Shown in pieces: positions 1 through 64,000 of a stretch of DNA of 64,000 nt. The notes beneath the pieces were generated by a model. It was given only the letters and a program-made list of their open reading frames with translations, searched no databases and was not told where the DNA came from. The first letter of the stretch is position 1. The number at the start of each line of letters is the position of its first letter. The position numbers and the translations under genes are program-made. Location: NCBI GenBank assembly GCA_018725565.1, contig QLUR01000003.1:1-64000 (forward strand), read 5' to 3'. The DNA comes from Bacillota bacterium (GTDB taxonomy: Bacteria > Bacillota > Dethiobacteria > Dethiobacterales > Dethiobacteraceae).

Positions 1-15
1 CCGGCCTTTGGCCGG
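1..15. repeat. Short perfect inverted repeat at window edge
   Basis: Six-base arms (CCGGCC and GGCCGG) enclose a TTT loop. It lies just upstream of the 22-bp direct repeats. It could be a hairpin or the end of a larger repeat array that continues outside the window. No function can be assigned. Confidence 0.6.
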
Positions 16-31
16 ATAAGATAAGAATGCC

Positions 32-97
32 GGCCGGATGGCGCAGGAACGGTGGCCGGATGGCGCAGGAACGGTGGCCGGATGGCGCAGGAACGGT
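32..97. repeat. Three perfect tandem copies of a 22-bp GC-rich unit
   Basis: Units occupy 32-53, 54-75 and 76-97 and are identical; each begins GGCCGGATGG and ends GGAACGGT. They sit directly before the disturbed 5' end of the HTH/ImmA gene and are far more GC-rich than that gene. There are no spacers, so this is not a CRISPR array. It may mark an island junction or be slipped-strand amplification; more copies could lie outside the window. Confidence 0.85.
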
Positions 98-160
98 GGT
101 CTGAATTAACAAGAATAGCCACTAATAACGCCGCAACTTCTCGTTTGGGCGCGGGAACGT

Positions 161-1285
161 GTGAATATGCCTGTTGATATAGCGGCAAAAGCCGTTGGCG
201 TAACAGTGGATAAATACCAGAGCTGGGAGACCGGCAAGCAGTTACCCACTATAAACCAAGCAAAAAAGTTCGCACAAAAAGTCAAGATACCATATGCTTG
301 GCTCTTCTTGGATTCCCCTCCTGAGAAATTTAAGCTTCCTAAAAATACGGATTATAGGACATTTTTCAATCAAGCGATGGATGATTATTCCATAGAGCTT
401 AATTATCTCATCGCTGATATTTCTATGCGACGTGATGCCATGATAGAGTTGTACGCCGAGATGGATATGCCGCTTCCCCGTTTTGAAGAGTATACGGACG
501 CCGAAACGGCCAGCGACTCTACTATTGCCGAAACAATAAGACATCTGCTCGGAATTACTTATGATAAACAGCGAAAATTCAGAAACAGCAACGAGGCGTT
601 CAATTACTATCTGGAAGCGTTGTCCGCGATTGGCATCCTTGTTTTTCAAGCTGGTAAGATTGACAAGAGCATTATGCGCGGAATGTCTATTTATGACCCG
701 GTTTTCCCGATTATCGTTGTGAATCGTAAAGACGAATACAACGCAAGGATATTCACGCTACTGCATGAGTTTGTACACATTCTAACGCGAACACCGGGGA
801 TTTGCGACATTTTAAGTATTGAACGTCAGAGCAGGTTTGAAATCGAGATTAAGTGTAATCGGATTGCTGCCGAAGCCCTCGTGCCACATAATACTTTATT
901 GGCCGAACGCGAATGGAATCAGATTGTTCAATCCGGCTGGGACGATATTAGCATACAAAAAATAGCCAGAAATTTCGCGGTAAGTCGGGAAGTTATTATT
1001 GGACAACTACTTACCCTTAATAAAATCGCAATTGATTTTTATAACGCAAAATTGTCCCAGTATAACAATGAATACGAGCAGTATCAGCAGCGCAATCAAA
1101 AAAGCAGGAAAAAAGGATTTTTACCGCCAAGCACAGATATATGTTCGCAAGTAGGAAAGCTTTATGCCCGAACCGTAATGAGTGCCTATGCCCAAGAGCT
1201 TATTACGCCAAGGGATGCATCTCAATTTTTGTCGGGGCTGCGTGTACAGCATTTCGACAAGGTGGAAAGGTGGTGCTTCTCTTGA
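161..1285 (+). CDS. XRE-type HTH plus ImmA/IrrE metallopeptidase
   Basis: The first ~50 residues are the remainder of an Xre-like helix-turn-helix domain (ending around WETGKQLPT and PYAWLFL). A zinc-peptidase domain follows, with HEFVH at residues 202-206. Proteins of this kind are anti-repressor proteases that cleave a bound regulator and often form toxin-antitoxin-like pairs. The frame stays open upstream to 119 and encodes a further stretch of normal HTH helix (QLLVWARER), but no ATG/GTG/TTG lies there, so either GTG 161 starts a slightly shortened HTH or the 5' end was damaged at the junction with the tandem repeats. The downstream PIN-like gene overlaps through TTGA, implying translational coupling. 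Base composition is AT-richer than the core genes. Confident for the family; the regulated target is unknown. Confidence 0.85.
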   Translation: MNMPVDIAAKAVGVTVDKYQSWETGKQLPTINQAKKFAQKVKIPYAWLFLDSPPEKFKLPKNTDYRTFFNQAMDDYSIELNYLIADISMRRDAMIELYAEMDMPLPRFEEYTDAETASDSTIAETIRHLLGITYDKQRKFRNSNEAFNYYLEALSAIGILVFQAGKIDKSIMRGMSIYDPVFPIIVVNRKDEYNARIFTLLHEFVHILTRTPGICDILSIERQSRFEIEIKCNRIAAEALVPHNTLLAEREWNQIVQSGWDDISIQKIARNFAVSREVIIGQLLTLNKIAIDFYNAKLSQYNNEYEQYQQRNQKSRKKGFLPPSTDICSQVGKLYARTVMSAYAQELITPRDASQFLSGLRVQHFDKVERWCFS

Positions 1286-1749
1286 GCAATGCAAAATATG
1301 TTCTTGATTCCAATGTGTTCATAAATATGCAGAGACATCACCCGCTTGACGTTTTTGGTAGTCTGTGGGCAAAAATGGCTGATAATATTGATAGCGGTGC
1401 TGTTATTTCCTGTGGCGAGGTGCTTGACGAACTTTCTATAGGCAATGATGACCTAATTAAGTGGGCGAAACTGAGAAATGGAGCGTTTTTGACGAGCGGT
1501 GCAGATGTGCAACGGATAGTGCGTGAGATTTTACAAAAATATCCGGAACTGGTAACAGGAACTCGCAAAGCCAACGGCGCAGACCCCTTCGTTATTGCTC
1601 TGGCAAAACAAAAAGGATGTACCCTTGTTTCGGACGAGACTTGGGCGGGCAGTGGACAACCTGTGAAAATCCCTAATGTCTGCTATGCATACGGTGTTCG
1701 ACTGATAAAGTTCGTTGATTTCCTGCGGGAAGTGAAAATTAGCATTTGA
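1282..1749 (+). CDS. DUF4411 PIN-like toxin
   Basis: This 155-residue protein opens with YVLDSNVFI, a PIN-like metal-binding first strand with Asp. Later acidic residues fit the fold: ELS near residue 48, GADPFVIALA and LVSDE. The family is DUF4411, usually found beside an Xre-ImmA/IrrE protein and treated as a predicted ribonuclease toxin. The start is the TTG overlapping the upstream stop (TTGA), with AAGGTGG before it, not the longer frame opening at 1141, which would run inside the upstream gene. The context suggests a two-gene addiction or defence module next to a restriction-modification system. Toxicity is inferred, not shown. Confidence 0.8.
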   Translation: MSNAKYVLDSNVFINMQRHHPLDVFGSLWAKMADNIDSGAVISCGEVLDELSIGNDDLIKWAKLRNGAFLTSGADVQRIVREILQKYPELVTGTRKANGADPFVIALAKQKGCTLVSDETWAGSGQPVKIPNVCYAYGVRLIKFVDFLREVKISI

Positions 1750-1761
1750 GGAGAATGATAA

Positions 1762-2778
1762 ATGTTTGACTACAAAATTAAAATAACCGAAAGCGAAAAA
1801 ACTATATATGACGAATTCATTTCAAATTCCGATTCTCTGTACATACCGAGCGATACCTTGGCGAAGATGCTTGCCGAGGGCTTAGTTGGTATGGATTTAA
1901 ACGGTGTCGCTTTGCGTACTCGCTCTAAAATCGTCAAAACCAAAATATGCGAAGTTCTCGGTTACCCAACGCCAAAATCGTTCAAGAAAACGCAACCACG
2001 TTTTCCATCTCAAAACTTTGATATTTACATTCAAAAATCAATGAATGTTCAAATATGGAATGAAAAAATTGATCCTAAAAGACGCTATGTTTTTATTCGC
2101 GTAAATACAGAAGATGTGATAACAGGAGTTAAAATTATCAATGGAGACCAACTTGCTGAACTTGATAGAACCGGTACGCTTACCACAAAATATCAAGCGA
2201 CCATGAGTAATCTTGGGGAAAGCTCCCTTCTTTCTACAGAGGACACAAAACGAATTATTCAGTGGTGCAGCAAATCTGTAGATTTGAGCTGTATGCGTCC
2301 GATTTCGGTTCCAGTCAAAGGTGCACTACTGCCAATTTCCGAGATATTTTTGCGCATCCGTTGTTTAGAAGGGAAAACGATTCCGCACTTAGACTATCTC
2401 CAAGAAAGAAATCGCGGAGCAGGACTGCACAGCTTAATCTGTGGAAAGCTGGGTTATCGCTCTTATGAGGATAACGGAACTTATCCTGATATTATGAACC
2501 AATTAATCGAAATAAAATTGCAAACATCACCAACGATTGACCTTGGACTCCATTCTCCAGAGGATAACTCCGCCTTGTTCGCAATAGATGGGCAGGAGTT
2601 TCGTAGCAGGGATGTACGATATGTAATAGTTGATGGATTTATCGAGTCCGGCAACGTGAAAATACGGCATGTTCACCTTGTAAATGGACGCGATTTTTTA
2701 GTGTCTTTTCCACTATTTGGGGGAAAAGTGCAAAATGCCAAGCTGCAAATCCCACTTCCCCCCGGATTCTTTAGTTAA
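1762..2778 (+). CDS. Type II restriction endonuclease, PD-(D/E)xK fold
   Basis: The C-terminal half contains YPDI at residues 241-244 followed by EIK at 250-252, a compact PD-(D/E)xK nuclease motif. The N-terminal ~200 residues probably carry the recognition fold; no other known domain is recognised. Length (338 aa) is normal for an orthodox type II enzyme. ATG follows GAGGAG at good spacing, 12 bp after the PIN-like gene, so the three genes look like one transcription unit. Its 3' end overlaps by 8 bp the convergent methyltransferase gene, the expected protective partner. Recognition sequence is not predictable. Family call is from motif plus neighbour, so moderately high. Confidence 0.75.
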   Translation: MFDYKIKITESEKTIYDEFISNSDSLYIPSDTLAKMLAEGLVGMDLNGVALRTRSKIVKTKICEVLGYPTPKSFKKTQPRFPSQNFDIYIQKSMNVQIWNEKIDPKRRYVFIRVNTEDVITGVKIINGDQLAELDRTGTLTTKYQATMSNLGESSLLSTEDTKRIIQWCSKSVDLSCMRPISVPVKGALLPISEIFLRIRCLEGKTIPHLDYLQERNRGAGLHSLICGKLGYRSYEDNGTYPDIMNQLIEIKLQTSPTIDLGLHSPEDNSALFAIDGQEFRSRDVRYVIVDGFIESGNVKIRHVHLVNGRDFLVSFPLFGGKVQNAKLQIPLPPGFFS

Positions 2779-4660
2779 CAAATAATCTGTAAACTAGGAT
2801 ATTGATTGCCTCAAGCAGATGTTTTTTCTGTTGCTGTGTCATCGAATTACGTAATATTTCTTTTACAGCATGTATTGCGTCCTGTGCATCTTTCGATTCG
2901 CAATCAGGCAGTGGGAATTGTTCTACATATTGCGTCATAAATCTCCGTCTTCCTGAGTAGAGTTTGTTGTTAAAACATATATCGTAGTATTGCTCAATGA
3001 ATTTGCTATTAGCTACAGCTAAAGCCAACATTATTTCGTCCTCGGAAATGTCGTCGAAAATGTCAAACCAATAACAGTCTCCATTCACAACGGCACCGGT
3101 TTCATCTAACCAAAATTGCGGCACATCAGCAATATCGCGAAATACAATTTTCCGGTTACCCCAAGCTTCAGGATTTTGAGGAACCCATATCTCATACCAG
3201 TTTCGATTGGCTTTCTTGATATAGGTTCGACTTTCGAGTTGCTCACGATGCATTGATAAATAACGGCAAGCGTTAGGATACTCTTCAATATCATACGCAG
3301 TTTTTTTGCCGTTAATAATCGTATGTGTGTATAAAACCTGCCAAAAAGCATTGTTATCAGATGATATTTGCCCGGCGTTTCTGTGGGTAATTAATGATTT
3401 GAGCAATTCGGGGATATATTCTTCCTGTTTCCACGATTCTCGAATGAACACATTGTCGGCAGTAGTTTTTATTCCCACTCTGATTTTCCCCAAATCACAG
3501 AAACGTTTTTTTGTATTTTTTTCTATTTTTTCAAGCCACGAATTATGGCTTATCGTATTAATGCGCCAAGGTGAACCGTGATGGTCGGCATGCAATGTGC
3601 CATTGATAATGTTGAATTTTCTGCCGTCATGGAGACCGATAGTTTTTGAACTATCGAGCCCATCAAAAATACTATCAAAAAAACGCTCTGGTATACAGTC
3701 TTTTGACTCATAAATTGAAGTATGAACGGTTTCTACAGGATTCTGCCTTTTGCGGAAAATAATAACACATGGTAAAACGGAAGCGGAGAATAGCTTTGTA
3801 TCACCGAAATCTGTCAATCGGAGAATATCTGTATTGCTGACGAGATGTTTCCGCACTGTTTGGCCTGCCTTAATGGTCATAAATTTATTCGAGGTTATAA
3901 AACCAGCGATGCCATCATTGTTTAGCATCTGCTCTGCGTAAACAAGGAAGGCGTAATAAATGTCTACTCGCCCATCAAGACCTACGAGCGATGCTATTTC
4001 TTGGGCTTTTGCAGCTCCGAGAATCTGAGTTCGAATATATGGTGGATTCGCAATGATGAAATCATATTTCTTATTGTTTCCATCACTCAACAGATTCAAG
4101 AAATTTTTATTTTCAATAAGTACTTGTACGTTTGAATAGCATTCCGTTATCCGTTGCCTTGTTCGATTGATAACATCAGAATCTGTTTCATATCCAACTA
4201 CCACCACATCAGGATTCCTGAAACGATTTTTCAATGTATTAAGTAAAGCAATAATCAGTTCACCGTCTCCGATGGCGGGGTCGAGAACGTAAAATTTATC
4301 CTTATCATAACAATAGTTTTCAACCATCTGATTTGCTACATAAGTGGCCAAGTCAGATGGAGTATAAACTATACCATTAGACTTTTCAACGGTTTCATTG
4401 CTATATCGAATATGCTTCTTTCCCTCGGCACTTGAAGAAATTTTATTTGGGATATCGAGCTCTACTTGCGTTTGACCTGGAATTGCCAAATTCGATGTAC
4501 GATTTTTTCGTTTTTGTAATGGGTATTCTTCCTCGCTGTCCACTACCCAATTGCGCCCTATTTTATAAGCAGTTGTCAGCACTCCCTTTTCAGCCATACG
4601 TCGTAGCGTGTCGCCGCTTTTTCCATGAATTTTCCCATAATCCGAAAGTGAAACGAGCAT
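2771..4660 (-). CDS. N6-adenine DNA methyltransferase with N-terminal HTH
   Basis: Residues 1-~50 form a MerR/excisionase-like HTH (LSDYGKIHGKSGDTLRR). The catalytic part has an AdoMet motif near residue 128 (DPAIGDGE) and the adenine-methylase signature NPPY near 208. The last ~250 residues resemble the TaqI-like target-recognition region, so this is a gamma-type amino-methylase of about 629 aa. I use ATG 4660 because AGGAGGG precedes it; a longer frame opens at 4765 but has no such site and would run through the promoter. It converges on the endonuclease gene. The N-terminal HTH together with the palindrome in its promoter suggests autoregulation. It could have relaxed, IIG-like specificity, but no nuclease motif is visible in it. 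Confidence 0.88.
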   Translation of the reverse strand: MLVSLSDYGKIHGKSGDTLRRMAEKGVLTTAYKIGRNWVVDSEEEYPLQKRKNRTSNLAIPGQTQVELDIPNKISSSAEGKKHIRYSNETVEKSNGIVYTPSDLATYVANQMVENYCYDKDKFYVLDPAIGDGELIIALLNTLKNRFRNPDVVVVGYETDSDVINRTRQRITECYSNVQVLIENKNFLNLLSDGNNKKYDFIIANPPYIRTQILGAAKAQEIASLVGLDGRVDIYYAFLVYAEQMLNNDGIAGFITSNKFMTIKAGQTVRKHLVSNTDILRLTDFGDTKLFSASVLPCVIIFRKRQNPVETVHTSIYESKDCIPERFFDSIFDGLDSSKTIGLHDGRKFNIINGTLHADHHGSPWRINTISHNSWLEKIEKNTKKRFCDLGKIRVGIKTTADNVFIRESWKQEEYIPELLKSLITHRNAGQISSDNNAFWQVLYTHTIINGKKTAYDIEEYPNACRYLSMHREQLESRTYIKKANRNWYEIWVPQNPEAWGNRKIVFRDIADVPQFWLDETGAVVNGDCYWFDIFDDISEDEIMLALAVANSKFIEQYYDICFNNKLYSGRRRFMTQYVEQFPLPDCESKDAQDAIHAVKEILRNSMTQQQKKHLLEAINILVYRLFVN

Positions 4661-4685
4661 AAGCACAACCCTCCTAGTCGATACA

Positions 4686-4716
4686 ATTATACACGATAAC
4701 GTGTGCGTAATGTCAA
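4686..4716 (-). promoter_or_regulatory. Methyltransferase promoter with palindromic operator
   Basis: On the minus strand TTGACA (4716-4711) and TATAAT (4691-4686) are 19 bp apart. The spacer side of the -10 carries the near-perfect palindrome ACACGTTATCGTGT (4691-4704). A protein bound there would block RNA polymerase. The methyltransferase's own HTH or the HTH-ImmA protein are the obvious candidates. Confidence 0.65.
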
Positions 4717-4746
4717 ATATTATCTCTTTTCTCTTTTCTCGTGTTG

Positions 4747-5010
4747 TTATCCCTTTTCTCGCCACGTTCCGTCGCCCTCCAGCCTCGACAGCAATGCCTT
4801 CAGCGCCGCTTTATATTCATCGCCGATGAATCCCAGTTTTAGTAGAAAACAACGGAAGGCGTATTTCTCGTTGTCAACAGCCCGCTCGACCGCTGTCACG
4901 TGCTTCTGCGCCTTTGCCGCTGAGCAGGGCTGCTCAGCGAACACGCTGTATGCCTGAACATCCTCCAGCTGAATCAGTGCCGCTCCTCTTTTTGGTGCTG
5001 TATAAATCAC
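4747..5010 (-). CDS. Small hypothetical protein, island-associated
   Basis: The frame encodes 87 residues beginning at a GTG with no strong ribosome site. The sequence has the composition of a real soluble protein (alternating charged and hydrophobic residues, YAFRCFLLKLGF in the second half), but I recognise no family. It lies upstream of the methyltransferase promoter on the same strand and next to a truncated recombinase, so it may be a fragment of a mobile-element gene. Low confidence that it is expressed. Confidence 0.35.
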   Translation of the reverse strand: MIYTAPKRGAALIQLEDVQAYSVFAEQPCSAAKAQKHVTAVERAVDNEKYAFRCFLLKLGFIGDEYKAALKALLSRLEGDGTWREKG

Positions 5011-5226
5011 TCTGAACGCACAGATATCAAGTCAATTTATGAGTAAATGTGTATAAATAATGGGATTGATAGACGGTGGTCGTATAAGCATAAAAGCCGG
5101 GCAACAAAATGAGTTTACCCATAAAATTGCCGGGGTTTCTGTTTGTTATCATGGTGTTTAGGCTTATGCCGTTTCATATATTCAAACACCAAATAAACAC
5201 CAAATGTCACTTTCTATGCCTATAAA

Positions 5227-6099
5227 GTGCCGCAAACAGAAGGTTTTTCCGTCAATGTTATGTTTCGAAATGAAAAATATATCGGCGATGCCCTCTTGCA
5301 GAAAACGTATACCACGGACTTCCTCACGAAGACGCGAGTAAAGAACCATGGCATCGTGCCGCAGTATTATGTGGAAAACAGCCATGAAGCCATCATCCCG
5401 CGTGTAATTTTCATGCAGGTCCAGGAGGAACTCATCCGTCGCCGGATCGTCCACACCAGTCCGAATGGGAAGAACAGGACCTTCAGCTGCATTCACAGTT
5501 TCTCAAACATGATATTTTGCGGAGGTTGCGGCGAGGTTTTTCGCAGGGTCCACTGGAATAACCGAGGGAAAAAGTCGGTTGTCTGGCGCTGCATCAGCCG
5601 TTTAGAGAACACCGGCTTGTTCTGCGATGCCCGCACGGTGCCAGAGAGCATGCTAGAGCAGGTGATGGTTAGCGCTATCAACCAAGCACTAAGCGACAAA
5701 GACACCTTCCTTGCCACCCTGCAAAATAACATCGAAACCGTCCTAATTCACGAAAATGACCAGACCCTGGCTGATATCGACGCGCGGCTTCAGGAACTTC
5801 AAGCAGAGCTTCTTAAATTGGCCAGCTCCAAAGCCGATTACGAAGATGTCGCAGATGAGATTTACCGTTTACGTGAAGAAAGGCAAAAGGTACAACTGGA
5901 AAGCGCCGGTCGGGATGAACTGCGGAAAAGGATTACCGATATGAGCGCATTCCTGCGGGAACAGCCCACAACTATAACCGAATATGACGAGCCGCTTGTC
6001 CGGCGTTTGGTGGAAAAGGTTACTATATATGAGGACAAATTTACGGTGGAATTCAAGTCCGGCGCGACGGTGGATGTGGCTGGATACTATTTTAGTTGA
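5227..6099 (+). pseudogene. Large serine recombinase, C-terminal remnant
   Basis: From about 5260 the translation matches the later part of large serine (resolvase/invertase) recombinases: a segment around NEKYIGDALLQKTYTTDFLT, a zinc-ribbon with CGGCG and a later Cys pair, and a long coiled coil near residues 180-240. The N-terminal catalytic domain with its nucleophilic serine (about 200 residues) is absent, and no piece of it is visible in the preceding bases. It cannot catalyse recombination as it stands. It is a fossil of the element that probably delivered the neighbouring defence genes. Confidence 0.8.
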
Positions 6100-6183
6100 T
6101 CGTGGAACGGGTAGCACCAAATGTTATTTGGAACCGCTCATATATAGACGCGGGTATCTGGTAATTCATTGCAACTTACTCCT

Positions 6184-6216
6184 GGCTAACGTCAGCGTTG
6201 ATGGCGTTGTTAGGGC
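6184..6216 (-). other. attC-like inverted core sites at end of gene pair
   Basis: On the minus strand CCCTAAC and GTTAGCC lie 19 bases apart, and the TAA stop of the small protein falls inside the first one. In integron cassettes the reading frame often ends in the R'' core (RYYYAAC) and the cassette closes at GTTRRRY. Both sites here deviate by one base from those consensus forms and the element is shorter than typical attC. Tentative. Confidence 0.25.
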
Positions 6217-6440
6217 GTACCTTTCTTGTTGCCATCGGTTTTCGTGCTTTGTGTTTGGCCTGTGCTGGAACCACCAGAAGCATTTGACGTTCCAGAATCC
6301 TGTTTCGGTGGAGCAACATTTTGGGCGCCGTTAAAACTCTTTTTTTCAGTACCTGTTGTTTGCGGAGCGATGCTGCGCGCTCCGTTAAAACTCTCTCGCA
6401 ATGGGATTTTGCTTTGATTGGGTTCTTTCTCTTTTGACAT
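6210..6440 (-). CDS. Small disordered protein with SFNGA repeats
   Basis: This 76-residue protein is rich in K, S, T, G, Q and P, with no hydrophobic core, and contains a duplicated motif (SFNGARSIAP and SFNGAQNVAP). It has no signal peptide. An AAGGAGG ribosome site precedes ATG 6440, and this site overlaps the stop of the membrane-protein gene immediately upstream, so the two are almost certainly co-translated. Function is unknown. The tight coupling to a three-helix membrane protein and the defence-island setting suggest a joint role. The repeats could be a docking or processing motif (inference). Confidence 0.65.
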   Translation of the reverse strand: MSKEKEPNQSKIPLRESFNGARSIAPQTTGTEKKSFNGAQNVAPPKQDSGTSNASGGSSTGQTQSTKTDGNKKGTP

Positions 6441-6442
6441 GA

Positions 6443-6838
6443 TTACCTCCTTAATTTCAAGACTTCGGTAGTGGCGGTAAGCAAGCCAATTACCGATGCT
6501 AATACGATACCGATAATGAAGCTAGAAATTGATAGTAAATCTAGAAATCTGAGCACTGGATCATTTGTTCTGTTTCCTGCGATCAATGCTTCAAGATACT
6601 TTGTATTACGTAAGAATATCGCTAGTACTGCAATGATACAGATAACAAAGCTGATGATTGCCGCGAAGAATAGAAACAAAAGCTCGAATGAGTTAACACC
6701 GACAGTGATTAGTAGAGTAACCAACAGCCCAATTGCGCCAGCCGACAAGGCTAAGAGGCTTTTGTCGTATTCAATTCTGCTGTTGAACCAAGCGTTCACT
6801 TTCGCAGCGTAGTATTCGACTTCCTTTTGATCTGACAT
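6443..6838 (-). CDS. Three-helix membrane protein, unknown function
   Basis: The 131-residue product starts with a soluble amphipathic stretch (EYYAAKVNAWFNSRIEYDKSL) followed by three hydrophobic segments: about 27-46 (LLALSAGAIGLLVTLL), 50-74 and 100-122. ATG 6838 has GGAGGT upstream; the longer frame to 6907 runs into the hairpin region and is not preferred. I recall many short bacterial proteins with this pattern annotated only as hypothetical; it resembles SLATT-like two-helix effectors in outline but I cannot confirm that. It is followed directly by the SFNGA-repeat gene. Its low GC contrasts with rlmD next door. Confidence 0.7.
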   Translation of the reverse strand: MSDQKEVEYYAAKVNAWFNSRIEYDKSLLALSAGAIGLLVTLLITVGVNSFELLFLFFAAIISFVICIIAVLAIFLRNTKYLEALIAGNRTNDPVLRFLDLLSISSFIIGIVLASVIGLLTATTEVLKLRR

Positions 6839-6913
6839 GGACCTACCTCCAATAGCCCTATCGAGCGCGAGATGAGCTGAACCCTCGTCGAGCGGCTTCC
6901 GCTCCATTGAGTT

Positions 6914-6938
6914 GATAGGCGGCCGGAGGCCGCCTATC
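6914..6938. repeat. Perfect 11-bp inverted repeat, 3-base loop
   Basis: Arms GATAGGCGGCC and GGCCGCCTATC flank GGA. It lies 75 bp upstream of the membrane-protein start and beside an attC-like pair. It could be a terminator without T-tract, a regulatory hairpin in the 5' leader of that gene, or a recombination-site stem. Confidence 0.8.
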
Positions 6939-6978
6939 GTCTAACCGGCGCTGCGCAGCTTTTCGAAGAAATTAGACC
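6939..6978 (-). other. Second attC-like site
   Basis: On the minus strand GTCTAAT and GTTAGAC lie at the two ends of 40 bases; the six-base cores pair perfectly and the second fits GTTRRRY. Inside is the palindrome GCTGCGCAGC. With the site at 6184-6216 this would bound a cassette of about 750 bp holding the membrane/SFNGA gene pair. No integron integrase is visible in the window, so the interpretation stays weak. Confidence 0.25.
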
Positions 6979-7054
6979 GTCACTTAAATATTTTACCATT
7001 TCTGTTACCACATTTCAATCATTTTCGACAATTTAAGCAGTGACAACAAGCCGT

Positions 7055-7166
7055 ACATCTAACCTGCTCATACAACCCCCGGCTAAACCGAAAAACATCC
7101 AAATTGACCACTCACAAACCACCAACATCTAAACTGACCTCTCGTCAAGCACTGACATCTAAATCG
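7055..7166 (-). repeat. Four spaced degenerate repeats, probable IS end
   Basis: On the minus strand four copies of a motif resembling GGTCAGTTTAGATGT occur with cores at 7055, 7095, 7125 and 7155 on the plus strand (spacings 40, 30, 30). Regularly spaced multiple repeats of this sort are typical of IS21-family transposon ends, though no istA/istB gene is present. The rest of 6979-7291 shows no gene and nothing else I can name. Confidence 0.5.
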
Positions 7167-7291
7167 CTCTGTCACGTTAAGAATCATGCCTTTGGACATA
7201 TTCCCATGAACCGATATTTTTGCGATTTCAGCATATAGGATTTTTGCTCTCAAATCTCGAAAAGCCCTTATTTACTGGACTTTTTACACAC

Positions 7292-8662
7292 TCACTTCTC
7301 TACCCTTGACATCAATACTACTGTCTCAACGTGGCTTGTATGCGGAAACATATCTACAGGCTGAACTTCCCGGACGGCAAAGCCGTGGTTTGTGAGGTAG
7401 CGCAAATCGCGGGCCAAGGTGGCGGGATCGCAGGAAACGTAAATCAGGCGGCGGGGACGCATCTCGGTCAATGTGGCCAGGAGTTTTGCGTCACAGCCCT
7501 TGCGCGGAGGGTCTATGACAACCACGCCCGCCCGGTATCCGCCGGCTAGGAGCTTAGGCACAAGTTCCTCTGCCTGGGCCTGGAGGAACTCCGTATTGGC
7601 GATATTGTTTATCTGTGCATTTGCCCTGGCATCAGTCACAGCAGAGGATATGGCTTCCACGCCAACCACCTTTTTTGCCTGGCGGCTGAGATAGAGCCCG
7701 ATGGTGCCGGCGCCGCAGTATAGGTCAAAGACAGTTTCCCGCCCGGTCAGGGCGGCATATTCCCTGACTTTGGCGTAAAGGACTTCCGCCTGCAGGGTAT
7801 TGACCTGCAGGAAAGAGCGGGATGAGACGCGGAAAGTGAGTCCTCCCAACTTTTCCTCAAGATAGGGGAGGCCGCAAAGTAGCTGCTCCTCATTGCCCAA
7901 GATAACGTTGCCGCGTCGTGTATTGATATTTTGCACAATGCCGGCTAAATTGCCGAGGCTGACCGACAACATCTTTACGAGCTGCTTGCTTTCCGGCAAC
8001 TGCCGGCCGTTGGTTGCCAGGACAAGCAGGGTTTTCCCAGTGGTAAAGGAAGTGCGGACCATTATATGACGGACGAGGCCGGTATGGCTTGTTTCGTCAT
8101 AAATTGGGATTGCCAGAGCCTGAAGTGCTTCACGAACGGCCAGTATCGCCCGGTCGTTGGCCGGGTGCTGCAGGAGGCAGCTATCCATACTTATGATGCG
8201 ATGAGAGCGCGGAGCGTAAAATCCGGTCACCACCGCACCGTTAGCCGAACCGACCGGAATCTGGGCCTTGTTGCGGTACCGCCAGGGGTCAGCCATGCCA
8301 AGCACGGGCTGTACGGCAAGGTCCAGCCCCGCCAGGCGTTGCAGGGCGGTCGCGACCAGCCGGCGCTTCAGGCCAAGCTGCTCGTTATAGGCCAGGTGCT
8401 GCAACTGGCAGCCACCGCATGCACCGTGGTGCACACAGGGCGGAGTCACCCGGCAGTCGGAGGCGTGCAAAACAGAATGCAGCAGCGCCCGGGCATAAGT
8501 TTTTTGCACTGACAGGACGCTTGCCGTGACCTGGTCACCGGCTGCCGTACCGGGTACAAAAACGGTAAAGCCGTGATAGCGGCCGACACCTTCACCCTTA
8601 TTATTTAAATCGTAGATATTTAATTCAATCAGCTGGCCACGGGAAACGGGGGAAGAATTCAT
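7292..8662 (-). CDS. rlmD: 23S rRNA (uracil-C5)-methyltransferase, RumA/RlmD family
   Basis: This AdoMet-dependent enzyme makes 5-methyluridine in rRNA (family also covers tRNA U54 enzymes, so the exact target is inferred). Residues ~8-60 form a TRAM domain. A [4Fe-4S] cysteine cluster follows around CVHHGACGGCQ. The C-terminal Rossmann domain has FDLYCGAGTIGLYL and DPPRKGC, and the catalytic cysteine is in YVSCDPATLARDL. Full length at 456 aa. Its ATG overlaps the stop of the upstream small Cys-rich gene (ATGA), so the two are translationally coupled. Confidence 0.93.
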   Translation of the reverse strand: MNSSPVSRGQLIELNIYDLNNKGEGVGRYHGFTVFVPGTAAGDQVTASVLSVQKTYARALLHSVLHASDCRVTPPCVHHGACGGCQLQHLAYNEQLGLKRRLVATALQRLAGLDLAVQPVLGMADPWRYRNKAQIPVGSANGAVVTGFYAPRSHRIISMDSCLLQHPANDRAILAVREALQALAIPIYDETSHTGLVRHIMVRTSFTTGKTLLVLATNGRQLPESKQLVKMLSVSLGNLAGIVQNINTRRGNVILGNEEQLLCGLPYLEEKLGGLTFRVSSRSFLQVNTLQAEVLYAKVREYAALTGRETVFDLYCGAGTIGLYLSRQAKKVVGVEAISSAVTDARANAQINNIANTEFLQAQAEELVPKLLAGGYRAGVVVIDPPRKGCDAKLLATLTEMRPRRLIYVSCDPATLARDLRYLTNHGFAVREVQPVDMFPHTSHVETVVLMSRVEK

Positions 8663-8853
8663 TTACTGTAAACTTCAATGAACCGGCGCAGAGAGCGGTT
8701 ATAGCTTCTTTCGACATCAGCAGGGAAAAAACATGCCGGAAGCTCCCGGTTACCCCAGTGATAAAAGAGACATTCGCAACACTTGCCCTTACGACTGCAC
8801 GGCTCGTAGGTGCAATTGCATTTGTCTGAGTTTGCCTTAACATGACATTCCAT
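8659..8853 (-). CDS. DUF6485 small cysteine-rich protein
   Basis: The 64-residue protein has seven cysteines (MECHV, KCNCTYEPC, CCECLFYH, ACFF), the pattern of the DUF6485 family common in anaerobic Firmicutes and probably a small metal or Fe-S binding protein. ATG 8853 follows GGGAGGGAAG. A longer frame from 8915 in another phase is not supported. Its TGA overlaps the rlmD start, and the presence of a [4Fe-4S] enzyme downstream fits a metal-related role, though none is demonstrated. Confidence 0.8.
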   Translation of the reverse strand: MECHVKANSDKCNCTYEPCSRKGKCCECLFYHWGNRELPACFFPADVERSYNRSLRRFIEVYSK

Positions 8854-8920
8854 CTTCTTCCCTCCCCGTATATTTCCCTCTTACTATAATCTTGATTTAC
8901 CCGGCTAAATGACAAAAAGC

Positions 8921-9454
8921 TTAAGCTACAAGGCGGGATAGGGTCTCGCTGTGAATCCTGAGCGCCTCGTCGCTGTGCAGACAGAAGCGAATCTTTTTGA
9001 CGTGCCGCAGCTTGGGGAGTGCGGCAATAATTGTTTTAAAGGCCACCTCCGCCGCCTCCCTGACCGGGTAGCCGAAAACGCCGGTAGAGATGGCCGGGAA
9101 AGCGACTGAATCAAGACCGTGCTGCTCCGCGAGCGTTAATGCGTTGCTATAACAGTTGGCCAGCAGCTCAGCCTCCGGCTTGTCGGTGCCGTAAACCGGA
9201 CCGAGACAGTGAATGACATGGCTGTTCGGCAAGGAATGCCCGCCGGTGATGACTGCCTCGCCCGGCGCAATAGGCGCAAGAGGGCGGGATTCTTTTGCCA
9301 GTCCCGGGCCGGCGGCACGGTGTATTGCTCCATCCACGCCTCCTCCCGGACGTAATTCGGCGTTGGCGGCATTGACTACCGCAGCGATATCCGCCTGCGC
9401 CACAATATCCCCTTTAACGCATTCCAAGGTAACACCATGAATGACTGTTTTCAT
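8921..9454 (-). CDS. Macrodomain protein, O-acetyl-ADP-ribose deacetylase-like
   Basis: Essentially the whole 177-residue protein is one macrodomain. Signature pieces are GDI followed by VVNAANAELRPGGGVDGAIHRAAG (ADP-ribose binding loop) and VAFPAISTGVFGYP (second loop). Members remove ADP-ribose from proteins or hydrolyse O-acetyl-ADP-ribose. Start ATG 9454 has GAGAGGTGA upstream. It stands as a single gene between AOR and the DUF6485-rlmD pair, so context gives no further clue. Confidence 0.9.
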   Translation of the reverse strand: MKTVIHGVTLECVKGDIVAQADIAAVVNAANAELRPGGGVDGAIHRAAGPGLAKESRPLAPIAPGEAVITGGHSLPNSHVIHCLGPVYGTDKPEAELLANCYSNALTLAEQHGLDSVAFPAISTGVFGYPVREAAEVAFKTIIAALPKLRHVKKIRFCLHSDEALRIHSETLSRLVA

Positions 9455-9495
9455 TACCCGTTCACCTCTCTCAAATTTCCCCGGCAGGGGGATTT

Positions 9496-11253
9496 TTATT
9501 GATACGCGGATAGCCTTTCGGCCATCAGCCGGCTTAATTGTTGCATTTTTTCAGGAGACAACTGCTGTTTGATGGCCGTGGTCTCCAGGAAGCGGGTCGG
9601 AATTACCACCTGTTCCGGCTGAAAGCCCATTGATTTTTTCAGGGCCATTTTCTCCCGGTAAATTTTTTGCCCAAGGGCCAAGAGTTCTTCTGCCTTCCAA
9701 GACAGGCCAAGGGCGGAGAGTGCTTCCGCCACAAGCGGCAACTGGTAAACCTTGCGGGCAAAAAGGCATATTATCAGGGAGTTTAAGGCGTTACGCTCCT
9801 CTTCTTCCCTGATAATCCGGCTGATAATCTCCTCAGGTGTCGCTGCGGGAGATTTGCCGATCAGTTCCTGGTCAATGGCATAGCCGGCGTTGTCCAGGTG
9901 GGAATGGCGGGCGCCAAACGCCTGCCCGATAATATTGGCATAACCGGTGTGGTAGCCGGCGACCTCGTTTTTGCCGAGCACACAGGCAAACTCGCTGCCG
10001 CCGTATTGCCCGGCCGCCGCCCAGGTGCCCCGGGCCAACACCCGGTAAAATTCGGTGGGTTGGGCAACGATATTGTCAAGCGCGGCCAGGTATGGCTCCG
10101 TCTGCCCGAAGGAAAGCCGAGTGAGCAATTCCTGTTCCGGGACCAGACCCTTTTGCTGGGCTTCTGTGGCCCAGGCCAAGGCGACTCCGGCGGAAATGGC
10201 ATCCAGTCCAAGTTGCTCCACCTTTTCTATCAGGGCGTACACCTGGCGGTGGTCGGTAAGTCCCAGCATGGTGCCCAGGGCATAAACCAGCTCGTGGTCA
10301 TAAGAAACAGAAAGCGTTTCATATTCATGTTCATGGTCCTGGCCGAACCGGCGGCGGAAAAGGCCGATATGGATGCAGCCGATAGGGCAACCGGAGCAGG
10401 AGATTTTCCTGATTAAGGTTTCCCTGGCAAAGGTTTCGCCGCTTAGGTTGACCGCCTCCGGATATGAACTGGCCTGCAGGTTGCGCACCGGCAGCGCGCC
10501 AAGCGCGTTAAGCGGCTCTACGTTGCCGGTGGTGCCCAGGCCGTGGTATTTTTCCATTATTTCCGTTTCTACCAGCTGTTTGTAGATCTTCTCATAGACC
10601 CGGTTATACTGGGCGGGATTTGTTATCGGGATATTCAGGTCGCCGTGAATCACAAGCGCTTTTATTTTTTTGCTTCCCAATACGGCACCAAGGCCCAGCC
10701 GGCCGAAATGGCGGTAGGTGTCTACCACCGCGCAGGCAAAAGCGACCTGCTTTTCCCCGGCCCGGCCGATGCGCAAAGTAGAGCGGTGTCCGCCGCCGGG
10801 AGAAAGCTGGCGCAAGATGCGTCCGCTCTCCTCGGTCGACAGGCCCCAGAGGCCGCGGGCGTCATTAAACTGCACCTGGCGCTGGCTTATCGTCAGGTAA
10901 GCCGGCGCGGCCGCCTGTCCTTTAAGGACTATGGCATCGTAGCCGGCAAAACGCAGCGACATGGCCAGGCGCAGTCCGGCGTAACTTTCTCCCAATTCCC
11001 CGGTCAGCGGGGATTTAAACATCGCCACCGCCTTGGTGACGACCGGATAAACCGTTGACATGGGGCCGATGGCCAATACAACCGGCTGGGAAGGATGGAA
11101 AGCATCCTCACCGGGCAACAGGTGCTCCTTCAGCAGGCAGGTGGCTATACCTACGCCGCCCAGCCAGGAGTTTAAATCTTGCCTTTCTTCCACCGCTATC
11201 TTTTTTTTGTCCAGGTCAATAAGCAGCACGCGTACCGGCCGGCCGTCAAGCAT
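9496..11253 (-). CDS. Aldehyde:ferredoxin oxidoreductase family, tungsten enzyme
   Basis: A 585-residue member of the AOR family, which oxidises aldehydes to acids with a tungsten (or molybdenum) bis-pterin and a [4Fe-4S] cluster, using ferredoxin. The N-terminal pterin domain begins VRVLLIDLDKK with GGVGIATCLL. The cluster motif CSGCPIGC is in the middle, and a C-terminal Cys (SLIICLF) can supply the fourth ligand. ATG 11253 follows GGAGGTG; the longer frame to 11301 lacks such a site. It overlaps by 8 bp the four-cluster ferredoxin gene, its probable electron partner. Substrate is unknown; possibilities include aryl or short-chain aldehydes, and methylthioacetaldehyde is conceivable given the salvage operon at 49.7-54.7 kb (speculative). 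Confidence 0.9.
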   Translation of the reverse strand: MLDGRPVRVLLIDLDKKKIAVEERQDLNSWLGGVGIATCLLKEHLLPGEDAFHPSQPVVLAIGPMSTVYPVVTKAVAMFKSPLTGELGESYAGLRLAMSLRFAGYDAIVLKGQAAAPAYLTISQRQVQFNDARGLWGLSTEESGRILRQLSPGGGHRSTLRIGRAGEKQVAFACAVVDTYRHFGRLGLGAVLGSKKIKALVIHGDLNIPITNPAQYNRVYEKIYKQLVETEIMEKYHGLGTTGNVEPLNALGALPVRNLQASSYPEAVNLSGETFARETLIRKISCSGCPIGCIHIGLFRRRFGQDHEHEYETLSVSYDHELVYALGTMLGLTDHRQVYALIEKVEQLGLDAISAGVALAWATEAQQKGLVPEQELLTRLSFGQTEPYLAALDNIVAQPTEFYRVLARGTWAAAGQYGGSEFACVLGKNEVAGYHTGYANIIGQAFGARHSHLDNAGYAIDQELIGKSPAATPEEIISRIIREEEERNALNSLIICLFARKVYQLPLVAEALSALGLSWKAEELLALGQKIYREKMALKKSMGFQPEQVVIPTRFLETTAIKQQLSPEKMQQLSRLMAERLSAYQ

Positions 11254-11662
11254 TGCTGCGCACCTCCATAGACAATACATCATGAGGACAAAACCGGACA
11301 CAGGTCGCGCACTGGATGCAAACTACAGGACGGCAGTCCCGCTCGTCAAAGTAAATGACTTGAACCACACACTTTTTGGCGCAGTCGCCGCAGCCGACAC
11401 ATTTTTTGCGGTTAAACCTGACTCCGCCTTCCGGACGGGCGAGCAACGCTTCGGTCAGGCAGGCGGCGGCGCAGGGCGCCTCCAGGCAGCCGCGGCAGAT
11501 GTCGGCGGCAAGCTTAGACTGCAGCCCGCCTCTGGTCCGGATCTGGATGGCGCTGTAACGGGGGCTGTAGCTTTTGTAAACCACGCGGGCGCAGGCCAGC
11601 ATGCATGAATAGCAGCCGATACACCGGTTCATTCCGTTGGCCTGCAGAATTTTGCCTGGCAT
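11246..11662 (-). CDS. Four-cluster ferredoxin, AOR electron-transfer subunit
   Basis: The 138-residue protein has four cysteine groups: CIGCYSCMLAC, CRGCLEAPCAAAC, CVGCGDCAKKC and CIQCATCVRFC, enough for up to four [4Fe-4S] clusters, as in HycB/DmsB-type subunits. No signal peptide, so cytoplasmic. I start at ATG 11662 because AGAGGTGGT precedes it. It overlaps the AOR gene, so the two likely form a complex or redox pair. queA ends 15 bp upstream on the same strand. Confidence 0.88.
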   Translation of the reverse strand: MPGKILQANGMNRCIGCYSCMLACARVVYKSYSPRYSAIQIRTRGGLQSKLAADICRGCLEAPCAAACLTEALLARPEGGVRFNRKKCVGCGDCAKKCVVQVIYFDERDCRPVVCIQCATCVRFCPHDVLSMEVRSNA

Positions 11663-11676
11663 GATACCACCTCTTT

Positions 11677-12687
11677 TCAAATAATCAGCGTAGCATCGCC
11701 GAAACTTAAAAAGCGGAACTTTTCCCGGACTGCATAAGCGTAAGCCCGTAACACCAGCTCCCGGGAGGCAAAGGCTGAAATCAGGACCAGGTGTGACGAA
11801 CGGGGCAGGTGCAGGTTGGTTATAATCCGGTCTACGACCTTAAAGCGGTAACCGGGCGTGATAAACAGGTTCGTCCAGCCAAAAGCCGGCCCGACTTCTC
11901 CGGCCTGCGCCGCGCTTTCCAACGCCCGCACAGCATCAGTACCACAAGCCACTACCCTGTTACCCCGTTCTTTTGCCTGCCGGACGGCGCTTACCGTTTC
12001 CAGTGGCAGGCTGTAGTACTCCGCTGACAGGCTGTGTTCAGCCACGAACTCCGTTTTTATCGGCCGGAAACTGCCAACACCCATGTGCAGAGTAAAACTG
12101 ACCACCTGTACGCCTTTGTCCCTTACGGTTTGCAGCAACTCCGGCGTAAAATGGAGCGCAGCCGTAGGCGCGGCTGTGGAGCCTTGCTCCCTGGCTAAGA
12201 CCGTCTGGTAGCGCTCCGGGTTGGCCAACGGCTCTTTAATATACGGAGGCAGAGGCGTATCACCCCACTTTTCCATTGCCTCCACCGCCGACTCCGGTGT
12301 AGGGAACCGTACCACAAAAGTGCCCTGGTCCGTTTTTTCTGTAACATGCACCGGCAATCCGTCACCCAGCAGCACAACTTTCGCGGACGGGTAGGGCTTT
12401 AAAAGCGCCTCCCAGCGTCCGTCCCCCAAAGTATGCAGGAGAAATATCTCCACCTTGCCGCCGGTTGGCTTCCTGCCTGACAGCCTGGCCCTGATCACCC
12501 TGGTATCGTTGATGACCAGAATGTCTCCGGCCTCCAGCCAGTTTAATACATTACCAAAAACAGTTTCACTTACTTTCCTGCTGCTGCGGTCCATAACAAG
12601 CAGACGCGAGCTGTCACGGGGCTCCACCGGTTGTTGGGCGATCAGTTCCCAGGGCAAATGATAATCAAACAGTTCTGTTTTCAGCAT
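11677..12687 (-). CDS. queA: tRNA preQ1(34) S-adenosylmethionine ribosyltransferase-isomerase
   Basis: QueA transfers and isomerises the ribosyl part of AdoMet onto 7-deazaguanine in tRNA to give epoxyqueuosine. The 336-residue product shows family blocks: FDYHLPWELIAQQP near the start, DRSSRKV, VINDTRVI, STAAPTAALHFT and ITNLHLPRSSH. The frame extends upstream to 12819, but the conserved N terminus begins at ATG 12687. No other queuosine gene is adjacent, unlike the usual queA-tgt pair. Confidence 0.93.
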   Translation of the reverse strand: MLKTELFDYHLPWELIAQQPVEPRDSSRLLVMDRSSRKVSETVFGNVLNWLEAGDILVINDTRVIRARLSGRKPTGGKVEIFLLHTLGDGRWEALLKPYPSAKVVLLGDGLPVHVTEKTDQGTFVVRFPTPESAVEAMEKWGDTPLPPYIKEPLANPERYQTVLAREQGSTAAPTAALHFTPELLQTVRDKGVQVVSFTLHMGVGSFRPIKTEFVAEHSLSAEYYSLPLETVSAVRQAKERGNRVVACGTDAVRALESAAQAGEVGPAFGWTNLFITPGYRFKVVDRIITNLHLPRSSHLVLISAFASRELVLRAYAYAVREKFRFLSFGDATLII

Positions 12688-12949
12688 CGTCTCAGCATCG
12701 GCTGAAGTTTCTCTCGCTTCCAGTTGCCCTGACTCTCCCCCGGGGTAAACCCTGTTTTTGCTTACTATAATAGCATATTTGCGGGGAACAATCCACTTTT
12801 CCCCTCTGCAAGCTGTCAAGGCCCTCTCTCCGTAAAGGCGGTGCGAGCAAACACTGCCGGACGGGTATAATAAAATGGGGACAGCGGCTATCTCAAAACA
12901 GGAATTATTACCGCTTTGCTCTTAACTGGCTGTTTTTCTGGAGCTAATT

Positions 12950-12958
12950 TGTTATAAT
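12950..12958 (+). promoter_or_regulatory. Extended -10 promoter for dnaK operon
   Basis: TGTTATAAT lies 34 bp before dnaK and includes the extended -10 TG. The -35 region is poor. No CIRCE element (TTAGCACTC-N9-GAGTGCTAA) is visible, so HrcA control is unlikely. GGAGGG precedes the ATG. Confidence 0.55.
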
Positions 12959-12991
12959 TAGGATTACTAAAGTAAACCAGGAGGGATTAAG

Positions 12992-14854
12992 ATGGCCAAA
13001 ACTGTTGGTATTGACCTTGGGACAACCTATTCGGTTATTGCGGTACTGGAAGGGGGAGAGCCGGTTGTTATTGCCAATGCGGAAGGTTCGCGCACCACGC
13101 CTTCGGTAGTGGCTTTTAAAGGCGGCGAAAGGCTGGTCGGACAGGTAGCCAAACGCCAGGCTGCCCTTAATCCGGAAAAGACGCTTTATTCGGCTAAACG
13201 CTTTATCGGGCGCAAGTTTTCGGAGGTCCAGGATGAAATAGAGATGGTGCCGTACAAGGTGGTGGCCGGGCCTAATGAGGCCGTGCGTTTTGAGATAGAT
13301 GGCAAACTCTTCTCTCCCGAGGAGATTTCTGCCCTGGTATTGCGCAAGCTCGTTGACGACGCCTCTCAGTACTTAGGCGAAAAAATTAAAGACGTGGTTA
13401 TCACAGTTCCTGCTTATTTCAACGACGCTCAGCGCCAGGCGACCAAGGACGCCGGCCAGATTGCCGGCCTGCAGGTCTTGCGCATTATCAACGAGCCGAC
13501 TGCCGCCTCCCTGGCCTACGGTCTGGACAAGAAGAAAAACGAGACGGTACTGGTCTTTGATTTGGGTGGAGGTACGTTTGACGTTTCTATTCTGGACGTC
13601 GGCGACGGGGTCTTTGAGGTGCGCTCTACAAACGGCGATACGCATCTGGGTGGTGACAACTTTGACAAGGAAATCGTCGACTGGCTGGCAAGCGAATTTA
13701 AAAAAGACTACGGCATCGACCTGCGCTCCGATAAACAGGCACTGCAGCGCCTGACGGAGGCCGCGGAAAAAGGCAAAACAGAGCTGTCGACACTGACCGA
13801 GACGCAAGTAAGCCTGCCCTTTATTACCGCTGACGCCAGCGGACCGAAGCACCTGGACATTAAACTTACGCGCGCCAAATTTGACGACCTGACCAGACAC
13901 CTAGTAGAACGTTGCCGCGGCCCGGTAATGGCTGCTCTCTCTGATGCCAAACTAACTGCCGGCGACATCGACGAGGTCATCCTGGTAGGCGGCTCCACGC
14001 GCATTCCCGCCGTACAAAAGCTGGTCAGGGAGCTGACCGGAGGGCGGGAGCCTCATCGCGGCGTAAATCCGGATGAAGTAGTCGCTGTCGGTGCCGCCAT
14101 CCAGGCCGGCGTGCTGTCAGGCGAGTTGAAAGACGTGGTGTTGCTGGACGTAACTCCGCTATCCCTAGGGGTTGAGACATTAGGCGGTGTCATGACCAGG
14201 GTAATCGAACGCAATACGACTATTCCTGCAAGGCGCAGCCAGATTTTCTCCACCGCCGAAGACAACCAGTCTGCCGTAGACATTCATATTTTGCAGGGAG
14301 AAAGGGAAATGGCCGGGGATAACCGTTCCCTCGGCCAATTCAAGCTCGATGGCATCCCACCCGCCCCCCGCGGCTTGCCGCAGATTGATGTCACCTTTGA
14401 TATTGACGCAAATGGGATTCTCAACGTAACTGCCAAGGACCTCGGCAGCGGCAAGGAACAAAAAATCACCATCAGCGGCTCCACCAATCTGGAAAAAAAT
14501 GAGATAGAGCGCATGGTGCAGGATGCCAAACGTTTCGCCGAAGAAGATAAAAGTCGCCGCCGGCAGGCGGAAATCAGCAACGAGGCTGACTCCCTGGCAT
14601 ATACCGCCGAGCGGCAGCTTAAAGAAGCAGGCGACAAAATGCCGCTGCACGAAAAAGCACGCCTTGAACAGCTGATTGCCGATATCCGGCGGGCACTGCA
14701 GGAAAACGCGCCGCAAGAGCGAATCCAAAAGCTGAAAAGCGACCTGGAGCAAGCCGTACACGGCTTGGCGGCCAGCGCCTCCGGGCAGCAACAAGCGGCA
14801 GGACACACCACTACCGGTGATGATGTAATCGACGCTGAGTTTGAGGAAAAATAA
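12992..14854 (+). CDS. dnaK: Hsp70 chaperone DnaK
   Basis: Full-length Hsp70 (620 aa). The nucleotide-binding domain opens with [11 protein letters not shown] and has the second phosphate motif [14 protein letters not shown] and the adenosine motif LVGGSTRIP. The substrate domain starts near residue 385 ([14 protein letters not shown]) and the C terminus ends [11 protein letters not shown], close to the DnaK tail. It lacks the ~24-residue insertion of Gram-negative DnaK, as in Gram-positives. There is no grpE or hrcA neighbour; instead a DnaJ with reduced zinc finger and a CbpM-like modulator follow, so this is probably a secondary, dedicated DnaK set. Confidence 0.97.
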
Positions 14855-14877
14855 ACAGCAGAAACGGCGTGATTCGG

Positions 14878-15864
14878 ATGGGAGTCAAATTTCAGGACTA
14901 TTATGAAATCCTGGGCGTCAAGCGGGAGGCCACAGAAAAAGAGATCAAGTCTGCTTACCGGAAGCTGGCCCGTAAATGGCATCCTGATCTGCACCCGGGG
15001 GAAAAGAAAGCTGAAGCGGAAGAAAAGATTAAAAAAATCAATGAAGCCTATGAAGTATTAAGCGATCAGGAAAAAAGAAAGAAATACGACAGATTGGGCG
15101 CCAACTGGCAGTCAGGGCAGGATTTTTCCCCTCCCCCTGATATGGATGGCGTGCACTACTACAGTCCCGCAGAGGGAATGGGTGGCTTCAGCAATTTTTT
15201 TGAAATGCTGTTCGGCGGTATGCAGCACGGATTCGGCGATAAGCAAGGTCCTTTCCGTGCTGCACCGCGGCGCGGCGCCGACGTTGAGACGGAACTGGTC
15301 CTGACCCTGGAAGAAGCTTACCAGGGGGCGGAAAAGACCTTCCGGCTTGATATGCAGGCTGCCTGCCAACAGTGCGGCGGCAGCGGCATACGCGGCCAGA
15401 GCTTCTGTTCCGCCTGCGGCGGCACCGGGCAGCATAGCACCCCCAGAACACTCACTGTTAAAGTGCCTCCCGGTACCCGCGAAGGAAGCAAAATCAGGTT
15501 GCGCAACCAGGGCGGCGCTGCTCCCGGCGGACAGGCGGGCGACTTGTACCTGAAAATCCGCCTGTCGCCTCATGCCTACTTTACCGTAAAAGGCGACGAC
15601 CTGGAAGCAGAACTGAGCGTTGCTCCCTGGCAAGCGGCACTGGGAGCGAAAGTGCCGGCCCGGACACTGGATGGCAGCGTTGCTGTAACCGTCCCTCCGC
15701 ACTCGACGGCAGGGAAAAAGCTCCGCCTGCGCGGCAAAGGGCTGTCGCAAAAAGAAGGCGGACTCGGTGACCTGTACCTGAAAATTGTCATTGACCTGCC
15801 TGGGCAGCTACTGCCGGAAGAAATTGAGCTCTACCGGCAGTTGTCCCAGATTCGACCAAGTTAG
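14878..15864 (+). CDS. DnaJ/CbpA-type co-chaperone with a half zinc finger
   Basis: The J domain fills residues ~5-70 (DYYEILGV ... HPD at the HPD motif ... NEAYEVLSD). A G/F-like linker follows. The central zinc region has only two CxxCxGxG motifs (CQQCGGSG and CSACGGTG) instead of four, enough for one Zn site. Then come the two beta-barrel substrate domains ending at residue ~328. The start at 14878 fits the J domain; GTG 14869 is possible. It stimulates DnaK ATPase, presumably that of the gene just upstream. Confidence 0.9.
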
Positions 15865-15875
15865 GGGGCGCGAAG

Positions 15876-16190
15876 ATGGTCAAGCGTTACTGGATGCAAG
15901 CCCGCCGCCAAAGTGTAACCGTCCGCTCCCGTCCCGCCTGGGTCAGCGCGGCAGAGCTGGATTACCACCCTGACCTGCTTACTGCCTTGGCTGACTTAGG
16001 TGTCATTGACCTGGAGGACGGCTTTGTGCCTGCGAAGCAAATCTCCCGTATTGAAGGGGTCTTCAGGCTGCGACGTTTCCTGGGCGTCAACGTCTGCGGC
16101 GCCGCCGTTATCTTGGACCTGCTGGAACGGCTTGACGAGTTGCAGGAAAAAGTTCGTTCCCTGGAAAGAGAGAAGCGCGAAGGCCAATAG
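15876..16190 (+). CDS. CbpM/MerR-like chaperone modulator
   Basis: The 104-residue protein has a MerR-like winged-helix beginning (elements SAAELDYHPDLL and GVIDLEDGFVP) and a C-terminal coiled coil (DLLERLDELQEKVRSLEREK). CbpM proteins of this size bind the J domain of CbpA and inhibit it. Its place 12 bp after the dnaJ-like gene supports that reading. Alternative: a MerR-family repressor of the operon. Confidence 0.75.
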   Translation: MVKRYWMQARRQSVTVRSRPAWVSAAELDYHPDLLTALADLGVIDLEDGFVPAKQISRIEGVFRLRRFLGVNVCGAAVILDLLERLDELQEKVRSLEREKREGQ

Positions 16191-16234
16191 TTTCAGGAGT
16201 GAATCGGCCGTGATAAATTACATGGAGGCAAATG

Positions 16235-16726
16235 ATGCTCATCGGTGTCATCAGCGACACCCACATTCCCCTGCGGGCCAAGCAATTGCCGGCCGCGCTG
16301 TTTAAAGCGCTGGACGGTGTTGACCTGCTGTTGCATGCCGGCGATCTGGTCGAAGAAAAAGTCCTGGATGAATTAAACAGCCTCGCCCCGGTGGAAGCGG
16401 TGGCCGGCAATATGGACCCCGTTCATCTGGCAACCTGCTTGGGTCGCAAGAAAGTACTGGACCTGTCAGGCTACCGGATCGGACTGATCCACGGCGACCT
16501 TGTTAACGACCGGCAAAATACGCCCCAGCGGGCGTACGAGGCGTTTATCAGCGATAATGTGGACTGCGTTGTCTTTGGGCACACCCACCAGCCTTATTGC
16601 CGGGAGGAAAGCGGCGTGCTGCTTTTTAACCCCGGTTCCCCGACAGACAGGCGCCGGGAACCGCGCCATTCCTGCGGACTGCTTATCCTTGGCGACAGGC
16701 TGACCGCCGAAATCATTTACCTTTGA
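16235..16726 (+). CDS. YfcE/MJ0936-type metallophosphoesterase
   Basis: Calcineurin-like phosphoesterase of 163-164 aa. Metal-binding motifs appear in order: ISDTH near the start, HAGDL, GNMD, a middle HGD, and GHTH near residue 113, with NPGS near the end. Members are phosphodiesterases of unknown cellular substrate. Two ATG codons (16232, 16235) follow GGAGG; the second has better spacing. Its stop overlaps the TTG proposed as selU start. Confidence 0.9.
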   Translation: MLIGVISDTHIPLRAKQLPAALFKALDGVDLLLHAGDLVEEKVLDELNSLAPVEAVAGNMDPVHLATCLGRKKVLDLSGYRIGLIHGDLVNDRQNTPQRAYEAFISDNVDCVVFGHTHQPYCREESGVLLFNPGSPTDRRREPRHSCGLLILGDRLTAEIIYL

Positions 16727-17868
16727 AAACTCTCCCGATAGTTGCGCCGGCTCCGGCCCGTGTCACTGAAGTTAAAAATACCGGACCGCAGGGAAGGACT
16801 GGAAATATTTTGCGTTCATTGCTAGGCGTGGAAGAGTGGCTTGATAAAAGAGAACAGTATTTCCTGGTGGACCTGCGCTCCCCGGGGGAGTTCAAAGCGG
16901 CTTCCATTCCCGGCGCGGTAAACATACCTCTTTTCAGCGATGATGAACGGGCAGCGGTCGGCACTGTTTACAGGCGGGAGGGGCCGCCGGCGGCAAAAAA
17001 AGTCGGCCTTGCGCTGGTGTCTCCCAAACTGCCTTGGCTTGTGGACACAATACTTTCCGGTGCCGGTACCAGAGAAATCCTTCTCTATTGTTGGCGCGGC
17101 GGGATGCGCAGCAATAGCCTGGCGGCCGTTATGGACGCTATTGGCTGCCCGGTAAGGTGCCTGGTGGGAGGCTACAAGGCGTTTCGCCGGCTTGTAGTGC
17201 GAGGCCTGGCCGGTACTTCTCTGCAGGTTCCGGTGTTTGTCTTAAACGGGCTGACCGGTGTAGGCAAAACCATGGTTATCCGCAGACTGGCCGGTCTGGG
17301 AGTGCCGGCGCTGGACCTGGAGGAGATGGCCGGCCACCGCGGTTCGGTTTTTGGCGGCATCGGTCTTGGCGCCCCACGCACTCAGAAGGATTTTGAAGCG
17401 TTATTGTTCCTTGAACTGTGGAAGCACAGAAAAGCGCGCTACCTGGTGGTCGAAGGTGAAGGCAGGCGGATAGGACCGGTCGTCCTGCCGGATTTTCTCA
17501 TCACCAACATGCAGGGCGGGCCCCGTATTCTGCTTGAAGCAAATTTGGAGGTGAGGGTGGCCAGGATTTTGGCTGAATACTTGTCGACCACGGCGGTACA
17601 GTTAAAGGAGCTGACCATTGCGGTCAACTCCTTGCGAAGCAGGCTGGGAGAAGAGAAATGTTCCCGCCTGGTGGGGAAAATCAGCGCCGGTCAATTTGCG
17701 GAGGCGGCACACGAACTTTGCACCGGCTATTACGACAGGCTTTACAAAGATTCGCGAGCCGCAGCCGCTCAATACCAGGCAGTTGTAAACATTGACGACC
17801 CGGAACAGGGTGTGCTGCGCCTGCTGGCGGTGATAGAGGAATATATGTCCGGTCGCTGCAGGTCCTGA
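16723..17868 (+). CDS. selU: tRNA 2-selenouridine synthase
   Basis: SelU (MnmH) replaces sulfur by selenium in 2-thiouridine at the wobble base of some tRNAs, using selenophosphate. Residues ~30-155 form a rhodanese domain (LVDLRSPGEF, catalytic cysteine in YCWRGGMRS). A P-loop follows (NGLTGVGKT, near residue 185). Length 381 aa is normal. The start is uncertain: TTG 16723 overlaps the upstream stop, but later TTG/GTG codons are possible. The gene implies selenophosphate synthetase (SelD) elsewhere in the genome, which matters for the candidate selenoprotein at 62 kb. Confidence 0.93.
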   Translation: MKTLPIVAPAPARVTEVKNTGPQGRTGNILRSLLGVEEWLDKREQYFLVDLRSPGEFKAASIPGAVNIPLFSDDERAAVGTVYRREGPPAAKKVGLALVSPKLPWLVDTILSGAGTREILLYCWRGGMRSNSLAAVMDAIGCPVRCLVGGYKAFRRLVVRGLAGTSLQVPVFVLNGLTGVGKTMVIRRLAGLGVPALDLEEMAGHRGSVFGGIGLGAPRTQKDFEALLFLELWKHRKARYLVVEGEGRRIGPVVLPDFLITNMQGGPRILLEANLEVRVARILAEYLSTTAVQLKELTIAVNSLRSRLGEEKCSRLVGKISAGQFAEAAHELCTGYYDRLYKDSRAAAAQYQAVVNIDDPEQGVLRLLAVIEEYMSGRCRS

Positions 17869-17931
17869 ATTGCCGGATTATGGGAGCCTCGGAACCACTC
17901 CCCGCCGTCTCGTAAAGTTGATATGCATATT

Positions 17932-18351
17932 TTATAATTCCGGTTCAACACGAATCAGTAGCTTTTGTGCTGCTTTAATTAATCTTTTATCGATTGTCCA
18001 CAGAGATGCCTTATAATTCTGTGCCAAATGCAAATATGCTGCATCATAAACAGCAAGATCCTGTGAAAATGAAATGGCTAAAACTTCAGTGATCTCTATT
18101 CCGGCAATATCGAATTGAAAGTCTGTCAGTGTTTTAAGGGCTTCAGCGGCTTCAGACTGTATGAGGCGCCCTCTTTTAACAGCAACCCATAAAACATTAC
18201 CCACTTCATACCAGAATAGCGAAGGAACAAGCAGTTTTACGGCACTGTTTTCTACGGCATAATCTCGCAATCGTAAGGATTTGTCGGTTTCTTCCCCTGG
18301 CAACAGCCAAGATAAGGCAACGGAGGCATCAACTATAACTGTATCAATCAT
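17932..18351 (-). CDS. vapC: VapC-type PIN-domain toxin
   Basis: The 139-residue PIN protein has the acidic set at VDASVALSWLL, WYEVGNVLW and AVYDAAYLHLA, as in Mg-dependent RNases that cut tRNA or rRNA. ATG 18351 lies inside the end of the antitoxin gene (8-bp overlap) with AAGGAAGG before it. Together they form a standard toxin-antitoxin operon. Confidence 0.9.
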   Translation of the reverse strand: MIDTVIVDASVALSWLLPGEETDKSLRLRDYAVENSAVKLLVPSLFWYEVGNVLWVAVKRGRLIQSEAAEALKTLTDFQFDIAGIEITEVLAISFSQDLAVYDAAYLHLAQNYKASLWTIDKRLIKAAQKLLIRVEPEL

Positions 18352-18583
18352 TGTTCCTTCCTTCATCCCGCATGCTGCGGATATCATCAGAAGAATAACA
18401 GCCTGTTGAAGATTCACGAATACGATCCATTCTTGCAGCTGCTTTTTCCCTTCGTGGTGAATAAAGAGCATTTACTGCAGCATCAACCATAAACTCAGAA
18501 AGTGATTTGCCGCGCAAAGTTGCCTCTGCCTTAAGCGCACGATGTAAGTCATGATCAACATATACACTGATTTTTTCCGCCAT
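18344..18583 (-). CDS. Ribbon-helix-helix antitoxin partner of the PIN toxin
   Basis: The 79-residue protein starts MAEKISVYVDHDLHRALK, an RHH/CopG-like DNA-binding beta strand and helix, followed by a charged flexible tail that should wrap the toxin. Start ATG 18583 is chosen because GGAGGTG precedes it; the frame to 18664 would include the promoter. It should neutralise the toxin and repress the operon promoter. Confidence 0.85.
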   Translation of the reverse strand: MAEKISVYVDHDLHRALKAEATLRGKSLSEFMVDAAVNALYSPRREKAAARMDRIRESSTGCYSSDDIRSMRDEGRNND

Positions 18584-18610
18584 TATTTTCACCTCCACTT
18601 CTCTGCTTAC

Positions 18611-18639
18611 ATTATAGCGCTTTAACTCTTTAGCGTCAA
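18611..18639 (-). promoter_or_regulatory. Promoter of the toxin-antitoxin operon
   Basis: Minus-strand TTGACG (18639-18634) and TATAAT (18616-18611) are separated by 17 bp, a near-consensus sigma-A promoter 28 bp before the antitoxin ATG. Confidence 0.7.
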
Positions 18640-18663
18640 TCAGGTAGCTTTCGGCAAGGTCCA

Positions 18664-19053
18664 TTATATTTGTTCGGCAAGCATTTGCCTGACTTTGCTT
18701 TCTATCTGGTCACGTACCTGACGAAATTCCTCCGCGGACATGTCCTTGGGATCGGGGATGCTCCAGTCCTCGCGCCGCCTGGTACGAACCATCGGGCAGG
18801 CATCGCCGCAGCCCATGGTCGCTACAAAATCATATTCCAAGTCCGGGATTTCGGAGAGCGACTTGGACAAATGGCGGCTCAAATCGTACCCAAGTTCACG
18901 CATTGCTAAAACAGCTTTCGGGTTGATGATTCCCGAGGGCCGCGAACCGGCGCTGTACGCCTCCACGTTACTTCCGCCGTGCATACGGGCAAATGCTTCC
19001 GCCATCTGGCTGCGGTTGGAATTCTCGACACAGACAAACAGGACGCGCTTCAT
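18664..19053 (-). CDS. arsC: Arsenate reductase, low-Mr phosphatase fold
   Basis: Thioredoxin-type ArsC, 129 aa. The phosphate-binding loop is CVENSNRS near the start, and the redox cysteines follow in MGCGDACP. The product converts arsenate to arsenite through a Cys cascade. Start is ATG 19053; GTG 19065 is also possible since AGGAG is close to it. No arsB or arsR is adjacent, so export would need genes elsewhere. The gene could alternatively be a tyrosine phosphatase, but the cysteine pair favours ArsC. Confidence 0.85.
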   Translation of the reverse strand: MKRVLFVCVENSNRSQMAEAFARMHGGSNVEAYSAGSRPSGIINPKAVLAMRELGYDLSRHLSKSLSEIPDLEYDFVATMGCGDACPMVRTRRREDWSIPDPKDMSAEEFRQVRDQIESKVRQMLAEQI

Positions 19054-19121
19054 GACTCTGTTCACTTCTCCTTTTCAAAGCTGAGACTTCCCGTGAAACG
19101 GCTTTGGCTGCGAAAGAGCGG

Positions 19122-19417
19122 TCAGTCGAACAATTCACGAAGATAATCCCGTCGTCTATGCAGGATGCGGTGAATGATTACGGCATTCTCTGTTGTAGTG
19201 TAATATTTTGCCGCACTCTCGCATTGACTTCATCGTCTTGCAGCAGTTGCTCTCCTTCGGCGACCTGTTTTTCCGCAACCAACAGTTTGGATTGCAATTT
19301 AACACGGGCCTCCATGCGCCGGAATGCTTCATAACTCATGACAACCAGATCGGCTACGCCATTGCGGGTAAGCAGCACGGGTTCGTCAAGTTCATGGCAT
19401 AATAAGGCGTTGGGCAT
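19122..19417 (-). pseudogene. Collapsed Phd/YefM-RelE toxin-antitoxin remnant
   Basis: The frame 19178-19417 encodes most of a Phd/YefM antitoxin (CHELDEPVLLTRNG, MSYEAFRRMEA) but lacks the usual N-terminal DNA-contact strand. In a second frame 19122-19217 encodes the last ~30 residues of a RelE/ParE toxin (HRILHRRRDYLRELF, then stop). The toxin's beginning is missing, so an internal deletion has joined antitoxin to toxin tail. Its first ATG overlaps the stop of the radical SAM gene. Confidence 0.75.
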
Positions 19418-20754
19418 CAGGCAGACTGTACGGGTACCCCCAGCGCTTCTTGCATGGCTGCCAGGCTCACCCCGGTCAGGTCCCGGCAGTGATGGTCAAA
19501 AGCTTCCTGCGGCACAAGCACTAGGTCATGGCGCTGTTTGGACAGCACTTCTTGCGCCGCAGCCAGCAGGTCTGCCGCCACCAGCAGGCCGGCTGCTTTT
19601 ATCGAGCCTGCAAAAAAATGGTTTTCTACGGCTTGAACTGTAACATCCGGCAGACCAAAGCTTGCTGCCGCCTGGAGCAGCAACGGCTCCCCAAACGACG
19701 ATGTCAGCAGGAGCGGGGCGCGGGCACGGGCGCGCTGTATTTTTTTTCGTGCCTCTTCCAGGCGCAGCGGGTTAAAATCATAGTGCATGACAAATCCCGG
19801 AGATTCGCTCTTTTTTTTCCTGAGGCTAACCTTAAGTTCCCGGCCCTCCCGCCGGACAGACAAACATGGATTGGCTGCCTTTCTGGCCAGATTAAACGCT
19901 TCCACCCTGGTGCGTACCGGCTGCCCGTCCACCGCCGTCAGAATATCGCCGGGCAGCAGCCCGGCCTTTCTGGCCGGTGTATCGCGGATGATGCCATAGA
20001 TCTCTGCCGCAAGGTCAGCAGGCAGAGCAGGTTCGGGAATAACCGGCATGTCCAGTTCGCGCGTCAGCTCGCGGGCAATATGGCTCAGCTCTTCCCACAG
20101 GGAGGCCGGAAAACGCAACTCTGCGGACGCCAGCCGGGTAAAGCCCGGCAAAAAAAGTCTTGTTGTCAGCGCACCATGAGCTGCCAGAAATTTTATCGTC
20201 GTCAATATGTCGTCTATCCCGACCAGGTGAGGCATTGCGACTACGCTGCCATGAAAGGGCAGGCCATAATCAGTCAGCGCTGCCACAGCTTTAAGAGCCC
20301 GGTCCGGTTCCCGGTCAGCAAGCAGTAAGCGGCGCCCTGCGGACGTACTGCTGTTAAGGGAAACGGTCAGTTCCAGCGGCTGTAGCGCTGCCAGTTCCGT
20401 AAGGATTGCCGGCGAGAGCAAAGTGGCGTTGGTAGTCAGCGCCAGCAGCGCACCAGGGAACATACGGCGCAGTCCACGCAAAATTTCTAGTATCTCCGGA
20501 TGGGTAAACGGCTCTCCTTCGTCAAAGCGCGTTGCCGACTCACCGATTATAATCTTCTGTTCAGAAGAGAGAAACAAAGCCGCTTCGAAAATTATATCCG
20601 CCGGCAGCGCCGGCAGGCGGTAACTTTGCACTGCGGGCGGGTTTTGGCGGTGGCTGCAGAAAACACAGGCCAGATTGCAGCCGGAGGTAAGGGGCAGGAT
20701 ATTGTCGCGGGCGGCGCAAGTGTGCAGGCAGGAGACTATTTTAGCCGGCAGCAC
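19417..20754 (-). CDS. Radical SAM protein with PDZ domain and DUF512-like C terminus
   Basis: The 445-residue product opens with a radical SAM core (SGCNLACVFC, the CxxxCxxC iron-sulfur motif). A PDZ domain is near residues 255-320 (ARKAGLLPGDILTAVDGQPV), and a C-terminal region resembles the DUF512-type fold. Proteins of this kind are common in Clostridia; their substrate is unknown. I start at GTG 20754, which overlaps the murC end and has GGAGAG before it. Translational coupling to murC is likely. Confidence 0.8.
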   Translation of the reverse strand: MLPAKIVSCLHTCAARDNILPLTSGCNLACVFCSHRQNPPAVQSYRLPALPADIIFEAALFLSSEQKIIIGESATRFDEGEPFTHPEILEILRGLRRMFPGALLALTTNATLLSPAILTELAALQPLELTVSLNSSTSAGRRLLLADREPDRALKAVAALTDYGLPFHGSVVAMPHLVGIDDILTTIKFLAAHGALTTRLFLPGFTRLASAELRFPASLWEELSHIARELTRELDMPVIPEPALPADLAAEIYGIIRDTPARKAGLLPGDILTAVDGQPVRTRVEAFNLARKAANPCLSVRREGRELKVSLRKKKSESPGFVMHYDFNPLRLEEARKKIQRARARAPLLLTSSFGEPLLLQAAASFGLPDVTVQAVENHFFAGSIKAAGLLVAADLLAAAQEVLSKQRHDLVLVPQEAFDHHCRDLTGVSLAAMQEALGVPVQSA

Positions 20755-22123
20755 AGCTGCTCTCCAGTTTATCGGCAATGATATGGCCGATTTTAGTAAT
20801 ATCCCCGGCACCCATACTGATAATCAGGTCGCCGGTCTTAGCTTCTTGCATAACACGGGATATTAAATCCTCTTTATCGTCTGTCTGGATAACTTCCGTA
20901 CCGGCTGCGCGCATACGCCGGGCCAGTTCAGCCGAGGTAACGCCGGGAAGCGGCGTTTCGCCGGCGGCATAGATTTTGTGCAGGAAGACTAGGTCAGCAT
21001 TTGTAAAAGAGCGGGCAAACTCCTCCATAAACAGGCCGGTGCGGTTGTAACGGTGCGGCTGAAAGACCGCCAGCACCCGCCCCTGGTGGCCGGCACGGGC
21101 CGCTTGGAGCGTGGCCTGCACTTCTGTGGGGTGATGAGCATAATCATCTACCACAGTAACCTGCCCCTGCAACAGGAACTGGAAGCGGCGTTTGGCACCG
21201 CGAAACATTTCCAATGCTTCCTTAATAACTGCAAACGGAATCCCCAATAAAGAAGCGCCTGCCACCACCGCCAAAGCATTGGCCACGTTATGCTCGCCAG
21301 GAACAGACAGCATAATGCTGCCAAGTGGACGCCCCGCTTGCAGTACGGTAAAGCTGGTGTTCCATCCCTCTGTCACCAGGTTTTTTGCCTGGAAGTCGGC
21401 AGTTGCCTGCAGGCCGTATGTAACGACGCAGTCCAGATGCGCCGGCTTCATGCCGGGCAGGTAGCGGTCATCCGCGCATAGGACTGCTGTGCCTCCAGGC
21501 TTGATGTTGCCGAGAAATTCCCGGTAAGCGGTAAGCAGCCGGTTAAAATCTCCACCGTAATGCTCCAGGTGGTCAGCCTCCACATTAGTTACAACAGCAA
21601 GACTTGGCCGGTAGCGCAGGAAAGAGTTGTCACTTTCACACGCCTCCGCCACCAGGTACTCTGACCGCCCCAGGCGTGCATTGCCCTCAAAGTCGGCTAA
21701 TACTCCGCCGATAAACACGGTCGGATCAAATCCGGCATGCGTCAGGACCAAGGCAAGCATTGAGGTGGTTGTGGTCTTACCATGTGCCCCGGCCACGGCA
21801 AGACCGTATTGCTCGTTCAGAAAGCTGGCCAGCAGTTCCGAACGGTGCCACACCGGCAATCCCCTGCGACTCGCCTCCTCCAGTTCCGGGTTGCCGGCAG
21901 GAATCGCGGTAGAATATACTACAAGCTCAGCTTCTCCTACATGACCGGCTGAATGCCCATAATGGATGTTTGCGCCAAGCAGTGCCAACGAATCAGTAAT
22001 TTCGCTCTGCTGCAGGTCAGAGCCGCTGACCGTAAATTTAAGATTCAGCAAAACACGGGCCAAGGCACTCATCCCGTAGCCGCCGATACCGATAAAATGG
22101 ATTTTTTTGAGCTCTTTTAACAC
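20741..22123 (-). CDS. murC: UDP-N-acetylmuramate-L-alanine ligase
   Basis: MurC adds L-Ala to UDP-MurNAc in peptidoglycan synthesis. The first domain has IHFIGIGGYGMSALA, the ATP site GAHGKTTTTS, and later blocks include NVEADHLEHYG, GEHNVANALA and VDDYAHHPTE. Length 460 aa is typical. GTG 22123 follows AGAGGG. It lies after a 390-bp gap holding DnaA boxes, and upstream of the radical SAM gene. Confidence 0.97.
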   Translation of the reverse strand: MLKELKKIHFIGIGGYGMSALARVLLNLKFTVSGSDLQQSEITDSLALLGANIHYGHSAGHVGEAELVVYSTAIPAGNPELEEASRRGLPVWHRSELLASFLNEQYGLAVAGAHGKTTTTSMLALVLTHAGFDPTVFIGGVLADFEGNARLGRSEYLVAEACESDNSFLRYRPSLAVVTNVEADHLEHYGGDFNRLLTAYREFLGNIKPGGTAVLCADDRYLPGMKPAHLDCVVTYGLQATADFQAKNLVTEGWNTSFTVLQAGRPLGSIMLSVPGEHNVANALAVVAGASLLGIPFAVIKEALEMFRGAKRRFQFLLQGQVTVVDDYAHHPTEVQATLQAARAGHQGRVLAVFQPHRYNRTGLFMEEFARSFTNADLVFLHKIYAAGETPLPGVTSAELARRMRAAGTEVIQTDDKEDLISRVMQEAKTGDLIISMGAGDITKIGHIIADKLESSCAAG

Positions 22124-22379
22124 TGGCGTTCCCTCTTTCGCCGTTTAGTTTTACCGTTTTAGTTTATGTCGGCACAGTTTTTTTGAGCAACCAGGCGGCC
22201 ACGGCACTTTTCCGGAAACCTTTGCCTTTTTATGTCGGTTTCCACCTGAGAAGGCGCTTTTAATGTGTCGAAACTTTGCATATATTTTTATGAATCATTT
22301 ATTATGTCAAACACTTCACCTTGATATTTTCCCATAACAGAGCACAACGACAGTAATTGAACAAAGAAAATCAACATAA

Positions 22380-22451
22380 TAATCCACAGTATCCACAGGG
22401 TTTTCCACAGAAAATGTGCTTTTCTGGACGAAGAAACTACTTTTATCCACA
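22380..22451. promoter_or_regulatory. Cluster of four DnaA boxes
   Basis: In the 387-bp gap between murC and tsaD, four boxes in one orientation match TTATCCACA: 22380-22388 (8/9), 22389-22397 (8/9), 22401-22409 (8/9), 22443-22451 (perfect). An AT-rich stretch follows (22455-22490). No dnaA/dnaN genes flank it, so this is not an ordinary origin. It may titrate DnaA or regulate murC, whose upstream region this is. The rest of the gap shows no gene. Confidence 0.7.
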
Positions 22452-22510
22452 GATTTAACAACAACTTAACATAAGTTTAACACACTCACTCTTATCGCAC
22501 TGTTCCCAGT

Positions 22511-23530
22511 TTACTGCTGAAAAATGTCTAATCCCGGTGATGCGTTGAGGTCAAGACCGGCAAACACTTTTTGTCGATACAGGTCATACCCGGCGCAGGC
22601 CACCATGGCGGCATTATCAGTGCAAAGTTCCGGACGAGGACAAAGCAGGAGGCGGTCAGCAGCTGATAGCACCTCCGCAAGGCGCCGGCGCAGTAAAGTA
22701 TTGGCCGCCACCCCACCCGAGAGGAGAACCGTCTGTGCGGCCGTCTTATCGGCTGCCAGCGCTGTTTTCTCCACCAGGATGTCCACAACGGCGGCCTGGA
22801 AAGATGCCGCCACGTCAGCCGTGCTCAACGGTTCCCCATGCTGCCTGAGATTATGGACAGTGTTAATGACGGACGATTTCAGTCCGGAGAACGAAAAGTC
22901 AAAATTTCCGTCCTGCAATGCTTTGGCCCTGGGGAAAAGGTAGGCCTCCGGGTTGCCGCGGACTGCTTCCCGTTCAACAGCAGGGCCACCGGGGTACCCG
23001 AGTTGCAGAATTCGGGCAATTTTATCAAAAGCTTCCCCGGCAGCATCATCACGGGTTGCTCCAAGCAGTTCAGCCTCTCCTCGCCGACGCAGGTACAGCA
23101 AGCTGGTATGCCCGCCGGAAGCGACAAGGCAGACTGCCGGAAATGTCACTTCATGCTCCAGGTAGTTAGCTGCTACATGCGCATCCACATGGTTGACTGC
23201 CAGCAACGGCTTGCCGGCAGCATAGGCCAATGTTTTGGCGGTGCTGACTCCGATCAACAACGCTCCCACCAGTCCGGGTCCATAAGTCACCGCAAACGCC
23301 GCAAGGTCTGCAAAGCCTATCCCCGCTTCAGCCAAGGCCTGATCGATAACCGCATTTATTGTTTCGAGATGCCGCCGCGAAGCAATTTCCGGAACCACGC
23401 CCCCATACTTTTGGTGAACCGTCGCCTGCGAGGCAACAACGTTACTCAGGATTTCACGCCCGTCCGCCACTACGGCAGCAGCCGTTTCGTCACAGGAAGT
23501 CTCCAGGCCGAGTATCAACATTGTACTCAT
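22511..23530 (-). CDS. tsaD: tRNA t6A threonylcarbamoyltransferase subunit
   Basis: TsaD (Kae1/YgjD) transfers threonylcarbamoyl to A37 of ANN-decoding tRNAs. The ASKHA fold starts ILGLETSCDETAAAVV; the metal-binding motif HVDAHVAANY is near residue 110. Length 339 aa. ATG 23530 follows GGAGGGAAA and overlaps the rimI stop. It is the last gene of a four-gene t6A cluster with rimI, tsaB and tsaE. Confidence 0.97.
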   Translation of the reverse strand: MSTMLILGLETSCDETAAAVVADGREILSNVVASQATVHQKYGGVVPEIASRRHLETINAVIDQALAEAGIGFADLAAFAVTYGPGLVGALLIGVSTAKTLAYAAGKPLLAVNHVDAHVAANYLEHEVTFPAVCLVASGGHTSLLYLRRRGEAELLGATRDDAAGEAFDKIARILQLGYPGGPAVEREAVRGNPEAYLFPRAKALQDGNFDFSFSGLKSSVINTVHNLRQHGEPLSTADVAASFQAAVVDILVEKTALAADKTAAQTVLLSGGVAANTLLRRRLAEVLSAADRLLLCPRPELCTDNAAMVACAGYDLYRQKVFAGLDLNASPGLDIFQQ

Positions 23531-23994
23531 TTTCCCTCCTTCAATCGTGCCTTGTATACGGCGTGAAGGCCGGACGGGATACTGTCCAGCCACATAATCA
23601 GCGCATCTTCATTGCTGTAGTACCCCGGACGCACGCCGCGCCGCACAAATCCATACTTCCTGTACAGGTTTTGCGCCAGGCGGTTAGAACGTTTAACCTC
23701 CAGAGTCACTTTTGCAGCGCCTTTGCAGTCTGCCTCCATCAGGAGTTTCTCCAGCAAAGCGCCGCCGACGCCCTGGCGCCGGCAGTCAGGACGCACGGCC
23801 AGGTTGGTGATGTGAGCTTCGTCCAGAATGATCCAGAGACCGGCGTACCCATAGACGGTTCCCGCTAATAGCGCCACAAAGTAACTGGCTAACCTGTTAT
23901 CAATAATCTCCTGCAAAAAAGCATTCTTCGACCATGGAGAGGTGTAGACCTCCTGTTCGATGGTCACTACCTGTTCAATATGCTCCAGTCTCAT
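23527..23994 (-). CDS. rimI: Ribosomal protein S18-alanine N-acetyltransferase
   Basis: GNAT acetyltransferase (155 aa) with acetyl-CoA loop RRQGVGGALLEKL and the following SNRLAQNLYRKYGF. It is the standard RimI companion of TsaB and TsaD. The frame stays open to 24315, but that part is the shadow of tsaB; the conserved start MRLEHIEQV is at 23994, with GTG 24000 as an alternative. It overlaps the end of tsaB by 20 bp. Confidence 0.93.
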   Translation of the reverse strand: MRLEHIEQVVTIEQEVYTSPWSKNAFLQEIIDNRLASYFVALLAGTVYGYAGLWIILDEAHITNLAVRPDCRRQGVGGALLEKLLMEADCKGAAKVTLEVKRSNRLAQNLYRKYGFVRRGVRPGYYSNEDALIMWLDSIPSGLHAVYKARLKEGK

Positions 23995-24727
23995 TTGCAC
24001 AATAGTCAGCTCCAGCGCTAACTCCTCCTTCCCTGCCGGCCCGATATCCGGTTTCTGCTGCCGAACCGCGCACGTAAAGAGGAAGAAGATCGCGGTAACT
24101 GACCCCTCGGCCGGCCGCAAGCGCGGAAAGACCCAGCCAAGCCACTGAAGCAGCTCCGGAATGGCTGGCAGTGGGGGGCAGGAAACAGGCCCGGGAACCG
24201 AGTTCCTTAACAATCTCCTCCCGGTGTACCTGTACGGCATCCCCAAGGAACAAGACTGACTCACTGTACAGTTGCAATTCCGCGAGCAAGTCCGCCAGTG
24301 AAACGGCTCGCTCACCCACCAGCTTTACCGTCTCAAGACCGGCTGCGCGGAATACTGCATTGTACACCTGTTGCCGCCGGGCATCAAGTATCGGTGAAAC
24401 AAGTCCAGGGAAGTAGGGTGCCTGTTGGCATAGTGCCTCCAAGGTGGAAACAGCGGCAAGCTTAATGTTCAGTGCCTGACCCAAAGCTCTGGCCGTTGTC
24501 ACGCCTATGCGCACCCCGGTAAAAGAGCCGGGTCCTGCTGCTACCGCCACCCCGTCCAGCGCCTCCGGCGCAAGGCCTGCATCATGTAAAGCTGCTGCCA
24601 CCAAAGGCAACAGCTTCTCAGAGTGAGTTTTGCTGATCTGTTGTGTATATTCAACAAGCAGCTGCCCCGGCGTAGCAAGCGCTACACTGCAGGCGAGCGT
24701 TGCCGTATTAATCCCCAGCACTAGCAC
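23975..24727 (-). CDS. tsaB: t6A complex subunit TsaB
   Basis: TsaB is the inactive paralogue that activates TsaD. The N-terminal strand is LVLGINTATLACSVAL, with AAGPGSFTGVRIG near residue 65, the family hallmark. Length 250 aa. It overlaps tsaE by 20 bp upstream and rimI downstream. Confidence 0.95.
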   Translation of the reverse strand: MLVLGINTATLACSVALATPGQLLVEYTQQISKTHSEKLLPLVAAALHDAGLAPEALDGVAVAAGPGSFTGVRIGVTTARALGQALNIKLAAVSTLEALCQQAPYFPGLVSPILDARRQQVYNAVFRAAGLETVKLVGERAVSLADLLAELQLYSESVLFLGDAVQVHREEIVKELGSRACFLPPTASHSGAASVAWLGLSALAAGRGVSYRDLLPLYVRGSAAETGYRAGREGGVSAGADYCANETGAY

Positions 24728-25229
24728 CTGTTAACTCCCCTTTCGGCAGCAAAGCGGCACATACGTTCTTGTATTCCAGCCCTTCAGCCGCCAGCATAAT
24801 CTCCCTGCAATGCTCATCTACACGAACAATCCGGATTGACAATGACGGTACAGTGGACAGCGCGCTGAATTTATCGGCCCATTCCACCGCGCAGACACCC
24901 TCCCCGTCCAGATATTCCTCCATGCCCAGCTCCAACAGGGCCGTTTCATCATCCAGCCTGTAAAGGTCAAAGTGATAAAAGGGCCACCGCCCCTCAAGGA
25001 CGTTCAGGATTGTAAAGGTGGGGCTGCGCACCGGTCCGCTGATACCGAGCGCCCGGGCCACACCGCGGGCAAAAACGCTTTTGCCCGCCCCAAGGGCACC
25101 TTCCAGCAAAAGCACCGCTCCCGGGAACAGTCTTTCTCCCACTGCCCTGCCCAACGCCTCTGTCTGTTCCTCTGAACAAGTTCTGGCGACTACCATCCAC
25201 TTGCCGTTAAAAATGGGTAAAACCCCCAT
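24708..25229 (-). CDS. tsaE: t6A complex ATPase TsaE
   Basis: TsaE is the ATPase of the bacterial threonylcarbamoyl-tRNA complex. Walker A reads GALGAGKSVFARG, followed by SPTFTILNVLEG and YHFDLYRL. The start is uncertain between 25229, which overlaps the thiL stop, and 25196 (MVVARTC). Length 162-173 aa is as expected. Confidence 0.94.
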   Translation of the reverse strand: MGVLPIFNGKWMVVARTCSEEQTEALGRAVGERLFPGAVLLLEGALGAGKSVFARGVARALGISGPVRSPTFTILNVLEGRWPFYHFDLYRLDDETALLELGMEEYLDGEGVCAVEWADKFSALSTVPSLSIRIVRVDEHCREIMLAAEGLEYKNVCAALLPKGELTGASAGD

Positions 25230-26208
25230 AAGCTAGTTTTTCCCTTTCTCCGTCCGCCTTAATCATTATAATCTCTTTGCCGTCACAAATCTCACCAATT
25301 TCGTATAGCGGCGTCCCGAACCGAGCGGCAAATTCACCGGCCAACCAGGGAAAACACTCTCTTTTCACTGCCAGCAGCAGTTCATAGTCTTCCCCGCCGG
25401 ACAACGCCAGGTCCAGCGGATCCTTGCCGGTCAATGCCGCCACAGTTTGTGCCGCAAAAGACAAAGGAAGCAGTTTTTCCCGGAGAGCAGCACCGCAACC
25501 GCTTCTTTCACAAATTTCCCCCAGGTCTTTCAGGATCCCGTCCGACAAGTCAATAGCCGCCGTCACTGCCCCGGTCGACGCCAAAAAATGTCCTTCCGGC
25601 AAGCGCGGTACGGGACGGTAATGTCCCTGCAGCGCTTCCTGCCTTATTGCTGCGGGACAATCGGTAAGCGGATCAAGGAGCAACTGCAGGCCGGCCGCGG
25701 ATGCGCCAAGCGTCCCGGTAACACAGAGCACATCGCCGGGATTGGCACCGCTGCGCAGCAGAACCTTGTCCGCCTCGCCTTGAGCGGTGATGCTGATTAC
25801 GAGCGGGCCAGGGGACCCGACCGTATCTCCTCCGACCACCTGGACCTCGAACCTGTCGGCCAGTGATTTCAGCCCACGGTAAAAATCAAGCACGAAACCC
25901 ACTTCCGTCTCTTTGTTCAGAGCGAGGGAAACATAGATGTAGCGGGCCCTTGCTCCCATGGCGGCAAGGTCGCTTAAGTTCACTGCCAGCGCTTTATAGC
26001 CAAGATCAAAGGGCGGTATGCTGCCTCGCAAAAAATGAATACCCTCTACGAGCATATCCGTGGTGGTAACAAGCCGTTTGCCGGGGGTCAGTACAGTTAC
26101 CGCAGCATCATCACCAATGCCCACCAACCCTTCTTCACATAATTCGGAATCCACAAGTGCCGCGATTTCCCTGATCAACTTTTTTTCTCCCCACTGGCTG
26201 ATGTTCAC
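25207..26208 (-). CDS. thiL: Thiamine-monophosphate kinase
   Basis: ThiL phosphorylates thiamine phosphate to the active diphosphate. Key motifs are IGDDAAVT, ALAVNLSDLAAMG, VGGDTVGSPG and DLSDGILKDLG, the Mg/ATP-binding aspartates of the PurM fold. The frame opens at 26259, but GTG 26208, after AAGGTG, matches the conserved beginning. It begins the minus-strand run thiL-tsaE-tsaB-rimI-tsaD. Confidence 0.95.
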   Translation of the reverse strand: MNISQWGEKKLIREIAALVDSELCEEGLVGIGDDAAVTVLTPGKRLVTTTDMLVEGIHFLRGSIPPFDLGYKALAVNLSDLAAMGARARYIYVSLALNKETEVGFVLDFYRGLKSLADRFEVQVVGGDTVGSPGPLVISITAQGEADKVLLRSGANPGDVLCVTGTLGASAAGLQLLLDPLTDCPAAIRQEALQGHYRPVPRLPEGHFLASTGAVTAAIDLSDGILKDLGEICERSGCGAALREKLLPLSFAAQTVAALTGKDPLDLALSGGEDYELLLAVKRECFPWLAGEFAARFGTPLYEIGEICDGKEIIMIKADGEREKLAYGGFTHF

Positions 26209-26276
26209 ATTTATCACCTTGCTTTGGAATTCACGATACCGATAAATCAGCATCGTCATAGGTTCTCAAGGATAAT

Positions 26277-26315
26277 TTGACTTTAAGACGTTTTTTTCGT
26301 TATAATTAATTATAA
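26277..26315 (+). promoter_or_regulatory. Promoter with 16-bp perfect palindrome over -10
   Basis: TTGACT (26277-26282) and TATAAT (26301-26306) are 18 bp apart, upstream of the PRC-barrel gene. The -10 is embedded in the perfect palindrome TTATAATTAATTATAA (26300-26315), a possible operator or simply symmetric AT-rich DNA. Confidence 0.6.
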
Positions 26316-26386
26316 CAGGACTGGTTATACTGGAAAAGGGTATTTGCTTTACCGGGTAAATTACTATTGTGAAGGGGTGAAATTCA

Positions 26387-27343
26387 TTGAAGCGGTCGCG
26401 TGAAGTAATAGGACTGCCGGTCATCGAACTGCGCGAAGGAAAATCGCTTGGCCGTGTTCACGGGTTGCTGGTCAATCCAGCCGGCAGGCGTGTCGCCGCT
26501 CTGGAAGTGGGAGAAAGGACGCTGCTCAAAACCAAATGTGAACTGGTCACCTTTGACCTGATCAGAAGTATTGGTACGGACGCCGTTACATTACACAGTT
26601 TCACCGCCGGTGAGGAGCCTTGTGAAACAACCCCGGAAGGGTTTTCCGACAAAAAGTTATCGGGAAGCCGGGTTGTAACCGCTGACGGCACGCTGGTAGG
26701 AGTAGTGGAAGACTTTACTTTTGTTGAAGCAAGCGGAGCCATTGCTGAATTGGCCGTTACAGTCGAGAAGGCAAAATACAACCTGCTTTTGCCGGTTGAT
26801 GCAGTGGAGAATTTTGGCAAGGATTTTATTATCGTGCGGGAAGACTTCCGCTCCAGTTCGAAAGAAGTGCTTCCCGGCGAACGGCCTGCCAAACAACTCG
26901 TCCAGTCGCTGGAACAAAAAATTATTGAACTGGCGCTTGACCGGGAGGCAGGCCAGGATGTGCTGAATGAGCAGGGGGAGGTTCTCATCAGGAAAGGGGA
27001 AAAGGTAACCCCTGAAGTGATTGACCGCGCCCGGGAGGCAAACCGCCTGGCCCACGTGCTCATTGCTGCCGGCCTTGGTGAAGTGTTGGAAGGCCTCGAT
27101 TTTACCCGGGAAAAACTGGACGCCGGCAGCAAGAAACTGCTGGAAACGCTGCAGCACCTGAGAGAATCGCCTTTATGGCCTCTTTCAAGACGTACCGGAG
27201 AAGACAGACAGGGACCGACCGGCGAGTTGCGTGACCTTTGGCACGAGCTGCAGGGTAAAGTTACCCGCGGAGGCAAGGAACTAGAAGAAAAAATTAAACA
27301 CAAAATAAAAGAGATTTTACAGGATTTGGATCAAAAAGATTAG
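26387..27343 (+). CDS. PRC-barrel domain protein
   Basis: Two PRC-barrel domains are visible: ~5-75 (VIGLPVIELREGKSLGRV) and ~85-160 (SRVVTADGTLVGVVEDF). A charged C-terminal ~150 residues includes a region around VLNEQGEVLIRKGEKVTPEVIDRA. PRC barrels act in RNA processing (RimM) and other adaptor roles; this family is found in Clostridia without known function. TTG 26387 follows AAGGGGTG. A hairpin-T8 terminator ends the transcript. Confidence 0.8.
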   Translation: MKRSREVIGLPVIELREGKSLGRVHGLLVNPAGRRVAALEVGERTLLKTKCELVTFDLIRSIGTDAVTLHSFTAGEEPCETTPEGFSDKKLSGSRVVTADGTLVGVVEDFTFVEASGAIAELAVTVEKAKYNLLLPVDAVENFGKDFIIVREDFRSSSKEVLPGERPAKQLVQSLEQKIIELALDREAGQDVLNEQGEVLIRKGEKVTPEVIDRAREANRLAHVLIAAGLGEVLEGLDFTREKLDAGSKKLLETLQHLRESPLWPLSRRTGEDRQGPTGELRDLWHELQGKVTRGGKELEEKIKHKIKEILQDLDQKD

Positions 27344-27366
27344 ACTGCGCGGCACAGGATTAATAA

Positions 27367-27390
27367 AGGCAGCAATGCCTGTTTTTTTTT
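27367..27390 (+). terminator. Intrinsic terminator after PRC-barrel gene
   Basis: AGGCA-GCAA-TGCCT stem-loop (27367-27380) followed by G and nine T's. Confidence 0.8.
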
Positions 27391-27471
27391 GCTCCAAAGT
27401 CGAGGAGCGTCACACATGGCGTTTTTGCCGCATAGCTTAACAGCAGGCTAATTTTGCCCGGAGGTGTGCAA

Positions 27472-27771
27472 ATGCAAAAGATTGAAGAACCGACCATGGC
27501 AGACCTGCCGCCGGGAACACTTGCCAAAGTTCTCTCCCTGGAGGCGGAAGGAATGCTCAGAAGAAGATTGCTTGATCTGGGATTGGTCCCAGGTACATTG
27601 GTGGCGGCAATCGGCAGGAGTCCGGCTGGTGACCCTGCAGCTTACAGGATCAGGGGTGCAGTGATGGCGTTAAGGGCCGAAATGGCAGGACAAATCAGAG
27701 TTTTGCCTGTCCTTGCCGCCGACTTAGGCGAATCACAGCAGGAGGGACGGCCGAGAGATGCAAAATTATGA
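27472..27771 (+). CDS. feoA: FeoA-type SH3-like protein
   Basis: A 99-residue FeoA family member (TLAKVLSLEAEGMLRRRLLDLGLVPGT, then YRIRGAVMALR), a cytoplasmic adaptor of ferrous-iron transport. ATG 27472 follows GGAGGTGTG; the ORF opening at 27454 is longer but lacks a site. It overlaps the GTPase gene by 14 bp. Confidence 0.9.
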   Translation: MQKIEEPTMADLPPGTLAKVLSLEAEGMLRRRLLDLGLVPGTLVAAIGRSPAGDPAAYRIRGAVMALRAEMAGQIRVLPVLAADLGESQQEGRPRDAKL

Positions 27772-28516
27772 AGGCAGCCTGGTATTTCATGATTTATTAG
27801 CCATTCCACGCGCCGACTGCGCTTTTACCGTCGCATTGGCCGGCAACCCGAACACAGGAAAAAGCACTTTGTTTAACGCTCTGACCGGTCTGAAACAGCA
27901 CACCGGTAACTGGCCCGGCAAAACGGTAGTCCAGCACAGGGGACGCTACAAGCACCTGAACAGAGACTATATTCTCGTCGATTTGCCGGGTACATATTCA
28001 CTGCTGGCCAACTCGGCAGAGGAACAGATTGCCCGTGATTTTATCTGTTTTGGCCGGCCGCATGCTACGGTAATTGTAGTGGACGCCACCTGCCTGGAGC
28101 GTAATTTGAATCTGGCCTTGCAAGTTATGGAAATTACCGGCCGCGCCGTTGTCAGCCTTAACTTAATTGATGAAGCCCGCAGGAAAAAAATCGTCATAGA
28201 CCACCTGGCGCTGGAGAACAGGCTGGGAGTGCCGGTCATTCCCACCGCGGCGCGCTTCGGGGAAGGCCTGGGACAACTGAAAGAAGCCATCTCCCTGGCA
28301 GCAGGCAGAGCAATCGAACCTAAACCAATACAGCTTCCCTACCCGGCAGAGATTGAACAGTTGCTGGAAGAGCTGGTTCGTCAGTTGCCGGGCAGTCTGC
28401 CCGCCTGGGTGAATCGCCGCTGGGTAGCACTGCGCCTGCTTGACGGGGACCGGAGAGTAGCAGACTGGCTGAGAAGTATTTCCGAAAACGACTTGCCAAG
28501 GAGGAGAATTTCTTGA
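27758..28516 (+). CDS. feoB: FeoB GTPase domain as a separate protein
   Basis: This is the N-terminal part of FeoB: G1 GNPNTGKST, G3 DLPGTYSLL and G4 NLID motifs, then a helical GDI-like segment. In most bacteria it is fused to the membrane channel, which here is the next gene. It ends at 28516 with a TGA that overlaps the next TTG start, and an AGGAG is present just upstream. The arrangement looks like a stable split: both parts have normal starts and no debris between them. Confidence 0.92.
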   Translation: MQNYEGSLVFHDLLAIPRADCAFTVALAGNPNTGKSTLFNALTGLKQHTGNWPGKTVVQHRGRYKHLNRDYILVDLPGTYSLLANSAEEQIARDFICFGRPHATVIVVDATCLERNLNLALQVMEITGRAVVSLNLIDEARRKKIVIDHLALENRLGVPVIPTAARFGEGLGQLKEAISLAAGRAIEPKPIQLPYPAEIEQLLEELVRQLPGSLPAWVNRRWVALRLLDGDRRVADWLRSISENDLPRRRIS

Positions 28517-29907
28517 GTGCGCAGGCTACCGATTTTGCCGGCGAGGTGAAATTCACACCTGACGGGGATATATCTCCGGTGCAAAAAGTTCCTTTTATAC
28601 ACGACCAAATAGTCACCGCCATCTATATCCGGGCAGAAGAAGTAACCAAAAATGTCACAACCGCCACCGCCACACAAACCGGCTGGGACCATAAAATCGA
28701 CAGCCTGGTGACCTCCCGGATTTTTGGTTATCCGCTAATGCTGGCACTGCTGGGAACAGTCTTTTGGCTGACAATTTCAGGAGCTAATGTCCCTTCCGCC
28801 ATGCTGGCCGACTTTTTTTTCACCGTTGAGCGGCAACTGACCGCCCTGTTTATGCTGGCCGGTGCCCCGGCCTGGCTGCACGGCATAGCAGTTCTTGGTA
28901 CCTACCGCGGCCTTGCCTGGGTGGTTTCGGTGATGCTGCCTCCTATGGCCATCTTTTTCCCCCTCTTTACCATCCTGGAGGACTTAGGGTATCTCCCGCG
29001 CGTTGCCTTTAACCTGGACCATCTCTTTAAGCGCTTCGGCGCACACGGCAAACAGGCGCTGACCATGTCTATGGGCTTCGGCTGCAATGCCGCGGGAGTA
29101 ATAGCCGCCCGCATCATTGACTCCCCGCGGGAACGGATGCTGGCCATCCTGACCAATAGTTTTGTCCCCTGTAACGGCCGTTTCCCCACCCTGATCGCTA
29201 TTGCCATGATTTTCATGGGGGCTGGTGCTCTGGGCTCCCTGGCCGCATCGGCGACTGTCGCCGGCCTGGTGCTGGTAGGAGTTGCCGTCACGCTGCTCGT
29301 TTCCCTGTTGCTAACCAAAACATTATTGCGGGGAACCCCCTCCACGTTTACACTGGAGTTGCCGCCGTACAGAAGGCCCAAGCTCACCGATGTAATTGTA
29401 CGCTCTTTCTTCGACCGCACCCTGTTCGTCCTGCGGCGGGCCGTAATAGTAGCCGCCCCGGCCGGAGCGCTCACCTGGCTGCTCGCCAACATCCGTGTCG
29501 GTGATATCACAGTGCTAGCGCACGTGGCCGGTTGGCTTGACCCGTTCGGCCGGGCGCTGGGTTTGGACGGGATTATTATCCTCTCTTTTATCCTGGGACT
29601 GCCGGCCAATGAGATTGTAGTACCCATCATGGTGATGAGTTATATGGCAGCAGGTGCCATGATGGAGGCAGAGAGTCTCACCGCCCTGCAGTCATTGCTT
29701 GTTGGCCACGGCTGGACCTGGGTGACTGCGCTTAACTTCATGCTCTTCTCCCTGCTTCATTTTCCCTGCGGAACAACATTGCTGACCATTCGCAAAGAAA
29801 CCGGCAGCCTTGGCTGGGCGGTGTTTGCCGCCCTGATGCCTCTGGCCGTCGCCTCCTTGGTCTGCCTTGCAATCGCGCAGGGCGCGCGCCTGGCAGGTCT
29901 GTTTTAA
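28513..29907 (+). CDS. feoB: FeoB membrane permease domain as a separate protein
   Basis: The 464-residue product holds the multi-helix permease core of FeoB. The first ~75 residues are soluble and include the end of the GDI region (AEEVTKNVTT). Gate motifs GFGCNAAGV and NSFVPCNGRFPTL each provide a conserved cysteine. It starts at TTG 28513 after AGGAG, overlapping the GTPase stop. Acts at the inner membrane to import Fe(II). Confidence 0.92.
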   Translation: MSAQATDFAGEVKFTPDGDISPVQKVPFIHDQIVTAIYIRAEEVTKNVTTATATQTGWDHKIDSLVTSRIFGYPLMLALLGTVFWLTISGANVPSAMLADFFFTVERQLTALFMLAGAPAWLHGIAVLGTYRGLAWVVSVMLPPMAIFFPLFTILEDLGYLPRVAFNLDHLFKRFGAHGKQALTMSMGFGCNAAGVIAARIIDSPRERMLAILTNSFVPCNGRFPTLIAIAMIFMGAGALGSLAASATVAGLVLVGVAVTLLVSLLLTKTLLRGTPSTFTLELPPYRRPKLTDVIVRSFFDRTLFVLRRAVIVAAPAGALTWLLANIRVGDITVLAHVAGWLDPFGRALGLDGIIILSFILGLPANEIVVPIMVMSYMAAGAMMEAESLTALQSLLVGHGWTWVTALNFMLFSLLHFPCGTTLLTIRKETGSLGWAVFAALMPLAVASLVCLAIAQGARLAGLF

Positions 29908-29939
29908 ACATAAAGCCGGTCGCCGCCGGCTTTATGTTT
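29906..29939. terminator. Bidirectional terminator between feoB and thiC
   Basis: A perfect 14-bp stem (AAACATAAAGCCGG with its complement) with a 6-base loop. It has A/T-rich ends on both strands, and the two flanking genes converge here. Confidence 0.85.
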
Positions 29940-29948
29940 ATCTTAATA

Positions 29949-31247
29949 TCAACAGGGCCTCAGGTCAGTGCCAAGCGCCTGCGAAAAGACACGCATCGCG
30001 CAAAAATCCCCGCACATCGAGCATTCTTCCCGTTGCCCGGGGTTCTTTTTTTTGCGCATTTCTGCCGCCAAAGGCGGATCGAGAGACAACGCAATCTGTG
30101 CCTGCCAATCCAGAGCTTTGCGCGCTTTGGCCATTGACAGGTCCCAGTCGAGGGCGCCGGGTATTCCTTTGGCGATATCAGCAGCGTGTGCGGCGATACG
30201 GGACGCCATGATTCCGGCACGAACGTCAGCCGAATCCGGCAGTCCTAAATGTTCCGCCGGCGTCACATAACAGAGGAAGTCGGCACCCGCCCAGGCAGCC
30301 AAGGCGCCGCCAATAGCGGCGGTGATATGGTCATAACCGGGTGCCACGTCGGTAACAAGCGGACCCAGCACATAGAAAGGAGCTCCCCGGCACAGCGACT
30401 TCTGCAGTTCCACATTAGTCTGGATCTGGTGCAGCGGAACATGGCCGGGACCTTCCACCATGACCTGCGCACCTCGTTCTTTTGCCCGGTCAACCAGTTC
30501 GCCAAGCACAAGCAGTTCCTGAATCTGTGGTCCGTCGGTGGCGTCGGCCAGGCAGCCGGGACGCAGCCCGTCGCCAAGGCTTAAAGTGACATCATAGCGC
30601 GTGACAATTTCCAGCAGCTCATCATAACGCTCATACAGCGGGTTTTCCCGCCCGTGGTGCAACATCCATCCTGCCAGAAAAGCGCCGCCGCGGCTGACAA
30701 TGTCAGCTACACGCCGCCGCCGGCGCAATGACTGTACCACGTCCATCGTTACGCCGCAATGGACGGTAATAAAATCAACTCCGTCGGCAGCGTGTTCTTC
30801 AATAACCCTGAACAAGTCGTCAGGCGTCATTTTAGCCGTGGCGCCGTATCGCTCCCTGGCCTCGGCCGCGGCTTGGTAAACAGGCACAGTCCCGACCGGC
30901 AAAGGTGAGCCGGCCAGGACAAGCCGCCTCATATCGGCTATCCCAGGGCCGGTGGACAGGTCCATTACCGCATCGGCACCGGCGCTGATGACCTCTTGCA
31001 GCTTACACAGTTCAGTGCTGTGGCTCGGATAATCAGGGGACGTGCCGATATTGGCGTTCACCTTGGTCGGGAGGCCACGGCCTATAGCCCGCGGCTTTAA
31101 GGCAGAATGGCATGGATTAGCCGGCAGCACAATAGTTCCGTCTGCAAGTCCCTTGCGGATCATCTCCGCACTGACTCCGTCAGAGGCCGCCGCCTGCTCC
31201 ATCTCGGGCGTAATGATCCCCTGTAAGGCTTTAATTCTTTGCGTCAT
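29949..31247 (-). CDS. thiC: Phosphomethylpyrimidine synthase
   Basis: ThiC makes the thiamine pyrimidine (HMP-P) from aminoimidazole ribotide by radical SAM chemistry. The 432-residue short form has [23 protein letters not shown] and [12 protein letters not shown], and the C-terminal cluster motif CSMCGDFC. Related paralogues (BzaA/B/F) make 5-hydroxybenzimidazole and cannot be excluded without alignment. The start ATG follows AAGGGATAT. There is no room for a TPP riboswitch between it and the upstream gene (20 bp), so control would have to come from further upstream. Confidence 0.92.
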
Positions 31248-31267
31248 GCCAGATATCCCTTCGCAGT

Positions 31268-31588
31268 TTAATAGGGCTTGCTGAAACCCGGCTCATTGTC
31301 GTAAAGCCATAGTTTCTGAGCCGCCGACCACAGCCAGGTTTCACTGAGTCTGGCCAAAAAACTGTCTATGTCTTTATCGGTAATCTCCGAGGTTGCCAGA
31401 AAACGACAGCGATACCAATTAACAAGCAATAAATCCGGAAGAAAATTGCCAGGCCAGACTTTGGTGCCACGGTTGGAAACAAATTCGCACTGAAAGGGAG
31501 CAAGGTCAGTAAACTGCGGCACACCGTTTTCACTGATAATATAAATATCAACACCTACAAGCCTGGCTGATTTTACTGCTCTTTCCAT
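31268..31588 (-). CDS. Separate isocitrate dehydrogenase C-terminal domain protein
   Basis: This 106-residue product begins with a helix-strand reading [12 protein letters not shown] and continues [11 protein letters not shown] and VNWYRCRF. I recognise this from the extra C-terminal domain of Thermus-type isocitrate dehydrogenases (Isocitrate_DH_C in Pfam terms, from memory). Here it is a stand-alone gene overlapping by 16 bp the end of the dehydrogenase gene, so a frameshift relative to a fused ancestor or a genuine two-subunit enzyme. The family call is inference. Confidence 0.6.
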
Positions 31589-32610
31589 TGCTCACCATTC
31601 CCTTGTTCATTCATTTTCTCAATAATTGCGCCGGCATATTCATCGGTGCCGGCAGTGCCCCCCACGTCATAGGTTACGCGCCTGCCCTCCGCCAGGACAG
31701 CCTGCATGGCACGTTCAATGCACACTGCCGCCGTATTCTCTCCCAGCCAGCGCAGCATCATGATGCCGGAGCTTAAGACCGCGGAAGGATTAACCTTGTT
31801 CAAGCCGGCGTACTTCGGCGCCGAGCCGTGGACGGCCTCAAAAATGGCACAACTGTCGCCAATGTTGGCCCCCGGCGCAAAGCCCAGTCCGCCCACCATT
31901 CCGGCGCACAGGTCGGTAATAATATCGCCGTATAAATTCGGCAGGACGAGGCAATCAAACTGTGCCGGATTGCGTACCAGCTGCATGGCGCAGTTGTCTA
32001 CGATAATGTCACCCGTCTCAATCTCCGGGTAAGCTTTTGCCGCCTCCCGGAAAGCTTCCAGGAACAGTCCGTCAGTGATCTTCATAATGTTGGCTTTATG
32101 CACACAGACTACTTTTTTGCGCCCCTGCGCCCTGGCCCATTTAAAGGCAAAGTCGGCAATCCGGAACGAGCCGGGCCAGGTTATCACCTTCAGGCACTGC
32201 GCCACTTCACTGGACACCATGTGTTCAATAGCCGAGTAAGTATCTTCAGTGTTTTCTCGGAAATTTAGAATATTGATATCGTTCCACGGCCGCCTCACCG
32301 CCGGGATGGAAACGGCGGGACGCACGTTACTGTATAGGTCAAACACTTTGCGCAGAGTAACGTTGGCACTTTTATGACCCGTTCCCACCGGTGTTGTCGT
32401 CGGCCCCTTCAAGGCTACCCTGTTTTTGGCAATGGAATTAATGGTCTTTTCCGGCAGGAGCGTGCCGTACTTATCGAGACAGTCAAGCCCAATCTCCTCG
32501 TATTCCCATTTGATATTCACGCCGCTGGCATCAATGACCCTTTTTACCGCTTCACATATCTCCGGCCCGGTTCCTTCCCCGGGGATAAGTGTAACAACAT
32601 GCTTTGACAT
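31573..32610 (-). CDS. icd: Isocitrate/isopropylmalate dehydrogenase family enzyme, probably IDH
   Basis: Decarboxylating dehydrogenase, 345 aa, with VTLIPGEGTGPEI, substrate phosphate loop RENTEDTYSAIEH, the KITDGLF segment and DNCAMQLV. The serine-poor substrate loop and the Thermus-like C-terminal partner gene favour isocitrate over isopropylmalate. ATG 32610 follows GGGAGG. Cofactor (NAD or NADP) is not clear. Confidence 0.85.
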   Translation of the reverse strand: MSKHVVTLIPGEGTGPEICEAVKRVIDASGVNIKWEYEEIGLDCLDKYGTLLPEKTINSIAKNRVALKGPTTTPVGTGHKSANVTLRKVFDLYSNVRPAVSIPAVRRPWNDINILNFRENTEDTYSAIEHMVSSEVAQCLKVITWPGSFRIADFAFKWARAQGRKKVVCVHKANIMKITDGLFLEAFREAAKAYPEIETGDIIVDNCAMQLVRNPAQFDCLVLPNLYGDIITDLCAGMVGGLGFAPGANIGDSCAIFEAVHGSAPKYAGLNKVNPSAVLSSGIMMLRWLGENTAAVCIERAMQAVLAEGRRVTYDVGGTAGTDEYAGAIIEKMNEQGNGEQWKEQ

Positions 32611-32666
32611 CTGCAGCCTCCCTGAAAAACTTGTTTTATCGTCTCTTCCACTGCGAGCAGATAAAA

Positions 32667-33767
32667 TTACCTGACAGCCGCCAGCACTTCCTCCAGCGTG
32701 CCGGTCAGCCGGCCGTTCTGTTCCGGTGTGCCGATCGTAACCCTGATGGTATCCGGAGCTCCAAATATATCACCGGTACGCACAATAACGCCTTGCCGCA
32801 ATAATTGAGCAAAGACCTTACGGCAGTCGGCGGCTATGTTCACCCAGAAAAAGTTGGCCTCAGTCGGCGCAAAGTTCAGGCTAAGGCGGGTAAATTCTGC
32901 GGCCAGAAAGGCCTTTCCCTCTTCATTCAGAGTACGGCTCCGCGCCAGATGCTCATTATCGCCCAAAGCTGCCAGTGCCGCAGCCTGCGCCGGCATATTC
33001 ACGTTAAACGGCTCCTTGACGCGCGACAGGTAGCCGATCAGTTCCGGACGGGCCACACCGTAACCAACCCGCAATCCCGCCAGTCCATAAATCTTGGAAA
33101 AAGTCCGTAACACAATCACATCACGGTCCTGACGGACATAATCCAGCGTCTGCGGGTATTCCCGGTCAACGACGTATTCATAGTATGCTTCATCAAAAAC
33201 CACAATTACCCCCTTGGGCAGGCTGTCCAGCAGCTTCTCGACTTCTGCCCGGCGGACAATGGTCCCGGTGGGGTTGTTAGGATTGCAGACAAAGACAAGT
33301 TTCGTCTTTTCTGTCACCGCCGCCGCCATAGACGGCAGGTCGTGGGTCATGTTGACTGCGGGAATGGCTACCGTCTTTCCTCCCATGACCTTAACGGCAA
33401 AATCGTACTCCGAGAAAGTGGGGTCGGCAACAATTGCTTCTTCGCCCGGCTCCAGGAAAGCTTCGGCAATAAGCTTGATAATCTCGTCCGAGCCGTTACC
33501 GACAATCAGAGCCTCCGTAGCTACACCCAATTGCGCGGCCAGCGCGTTTTTCAGGTAATAACAGTTTCCGTCAGGGTAGGCGGAAACTCTTGGCACTAAC
33601 TCACGCAGCACCTGCATGGCGGCGGGGGATGGCCCGAGCGGGTTTTCATTGGAGGCCAGCTTAATAACGTTGCTGATGCCCAGCTCCCGTTCTACTTCCT
33701 CCACCGGCTTGCCCGGCACATACGGCTTAATAGACATAATTGTCTGCCGGTATATTTGCTTGCTCAT
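32667..33767 (-). CDS. hisC: Histidinol-phosphate aminotransferase
   Basis: PLP-dependent fold-I aminotransferase of 366 aa. It has the family N terminus SIKPYVPGKPVEEV, NENPLGPSP and the lysine loop TFSKIYGLAGLRVGY. ATG 33767 follows AGGAGGTAGTG. It may also serve as aromatic aminotransferase, given paaK immediately upstream and no other his gene. Confidence 0.9.
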   Translation of the reverse strand: MSKQIYRQTIMSIKPYVPGKPVEEVERELGISNVIKLASNENPLGPSPAAMQVLRELVPRVSAYPDGNCYYLKNALAAQLGVATEALIVGNGSDEIIKLIAEAFLEPGEEAIVADPTFSEYDFAVKVMGGKTVAIPAVNMTHDLPSMAAAVTEKTKLVFVCNPNNPTGTIVRRAEVEKLLDSLPKGVIVVFDEAYYEYVVDREYPQTLDYVRQDRDVIVLRTFSKIYGLAGLRVGYGVARPELIGYLSRVKEPFNVNMPAQAAALAALGDNEHLARSRTLNEEGKAFLAAEFTRLSLNFAPTEANFFWVNIAADCRKVFAQLLRQGVIVRTGDIFGAPDTIRVTIGTPEQNGRLTGTLEEVLAAVR

Positions 33768-33776
33768 CACTACCTC

Positions 33777-35075
33777 CTAAATCTGGCGTTTGTCTATCAC
33801 GCGCTTGGCCTTGCCTTCGCTGCGCGGAATTGACTTCGGTTCCACCAGCCGGACCTTGGCAGAAATACCAAGGATGGATTCTATCTTCGAATCAATTTTC
33901 TTCTCCAGCTCCTCCAGGCGGCGCACCTTGTCAGAGAACATTCTTTCCGAAACTTCGACCTGGATTTCCAGCATATCAAGGCTGCCCTCCCGCGTAACAA
34001 CGAGCTGGTAATGCGGTTCCGTTTCACCAATCTCCAGCAGTACGCTTTCCACCTGGGTCGGGAAAACATTGACGCCGCGGATAATGATCATGTCGTCGTT
34101 ACGGCCGGTCACTTTTTGCATGCGCACATGGGTACGCCCGCACAGGCACGCCTCAGCGCAGAGCGAAGTAATATCGCGGGTCCGGTAACGTATAACCGGC
34201 AGCGCTTCCTTGGTGATAGTTGTCAGTACCAGCTCGCCTGTCTCCCCGTAAGGCAGCGGCTGGCCGGTGGCGGGATCAATAATTTCCGCGATAAAATGGT
34301 CCTCAAAGATATGCAGTCCGCTTTTTTCCTCGCACTCAATGGCTACCCCTGGCCCGATAATTTCACTTAAACCGTAAATATCAAACGCCGAGATGCCTAG
34401 ACGCGATTCTATCTGCCGGCGCATGTTTTCTGACCACGGCTCAGCACCGAAAATCCCGGCCTTTAATTTAAAGTCACCCTTATTCAGCCCCATCTCAGCC
34501 ATTACTTCCGCCATAAACAGGGCGTAACTCGGCGTACAGGTCAGGATATCAGTGCCAAAGTCCTGCATAATCATTATCTGGCGCTGCGTGTTGCCACCGG
34601 AAATCGGGATGACGGCAGCACCTACCAGTTCCGCCCCGTAGTGAACGCCAAGGCCTCCGGTAAACAACCCGTAGCCGTAAGCGTTTTGTACCACGGAACT
34701 GCGCGTCGTGCCGGCGCTGACCAGCGAACGTGCCATCAGCTCCGCCCAAGTCGCCAGGTCCTGGCGCGTATAGCCCACCACCGTCGGCTTGCCCGTTGTC
34801 CCGGAAGAAGAGTGGTAACGGGCCACTTCATTTTGCGGGACGGCAAACAAGCCGAAGGGATAGTTGTCCCGGAAGTCCTGTTTAACGGTAAAAGGCAATT
34901 TCGCCAGGTCCGACAGCTCCCGGAGGTCACCCGGGTCAATGCCGGCAGCCTGAAAAACACGACGGTAATGGGGAACAGTGGCAAACACCCGCTCCACCAT
35001 CTTTTTCAGCCGCTTCAGCTGCACTTCACGCAGCCTTTCCCTTGACATGCATTCCGCTTCCCTGTTCCAGTACAC
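33777..35075 (-). CDS. paaK: Phenylacetate-CoA ligase
   Basis: AMP-forming ligase (432 aa): [14 protein letters not shown] phosphate loop, [19 protein letters not shown] and a C-terminal swinging domain with [18 protein letters not shown]. It activates phenylacetate or a similar aryl acid. Start is GTG 35075 after AGGGGGG. Stop lies 10 bp before the hisC start, so the two are one operon; together they suggest aromatic amino-acid catabolism (transamination, then acid activation). Confidence 0.92.
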
Positions 35076-35247
35076 AACAAGCCCCCCTCAGGCAATTGCC
35101 GGCTTTATGTTTACGAAAGCAGTTTCTTCGACAGCAAGCCGGACAAATCCTTCCTCGGCAACCAACTAAACTGACCGCATATCCCTCCACCAAAAGGCAT
35201 ACAGATTCTAAAAGACTCGGCCAATAAGCGTTCAGGAGGATATAACA

Positions 35248-35994
35248 GTGAAAAAAGTATTTCTGTTCCTCGCCTTACCGGTTTTGGCCGCCCTGCTGGT
35301 TAAAGTAATGATTTCCTCCGGGGTGCTTGAGGCAATGACAACGCCGGCACGCCTGTTACCAATCTACTATGTAGACACGCCGGAAAAGAAGCTGGCATTA
35401 TCCTTCGATGCCTCCTGGGGGACTCAGCATACTACGCGCCTGCTGGAAATCCTGGAGCAGAACAATATAAAAACCACCTTTTTCCTGACCGGCTTCTGGG
35501 CGGAGAAATACCCGGAACTGGTAAAAAAAATCGCGGCCGCCGGCCACGAACTGGGCAATCACACCTGGACCCACCCCCATCTGAACACGCTTGACAAACG
35601 AGGCATCAAAATAGAATTAGAGCGGCTCCACGCCGCTCTAAGCGGCCTGACGGGCGTCGGTCCCAGCCTCTTCAGGCCGCCCTTCGGCGAATACAGCAAC
35701 AAAGTCATTGAAGCAGCCAATGAGCTTGGGCTTCTCACTATCCAATGGAGCATAGATTCACTGGACTGGAAAGAGTTGAGCCGCGAAGCCATCGTCCAGC
35801 GCGTCACCAGCCGCCTCCACCCCGGCGCCATCATTCTTTTCCACAACAATGGCCGCTACACAGCCGACGCGCTGCCGGAGATTATCAGCTTTGCCAAAAG
35901 CCAGGGCTATACCATTGTCCCCATTTCCGAACTGCTCCACCGGGAAGACTGGTATATCGACCCCGCTGACGGCGCCCAGAGGAAGCGGCGGTGA
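35248..35994 (+). CDS. Polysaccharide deacetylase, PdaB-like
   Basis: NodB-type carbohydrate esterase (248 aa). An N-terminal hydrophobic segment (3-25) anchors or exports it. Motifs: LSFDASWGTQHT (in place of the usual TFDDG), NHTWTHPHL (metal His pair) and RPPFGEYS. This pattern matches the sporulation protein PdaB of Bacillus, so it hints at endospore formation. GTG 35248 follows AGGAGG. Confidence 0.85.
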   Translation: MKKVFLFLALPVLAALLVKVMISSGVLEAMTTPARLLPIYYVDTPEKKLALSFDASWGTQHTTRLLEILEQNNIKTTFFLTGFWAEKYPELVKKIAAAGHELGNHTWTHPHLNTLDKRGIKIELERLHAALSGLTGVGPSLFRPPFGEYSNKVIEAANELGLLTIQWSIDSLDWKELSREAIVQRVTSRLHPGAIILFHNNGRYTADALPEIISFAKSQGYTIVPISELLHREDWYIDPADGAQRKRR

Positions 35995-36047
35995 CAGTAA
36001 GGTTACAAGAGGGCGACTGCGAGCCTGACTGAGTCTAGCGAGCGGCG

Positions 36048-37625
36048 CTACGGGTGCGTCACCGACCCCATGAACAGGAGGGTGTCGGTCTGCTTATCGA
36101 CAATGGCGAAGAAAAAGGGCCGGTCGACCACCATGTTGAACGTCTCGTCGGGACGGAGGGAGACCACCCTTACCGAAATTGAAGTTACCGCCGCAGCCTC
36201 TGTGCCTCTTTCATCAACGTCCACAACAGCTTTGTGCTTCACTTCGCCGATATAGGCCTGGGGCGGCGGCGTGAGGAGCTTGGAGAAGTCGGCGGCATAC
36301 GGCTGAAAAGCGATTCCCATGCCCATGCCGGACAGGATTTCGTTCAGCGTTTTCTCGTACTCGATGCTGAAGCGCGGCAGGGAAATCCGACCCTCCTTGG
36401 TGGCGAAACGGGACTGCCACATCGTCCAGTTGGCGGCGTTAAGGTTCCGCTGGAATTCCTCCAGGTTCGAATCCCGGCTGGGCAGGAAAATGTACATGCC
36501 GGCGCTTTGGTCTTTGCCGTAGGGCAGTTCAACTGCCTCAAAATTGGCGTCCCGGAAGTAGCGGAAATCACCGGACTTCGACATCATCGGCACCTGCTCC
36601 CGGGCGCGGCCGGCCGGGTAGAACGGCTGCTCCCGGGTTTCCGCTCTGTCAAACTCCGTGGTCCACGTGCCTAGGAAGTAGATGGCGTTGATCAAATACA
36701 TCACGTCGTCCGGGTCGATGCGTTCGACAATCTTGTCAATCTTGCCGTTGGTCTTGTCTTGCACCCACTTGTTGATTACCGCCGGGGCTTCGGGGGCGAT
36801 GAAGTCGAGCTCGGCGACCTCGGCGCTGTAGTAGCGCTTTACGGTTTCCAGGAACTCGGCCACGAACACAGCGTCCTGCTTGGCCCACAGCGAGTTGGCG
36901 ACGTCAAGTCTCACTCCGGGGGCCGGGGAGTTCAGTGCCTTAAGCAGCGCCTGGTTGGTTTTGTTCAGGTCCTCGACCGACACCCCCTGCACGCCGAGCA
37001 CCTCGGCCATCGCCTTCTTGGTTTCCGTATCCGCCCCGTTGTAGACCATGCTCAGGGCCAGGGCTACACTTACCGGGGACACGAAGATGTTTTCGCCGGC
37101 ATCCTCTTTGGCCAGGGCGGCAAAAAGGTTAAAGCCGAAGTCCTTCGTCATGCCGGCCGCCGGCGGAGTCGGAGGCTTCTTGCCGGTTCCAGGCGCCCCG
37201 GGGCTGGTGATGACCACGGTCCTGCCGGCGGGTTTCCACTCCACCTTGCAGTCCAGTGCCTCGGCCAGGAAGCGGAACGGCACCATGGTACGGCCGTCGA
37301 CTATCCTGGATGGAACGTCAAGCAGGTGGGGCCGCCCGTTAACATCTGCCGTCCGTGAACCGACGCGCAGCCTGACGTCCGCCTGGCTGCCGGCGACAGC
37401 GATTACACCCTGGTCGTAAGTCACTTGGGTGCCCAGTGCTTCAAACACTGCCCTCAGGGGCACCAGAGTGCGTCCGTTATCGATCACACCGGCAATTTCC
37501 AGCTGCTTTCCATCTACGATTACCGTGAAACCTGCCGCATAAGTGACACCTCCTAACATCAGGCGCATTACAAACACGAGAGGCAAAACCAGAACAACGG
37601 TTAACACAACTGCTTTTTTTAACAT
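36048..37625 (-). CDS. Secreted serpin with copper-amine-oxidase-like N-terminal domain
   Basis: Residues 1-31 form a signal peptide. About 32-140 is a Cu-amine-oxidase N1/stalk domain (VIVDGKQLEIAGV ... GRTLVPLRAVFEALG), usual in Clostridial surface proteins. A Pro-rich linker leads to a full serpin domain (~160-525): NIFVSPVSVALALSMVYNGA, YLINAIYFLGTW and the breach-region hinge GTEAAAVTS. Counting from the hinge, P1-P1' would be Val-Ser, which suggests inhibition of an elastase- or subtilisin-like protease. The stalk probably ties it to the envelope. It stands alone, and serpins are rare in bacteria. Confidence 0.93.
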   Translation of the reverse strand: MLKKAVVLTVVLVLPLVFVMRLMLGGVTYAAGFTVIVDGKQLEIAGVIDNGRTLVPLRAVFEALGTQVTYDQGVIAVAGSQADVRLRVGSRTADVNGRPHLLDVPSRIVDGRTMVPFRFLAEALDCKVEWKPAGRTVVITSPGAPGTGKKPPTPPAAGMTKDFGFNLFAALAKEDAGENIFVSPVSVALALSMVYNGADTETKKAMAEVLGVQGVSVEDLNKTNQALLKALNSPAPGVRLDVANSLWAKQDAVFVAEFLETVKRYYSAEVAELDFIAPEAPAVINKWVQDKTNGKIDKIVERIDPDDVMYLINAIYFLGTWTTEFDRAETREQPFYPAGRAREQVPMMSKSGDFRYFRDANFEAVELPYGKDQSAGMYIFLPSRDSNLEEFQRNLNAANWTMWQSRFATKEGRISLPRFSIEYEKTLNEILSGMGMGIAFQPYAADFSKLLTPPPQAYIGEVKHKAVVDVDERGTEAAAVTSISVRVVSLRPDETFNMVVDRPFFFAIVDKQTDTLLFMGSVTHP

Positions 37626-37762
37626 TTTTGTTTAGCCTCCTGGTTATGGTGATTACGATAAGTTAGTCAGTAAGTTTAGACGGCTCTAGCGGCAAAAAGT
37701 TCCCGGGTTTGCCTTAACGGAAGCGTAGTTACGCCCGCGCTCCACTGCCTGACGAGTTATTC

Positions 37763-38029
37763 ATGATAATATTCATTTCGCGCCGCCGGTGCGGTCGACA
37801 CAAATCGGTTTTAATCATTACGGAGCAACATACAATTGTCCTGCCGTCCTATGTGCTGGAAGAATTAAAGAGGGTTATCAAGCGGAAATTTTCGCAGAAG
37901 TATGCTTTGCTGGACAAATTCATCCAAGAGCTTCCCTTTACGCTCGCCTATACGCCGGAGAAAATAGACGCGAAAAAGTACCCGGAAATACGGGACAAAG
38001 CGGTAGATTTCGTCAATGGCAGCGTCTGA
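37763..38029 (+). pseudogene. PIN-domain toxin fragment
   Basis: From about 37820 the frame reads like the middle of a COG1569-type PIN protein (ELKRVIKRKFSQKYALLDKFI and TLAYTPEKIDAK). The N-terminal catalytic aspartate strand and the C-terminal part are absent, so it is a remnant rather than a working toxin. It lies beside an integrase fossil. Confidence 0.5.
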
Positions 38030-38040
38030 AAAGATTTCAT

Positions 38041-38218
38041 GTGCTGAAAAAGCACCGGGTGCAGCAAAAGAAGGACCGGCTGGTTCTGGGGCCGTGTTAT
38101 ACTGATTAAGGTTAGGCCATACAGGACAAGCACCACGGTGGACATTTACACCCACACCGTGCCTGGAACACAAAAACGGCTGGCCGGCAGGCTTGACGAA
38201 ATACTGGCCGGACACTAG
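38041..38218 (+). pseudogene. Tyrosine recombinase (phage integrase) remnant
   Basis: Two pieces in different frames. 38041-38109 encodes LKKHRVQQKKDRLVLGP, the linker region before the catalytic core. 38111-38218 encodes STTVDIYTHTVPGTQ followed by a short tail and stop, the segment containing the nucleophilic tyrosine. Most of the catalytic domain between them is deleted. It lies 125 bp from the 3' end of tRNA-Trp, the usual position of an integrated element. Confidence 0.75.
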
Positions 38219-38342
38219 CTGTCAGCGGCACACCAGTTTTAATCAAATTCAGGTAAAGAAAAACGATTTTCTCAAAAACGCTTCTGAAAAACAAAATGGC
38301 AGGCGCTTCCAACCTTGAAAGTCCCACCGTTATTGGCTTTAT

Positions 38343-38418
38343 TGGCAGGGGAGACAGGACTTGAACCCGCAACCAACGGTTTTGGAGACCGCTACTCTAC
38401 CGATTGAGCTACTCCCCT
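38343..38418 (-). tRNA. trnW: tRNA-Trp (anticodon CCA)
   Basis: Seven-base acceptor AGGGGAG/CTCCCCT, anticodon loop CTCCAAA, T-loop GTTCAAG, and an encoded 3' GCCA. The 3' end faces the integrase remnant. Confidence 0.97.
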
Positions 38419-38430
38419 GCACTTGACCTT

Positions 38431-38459
38431 ATTTTAACTCAAGATGTTCGAGTTGTCAA
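38431..38459 (-). promoter_or_regulatory. tRNA-Trp promoter
   Basis: Minus-strand TTGACA (38459-38454), 17-bp spacer, TAAAAT (38436-38431), ending 12 bp before the tRNA. Confidence 0.75.
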
Positions 38460-38528
38460 ACAGTAACACCAAGCTGTGCACTGCATCCAAGCAGGGCGGT
38501 GAGCAGATTCTAAGGCCTTTTAACATTA

Positions 38529-39242
38529 TCATTTGCGCCCAAGGTAAGCGTTTTGTACGCGGCAGTCAACGAGAAGTTCTTCAGCCGCGCCATCTATTAC
38601 TACCAACCCTCTTTCCAGAACATAGCCGCGATCGGCCATTTCCAAGCCGGCACGCACGTTCTGCTCCACTACGATAACTGTCATGCCTTGCTCGCGTAAA
38701 CTGCGGACCAGTTGTGTTATTTCTCTGACAATCAGAGGAGCAAGACCTAGTGACGGTTCATCCAGCAAGAGCAGCTTAGGTTTGGCCATCATCGCCCGTC
38801 CGATGACCAGCATTTGCTGCATTCCGCCTGAGAGAGTACCGGCAGCCTGTTTCTCTCTCCCTTTTAAAACCGTAAACATCTCCAGAATTCTTGAAATTTC
38901 TGCCGGCAAAAGATGTTTTTCAGAACGGTAACGATGGTATGCGCCCAACAGCAGGTTGTCATAGACAGACAGTGCCGCAAACACCTGGCGTCTTTCCGGC
39001 ACAAGGACTATACCCTGTTTAACCAGAATTTCAGCAGGCTGTCCGGCAACATTACGCCCGCAATAAACGATTTGTCCGCCGGACGGCCGGTAAATCCCGG
39101 CAATGGCCCCAAGCATTGTGCTTTTCCCGGCACCATTGGCACCGATGACAGCGACAATTTCACCCTGCTCTACAGATATATTAAGTCCGTGCAAAACCTT
39201 GATCGCCCCGTGCGCAACCTGGAGCCCGTTGACCGTCAGCAA
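38529..39242 (-). CDS. livF: Branched-chain amino acid ABC transporter ATPase LivF
   Basis: 237-residue ABC ATPase: Walker A GANGAGKSTML, signature LSGGMQQML and Walker B LLLLDEPSLGLAP. Length and the 'LAP' after Walker B are LivF-like. It starts at TTG overlapping the end of livG and is the last gene of the operon. Confidence 0.94.
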   Translation of the reverse strand: MLTVNGLQVAHGAIKVLHGLNISVEQGEIVAVIGANGAGKSTMLGAIAGIYRPSGGQIVYCGRNVAGQPAEILVKQGIVLVPERRQVFAALSVYDNLLLGAYHRYRSEKHLLPAEISRILEMFTVLKGREKQAAGTLSGGMQQMLVIGRAMMAKPKLLLLDEPSLGLAPLIVREITQLVRSLREQGMTVIVVEQNVRAGLEMADRGYVLERGLVVIDGAAEELLVDCRVQNAYLGRK

Positions 39243-40003
39243 ATCTTTTCCCCTCCCAGGTAAGCGGCAACAACCATTTCATCCTGTTGAATTTCCGCCG
39301 GAGTTCCCTCCGCAATTTTCCTGCCAAGGTATAACACGATTACCCGGTCGGACAGTTCCATCACCGTGTTCATATCATGTTCCACCAAAAGGATGGTTAC
39401 ACCTGTGTCACGAAGTTGCCGGAGCAAGCCGACCAACTGTATTTTTTCTGCCGGGTTCAATCCGGAAGCCGGTTCATCAAGCAGCAACAGCGCAGGCTCC
39501 ATGACCATAGCCCTTGCTATTTCCGCCAAGCGCTGCTCACCGAACGAAAGTGATGTCACCGGGCGCTCCGCATACTCTTCCAAGCCGACCCTTTGCAGGC
39601 AGGAGATGGCCTTTTCCCTTGTGAGGCGCTCTTCCCGCATCGCCTGCGGCAACCGCAGCGCCGAGGCAAAAAACCCGCTGGCTGTTCGGAGATGCCTGCC
39701 GGCCATCACATTTTCCAGAACGGTCATCCGGCTGAAAAGCTGCAGGTTTTGAAAAGTGCGGGTAAGACCGAGTCCTGCCGACTGAAACGGTTTATTCCCC
39801 TGGATCTCCTTGCCGCGGAGCAGTACCTGTCCGGCTGTCGGCGCATACACACCGCTGATTATATTAAACAAGGTGGTTTTTCCGGCACCATTAGGGCCAA
39901 TAACAGAAACAACCGTTCCTTCCTGTACCTGAAAACTTACTTTATCCACCGCCAGGAGACCACCAAATTCCTGGGTTACCTCTCTTACCTCCAGGATGCT
40001 CAA
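39236..40003 (-). CDS. livG: Branched-chain amino acid ABC transporter ATPase LivG
   Basis: 255-residue ABC ATPase: Walker A GPNGAGKTTLF, LSFGEQRLAEIAR as signature and LLLLDEPASGLNP as Walker B, with a 20-residue insertion after the Q-loop typical of LivG. It overlaps livM (stop/start) and livF. Confidence 0.94.
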   Translation of the reverse strand: MSILEVREVTQEFGGLLAVDKVSFQVQEGTVVSVIGPNGAGKTTLFNIISGVYAPTAGQVLLRGKEIQGNKPFQSAGLGLTRTFQNLQLFSRMTVLENVMAGRHLRTASGFFASALRLPQAMREERLTREKAISCLQRVGLEEYAERPVTSLSFGEQRLAEIARAMVMEPALLLLDEPASGLNPAEKIQLVGLLRQLRDTGVTILLVEHDMNTVMELSDRVIVLYLGRKIAEGTPAEIQQDEMVVAAYLGGEKIC

Positions 40004-41004
40004 TTTTTAGCCTCCTTCGCTTGCCGGACAATGTTGGTACGGCGTGCGTTAAATCGATTGCGCAGTTCCTGGATGCCGCCCGCCAGACCATCGGGAAGAA
40101 AAATAAAGACTACTACCAGAATAAGGCCGAATGTAGTGGTTTCTATGGCCGCTACAGCATGGGCCGCAGGCAATACCAACGGAACAACTGCCCGCAGCAC
40201 TTCAATCAGCAGAGTAACCGTTGCCACGCCAAGTACTCCGCCATAAATGCTGGCCATGCCTCCCAGAGCAGCCATAATGGCAAACTCAATACTCACCTTA
40301 AAGCCAAATGCCGCCGGGCTGAAAAAGCGGATGAAATGGGCATACAGGCTGCCAGCCAGGGCGGCATAGGCAGCGCTGAGCACAAACAACTGCAGCTTAA
40401 GGCGAAACGTGTCGACACCCAAACATTCGGCAGCTATTTCACTGTCATGGATAGCCCGCAGTGAGCGCCCAATCCGCGAATGGACAATATTGTGGGAAAG
40501 CCAGGCCACAAAGGCTACTGCCATCCAGACCAGGTAATAATATTCTGCTGTTCTCAGTCTTAAATCCGCCACATACAAGGCAGGAATTCCAGTCAAGCCG
40601 GAAGGTCCGCCGGTAAGAAAGCTCCATTGCTTCAGCAGAAAATAAACAATCAGTCCAAAGCTGAGCGTGGCCAGAGCCAAAAAGTGTCCGCGGAGTTTAA
40701 GCGCGGGCCACCCGACAACCAATGCTACCAAAGAGGCTAAAGAAATGCCGGCAGGCATCGCAAGCCAAGGAGAAAAGCCGTACCCCGTAGTGAGAATCCC
40801 GGAGGTATATGCTCCCAATGCAAAAAATGCCGCCTGTCCAAGCGATGCCTGACCGGCGTATCCCATCAGCAGGCAAAGTCCGATTACCACTATGGCGCGG
40901 ATGCCGATAAAGATGCCGATAGTACGAAAATATGTGGACTGCAGAAGATAAGGGTAGAGTAATATTAAAACAACGGCTAAAACAAGCAGCCACTTTTTCT
41001 GCAT
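40000..41004 (-). CDS. livM: Branched-chain amino acid ABC permease LivM
   Basis: 334 residues with eight to ten membrane helices. Family blocks: GYAGQASLGQAAFFALGAY near the start and the cytoplasmic coupling loop RSLRAIHDSEIAAECLGV. It follows livH with a 2-bp gap and overlaps livG. Confidence 0.93.
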   Translation of the reverse strand: MQKKWLLVLAVVLILLYPYLLQSTYFRTIGIFIGIRAIVVIGLCLLMGYAGQASLGQAAFFALGAYTSGILTTGYGFSPWLAMPAGISLASLVALVVGWPALKLRGHFLALATLSFGLIVYFLLKQWSFLTGGPSGLTGIPALYVADLRLRTAEYYYLVWMAVAFVAWLSHNIVHSRIGRSLRAIHDSEIAAECLGVDTFRLKLQLFVLSAAYAALAGSLYAHFIRFFSPAAFGFKVSIEFAIMAALGGMASIYGGVLGVATVTLLIEVLRAVVPLVLPAAHAVAAIETTTFGLILVVVFIFLPDGLAGGIQELRNRFNARRTNIVRQAKEAKN

Positions 41005-41006
41005 CG

Positions 41007-41888
41007 TTACACCCTCTCTCCGCGGATGGCACCGATGAGGCCATCAGGCCTGACAAACAGGACGACCAACAACACGGCAAAGGCAGCCACGTCCTTATAG
41101 CCTGAGCCAATGTAGCCGGCCCCAAGTGCTTCCAGAACACCAAGCAGCAGGCCGCCGGCTATAGCCCCCGGAGCGCTGGCCAACCCGCCGAGGGTAGCTG
41201 CAATAAACCCTTTCAGGGATAGCATCAGCCCCATGTCGTAAACTGCCAGCGTAATGGGAGCGATGATAATTCCCGCCACCGCTCCCACCGCTGCGCTGAG
41301 CACAAAGGCCAGCAAAGACATACGTTGCGGGTTGATGCCCATCAACTGTGCCGCCAGCTTATTAATCATACAGGCACGCAGTGCTTTACCGGCCATCGTC
41401 CGTTCCAGCAGGAAAAAGATCAACAACACAACAACTACCACCACTGCCAGTGCCGACAGGCTGGCCCAGGTTACCGAAACTCCAGCCAATTGCAGCGGGC
41501 GAAGATTTTGGAAAACAGGCAGCGTGTAAGGCTCGGTGCCGAAAATCAGCAGCGCGATACCGCGGATAGCAGTTGCTGCACCTAAGGTGACAAAGATTAG
41601 GGTCAACGGAGTAGCCTTACGTGCTGAACTGATGGCCCCCCGCTCCAGCAGGACTGCCAACAGCACCACAGTAGCCACAGCAAGAAAGGATGCCGGAAGA
41701 AGATGTATTCCCGAGCGGACAAAAGTTGCCGTTAGCATGGCACCCAGCATGCAAAATTCACCCTGGGTAAAATTCAGTATGCCGGTAACATTATATATCA
41801 AGACAAAACCAACAGCTACCAAGGCATAAATGCTGCCAAGTGTCAATCCTACCAGCAGGAACTGGGGCAAAGAGGCCAATCCTTCCAT
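41007..41888 (-). CDS. livH: Branched-chain amino acid ABC permease LivH
   Basis: 293 residues with about eight helices. It starts with QFLLVGLTLGSIYALVAVGF and contains ILNFTQGEFCMLGA and the coupling loop LRACMINKLAAQLMGIN. It is second in the operon, 48 bp after livK. Confidence 0.93.
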   Translation of the reverse strand: MEGLASLPQFLLVGLTLGSIYALVAVGFVLIYNVTGILNFTQGEFCMLGAMLTATFVRSGIHLLPASFLAVATVVLLAVLLERGAISSARKATPLTLIFVTLGAATAIRGIALLIFGTEPYTLPVFQNLRPLQLAGVSVTWASLSALAVVVVVVLLIFFLLERTMAGKALRACMINKLAAQLMGINPQRMSLLAFVLSAAVGAVAGIIIAPITLAVYDMGLMLSLKGFIAATLGGLASAPGAIAGGLLLGVLEALGAGYIGSGYKDVAAFAVLLVVLFVRPDGLIGAIRGERV

Positions 41889-41936
41889 ACAGCACCACCG
41901 ATCGCAGCGCCTGACAGTTTGCGGCGCTGCTTAATG

Positions 41937-43136
41937 TTAGTCAGTTATCAGTTTCCACTCGTTGTTTTCCACCCTGACCATAACCAAATCCTCTTCATTA
42001 AGGCCGACGTGGTCAGCAGGAGAAAAGTTGAAGGTGCCGCCGATGCCGACATAGTTTTGAACCTGTTCCAGGGCATCCCTCAGTAATGCCCGGTCTTTAC
42101 TCACTTCACCTGTCAGTGTCGTGTTTCTGAGAGCCTGTACTATCAGCATCAGAGCATCATAGCCATGAGCGCCGAAGGTGGAACGGGCTCCGTGTCTTCC
42201 TTCAAAAACACTGAGGTATTCCTGCAGAACCGGCTTTTGCGGGTGCGCGTCAGGAAGCTGTTCTGCCACGATAAGCGGACCGATGGCAAACATCACTCCG
42301 TCTGCCGTGCCTTCTGCCAGATCCAAAAAACGCTGACTGCCGACTCCATGGCTGTGATACAACGGCATCGTCAGCCCAAGTTCCCGGTAGTTGCGGCTGA
42401 TAATGGAAGCAGCCGGCGGTATCCCCCAGGCAAATACGGCATCAGGCCGAACAGCGTTGATACGGGTCAGTTGTACACGCATGTCGGCGTCCTGGGCCTC
42501 AAATGTTTCTGACAGCAATACTTCTATGCCCATTTGCGGGGCCAGCAGCTCCAGCTGCTTCTTCCCGCTGTGTCCAAAAGCGTTATTGACACTCAGCCAG
42601 GCAATACGCTTGATGCCGTTAGCCAGCATGTGTTCCAGCGTACGCCTGATGACATGCGAATCGTTGGGTGCCACTTTGAAAATCCAACGCCGGTCCGGCT
42701 GAGGTTCAACTATGCTGACCGCGGCTGCGGCAGACACCAGCGGCACCTGCGCTTCCGTTGCCGCCGGCACCATTGCTAAGGTAGTACCGCTTTGACTAGC
42801 ACCTGCTACAGCCAGCACTTGATCTTCGTCTACCAAACGCTTAAAAGCAAGAACGCTTCTGTCCTCCACACTTTCGTTGTTAAGAAAGATCACTTCCAGC
42901 GGGATGCCGTTAATTCCGCCTTCAGCATTTACTTTCTCCAACACCATTCTGGCCGACTGCTCCGCAGGCACGCCTAGCGGAGCGCCAGTGCCGGTCACAT
43001 CAAAGATAGCACCTACCCTGATAACTTCGTAGGGCTTGTCCGCAGCCTGCGGTTGAGCGGCTCTCTGCCCGCACCCTGTTGCCAGCAATACGATCGACAG
43101 CAACAGCGTTAAAACTAAACTTATTCTTTTGTGCAC
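41937..43136 (-). CDS. livK: Branched-chain amino acid-type substrate-binding lipoprotein
   Basis: Periplasmic-binding fold I (399 aa). A lipoprotein signal ends in LLATGC, so it should be tethered to the outer face of the membrane. The ligand domains follow (IRVGAIFDVTG, LGVPAEQSARMVLEKVNAEGGING, VAGASQSGTTLAM). I use GTG 43136, after AGGGGG; the longer frame to 43154 is poor. Ligand could be Leu/Ile/Val or another amide or aryl acid; such systems are versatile. It begins a five-gene operon behind a structured leader. Confidence 0.92.
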   Translation of the reverse strand: MHKRISLVLTLLLSIVLLATGCGQRAAQPQAADKPYEVIRVGAIFDVTGTGAPLGVPAEQSARMVLEKVNAEGGINGIPLEVIFLNNESVEDRSVLAFKRLVDEDQVLAVAGASQSGTTLAMVPAATEAQVPLVSAAAAVSIVEPQPDRRWIFKVAPNDSHVIRRTLEHMLANGIKRIAWLSVNNAFGHSGKKQLELLAPQMGIEVLLSETFEAQDADMRVQLTRINAVRPDAVFAWGIPPAASIISRNYRELGLTMPLYHSHGVGSQRFLDLAEGTADGVMFAIGPLIVAEQLPDAHPQKPVLQEYLSVFEGRHGARSTFGAHGYDALMLIVQALRNTTLTGEVSKDRALLRDALEQVQNYVGIGGTFNFSPADHVGLNEEDLVMVRVENNEWKLITD

Positions 43137-43213
43137 ATAAATTCCCCCTGTCATAAATTAGGCGCCTGAACGCAGGCAGAGTGCTGCCCAACACCTCCTT
43201 AAGGCAGGGGAAA

Positions 43214-43313
43214 CAAAAAAAACCGAAACGGCTTTCGCAAGACTTCTCCCTACCGTGCTACTGTCCTACCTGTTTCATTCCCGGTAAGACTACCGTTCTA
43301 CAAAAACTCTTGC
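43214..43313 (-). ncRNA. Candidate cis-regulatory leader (riboswitch-like) of liv operon
   Basis: On the minus strand, from the likely start of transcription: GCAAGA (43313-43308) can pair with TCTTGC (43242-43237), and the next bases can extend this after one mismatch. Inside is a hairpin CGGTA-GTCT-TACCG and three GGTAG-type repeats. Immediately after the closing strand comes a terminator-like stem CGAAA-GCCG-TTTCG with eight T's. It matches none of the riboswitch classes I can recall. Could equally be an attenuator with a protein or tRNA ligand, though no T-box (GGTGGTACCGCG) sequence is seen. Confidence 0.5.
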
Positions 43314-43317
43314 TGAG

Positions 43318-43346
43318 ATATTAACCTTGTTTTGATAAATTGTCAA
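43318..43346 (-). promoter_or_regulatory. liv operon promoter
   Basis: Minus-strand TTGACA (43346-43341), 17-bp spacer and TAATAT (43323-43318). Transcription would begin about 5-7 bp later at the base of the leader's P1 stem, leaving ~180 nt of 5' UTR. Confidence 0.75.
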
Positions 43347-43369
43347 GAAAGTAAAATTCTAAATCATTA

Positions 43370-43852
43370 TTAACTGCCTTTCTCCCAGCACTTACAGACA
43401 TCAACCCATCCCTGGTGGAGTGAATACTCGGCAAGTTCCGCGCATGTCAACTCAATCGCTGAATTCCCGCTGCCGCAGGCTGGAAAGACTGTCGCAAACC
43501 GCCGCAGCGAAATATCTAAATATATCGGAAGTGACATTTTCAGGCCGAACGGGCACACTCCGCCGACAGCGTGTCCAGTCCAGGAAAGCGCTTCCTCCGC
43601 GGTCAGCATTTTTGGTTTATAGCCAAACTCCGCCTTAAACTTGCTGTTGTCCATTTTCGCATCTCCGGCTGCAACAACCAGCATGGCACCGCCTTCGCGG
43701 TCTTTCAATGAAAGGGTTTTGGCAATCCTGGCAGGCTCAACCCCCAGTGCCTGGGCCGCCAGTTCCACAGTGGCACTTGAGGCTATAAATTCTCTGATAT
43801 CCCGCTCTCTGCCCCATCTTTTCAAGTGTTCGCGCACTTGTTCGATAGCCAT
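43370..43852 (-). CDS. YbaK/EbsC-family aminoacyl-tRNA deacylase
   Basis: 160-residue trans-editing domain protein (VEPARIAKTLSLKDREGGAMLVVAAGDAKMD with the catalytic lysine region, and GHAVGGVCPFGL). It likely hydrolyses mischarged Cys/Pro-tRNA or related. It is on the same strand as deoC and rtcB. Confidence 0.88.
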   Translation of the reverse strand: MAIEQVREHLKRWGRERDIREFIASSATVELAAQALGVEPARIAKTLSLKDREGGAMLVVAAGDAKMDNSKFKAEFGYKPKMLTAEEALSWTGHAVGGVCPFGLKMSLPIYLDISLRRFATVFPACGSGNSAIELTCAELAEYSLHQGWVDVCKCWEKGS

Positions 43853-43917
43853 AGGCTCATCCTCTCAACAAAATAACCTGCAAATCAGTTGCGTAATACC
43901 ATATGCCTGAAACTTAG

Positions 43918-44589
43918 TCAATAACCGGCGTTGCCTTTTCTATCCCTCATCAGTTTAACTGCACAGCTCGTGCCAAGACGTGTGGCCCCAGCTTCAAGCA
44001 AAGCAAGGGCAAATGCGGTATGCCGGATCCCTCCGGAAGCTTTGATACCCAGCTCAGGCACCGTTCGCTTCAATATTTTCACATCTTCGATGGTGGCGCC
44101 TCCCGCGTAACCGGTAGAAGTCTTGACCATCTCAGCGCCGCAGTCTCGGGCCAGCCTGGCCGCGCGCCTCTTTTCGGCGCTGGTAAGCAAAGTAGTCTCC
44201 AGGATAACTTTTAACAAGGCTCCCTTGGTGCAGTTTCGCACCCTGAGCAGTTCGTCCCGGACATATTGGTCCAATCCTTCTCTCAAGGCTGCCAAGTTAA
44301 TAACCAGGTCAATTTCCCTGGCTCCGCTTTGTATCGCCTCCCCAGCTTCGAAAACCTTGGCGTCAGCAGTCGTGGCTCCCAGCGGAAAGCCGACCACCGC
44401 GGCAACCTTTACAGCAGTGCCTTCCAGGAGCGCGGCCGCAAAAGGCACATGCCAAGGGTTAAGGCAGACAGCAGCGAACCCGTACTCTACCGCTTCCCGG
44501 CAAAGTCTGTCGATGTCCTTCCTGGTCGCCGTGGCGGCCAGATTGGTGTGGTCAATGACAAGCGGGTCAAGCACACCCGTTCCGGGCAT
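43918..44589 (-). CDS. deoC: Deoxyribose-phosphate aldolase
   Basis: TIM-barrel class I aldolase (223 aa) cleaving deoxyribose-5-phosphate to acetaldehyde and glyceraldehyde-3-phosphate. DHTNL at the start (here VIDHTNLAATAT), VGFPLGATTADAKVFEA, Schiff-base lysine KVILETTLL, and VKTSTGYAGGAT. ATG 44589 immediately follows the rtcB stop. Confidence 0.95.
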   Translation of the reverse strand: MPGTGVLDPLVIDHTNLAATATRKDIDRLCREAVEYGFAAVCLNPWHVPFAAALLEGTAVKVAAVVGFPLGATTADAKVFEAGEAIQSGAREIDLVINLAALREGLDQYVRDELLRVRNCTKGALLKVILETTLLTSAEKRRAARLARDCGAEMVKTSTGYAGGATIEDVKILKRTVPELGIKASGGIRHTAFALALLEAGATRLGTSCAVKLMRDRKGNAGY

Positions 44590-46026
44590 TTATTCGTCCC
44601 CTTCCCCCTTGACAACGGCCAGCGGCTGGAGCCTGGCTATTTTCCTGGTCAGCTTAATTTCGGCTAACGTTTCCACCACATCGTCAATGTCTTTGTACGC
44701 CCCGGGAGCCTCGTCCAGCAGCTGCTTGTAGTCTCGCGTATTTAGCATAACGGTGCCAACTGAAGATAAAAACTGTTCCTGACTGATGGCTTTACGTGCC
44801 GCGGAACGGGAGAGCTGCCGGCCAGCACCATGGTTTACAGAGCAAAATGTCTCAGAAACGGCGGCCGTCCCTGCCAGGACATAAGAGGCAGAGTTCATGC
44901 TGCCCGGAACGATAGCCGGATGCCCAGTCATTCGATAGCGCGCCGGGTTCTGTTTATGGCCCGGCGGCAGCGCCCTGGTAGCCCCCTTGCGGTGGATCAG
45001 CAAAGAGGAGCCAAAGTGTTCTTCAAACTTGGCGATATTATGAGCCACATCATAAACTACCGACAAGCCCAGCTCACGGTCGTCACGGTTAAAGACCGCC
45101 CGAAAAGCATCACGCACATCATGCGTTATCAACTGACGGTTGGCAAAGGCAAAATTTACGGCACAGGCCATCGCCGCCAGGTAGTCCTGGCCTTCCTGAG
45201 AAGAGATCGGGGCGCAAGCAAGCCCCTTAGCCGGCAGTCTGATGCCGTACCGGGGAGCGGCAGCCGCCATGATTTCCGTATAATCAGTACATATCTGATG
45301 GCCGAAACCACGGCTGCCGGTGTGAATCAACACGGTCAGCATGCCTGGTTCAAGGCCAAAGGCTTGAGCGGTTTCGCTGTCAAAAACCTGCTTCACCACG
45401 CCCAGCTCCAGAAAATGGTTGCCGCCACCCAAGGTAGAAAGCTGTTCCGTCCTCGAGAGTGCTTTTTTGCTGACCGCATCGGAACGCGCGCCGGGCAGGC
45501 ACCCGTTTTCCTCGATACAGTCCAGGTCCTCCCGCCGCCCGTAACCGAGGTCTACCAGCTCACCCGCGCCCCCGCGTAAAATCTGCGGCAGTGCCTCACG
45601 GCATAGGCGCCTGTGGCGGGACTTGCGCCCAATTCCAGACGGGATGCGTGTTTCCAGTTCCTCCAGCAGCCGTCGTAAAACCGGTTTCTCGAATGATTCC
45701 GCCGGCAGGCACGTGGAAAGCAGCCTGACCCCGCAATTGATATCCATGCCCACTGCACCGGCCGAAACCACTCCCTCTCCGTCGGCCAGGCAAGCCAGTA
45801 CGCCTCCGATAGGCAAGCCAAACCCGGCATGGATGTCAGGCAGGCCGATGACCGGCCCGTACACGCCCGGCAGGGTCGCCGCGTCACACAACTGCTGCAG
45901 TTCAGGCGCGTCATCGGTGACAGTTGACCGCAGCCTGCTGTTCAGAAAGAGAAGTGCTTCTGTCTTCATCTTGCCCTCGCGGGGAAGCAGGTAGCGGTTA
46001 GGTCCATTGGGCACCAGCCTCGGCAT
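44590..46026 (-). CDS. rtcB: RNA-splicing ligase RtcB
   Basis: RtcB (478 aa) joins 2',3'-cyclic phosphate and 5'-OH RNA ends with GTP and Mn. Signatures: PDIHAGFGLPIGGV, GMDINCGVRLL (Mn Cys), LGGGNHFLELGVV, IHTGSRGFGHQ and NHGAGRQLSRSAA (guanylated His). No archease gene is adjacent. ATG 46026 follows GAGGTGAGGG. It is 18 bp after the small ypmA gene. Confidence 0.95.
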   Translation of the reverse strand: MPRLVPNGPNRYLLPREGKMKTEALLFLNSRLRSTVTDDAPELQQLCDAATLPGVYGPVIGLPDIHAGFGLPIGGVLACLADGEGVVSAGAVGMDINCGVRLLSTCLPAESFEKPVLRRLLEELETRIPSGIGRKSRHRRLCREALPQILRGGAGELVDLGYGRREDLDCIEENGCLPGARSDAVSKKALSRTEQLSTLGGGNHFLELGVVKQVFDSETAQAFGLEPGMLTVLIHTGSRGFGHQICTDYTEIMAAAAPRYGIRLPAKGLACAPISSQEGQDYLAAMACAVNFAFANRQLITHDVRDAFRAVFNRDDRELGLSVVYDVAHNIAKFEEHFGSSLLIHRKGATRALPPGHKQNPARYRMTGHPAIVPGSMNSASYVLAGTAAVSETFCSVNHGAGRQLSRSAARKAISQEQFLSSVGTVMLNTRDYKQLLDEAPGAYKDIDDVVETLAEIKLTRKIARLQPLAVVKGEGDE

Positions 46027-46043
46027 TACCCTCACCTCAAGAC

Positions 46044-46211
46044 CTATGTTTCGTAAACGGCAAAAGTCATCTGCTCGCCTTTTTTTGTCAGTCCGAAAAT
46101 CAATTTATGTCTTTTCAGGGTGCGGTTCAAAAAATCGACCAGGCGGTACATCTCATCGTTGCTGGAAAGTTTCAGCGTAGCCACAAGTTCAAGCTTGTCC
46201 CTGTCTTCCAT
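46044..46211 (-). CDS. ypmA: DUF4264 (YpmA-like) small protein
   Basis: A 55-residue frame too short for routine calling: it begins MEDRDKLELVATLKL and contains YRLVDFLNRTLKRHKLIFGLT, which matches the YpmA/DUF4264 family of Firmicutes that I recall. ATG 46211 follows AAGGAGC. It is placed between surE and rtcB on the same strand. Function is unknown. Confidence 0.8.
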   Translation of the reverse strand: MEDRDKLELVATLKLSSNDEMYRLVDFLNRTLKRHKLIFGLTKKGEQMTFAVYET

Positions 46212-46228
46212 AATGTTGCTCCTTGCTC

Positions 46229-46993
46229 TTAAGGTTTGATGTCCCAGTTTTGCAAATCTTCAATCAATCCGTAATTGGTCAGGTCATAATGAATCGGCGT
46301 CACGGAGATTTTGCAGCTTTTTACAGCTGAAACATCCGTATCATCACCGTCTTCCGTATCAATCAGTTCCCCGGCCAGCCAGTAATAAGTCCGGCCCCGC
46401 GGGTCTTTCCTGCTTTCAAAGGCATTCCTGTACTGGCGCACACCAAGGCGGGTAACAGCCACCCCCCGTATTTCTCCGGGGTGGCAGGCAGGCACGTTGA
46501 TGTTAAGCAGCATATCACTGTTAATACCCCTTTGCCAGAGAACTCCGGCCAGGCGGCAGATAAATTCCGCGGCATAATCATAATAAGGTTCCTCAGGCTC
46601 AGTCAGGCTGACGGCAATAGCCGGAATACCGAGAATTACAGCTTCAATAGCCGCTGAAACAGTCCCGGAATAAAGTACGTCCGTACCAAGGTTAGCTCCG
46701 CGGTTGATGCCTGACACCACCAAGTCAGGTTTATCCGGCAGCAAGGACTCCACAGCCAGTTTTACACAGTCGGCCGGGGTCCCGTTAACGTACCAGGCAG
46801 GAATATCGGGGGTAAGCGGCATCTTGACCGGCTCCGCACGCAACGGGCGGTGCATGGTAATGGCGTGGCCGGTGGCGCTTTGTTCATGATCCGGCGCTAC
46901 GATGTAGGTTTCTGTTACCTGATGGAAACAGTCAGCCAGGGCCCGCAATCCTTCAGCAAAAATACCGTCGTCATTAGTCAGTAAAACACGCAA
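46229..46993 (-). CDS. surE: 5'-nucleotidase SurE
   Basis: SurE survival protein (254 aa), a metal-dependent 5'/3'-nucleotidase and exopolyphosphatase. It starts RVLLTNDDGIFAEGL (metal site NDDG), with VAPDHEQSATGHA and VSGINRGANLGTDVLYSGTVSAA. TTG 46993 after GGAGGG is the best start; the longer frame to 47086 overlaps the peptidase gene upstream. Confidence 0.94.
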   Translation of the reverse strand: MRVLLTNDDGIFAEGLRALADCFHQVTETYIVAPDHEQSATGHAITMHRPLRAEPVKMPLTPDIPAWYVNGTPADCVKLAVESLLPDKPDLVVSGINRGANLGTDVLYSGTVSAAIEAVILGIPAIAVSLTEPEEPYYDYAAEFICRLAGVLWQRGINSDMLLNINVPACHPGEIRGVAVTRLGVRQYRNAFESRKDPRGRTYYWLAGELIDTEDGDDTDVSAVKSCKISVTPIHYDLTNYGLIEDLQNWDIKP

Positions 46994-47052
46994 CTTTATC
47001 CCTCCGGCTGCCTGTACGTCCATTCTGATTATAGAGTATGGTTTGCACGCTG

Positions 47053-48249
47053 TCAATTTTTGCAGCCGGAACGCAGAGTCTCCCACTGCCGGGTTTCACC
47101 ATAACCGTTTTCCGTGTCAATCAATGTTACCATTTCCTTAACCAGTTCCACAGCCTTAATCAAATTTTCTTCGCGTATGTTTCCCAAAATATCGCCGGTC
47201 TGGTGCCAGTAGGGGATTAGCTGATCAGGACCGCAGCCCATCAAGGTCAAACCCGGAAGCCTGCGAGCCAGCACGGAAACATTATCAGTCAGAATGGTAT
47301 GGAATCTGCCGGCAACAAAAGGCAATCTTTTATTTTTCGCAGCCTTTTCAGCCAAATTCCGCAGATACTGATCCGCTCGCAGCACAGGAAACATCCCTTC
47401 CCGCTCTATATATTTCAATTGGCCGCAGCCTAAACTTTCCAGATTGATAAAAAGGGGATTTAACAACTGGTTCCGACTGTTCTTTAAAAAGTGAGTCATC
47501 CCGATTATCCCGGATTCTTCAGAGCCGGTTCCCACAAAGTACAGCTCACAACTGTCGGCCGGGTTTTTGGCAAAATAGTCAGCAAGTCCGCCCAGCACCG
47601 CCACCGCTGAGGCGTTATCATTTGCGCCTGCGGTGTAGCTTCCGAAAAGCTCCCGCTGCAGCAGCAACAGTATTCCGGTAAGCAGGGAAAAAGCCGGAAA
47701 CAAAGAAAGCAGCCAGAATACAGGATGATCAAAAATCAGCCCGGCTGCCAGCAAACAGGGGATCAAAGCAAAGCTGATCAGACCGCTCATGAAGATAAGG
47801 CGAAACACAGACACAAGCGGCGGGGAAAAAAGGACTCCGGAACGGGATGAATCAAGATGTGCGCTAAAGATGACGGTCCGCTTCACTGTCGATGCTGCCG
47901 CCTGCCGGGCCACGGTATTATGACTGCGCCAGCGGGCTAATAGCGCTCCGATGATGTGATAGGTATTAATCTCCGCCACAAAAAACAATAGATTAGCGGA
48001 AGCCAGAAACACAGCGGCAGCCGGCCAGCGCATAAACAGAAGCACAGCAGCGATGGAAATAGCATAATATACGGCATAAGTCAGGGAAAACGTGCGCACA
48101 CTGCGAAATGATATTACCCGGCTTTCCAGACCTCTTTCCCGAAAAAAATTGTCCAAGTAGCGGGCCGCTTCCACTTCCTGCGCTGAAGCAGACGGCCGCG
48201 GGCCGATATTTACGGATAAGTGCTTAACTATGCACAACAATAAACTCAT
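47053..48249 (-). CDS. Membrane-embedded M28-family metallopeptidase
   Basis: 398 residues. Two blocks of hydrophobic helices (about 55-95 and 150-195) are interleaved with an M28 aminopeptidase core: SAHLDSS (metal His/Asp), GANDNASAVA (bridging Asp), GSEESGIIG (Glu pair) and a C-terminal zinc His in RFHTILTDNVS. It may cut peptides at the membrane surface. No neighbour indicates its substrate. ATG 48249. Confidence 0.8.
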   Translation of the reverse strand: MSLLLCIVKHLSVNIGPRPSASAQEVEAARYLDNFFRERGLESRVISFRSVRTFSLTYAVYYAISIAAVLLFMRWPAAAVFLASANLLFFVAEINTYHIIGALLARWRSHNTVARQAAASTVKRTVIFSAHLDSSRSGVLFSPPLVSVFRLIFMSGLISFALIPCLLAAGLIFDHPVFWLLSLFPAFSLLTGILLLLQRELFGSYTAGANDNASAVAVLGGLADYFAKNPADSCELYFVGTGSEESGIIGMTHFLKNSRNQLLNPLFINLESLGCGQLKYIEREGMFPVLRADQYLRNLAEKAAKNKRLPFVAGRFHTILTDNVSVLARRLPGLTLMGCGPDQLIPYWHQTGDILGNIREENLIKAVELVKEMVTLIDTENGYGETRQWETLRSGCKN

Positions 48250-48276
48250 CTTTCACCTCCGTTGCAAATAGTTTCA

Positions 48277-48504
48277 TTACGCAGCCGCCCACTCAGCGGA
48301 CAGCACTTCCGCCTGCTCGAGCACGGTCTGCGTGGCCCTCTCCTGCTTGTCCGGCGGGTAGCCGTGCCTGCGGAGAATGCGCTTGACGAGCACACGGAGC
48401 TGCGCGCGCACGTTCTCGCGCAGTGTCCAGTCAATCGATGTCAGGTCCATGAGCAACCTGCCAGCCGGCGCTCTCCAGTCAAGAGAGGGCCGCTTGCTCA
48501 ACAA
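48277..48504 (-). pseudogene. Type I restriction HsdR C-terminal fragment
   Basis: The frame encodes the last ~60 residues of HsdR (DUF3387 region): [29 protein letters not shown] and a coiled tail. The helicase and nuclease parts are not present. It marks a lost type I restriction-modification locus. Confidence 0.75.
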
Positions 48505-48793
48505 CGGACTCGGAGACCTTTTTGAAAGTCTTATGTTCGCTCATGACACGGTACCCCTCCCCCGCTTTTATATTTTCGTCAAGCTTCAAAAACACCACGT
48601 ATTCCTCGCGGACATTCACAGCCACCGCTTTACCTTCCCTCAGGGCGGCAAGATGCTCGGCCTGCAGGACGATCTCTTCATGGTGCCAGCGCTTTCCAAA
48701 GGGCTCTTCGGTCTCTTCCACAGCGCAGATGTCATCGACGATGGCTATACGCGGGTCCGTCTGGGACCCGGGTTCTTTTCGGTTATTCACCAT
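48479..48793 (-). CDS. Small hypothetical protein in decayed R-M locus
   Basis: The 104-residue frame (acidic-rich, [23 protein letters not shown], then [10 protein letters not shown]) overlaps the stop of a preceding short frame and the start of the HsdR fragment. I do not recognise the family. It could be an antitoxin-like protein or a piece of a methylase. Protein-like composition and tight overlaps suggest it was real. Confidence 0.45.
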
Positions 48794-48857
48794 ACCCCAA
48801 CTCCTTCAGCTTGGCGGCGTTGGCAGCAGCGCGCCCAAGTTTCGTAATCCACTCAAG
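48783..48857 (-). pseudogene. Short C-terminal gene remnant
   Basis: The reading frame ends [24 protein letters not shown], which looks like the tail of a longer protein; upstream in that frame the sequence is non-protein-like. Its TAA overlaps the ATG of the next frame. The parent family is not recognised. 48858-49034 shows nothing else. Confidence 0.35.
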
Positions 48858-49034
48858 AAAACAATGTTCATTTGTACACCTTTGAGCGTGCGGGTTATTG
48901 CATGGACGTCTCCGCCTGCTCCTAGATAGGCTGGATTGCCTTGTTGCGCGGTCATCTCTGTCTTTCCGGTCCTGCCAAGAGTTAGCATCACTTGAAGTCT
49001 TAATATGAATAAGATGCCGGTCTGTAGGCAAGCT

Positions 49035-49391
49035 CTATTTGTTTGGCCGACGAATGCGAAATACTTCCGGGCTAATTACAGCAAAAGCGTGCGGCAATTC
49101 TGAGATATGCCGGTTGATAGCAGAAGCAACTATTTCGGCTTTGCGTAATGGCGATAGCCCTGCCAACCGGACAAGCACAACTCCATGAATGAGACTATGT
49201 CGGCGGAATACCAACTCGCCAAAGTCTTTATCTGCAGTCAACAGCAGTGCCGATTCGTGGTTTGTCATATCAAGCAAAGTATCATCAGAGATACCTGGCT
49301 TCATTTCGGCAACATACCCTACATGGTGACCGTCTTGCCGAAGACGTTCAACGATTTGACGGTCTATATTTTCATCGGCTATAAAATTCAT
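49035..49391 (-). CDS. DUF5615 PIN-like toxin
   Basis: 118 residues in the Mut7-C/PIN-like DUF5615 family: starts FIADENIDRQIVERLRQDGHHV and contains LLLTADKDFGEL. It is usually paired with DUF433, as here (4-bp overlap upstream). Presumed RNase toxin. Confidence 0.85.
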   Translation of the reverse strand: MNFIADENIDRQIVERLRQDGHHVGYVAEMKPGISDDTLLDMTNHESALLLTADKDFGELVFRRHSLIHGVVLVRLAGLSPLRKAEIVASAINRHISELPHAFAVISPEVFRIRRPNK

Positions 49392-49624
49392 GTAGCAGCC
49401 TCATTTATCGGGTAAACTACATCGGCCCGCAAAGCTTGAGAAGCAAATGCTAATGCTGCCCGAATCGCCTCAGGAGTTAGGCGGGGATGAGCATCAAGAA
49501 TCTGTTCGGCAGTTTCACCGGCAGATAGCTTCTCCAAGATAAGCTCAACAGTGATACGTGTCCCAGCAACAACGGGTTTTCCCATCATCACGTTTGGATC
49601 TGATACAATCAATGGCTTTTGCAT
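49388..49624 (-). CDS. DUF433 antitoxin
   Basis: 78-residue DUF433 protein (VMMGKPVVAGTRITVELILEKLSAGETAEQIL), an HTH-like antitoxin. ATG 49624 follows GGAGGTAG; the codon at 49636 is inside that site. Pairs with the DUF5615 gene. Confidence 0.87.
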   Translation of the reverse strand: MQKPLIVSDPNVMMGKPVVAGTRITVELILEKLSAGETAEQILDAHPRLTPEAIRAALAFASQALRADVVYPINEAAT

Positions 49625-49687
49625 TTCTACCTCCATAGTTAAAGAAGATTCAATAAAATTATTTTGCCGCTCAGCAGCAACTCTGCG

Positions 49688-50989
49688 CTAAATTTCAGTT
49701 TGCTCCCGCACCAGGTGCATCGCTCTCTCCTGAGCCTGGAACATGATTTTTTCCTCGTCCAGGGTGGTTAACTCCCCGTTCTCCAGCAGTATTTTGCCAT
49801 CCACCATTACCAGGGTGATGTCATCAGGCTGCGCCGCGTAAACAAGATGGGCGACCAGATCATGCCGGGGCGTCAGATGCGGCTTGTGCAGGTCCAGCAT
49901 AATCAAGTCAGCTTTCATCCCGGCGGCTACCATGCCCACATCATTCAGGAATACAGCCCTCGCGCTGTTTTTGGTAGCCATCTGCAGCGCCTCGTGCGCC
50001 GTAATGACGGTCGGGTCCTGCCGGCTGCCCTTGTGCAGCAGTGCTGCGAGCCGCATTTCTTCGAGCATGTCGAGGTTGTTGTTGCTGGCGGCCCCGTCGG
50101 TACCAAGACCGACAACCACCCCTCGCTCCAGCATTTCCGGAACCGGAGCGATACCGCTCCCCAGTTTCAGGTTGCTGCCCGGATTATGAGCCACATGTAC
50201 TTCGTAGTCGCGCATAATATCGATATCTTCGCTGCTCAGGTGGACACAGTGTGCGGCAATGACGGGTCTCTCCAGAAGGCCCGTCTCTTTTAAGAGCGCC
50301 ACCGGTGAAAGGCCGTACTGCTCTTTTATGCGCCGGACCTCTTCCAGCGTTTCGGCCAGGTGGATCTGCACAGGCACGTTCAGCTTCTCCTGCAGCCGCA
50401 TAACTTTTTGCAGGTAAGCCGGCGGGCAGGTATACGGGGCATGAGGGCCAAGCATGGTGGTAATTCTGCCTGCGGCCTCGTCCTGCCATCTGGTGATAAA
50501 CTGCTCGCTCTCCTCCAGTCCCTTTTCCGCCTGTTGTCCGACACCAACCAGTCCCCGTGCCAGGACTCCGCGTATGCCGGATTCCTCAACAGCTTCCGCC
50601 ACCTGGGTCATAAAAAAATACATATCCGTGAAGGTTGTGGTACCGGACCTGAGCATTTCCACGATGGCCAGCAGGGTGCCCCAGTAGACGTCTTCGCGTT
50701 TCAGCCTGGCCTCTACAGGCCAGATGCGCTTTTCCAGCCAATACATCAGCGGCACATCGTCGGCAAATGAGCGTAGCAAGGTCATGGCCGCATGACCGTG
50801 GGCGTTAACAAAACCTGGCGCCAGCAGTTTGCCTCGGCCGTTTATCACCCTGGCAAAAGACGTTTGCCATTCCCTTTTCGGACCGGCATAGCTGATAGTC
50901 TGTCCCTCAACGACAACATCCCCTTCCTCAATGACCTCCTGGTTGTCATTGACGGTCAACACAACTGCGCCACGAATTAAGATGCTCAT
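49688..50989 (-). CDS. mtaD: 5-methylthioadenosine/S-adenosylhomocysteine deaminase
   Basis: Amidohydrolase (433 aa) deaminating MTA and SAH to the inosine forms. Metal ligands in NAHGHAAMTLLRS, LGPHAPYTCPP, HLAETLEE, AHCVHLS and LGTDGAASNNNLDML. It is the last gene of the salvage operon; ATG follows AAAGGAGG. Its substrate range may reach other adenosine derivatives. Confidence 0.92.
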   Translation of the reverse strand: MSILIRGAVVLTVNDNQEVIEEGDVVVEGQTISYAGPKREWQTSFARVINGRGKLLAPGFVNAHGHAAMTLLRSFADDVPLMYWLEKRIWPVEARLKREDVYWGTLLAIVEMLRSGTTTFTDMYFFMTQVAEAVEESGIRGVLARGLVGVGQQAEKGLEESEQFITRWQDEAAGRITTMLGPHAPYTCPPAYLQKVMRLQEKLNVPVQIHLAETLEEVRRIKEQYGLSPVALLKETGLLERPVIAAHCVHLSSEDIDIMRDYEVHVAHNPGSNLKLGSGIAPVPEMLERGVVVGLGTDGAASNNNLDMLEEMRLAALLHKGSRQDPTVITAHEALQMATKNSARAVFLNDVGMVAAGMKADLIMLDLHKPHLTPRHDLVAHLVYAAQPDDITLVMVDGKILLENGELTTLDEEKIMFQAQERAMHLVREQTEI

Positions 50990-51003
50990 CTTCTTAACCT
51001 CCT

Positions 51004-51657
51004 TTAGCCTGCACCGGGACGGTCCTGGCCGTACGATTCCAGAAAAAAGCGGCGCATGCTGATAATTTCTTCCATGGTAAGCGGCTGTACAGGACCAAGC
51101 TGCCGCGCCAGCAACAACACCTGCGCCGCTTTTTCCACCACCCGGCAGACCTGCAGCGCCAAAGGCAAATCGCCCGCCACGCCAACCAGGCCGTGACTGG
51201 CCAGCAGCACGGCACTTTTGTCAGCCAGCGCAGTAACAGCGTTCCTGGCCAGCTGCGCCGTTCCCGGCAGCGCGTACTCTGCCACTTCCACGGAACCGCC
51301 AACCATCTGAGCCAGGTCTTCCACCACCGGCAATACAGGCTGGCGGGCAACGGCAAACGCCGTGGCGTAAACGCTGTGGGTGTGAACCACGGCTCCGCAA
51401 TCCGGGCGGGCCAGATACAGCGCCGCATGCAGGCGCCATTCAGAGGAGGGTTTACGCATGCCGGACAGCACCGTTCCGGCAAAATCAAGCCGCACCAAGT
51501 CTTCTGTTACCATGCTTTCGTAAGGTAAGCCGGTTGGCGTAATCCACATTTCTCCCTCCCCGGCCTTTACTGAAACATTGCCCCAGGTGCCAAGGACAAG
51601 CGCGTCCCGGCACATTTCGCGGGCTACGCTGATCAGCAGCTCTTTTTTACCGGACAT
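51004..51657 (-). CDS. Class II aldolase, candidate 5-methylthioribulose-1-P aldolase
   Basis: Fuculose-phosphate-type zinc aldolase (217 aa): GTWGNVSVKA, GMRKPSSEW, zinc pair HTHS near residue 93 and ASHGLVG. Coming straight after mtnA, it is in the position of the 'DHAP shunt' aldolase (Ald2), which splits methylthioribulose-1-phosphate into DHAP and methylthioacetaldehyde. MtnB dehydratase is a related fold and an alternative, but no mtnC/D/K/E/W genes are present, which favours the aldolase. ATG 51657 with GGGAGC. Confidence 0.75.
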   Translation of the reverse strand: MSGKKELLISVAREMCRDALVLGTWGNVSVKAGEGEMWITPTGLPYESMVTEDLVRLDFAGTVLSGMRKPSSEWRLHAALYLARPDCGAVVHTHSVYATAFAVARQPVLPVVEDLAQMVGGSVEVAEYALPGTAQLARNAVTALADKSAVLLASHGLVGVAGDLPLALQVCRVVEKAAQVLLLARQLGPVQPLTMEEIISMRRFFLESYGQDRPGAG

Positions 51658-52696
51658 ATTCGTGCTCCCTGAAAAAAGCCCGGATTTTTTCAGCATCAGG
51701 ATGGTGGATCACTCCGTACTCGGTGACTATGGCAGTTATCAGGGCAGCAGGTGTCACATCAAAAGATGGATTGTAACAGAGAATCCCCTCAGGAGCCACC
51801 CGGATACCGGCGAAGTGAGTCAACTCAGTCTCGCAGCGCTCCTCGATCGGGATCTCCGCACCGCTTTGCAGCGTCAGGTCAAAGGTGGAAAAGGGGGCTG
51901 CCACGTAAAAGGGCAGGCGGTGAGCGGCGGCCAGCACCGCCAGGGAATAAGTCCCTATTTTGTTGGCTACGTCGCCGTTAGCGGCAATGCGGTCGGCTCC
52001 GACCCAGACTTGGTCAACCTTCCCCTGCTGCATCAAAAAACCGGCCATATTGTCAGCCAGCAGCGTAACCGGAATTTGTTCGCGGAGGAGTTCCCAGGCG
52101 GTTAGTCTCGCCCCCTGCAGGTAGGGTCTAGTCTCACCGGCGAAGACGTGCACCTTTTTACCCGCCTCGACTGCGGCGCGCACCGTGCCTAAGGCCGTCC
52201 CGTAGCCGACTGTGGCCAGCGCTCCGGCGTTGCAATGGGTCAGGATACGCGCTCCATCCGCTACCAGCTCCGCGCCAAACCGGCCAATTCGGCGGTTGGT
52301 ATCAACGTCCTGCCGGGCAAGACGTTCAGCCTCCGCTGCCAGTTGTTCAGCTATTTCCCGCGGTGCGCGCTCAGCCAGCCCGGCGGCCGCCGCCCTCATC
52401 CTGTCAACCGCCCAAGACAGGTTAACCGCTGTCGGACGGGTACTTTTCAGGCCCAGTGCAGCCTCCTCCAGGGCCGCGGAAAATACGGGCCAGCTTTCCT
52501 GTCCGTATTCCAGGGCAGCCAGCGCCATGCCGTAAGCAGCCGCTGCCCCGATAGCCGGTGCACCGCGCACAACCATCCTGCTGATGCAACCGGCCACACA
52601 ACGCCAGTCCGCACATTCAACGTAGTCAACACGTGCAGGCAACAGCCTCTGGTCCAGCAGGTAAAGCTTGTTTTCAGCAAAACGTAACGGCTCCAT
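51647..52696 (-). CDS. mtnA: Methylthioribose-1-phosphate isomerase
   Basis: 349 aa with RGAPAIGAAAAYGMALA, catalytic cysteine in LTHCNAGALATVGYG and VGADRIAANGDVANKIGTY. It converts MTR-1-P to methylthioribulose-1-P. ATG 52696 follows AGAGG; stop overlaps the aldolase start. Confidence 0.95.
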   Translation of the reverse strand: MEPLRFAENKLYLLDQRLLPARVDYVECADWRCVAGCISRMVVRGAPAIGAAAAYGMALAALEYGQESWPVFSAALEEAALGLKSTRPTAVNLSWAVDRMRAAAAGLAERAPREIAEQLAAEAERLARQDVDTNRRIGRFGAELVADGARILTHCNAGALATVGYGTALGTVRAAVEAGKKVHVFAGETRPYLQGARLTAWELLREQIPVTLLADNMAGFLMQQGKVDQVWVGADRIAANGDVANKIGTYSLAVLAAAHRLPFYVAAPFSTFDLTLQSGAEIPIEERCETELTHFAGIRVAPEGILCYNPSFDVTPAALITAIVTEYGVIHHPDAEKIRAFFREHEYVR

Positions 52697-52707
52697 ATAA
52701 ACCTCTG

Positions 52708-53493
52708 CTAGAGCGGCACGGTGCTGCCAAGGCTTTGGCAAGTGCAGGTTCTGGAGTACGCCAGGGCAACAATAGCCTCTTTAAGCAGGCAGCGTACTTT
52801 TGCCCTGTTTTCAGCCATCATCTCCAAAACTTCCCGGTGAGTCAGCACCGTCTTGGAGATGCCGGCAGCAAAGTTGGTAGACAAAGCTACCGTGCTGTAA
52901 CATAATCCGGCTTCCCTGGCCAGCACCACCTCAGGCACATTGGTCATGCCTACCAGGTCGCCGCCCAGTTGCCTGAACATCTTGATTTCAGCCGGAGTTT
53001 CAAACCTCGGCCCTTCCGTGCAGACATAAACGGCCCCGCTCTGCAACTCCAGTTCCGCGCTCCTGGCCGCCGCCAGCAGACGTTCGTTGATTTCCGGGCA
53101 ATACGGGGCTGTGAAATCGCTATGCACCACCCCGGACTCACCGCCATCAAAAAACGTAGCCTCCCTTGCTTTGGTGAAATCGAGGAACTGCTCCAGCAAA
53201 ATCATGGAACCCGGCGGCATTTTTTCGTTTAACGAGCCGACAGCAGCGGTAGCCACCACTTTCTCCGCCCCCAGCTTAAGGAGCGCTGCAATATTGGCCC
53301 GGTAATTGACCTTGTGGGGAGGCGTGCCGTGCTTTGACCCGTGACGGGCCAGAAAAACAACCTCCTGTCCCCGGAAGCTGCCCTGCGAGAGCAGCGCCGA
53401 ACCGTAGCGCGTGTTTACCTCAAACGTTCGTAAGCCCTCCAGCATTTGAGGGTCATACACACCTGTCCCGCCGATAATGGCCAGGCTAATCAT
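52708..53493 (-). CDS. mtnP: S-methyl-5'-thioadenosine phosphorylase
   Basis: Purine phosphorylase fold (261 aa): AIIGGTGVYDPQML, RHGSKHGTPPHKVNYRANI, and MTNVPEVVLAREAGLCY. It cleaves MTA to adenine and MTR-1-P. ATG 53493 has GAGGTGA. It feeds mtnA, next in the operon. Confidence 0.94.
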   Translation of the reverse strand: MISLAIIGGTGVYDPQMLEGLRTFEVNTRYGSALLSQGSFRGQEVVFLARHGSKHGTPPHKVNYRANIAALLKLGAEKVVATAAVGSLNEKMPPGSMILLEQFLDFTKAREATFFDGGESGVVHSDFTAPYCPEINERLLAAARSAELELQSGAVYVCTEGPRFETPAEIKMFRQLGGDLVGMTNVPEVVLAREAGLCYSTVALSTNFAAGISKTVLTHREVLEMMAENRAKVRCLLKEAIVALAYSRTCTCQSLGSTVPL

Positions 53494-53503
53494 TCGCTCA
53501 CCT

Positions 53504-54748
53504 CTATTCCGCGTTCCAGGCGCCAAGATAGCTCTCCTGCGCCTGGCTTAATAAATCAATCCGTACGTTCAACGCCTGCAGCTTACGTTTCGCTACTTTT
53601 TCATCAATTGAAGGCGGCAGTGCCAACACCGCGGCAGGCAACCGTCCGTAATTGTCATTCAGATAGAGCAGCGCCTCCACCTGTAAGGCGAACGACAAAT
53701 CCATGATCTCGGCCGGATGCCCGTCTGCGGCAGCCAGGTTTACCAGCCGCCCTTCAGCCAGGAGATAAATATTCTTCCCTTTAATGTTATAGGCCTCCAC
53801 ATTCCGTCTGGCCAGACCTTTGTGTGTCGCCAGCGCGGCTAAATCTTCCTTGCTGATTTCCACGTCAAAATGACCGGCATTGGCCAGAATGGCTCCCTCC
53901 TTCATCCGCAAAAAATGCTCGCGACCCAGCACATCGCGGCAACCGGTCACAGTGACAAAAATATCTCCAAGGCCGGCAGCTTCCAGCGACGGCAGGCAGG
54001 TATTGCCGTCCATTACCGCCTCCAGGGCACGGACCGGGTTGACTTCACAGACAACGACACGCGCGCCGAGACCCCTGGCCCGCAGCGCCACTCCCTTACC
54101 GCACCAGCCATAGCCCAGAACGACGACCGTCTTCCCGGCCACCACCAGGTTAGTGGCCCGCATAATGCCGTCCCATACCGACTGGCCGGTACCATGGCGG
54201 TTATCAAACAGGTACTTGCAATATGCGTCATTGACAGCCATCATTGGGATCTGCAGCTGCCCTTCATCGGCCATGGCCCGCAGCCGGTTCAGGCCGGTAG
54301 TTGTTTCTTCGGCTCCGCCGCGCACCCCTTCCAGCAAATGCCTGTACCGGCTATGCAGCAATGTGACTAGGTCGCCGCCGTCATCTATTAAAAGATGTGG
54401 CTTACACTCCATCGTCCGGCTCAGATGCTCCTCGTATTCCTGCGGGGTAGCCCCGTACCAGGCATGAACGGTCAGGCCGTCGACCGCCAGGGCAGCAGCC
54501 ACATCATCCTGAGTGGATAACGGGTTGCTCCCCGTGATAGCCACCTCGGCGCCGCAATCGCGGATAACCTGAGCCATGTAAGCCGTTTTGGCCTCCAGGT
54601 GTAAACAGATCGCCACCTTCAGTCCGGCAAAAGGCTTTGTCCGTCCCAGTTCCTCTGCTAGAGAGGATAACACCGGCATGTGCTTCTTAACCCAGTCGAT
54701 TTTCATTCTGCCTTCAGGTGCCAGCGCAGCATTGCGAATGGTGTTCAA
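53504..54748 (-). CDS. ahcY: S-adenosylhomocysteine hydrolase
   Basis: SAHH (414 aa), NAD-dependent, splits SAH to adenosine and homocysteine. HLEAKTA (usually HMTIQTA), SNPLSTQDDVAAAL, DDGGDL, VNDAYCKYLFDNRHGTGQS and NAD loop GYGWCGKG are all present. It starts at TTG 54748 after GGAGGG. Confidence 0.95.
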   Translation of the reverse strand: MNTIRNAALAPEGRMKIDWVKKHMPVLSSLAEELGRTKPFAGLKVAICLHLEAKTAYMAQVIRDCGAEVAITGSNPLSTQDDVAAALAVDGLTVHAWYGATPQEYEEHLSRTMECKPHLLIDDGGDLVTLLHSRYRHLLEGVRGGAEETTTGLNRLRAMADEGQLQIPMMAVNDAYCKYLFDNRHGTGQSVWDGIMRATNLVVAGKTVVVLGYGWCGKGVALRARGLGARVVVCEVNPVRALEAVMDGNTCLPSLEAAGLGDIFVTVTGCRDVLGREHFLRMKEGAILANAGHFDVEISKEDLAALATHKGLARRNVEAYNIKGKNIYLLAEGRLVNLAAADGHPAEIMDLSFALQVEALLYLNDNYGRLPAAVLALPPSIDEKVAKRKLQALNVRIDLLSQAQESYLGAWNAE

Positions 54749-54763
54749 ATAATCCCTCCATCA

Positions 54764-55798
54764 TTAATGTTCGGGATTTACTTCGTTGCCAGTCTTTGTT
54801 TTCCTGCTTTGGTTACTGTTATCTTCCAACCTACCGTACTCCCGTTGCTCTTCTTCCAGGTACAGCCTGTGAGCACGGTAATAGTAATCAAGAGCTTTCC
54901 GTGTTTCTCCCAACTGTTCGTAGAGCAGTCCTAATTCCAGAAATACACAGTATTGATTCGGAGCCAAGTAAGCGGCTTTGAGCAGATTAACCAGTGCTTC
55001 CTCCTCGTTCCCCGCTTTTTTGTAAGCTTTGCCGAGGTAAAAGTAAATCTCCCAGTCGCGTTGAAAATTGTCTTTAATGGTGAGAAACGTGAGCAGGCTT
55101 TTTTCGTATTCCTGCAGGTTGTAGTAAGTCGCAGCCAGGTTGAAGTGCGCCGCCAGGAAATCGGGAGCCAATGCCACTGCCTGCTCAAATTCCGGTCGTG
55201 CCAGTTGGTAGCGCTCTGAGCCGGCGTAAAGATTTCCCAGGGTATTATGAATAATAGCGTGTGTCTGTCGGTCGTCCGTTAATGCCTGAACGAGCCGCAA
55301 CTCACGCATCGCCTCGTCGGCCTCCCCCTTTTCCGCATAGGCGACTCCCAGGCAAAGCCTGGCCAGGAACAGATCCGGCTTCATGGCCGCTACCTGTTTA
55401 AATTCGCTGATAGCTTCGTCCATCATGGCCAACTCCAGAAAACCCAGCCCCTTCCGGAAAGAACGGATACAAATATTCTCATCCACCGGGAGACCGGTTG
55501 TCTCCGCCTGGGGACGGTCTGTATACTCAGTTGCTGCGGCAGGCTCTATTTTTAAAAAGGCCTTTAAGATTGCTTCCGGCAGTTCATCAGGGAGAGAAAA
55601 ATTGAACTTCTCTTGCAGAACATTAATTTTTTCCTCAAAGCATAACCAAAGTTCAACGTAGCTGTCCATTTGCCTCCTTAACTGCAGTAGTTTGTGAAAA
55701 CACCTTTCAAGGCTTAGTTGGCAGCCTTCAGCCATTTCCAATTCTTGTTCCGTCTTTTGCAGGTCGGCAAATATGCGTCTAAATTCCAGATCAGCCAC
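54764..55798 (-). CDS. Tetratricopeptide-repeat protein
   Basis: 344 residues. The first ~100 residues are helical coiled-coil-like (FADLQKTEQELEMAEG...). At least five TPR units follow from ~125 (e.g. AISEFKQVAAMKPDLFLARLCLG, EYEKSLLTFLTIKDNFQRDW). No signal peptide, so a cytoplasmic scaffold. GTG 55798 follows AAGGAGGC; the frame to 55846 has no such site. It precedes ahcY by 15 bp. Confidence 0.85.
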   Translation of the reverse strand: MADLEFRRIFADLQKTEQELEMAEGCQLSLERCFHKLLQLRRQMDSYVELWLCFEEKINVLQEKFNFSLPDELPEAILKAFLKIEPAAATEYTDRPQAETTGLPVDENICIRSFRKGLGFLELAMMDEAISEFKQVAAMKPDLFLARLCLGVAYAEKGEADEAMRELRLVQALTDDRQTHAIIHNTLGNLYAGSERYQLARPEFEQAVALAPDFLAAHFNLAATYYNLQEYEKSLLTFLTIKDNFQRDWEIYFYLGKAYKKAGNEEEALVNLLKAAYLAPNQYCVFLELGLLYEQLGETRKALDYYYRAHRLYLEEEQREYGRLEDNSNQSRKTKTGNEVNPEH

Positions 55799-55974
55799 AG
55801 CCTGCCTCCTTCTTTTTCTCCCCTTGGTTTGCGCATCTTCCAACAAAATAATACTCTTCTGAAAACAGATTTAGTTTGTTAAAACAACGCTGTAATGAAT
55901 TACGCGCTTTCAGAAAAGGTCTAGCCGTAACACGCTATGCCAATATCATACACATATGGTTCTATATGTATATA

Positions 55975-56003
55975 TTGACTTGTCATTAATAATGTGCTAG
56001 ACT
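55975..56003 (+). promoter_or_regulatory. tRNA operon promoter
   Basis: TTGACT (55975-55980), 17-bp spacer, TAGACT (55998-56003), 20 bp before tRNA-Thr. Confidence 0.65.
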
Positions 56004-56023
56004 ATATGTTGCTTATAAAAATT

Positions 56024-56098
56024 GCCGGCGTAGCTCAATGGCAGAGCAGCTGATTTGTAATCAGCAGGTTGCGGGTTCGAATCCCTTCGCCGGCTCCA
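56024..56098 (+). tRNA. trnT: tRNA-Thr (anticodon TGT)
   Basis: Acceptor GCCGGCG/CGCCGGC, anticodon stem CTGAT/ATCAG around TTTGTAA, T-loop GTTCGAATCC and encoded CCA. Confidence 0.97.
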
Positions 56099-56120
56099 TC
56101 TATGGTTCTCCTGCAGATGT

Positions 56121-56205
56121 GGAGAGGTACCCAAGTGGCTAAAGGGGGCAGACTGTAAATCTGTTGGCTCAGCCTTCACTGGTTCAAATCCAGTCCTCTC
56201 CACCA
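56121..56205 (+). tRNA. trnY: tRNA-Tyr (anticodon GTA)
   Basis: Long variable arm of a class II tRNA, acceptor GGAGAGG/CCTCTCC, anticodon loop CTGTAAA, encoded CCA. Confidence 0.97.
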
Positions 56206-56211
56206 TAATAC

Positions 56212-56287
56212 TGGGGCGTCGCCAAGTCGGTAAGGCACGAGACTTTGGATCTCGCATGCGTTGGTTCGAGTCCAGCCGCCCCAGCCA
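56212..56287 (+). tRNA. trnQ: tRNA-Gln (anticodon TTG)
   Basis: Acceptor TGGGGCG/CGCCCCA, anticodon loop CTTTGGA, encoded GCCA. Only 6 bp from tRNA-Tyr. Confidence 0.97.
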
Positions 56288-56407
56288 CAGCTATCAAAGA
56301 CGCTTAAAGCGTATTTCGTAAGAGCCGTCAGTACATCCGCCTGAGCACCTGACTCTTAGTAAGGATGTTCTGAGGCACGAGTCCATCATGACACACCGTC
56401 ACAACAA

Positions 56408-56494
56408 GCGAGAGTGGTGGAACGGCAGACACGCTAGACTCAGGATCTAGTGGGCATTACGCCTGTGGGGGTTCAAATCCCCCCTCTCGCACCA
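56408..56494 (+). tRNA. trnL: tRNA-Leu (anticodon CAG)
   Basis: Class II tRNA with acceptor GCGAGAG/CTCTCGC, anticodon loop CTCAGGA, long variable arm, encoded CCA. Its 3' end faces the integrase fragment at 56550. Confidence 0.97.
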
Positions 56495-56549
56495 ACAAAA
56501 TCAAGGGTTTCAGGGTTTTGTAAATGCTGGAACCAAGCTTAAAAAAGCC

Positions 56550-56984
56550 TCAGTAATGCAGTTTGAGTTTAAGGCAAATAAATAGCAGGGATTGCGCCCC
56601 TGCTAGTGGGTTCCGAAGTGTTACCTTATTACTCGCCTTGCTTTTTAGCAAGGTCTTTTTTGTGCAGCGGCTTTTGGTCAGCAGCCTGTTCAGGCTCTCC
56701 GCTGCCTGTTTCTGCATTTCCGGCGTAACGTGGCTGTACAGCTCAAGGGTCATGGTTATGCCGGCATGGACCAGCACCCCCTCCTGCACCAGCTTGGCGG
56801 GAATACCGCGGGCAAGCAGCAGGGTGGCATGAGTATGGCGAAGGTCATGCAGACGTACCTTTCGCAGTCCGGCACTCTCAAGCCGCCGCCGGAACCGCTT
56901 TGTAAACTCCCTGGGGTCTATCGCTGTCCCGTCCTCTTTGCAGAACACCAGGCCACTGTCCCGGTAAGCTTCGCCATGGGACAA
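56550..56984 (-). pseudogene. Tyrosine recombinase C-terminal fragment
   Basis: The frame carries the second half of a phage-type integrase: GLVFCKEDGTAIDPREF, the catalytic box RLHDLRHTHATLLL and the Tyr segment TLELYSHVTPEMQ. The normal LGH before the conserved Gly is altered (VQEGVLVHAG) and the N-terminal half is replaced by unrelated sequence. A ~35-residue basic tail follows the Tyr segment. It lies beside tRNA-Leu. Confidence 0.8.
56583..56605. repeat. Hairpin repeat copy 1
   Basis: TAGCAGGG and CCCTGCTA arms with a 7-base loop. Nearly the same hairpin recurs at 58261-58289, so the pair brackets the integrase and transposase remnants. It may act as a terminator or as an element end. 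Confidence 0.75.
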
Positions 56985-57325
56985 AGAGCCTTTTAAGATT
57001 GATTCACAGAAGGCTTTACTGGGCTTTCGGGTTTCTTCCTGGATTTCCCGGATTCTTTTCGCCTCAATCTGAGCTTTCCGTTCCCGTAAGATCTCCGCGC
57101 CAGCACGTCAGGGTCTTGGATTTCTCGACGCAGAATAAAGGTTATCCGGTCGGCCAGCGGCGTAAGTTGGACCAAGAGCTTCTCAACCGGCATCTCGCCT
57201 GATACCCGGCCTAGGAGAGCGTTGCAAAACGCTCTTGATTTAAGTGTAAAAACTCCAAAATTGAGCTGGCACAACCCGGAAAAAACCAGGTAAATCATCC
57301 ATTCACCGCGAATTTATACCATGAG
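56985..57325. other. Gap between integrase and transposase fragments
   Basis: On the minus strand the frame of the integrase piece stays open to about 57100 with a Lys/Arg/Glu-rich helical reading (QIEAKRIREIQEETRK). Otherwise frames here look like broken remnants. I recognise no family. Confidence 0.4.
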
Positions 57326-58250
57326 GTGAATGCCATGCTCGGCGAACAAAGCAAACAGACCAGTTTCTTGGATATCGAATCATGGTCTGCAAAGCCACTC
57401 GTGCAATCAGACAGCATATATGGCCTGTTGGCCGCATGGGGCGACAGACTTATCAAAGATGAAGACTTTGCTGAACTCTACGGTTCCACTGGGCGTCCCT
57501 CCGTTTCCCCTGCTTTGCTTGCTAAAGTAATGCTGTTGATGTACCACGACAATGTTTCAGACCGTGGGGCCGAGGAAAGAGCCACCTACGATCTGCGCTG
57601 GAAAGTCGCCTTGCAACTGCCCATTGATGAAGCAGGCTTTGATTATACCGCCCTTTGCCGCTTTCGCACCCGGCTGTTAGTAAACAAAAAACAAAAGCTG
57701 GTATTTGAACGGTTCGTCAACTTGGCCAAAGAAGCCGGTGTCCTCAAAGAAAACAGCCTGCAAATCATCGACTCTACCCACATCTTGGGTGCTGCGGCAG
57801 TAAAAGATACCTACAGCCTCATTAAAACCGCCATCCAGAAACTGCTGCAGATAACCCGCAAGGCTGGCGGCGCTGCAGGGCGGCAAATACAGACCCTCAC
57901 CCTCAACTTTGACTACAGTAAAGAAGGCAAAGAGGATATCAACTGGCACGATCCTGAAGCGCGCAAACAACTGTTAACCCATCTGGTCAAAGATAGCCGC
58001 GCCATCCTGGAGGCCATCAGGGACACCGACATGGTCAAAGAAGAAAAAGCCGCCGCGGAAATACTAAAGACTGTCACTGAACAGGATATCCGGGAGGGAA
58101 GCGGCGAAGTCAGTCTTCAGAACTCATCACCAAACACAAAATGAGACGCCGGAATTCAAGAAACAATACCGCCTCAGGGCGAAAGTGGAACGCAAAATAG
58201 CTCGTCTGGTGCGCCGCGGTGTCCGAAAGTCACGCTATATACGACTGTTT
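57326..58250 (+). pseudogene. IS1182-family transposase, internally deleted
   Basis: 57326-58144 encodes the N-terminal ~270 residues of an IS1182-type transposase (LIKDEDFAELYGSTGRPSVSPALLAKVMLLMYHDN and VALQLPIDEAGFDYTALCRFR, with IIDSTHILG). Just after the stop another frame continues ETPEFKKQYRLRAKVERKIA and ends SRYI, the family's C terminus. The DDE core between them is missing. No terminal inverted repeats could be assigned. Confidence 0.8.
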
Positions 58251-58260
58251 TTAAGCAAAA

Positions 58261-58289
58261 AATTAGCAGGGGTTGCGCCCCTGCTAATT
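58261..58289. repeat. Hairpin repeat copy 2, perfect 12-bp stem
   Basis: AATTAGCAGGGG and its exact complement with a TTGCG loop. It shares its core with the hairpin at 56583. Confidence 0.8.
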
Positions 58290-58388
58290 ACTCGTTAGGG
58301 GATATTTTTACTCGACTTCGTAAGAGCCAGGAAAAGTTTAACTCTCTGTACAAAACATATTCGATTCCACTGCGTAAAGTCCGAATAG

Positions 58389-59735
58389 TTACAATTCTAG
58401 GCTTTCCGCTGACCTGCGCCGTTTTGTGCCCTTTGGGCTGAACTGGCGGATCTGTTTTTTGCGGTGCAGCTTTTCTTTGTACATTTTATCATCAGCTTCT
58501 TTAAAAAGTTCAGTTACATTTACCTTCCCGTCACTGCTGGCGGCACACCCCATGGAGATGCTCAGCGGAAGACTGGGGTTATTTTCGTTATACATGTCTA
58601 CTGCCGCTCGCAACCTGGAACATGCAAAATTCGCAGCGGTCAGGTCACTGTTTGGAAGTATGATTGCGTATTCATCTCCACCAACCCTGGCAATTACGTC
58701 CTCACAACGAAATGACTCTTTGATTACATTCGAAGCGGCTGCCAGCAAATTGTCGCCTGACTGGTGGCCCATAGTGTCGTTGACCAGCTTAAGACCGTCT
58801 ATGTCGCAGACAATAATGGCAAAAGGTCGATTTCTTCCTGATTCCAGGCGACGCATCTCCTCGTCAAAATAGAAACGGTTATACAGTCCGGTAAGTGAGT
58901 CATGCATACTCAAATATTTCAGTTGCGCCTCCGCCAGCTTGCGTTCAGTGATGTCCCGAGCCATCAGCAAGACTACCGTTTCACCGTGCAAGACAAAAAT
59001 GTACCCGCTGATTTCAAAAGGTATCCTTTGGCCTTTCTTGGTTAAACAAACGGTTTCAAATGTAATTCGGCGCTTGGTCAGCAAATCATTTTGTAACTCC
59101 GGAATCTGAGCAACATATTCAGGAGCTGCCAGATCCACAGCCTTCAGAGTGAAGAACTCTTCTCTGGTGTAACCAAGCCTCTTGCAGACGATATCGTTGA
59201 CTTCTTTGAACCTGCCGAGTATCCGGTTATTGATTACTTCCACCAGAAGTATGCCGTCGTTTGAGTTGTGGAACAGCTGACGGAATTTATATTCACTTTC
59301 CCGTAAGACCTGTTCATTTTTATGCAATTCTTTCAATTGTTGGCGCAGGTCTCTCTCGGTGGCCATCAACTTTTCAATCGTCGTATTTTGAACCGTGACA
59401 TCTACCAGCAGAAACAGAGCAGCCGGGCAACCGGAAATATCAATGTTGTGGCAATAGCTCCGGACTGAGAACGAATCCCCCTGACGGTCAATGATCTGCA
59501 AGTCCATTTCCGGCGGGGTGTCCTCACCTTCAAAGGAAATCCGACGGTCTTCCGTTAAGCCAGGCAAGTAATCCTGACAGATCAATTTTGCGATACTCAT
59601 ACCGGTCAATTCTGCGGCGGGATATCCGGTAAGCCGCACCAATTCACTGTTAACCTCCCGGATGATGCCATCCTGGAGTATGAACGCGGGCAACGGCAGA
59701 CAATTAATAAGTTTTGGCCAAGCGGCCGAGGTCAT
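58389..59735 (-). CDS. PAS-PAS-GGDEF diguanylate cyclase
   Basis: 448 residues. First PAS domain ~10-120 (FILQDGIIREVNSELVRLTGYPAAELTG), a short coiled coil, second PAS ~145-265, then GGDEF from ~275 (HDSLTGLYNRFYFDEEM) with active loop RVGGDEYAIILP. GGDEY deviates at the last residue from GGDEF, which is tolerated in active enzymes. It makes c-di-GMP in response to a signal sensed by the PAS domains. No membrane segment. Confidence 0.9.
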   Translation of the reverse strand: MTSAAWPKLINCLPLPAFILQDGIIREVNSELVRLTGYPAAELTGMSIAKLICQDYLPGLTEDRRISFEGEDTPPEMDLQIIDRQGDSFSVRSYCHNIDISGCPAALFLLVDVTVQNTTIEKLMATERDLRQQLKELHKNEQVLRESEYKFRQLFHNSNDGILLVEVINNRILGRFKEVNDIVCKRLGYTREEFFTLKAVDLAAPEYVAQIPELQNDLLTKRRITFETVCLTKKGQRIPFEISGYIFVLHGETVVLLMARDITERKLAEAQLKYLSMHDSLTGLYNRFYFDEEMRRLESGRNRPFAIIVCDIDGLKLVNDTMGHQSGDNLLAAASNVIKESFRCEDVIARVGGDEYAIILPNSDLTAANFACSRLRAAVDMYNENNPSLPLSISMGCAASSDGKVNVTELFKEADDKMYKEKLHRKKQIRQFSPKGTKRRRSAESLEL

Positions 59736-59773
59736 ATTTATACCATCCTAAATAGTCAGATTTTCGCTCCTTG

Positions 59774-60226
59774 TTACTTCCTGTAAACCCAGAAATCTAG
59801 TTCTTTACTATAGGTTACTAGTTCCTCCGGACAAAAAAACAGCTTAATCTCCCTCTCGGCACTTTGCAGAGAATCCGAGCCATGTATGACATTGTTACCC
59901 ATGAACAGGGCCAAATCGCCGCGGATTGTGCCCGGGGCAGCTTCTGCCGGATTAGTTTTACCCATCAGGGAACGAATAACTGTTACGGCATTCAGCCCCT
60001 CCCAAGTCATTGCCACTACCGGACCGGAAGTAATAAATGAAACGAGCTCATTGTAAAACGGTTTATCGTTGTGCTCAGCATAATGACTGGCTGCCAGTTC
60101 CGGAGCGATCTGCAATAGTTTCAGCCCGGTCAGTTTTAATCCTTTTCTCTCCAGCCGGCTGATGATTTCACCCACCAGACCGCGCTGCACACCGTCCGGC
60201 TTGATCATGACAAAGCTCTTTTCCAT
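59774..60226 (-). CDS. ndk: Nucleoside diphosphate kinase
   Basis: 150 aa: [16 protein letters not shown] at the start and the active-site histidine in [10 protein letters not shown]. It equilibrates NTPs and dNTPs. Confidence 0.97.
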
Positions 60227-60242
60227 ATTCCCGCTCCTTTGG

Positions 60243-61157
60243 CTAGTATGTGATTAAAGGCAGGTCATCTTCAATGATTCTTTGCTCTGCGAGCTTTGCC
60301 ATTCGTACATCTTTAGGAAGAGAAAAAATCCCCTGGTGAGATTCGCCGTCATAAAACCTAAGATTGCTGATCCCACGCTCCCGGAGCCGCTTGTCTACTT
60401 CTGCGACCGACAATCTTAAAGGGTCCTGGCGCTGAGATGCCAGGGCAAATCCCCATGCACCGTCATAGGAAGGAATATACGCGGCGTAAGAACGAACTAA
60501 AGAAAACGCGGTTTCCAAGGTATTGCAAATAGCCGCATGGCAATAAATCAGTCGCGGATTAAACGAACCGGCTTGCAGCGCAACAATACCACCCTCGCAC
60601 AACCTGTCCGCAACAGTCCGGTAAAACTGCTTGGTAAAAAGCAGGTAAGACGGCCCAGCCTCCAACGGTTCTGTAAGGTCCATAAAAATCAGGTCAAAGG
60701 TTTCGGTAGTCTCTTGCAGATACCGGCGTGCGTCCAAATACAGGCAATTAACCTTGGGGTTAGCAAAACTGCCTTGATGCCAGGCGGGTAGATATTGCTG
60801 GCAAAGTTCAACAACCTGTTTATCTATGTCCACCATTATAATCTGCTCAACAGGAGGGTGCCGTAATATTTCCCTGAGCATGGCACCCTCCCCGCCTCCG
60901 ACGACCAATATTTTGCGCGGTGCAGGATGCAGCACCATGGCTGGGTGCACCAGCGCTTCGTGATAAATATATTCGTCGTATTCCGCCGACTGAATTTTCC
61001 CGTCCAGGATCAGGCATCTGCCATAAACCGGGATATCAGCGATTTCAACATCCTGAAAAGGAGTTTTACCGCAGTAAACAAAGCGTTCCACACCATGCAT
61101 ATGCGCCTGTGTCGGGTGGGTATACTCGACAAACCACTTCCAGACCGGTGACGTCAA
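60243..61157 (-). CDS. speE: Polyamine aminopropyltransferase (spermidine synthase)
   Basis: 304 aa with the family N-terminal beta domain, [28 protein letters not shown] and catalytic Asp near [11 protein letters not shown]. It transfers aminopropyl from decarboxylated AdoMet to putrescine (or another diamine/agmatine), releasing MTA. It follows speD. Confidence 0.93.
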
Positions 61158-61176
61158 GTGTTAACCCCCTCTTATC

Positions 61177-61557
61177 CTAAAAGTTCGACACCTTGCGGGA
61201 AGCTTCAGAATTGATATTGCCTCGCAATATTTCCTGCGAAGACATGTCCTTAGCCAACAGGTGTTGCCGTAAATAATTGCAGCAAACCCAAGGGTCTACT
61301 GTTTCCCCGCAAGTAAATACGTCAACCGCAGCGTAGCCCAGCTCCGGCCAGGTATGGATTGCCAGGTGTGACTCTGAAATCACCACTACACCACTGACAC
61401 CCTGCGGACTGAACTTGTGGAATGCCACTTCCCGGATTTCAGCGCCCGCTTCTAATGCGGCGTCAACCATCGTCCGCTCAATGCGCTGCATATCATTTAA
61501 AAATTCAGGGGGGCAACCATGGAATTCAGACAAAATGTGACGGCCTAATGCTCTCAT
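61177..61557 (-). CDS. speD: S-adenosylmethionine decarboxylase proenzyme
   Basis: 126-residue prokaryotic SpeD. Self-cleavage Glu-Ser is in [14 protein letters not shown], giving the pyruvoyl group; the catalytic Cys is in VFTCGET. ATG 61557 follows AAGGAGGC. It makes the aminopropyl donor for speE. Confidence 0.95.
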
Positions 61558-61587
61558 TTCTGAAGCCTCCTTTTTCATTTTTTTTGC

Positions 61588-61604
61588 CCGGACATTTCGT
61601 CCGG
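61588..61604. repeat. Hairpin in the speD leader
   Basis: CCGGAC and GTCCGG arms with a five-base loop, 31 bp upstream of the speD start codon. A poly-T tract sits on the plus-strand side. It may act on speD expression. The stretch 61605-62013 has no supported gene; it holds AT-rich DNA and the likely CoA-transferase promoter region, which I could not define. Confidence 0.5.
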
Positions 61605-62013
61605 ACAGACATCAAAATAAATTGTAACAAATTTGCGCGGAAAGTCAATGTTTTTGGGAAATTTTTTTTTCTTTTCCGTCATAATCTTTGATTTTCATCG
61701 TTTTAAACCTGTTGTTAGCAGTTTTACTCAATATTTTATGGTCATCCGCTTTTTTTGCCTGCCTTTTCCAATCGCTCCGTCTGCTTTTAATTCGCCTGCT
61801 GCAGGACTCTGGCAGTGCCCCAAAAACAAAAACAGCCCTCTCTCCGACGGGCTTCTGCGTACCCGGTTTGGAATCCAGCACTCAGCAAAAATAAAACAAT
61901 TTTCTGAATTAACTTCGGGCACTTATCGCCAAATGCTTGAAACCAGCCGCTTTTTATGCCAGAATAGGGTTGCAGAGTTACTTATCTGCCAATTAACAAA
62001 CGGAGGTGTGAAC

Positions 62014-62844
62014 ATGCCTTCAGAAAAACTTGCCTCTCCGACAGAAGCCCTATCTCTGGTTAATGACAACATCACACTGGGTCTGGGAGGCGGACCTCTG
62101 GCCATGAATCCGGTGTCACTTGTCGCCGGGCTGATTATTGAGCAAAGGCATAATCTACGGCTGGTGCTCGCGCCGATAGGCGGCTTTGCCGCCGACCTGC
62201 TGATTGCGGCCGGTGCGGTCGATGCCGTGGAGTTTGCCCAACTTGCTTTCGAAGAGTTTGGCATGGCCCCCGGCTTTCGCAACCGTTCACAGCAGGGCAC
62301 CCTGCACACGCTTGACCATACCTGACCCGGATTGCTTGCCGCGCTCCAGGCTGGAGCGCTGGGAGTGCCTTTTATGCCGGTCCGCGGGGTGGTTGGCAGT
62401 GACTATACCAAGATCAGAACTGACTTTAAAACGATTAAAAATCCTTACGGAGATGACGAGATTCTCCTTGTTCCCGCTATCAGCCCCGACGTCTCGCTGA
62501 TCCATGCCTTCCGGGCGGACCGTTACGGAAACTGCGTGTTAAACAGCGCACTGGATGATGCCCTGCTGGCCCGTGCATCGAATAAGGTGATTGTTTCTGC
62601 TGAGGAAATTGTGGAAACCTCGGAGCTGAAGACGTCACAACGTGGCAATTTTGTCAGCCGTGTCCATGTGAGCGCCGTTGTCTGCCTGCCCGGCGGGGCC
62701 GCTCCCACTTCCTGCGGAACGTATTACCGCGAAAAAGCAGATGTCTTGCTTGAGTATCTGGATGCGGCGAAACACCCTGAGCGTTTAACCGACTATCTGC
62801 AGGAATTCAGCCTGCGCTGCCGCAATGGAGGTGAATTGCTGTGA
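62014..62844 (+). CDS. CoA-transferase A-subunit family protein with in-frame UGA (candidate Sec104)
   Basis: Family I CoA-transferase alpha-like subunit (COG1788), 276 aa if the UGA is read. It starts at ATG 62014 after GGAGGTG, with the Gly-rich loop LGLGGGPLA. UGA is codon 104 (62323-62325). Before it the reading is GTLHTLDHT; after it, in the same frame, PGLLAALQAGALGVPF continues the family pattern (compare the AALGLPF region of glutaconate CoA-transferase) to a normal C terminus. Fifteen bases after the UGA lies a perfect hairpin with loop GGC, as expected of a bacterial SECIS. By my mental alignment, codon 104 falls near the active-site residue of the A chain in the IpdAB ring hydrolases (from memory). 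Alternatives are a recent nonsense mutation or sequence error. Confidence 0.7.
62341..62359 (+). promoter_or_regulatory. Candidate bacterial SECIS hairpin
   Basis: GCGCTCCA-GGC-TGGAGCGC forms an 8-bp perfect stem. The loop begins 23 bases after the UGA, within the usual window for bacterial SECIS (about 16-37), and has the conserved G at its start; the apex CAGGCTG resembles CAGGTCTG of E. coli fdhF. Confidence 0.55.
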
Positions 62845-63584
62845 CAACCGTTGCTTTGCACTATACCACAGAAGAACTGATGGCCGCCTTGATTGCCCGT
62901 GAAATCCGCAACGGCGAAACTGTGGCGGTCGGCACCTTCTCTCCCATCCCGGCCAGCGGTGCGCTTCTGGCTAAAGCAAGCCACGCACCGGACAGCGAGG
63001 TTTTTATCATGGGCAGCCGCGACTGGTGGCCGTTTTCAGAAGGGAGCCTGGAATTCTTCAGTCTGGCTCAGCGCGGGCGCTTTGATTTCTTTTTCTTGAG
63101 CGGGGCCCAGATTGACCGTCAGGGAAACATTAATTTGCACGCGATTGGAAACTATTCCCGTCCGAAAGTACGCTTGCCAGGCGGCGCAGGCTCGGCAATG
63201 CTGTACTACATGGTAAAAAAAGTTATCCTGTTCAAAACCGACCACACAGTCAAATCTTTTGTGGAAACAATAGATTTTATCACCAGTGCCGCGTCTTCTC
63301 CGCCTGCTCTTTACCGGCCAGGCGGCCTCCACCTGGTAATCACTCCCCTGGCTGTACTGGTTAAAAACGCCGGCAGCGGCTTATTGGAGCTTCTCTCTTT
63401 CAGTCCTGGCACCTCGGTTGAGGAAGTACGAGCCAATACCGGATTTAGCCTGCCTGACTTCAGTGGTGGGGTCACAGAAACTACCCCGCCTGCCCCTGAA
63501 GAGCTCGCTCTGTTACGCGGTCCGGTCCGTGAGAGCATTGCCAGTATTTATCCCCGTTTCGCCGGACAGGCTTTCAAAAGTTAA
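62841..63584 (+). CDS. CoA-transferase B-subunit family protein
   Basis: 247 aa, beta-like subunit (COG2057). It starts at GTG 62841, overlapping the A-subunit stop (GTGA). Family features: VAVGTFSPIPASGALLA, SGAQIDRQGNINLHAIG and GGAGSAMLYYM. The place where transferases have the catalytic glutamate (in an ESG or ENG context) reads FIMGSRDWW here, so the CoA-thioester-forming Glu seems absent. This suggests hydrolase or other CoA chemistry (inference). Confidence 0.88.
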   Translation: MTTVALHYTTEELMAALIAREIRNGETVAVGTFSPIPASGALLAKASHAPDSEVFIMGSRDWWPFSEGSLEFFSLAQRGRFDFFFLSGAQIDRQGNINLHAIGNYSRPKVRLPGGAGSAMLYYMVKKVILFKTDHTVKSFVETIDFITSAASSPPALYRPGGLHLVITPLAVLVKNAGSGLLELLSFSPGTSVEEVRANTGFSLPDFSGGVTETTPPAPEELALLRGPVRESIASIYPRFAGQAFKS

Positions 63585-63594
63585 GCATGATCGT

Positions 63595-64000
63595 TCATCT
63601 TGGCCGGCCGGAAGGAGGAAACCATTTAGAGGCTGGTCTTTTCTCAAGAATATCCTCCACATAGGCACGCAGCAGTTCAGCCACGCTCCAGGCCTGAAAA
63701 GGACACCCTCCAGGCGTATGTGGGTGATCGGCGTCAAAGATTTCGGCTACCGAACCTAGTCCAAAATCATACAGGTGGTGGAACAACGGGGCTAAGACCC
63801 GCGCTGCCGTCCGGCGCGACTGTGCAGAGTAATTATAAGTGCGGCGGATAGCAGTTACATACGGCCCGATCAGCCAAGCCCAGGCCGTGCCTTGGTGGTA
63901 CGCGCCGTCGCGGCTGAAACGGTCACCTTCATAGCGCGGATGATAATCTGTTTCATAAGGTGCCAGTGTTCGCAACCCATAGGGAGTGTATAAGTGACGA
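63595..64000 (-). CDS. Glycogen debranching enzyme C-terminal part (amylo-1,6-glucosidase)
   Basis: GH133/GDE_C fold fragment: YETDYHPRYEGD, RDGAYHQGTAWAWLIGPY and EIFDADHPHTPGGCPFQAWSVAELLRAY, the (alpha/alpha)6 catalytic part. The frame runs off the window's right edge, so the N terminus is missing only by cropping. It converges on the CoA-transferase genes. Confidence 0.9.
   Translation of the reverse strand, partial: RHLYTPYGLRTLAPYETDYHPRYEGDRFSRDGAYHQGTAWAWLIGPYVTAIRRTYNYSAQSRRTAARVLAPLFHHLYDFGLGSVAEIFDADHPHTPGGCPFQAWSVAELLRAYVEDILEKRPASKWFPPSGRPR

Follow-up and report, generated by a model that had tools for sequence, protein, structure and literature searches.

A conserved in-frame UGA as a probable selenocysteine codon at the presumed active site of a CoA-transferase-fold protein family

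Introduction

A UGA codon within an otherwise open gene raises the question of whether the gene is broken or whether it encodes selenocysteine (Sec). The question arises here for a two-gene locus in the window, the 64,000-nucleotide stretch of contig QLUR01000003.1 (assembly GCA_018725565.1, Bacillota bacterium, Dethiobacteraceae) that was analyzed. The original prediction, made from the sequence of the window, proposed that the A subunit of a protein pair with the CoA-transferase fold is a candidate selenoprotein, and stated that no established selenoprotein was known in this family. The latter statement agrees with an inventory of prokaryotic selenoproteins from 2026: among its 119 families and subfamilies, including the Haft families of 2023 and 2025, none has the CoA-transferase fold, PF01144 (PMC13188914, Table 1). 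A literature search likewise found no description of a selenoprotein with this fold, and the few co-mentions appear coincidental as judged from titles and abstracts. The selenoproteins known so far are, to our knowledge, nearly all enzymes of the thiol-redox or metal-ligand kind. In NCBIfam release 20.0 no model scores above its cut-off for the A subunit, and because no NCBIfam model covers Sec-form genes of this family, genome annotation at present probably truncates them at the UGA.

Results and Discussion

The A-subunit gene and its internal UGA

The features discussed here are collected in Table 1. The A-subunit gene had been described as intact save for one UGA, and its reading frame indeed contains a single internal TGA, at codon 104, and is open otherwise. 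The downstream gene had been described as intact and coupled to the distal stop, which also holds: the B-subunit gene is intact and its GTG start overlaps the A-subunit stop codon in a shared GTGA. Pfam CoA_trans (PF01144) matches the A subunit with an E-value of 1.3e-14 (54.6 bits) and is present in the B subunit as well. A pseudogene, a sequencing error or ordinary readthrough of the UGA without Sec would be a rival explanation of such a gene, given that UGA is a stop codon under translation table 11 and that the assembly is fragmented; the genome of the window and those of many of its relatives are fragmented assemblies of the metagenome type.

Table 1. Positions of the features discussed in the text, in window coordinates unless a locus label precedes the positions.
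Feature	Position	Strand	Basis or remark
selU/mnmH, tRNA 2-selenouridine synthase	~16630..17865 (open frame limits)	+	NCBIfam NF008750, TIGR03167
Putative ribosome-binding site GGAGGTG, 5' of the A-subunit ATG	62001..62009	+	sequence
A subunit of CoA-transferase-fold heterodimer, 276 aa, predicted Sec at residue 104, terminal UGA	62014..62844	+	TGA=U translation
Predicted Sec-encoding UGA, codon 104	62323..62325	+	counterpart of Cys in 35 homologues and of IpdA Glu105
SECIS stem-loop, GCGCTCCA-GGC-TGGAGCGC, 8-bp stem and GGC loop, spaced 15 nt from the UGA	62341..62359	+
B subunit, 247 aa, start overlaps A stop	62841..63584	+
CoA-disulfide-reductase-like (rhodanese fusion)	L163:6836-8500
CoA-disulfide-reductase-like	L165:2062-3732
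CoA-disulfide-reductase-like	L159:6107-7279
CoA-disulfide-reductase-like	L162:231-1403
CoA-disulfide-reductase-like	L158:7494-8321

Conservation of the UGA and cysteine counterparts

Counting the window, 42 genes, one from each of 42 genomes of Bacillota-type bacteria and Desulfobacterota, have a UGA at the same aligned codon. Within the window's family, homologues from four further genera (61–68% identity) have one in-frame TGA apiece, at codon 104; a class-wide search added six further homologues (45–53% identity) with a single TGA each, and among the class-level orthologues the UGA falls at exactly codon 104 in 11 of 11. The phylum-wide sample contains a second subfamily, recognizable by the motif EGSU, and an EHTU form, both from more distant Bacillota-type genomes and both with UGA. 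The Desulfobacterota sample comprised 297 genomes from the phylum of a Desulfarculus-type genome, with matches counted at a set threshold; 24 of these genomes have a match, and 18 of the 24 have TGA at exactly the codon-104 position. The contig search for homologues gave matches with an alignment as query and none with a single protein. Among named records, family members occur in Dethiobacter, Syntrophomonadaceae, Desulfovirgula and Desulfarculaceae metagenome assemblies. Since so many separately assembled genomes share the same UGA, a base-calling error, which the original prediction had named as one way in which it might fail, is excluded.

The alignment at codon 104 that had been proposed as a check returns either Sec (UGA) or Cys in near relatives, with no TGG or CGA state. 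The nearest non-UGA homologues (35 sampled) have Cys at this position, which is the state of 35 of the 78 A subunits in the tree set, and in a 35-row alignment position 104, as Sec or Cys, is among 16 invariant columns. Distant paralogues have Glu, Asn, Ala, Gln or His there. Neither Trp nor Arg occurs at the position among the sampled relatives, and decoding of the UGA as Trp is ruled out by the lack of any homologue with Trp at the site. The Sec label requires three changes on the tree, compared with a mean of 21 when labels are shuffled. The presence of the same UGA in 42 genes rules out a pseudogene, a sequencing error or a simple stop, and Cys is the sole alternative in near homologues; together with the covarying hairpin and the full Sec machinery described below, these observations leave such rival explanations, ordinary readthrough included, with almost no credence.

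The Cys form occurs in Archaea (Acidilobaceae, Caldisphaera, Metallosphaera, Calditenuaceae), Alphaproteobacteria, Burkholderiales-type bacteria and Actinobacteria, and the existence of Cys versions in Archaea and Proteobacteria poses directly the question of what Sec adds over Cys. The A subunits of an ESCC branch, among them those of a Mycobacterium homologue (L090) and L069, have Cys. Inspection by eye suggests that the B subunit in Mycobacterium (LLVEGATY) may retain a Glu near the catalytic position, and this branch may work differently. In a Glu-type homologue from a Desulfobacterota genome (L144, G703:C53:16786-17568) the matched stretch contains a TAG and a TAA, one of each, which might point to a decayed copy or a frame problem.

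The SECIS hairpin

The perfect stem-loop with a guanine-starting GGC loop that had been reported 15 nt after the UGA was located (Table 1); all eight pairs are perfect and the apical loop starts with G. The same nucleotides encode the peptide ALQAGAL, and the original prediction cautioned that part of the match could be chance. With respect to folding the caution is fair, as the single-sequence folding energy, which had been suggested as a check, is unremarkable (z = -1.0) and uninformative alone, so that comparison among genes decides. That comparison speaks against chance, both in the compensatory changes found and in the behavior of the Cys homologues. In all 42 UGA genes a loop at an unchanged offset is closed by 5 bp or more, and in 40 of the 42 by 6 bp or more. 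Of 33 Cys homologues that code for almost the same peptide, none has a stem as long as 6 bp.

Among 16 aligned near-clade genes, 99.1% of the cells of the 7-bp stem are paired, and changes on both sides of the stem account for 13 cells, compared with 3.6 ± 1.4 in shuffles. The stem score is 0.405 versus 0.170 in shuffles, and it falls to near zero when the partner columns are slid so that pairing is destroyed. In one gene (L032) both sides of the stem have changed (GGACTGCG/CGCAGTCC) and eight pairs are kept. In the EGSU subfamily, pairs outside the core weaken when the stem is forced into the near-clade register, and the subfamily forms a stem of its own. Constraint is evident also in codon choice: codons 110–115 are identical across five genera of the window's family, at ~65% protein identity, and form the only run of this length in the gene, with 13 of 121 other invariant-residue codons identical elsewhere. 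Random draws that followed each gene's own codon usage gave identity at five of these six codons in 0 of 200,000 cases.

A chance hairpin imposed by the coding sequence is ruled out by the codon-identity run, the covariation and the Cys-homologue control, and on this comparative evidence the hairpin downstream of UGA-104 behaves as a real bacterial SECIS. As SECIS examples, the gene set supplies dozens of hairpins whose compensatory changes are clean, with the Cys genes as a built-in control.

Selenocysteine machinery and other selenium use

A search of the genome for selA, selB, selC and selD, on which the original prediction was made to depend, found all four. The tRNA-Sec gene (selC) is present, and selA, selB and selD form a cluster on contig C28, the products scoring 564 bits for SelA (cut-off 268), 387 bits for SelB (cut-off 242) and 375 bits for SelD (cut-off 125). 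The selD gene (G000:C28:18219-19148, L118) itself has an in-frame Sec-UGA, within SGGGUAVK. The selU gene noticed earlier in the window is confirmed as well, with 338 bits against NF008750 (cut-off 241) and 316 bits against TIGR03167 (cut-off 220), and gives this genome a further use for selenophosphate.

SelB scores above the cut-off in 22 of the 24 other UGA-form genomes. One exception (G023, 75% complete) has neither SelB nor tRNA-Sec, and the other (G064) has tRNA-Sec but no SelB. In two Desulfarculaceae genomes SelB is present and tRNA-Sec was not found among the 120 candidates scored of about 850–900. Some genomes with the Cys form have SelB and others lack it, which would be expected were SelB needed by the UGA form alone; Alphaproteobacterial genomes (L089, L092, L096, L098 and L108) have a strong SelB match, yet carry the Cys form.

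The conservation of the UGA, the Sec/Cys pairing, the SECIS covariation and the machinery argue together for a genuine selenoprotein, with UGA-104 very probably specifying Sec at an active-site position of the A subunit. Pairing of Sec with Cys, a SECIS directly after the UGA and the presence of the Sec machinery are all features shared with known prokaryotic selenoprotein families. The A-subunit family would thus constitute a new and widespread selenoprotein family, with UGA retained at this codon by dozens of anaerobic bacteria. The ribosome would read UGA-104 as Sec, with the hairpin recruiting SelB and its bound Sec-tRNA(Sec), and with SelA, SelB, SelC and SelD all supplied by the genome.

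Fold and the presumed active site

The solved structures nearest to the A subunit in sequence and fold are AibA, IpdA and then GctA. The best fold matches of the A-subunit model (pLDDT 88) are IpdA and AibA, and a Foldseek comparison of the model with IpdAB gives an E-value of about 1e-20 and a TM-score of 0.86. In phmmer alignments residue 104 is aligned with Glu105 of IpdA, a residue that is Glu in entries 6co6 and 6co9 and Ala in 6coj, the title of which describes IpdAB E105A with COCHEA-CoA. From this mutant and the literature, we take Glu105 to be the catalytic residue of IpdAB.

In classical CoA-transferases a glutamate of the B subunit is the covalent carrier. The B subunit of the window has Ile/Met where class I CoA-transferases have this catalytic Glu, and in an alignment of B subunits those beside Sec A subunits and those of near Cys relatives have I/V/L/M at the Glu column; in the same alignment, Glu-type B subunits from the same EGSU operons keep Glu. 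Sec104 appears to occupy the presumed active site, replacing a catalytic carboxylate. With the catalytic Glu missing from its B subunit, the Sec-bearing branch is probably not a CoA-transferase. The CoA-transferase fold named in the original prediction stands, supported by PF01144 in both subunits and by the fold match of the A subunit.

It might nevertheless be argued from the membership of both subunits in CoA_trans that Sec takes over the role of glutamate as covalent carrier and that CoA is moved between carboxylates. This we consider improbable: the B subunit has no carrier Glu, a selenol is unable by established chemistry to form the mixed anhydride through which CoA passes to a carboxylate in the classical route, and IpdAB, which also lacks the carrier Glu and has Gly57 of IpdB in its place, showed no CoA transfer (PMC5380842).

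Three characterized systems define the setting in which a residue in the position of Sec104 might act. IpdAB is the ring-cleaving COCHEA-CoA hydrolase of steroid degradation, and AibA/AibB is a 3-methylglutaconyl-CoA decarboxylase. IpdAB (PDB 6co6, 6co9, 6coj, 6con) resembles the Sec pair in its fold, its A/B heterodimer, its B subunit lacking the CoA-transferase Glu, and in that the residue mutated as catalytic belongs to the A subunit and aligns with Sec104; it differs in having Glu105 rather than Sec104 and in a sequence identity of ~26%, and no steroid-degradation genes are seen beside the Sec pair. AibA (PDB 5mzw) is the best sequence match to the A subunit among solved structures, and in AibB the catalytic Glu is replaced by Cys56 (PMC7756340). 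In AibAB, however, the thiol is in the B subunit, where the window protein has Ile/Met, and not in the A subunit, where AibA has Gly at the Sec104 position; selenium is not involved. Glutaconate CoA-transferase GctAB (PDB 1poi) shares fold and subunit layout with the Sec pair but uses Glu54 of its B subunit, which the Sec pair lacks (PMC5380842). By alignment, then, the reactive residue would be a Glu in B in GctAB, a thiol in B in AibAB, a Glu in A in IpdAB, and a selenol or thiol in A in the Sec family.

From fold and alignment, the A subunit and the adjacent B subunit would form a heterodimer like that of glutaconate CoA-transferase with a moved active-site residue, the carrier glutamate of B being lost and the selenol of A (a thiol in Cys homologues) lying at the position of IpdAB Glu105. 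The pair is probably an acyl-CoA hydrolase or a C–C lyase rather than a CoA-transferase, a reaction that we infer from sequence comparison. Acting on a CoA thioester, Sec104 would most likely attack as a nucleophile to give an acyl-selenoenzyme intermediate, or serve as acid/base in C–C cleavage, and the outcome may be hydrolysis, retro-Claisen cleavage or decarboxylation instead of CoA transfer. Such non-redox use of selenium in acyl-transfer or C–C-cleaving chemistry, in the place of a glutamate, is put forward tentatively as one possible mechanism. A selenoprotein of this fold with Sec at the carboxylate position of IpdAB would bring acyl-CoA metabolism into the field of selenium biochemistry.

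Gene neighborhood

In the window's own family the A/B pair has only glycogen and polyamine genes next to it, and these neighbors are uninformative. Elsewhere, an acyl-CoA ligase and an acyl-CoA dehydrogenase adjoin the Sec pair in Desulfarculaceae, an acyl-CoA ligase lies directly upstream of the pair at L148, an amidohydrolase and a second CoA-transferase pair are near it at L147, and HMGL-like enzymes and ordinary CoA-transferases also occur among the neighbors. The neighbors in several lineages thus support a context of acyl-CoA catabolism; one pathway shared by all was not found from the gene neighborhoods.

A different role for Sec104 would be redox chemistry, in which CoA disulfide or persulfide is reduced or formed by way of a selenenylsulfide between Sec104 and coenzyme A, and a flavin disulfide reductase or an Hdr-like complex recycles the residue; the protein would remain a selenoprotein. 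Most characterized selenoproteins are redox enzymes, and some neighbors point in this direction. CoA-disulfide-reductase-like genes, so called from a best NCBIfam match to TIGR03385 that is below its cut-off, lie ~0.1–3 kb from the pair in two unrelated groups (L163 and L165; L158, L159 and L162), hinting at a thiol-redox link. Pyr_redox_2 proteins are near the Cys homologues of one archaeon and one mycobacterium, and the EGSU operon contains HdrA/HdrB-like proteins. On the other hand, there is no redox neighbor in the window's own family, the neighbors in other lineages are largely those of acyl-CoA metabolism listed above, the fold is one that acts on acyl-CoA, and the aligned residue of IpdA is a carboxylate. 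On balance a redox role seems rather unlikely, and action of Sec104 on a CoA thioester is retained as the working proposal.

The EGSU operon (L064–L068, L164) looks like an undescribed catabolic operon, encoding, in addition to the Sec pair, a sigma-54 regulator with CBS domains, an HdrC-like protein beside those resembling HdrA and HdrB, an MFS transporter and an ordinary Glu-type CoA-transferase pair. In the window itself, a transposase-like ORF is found at 57326–58144, ~4 kb upstream of the A-subunit gene.
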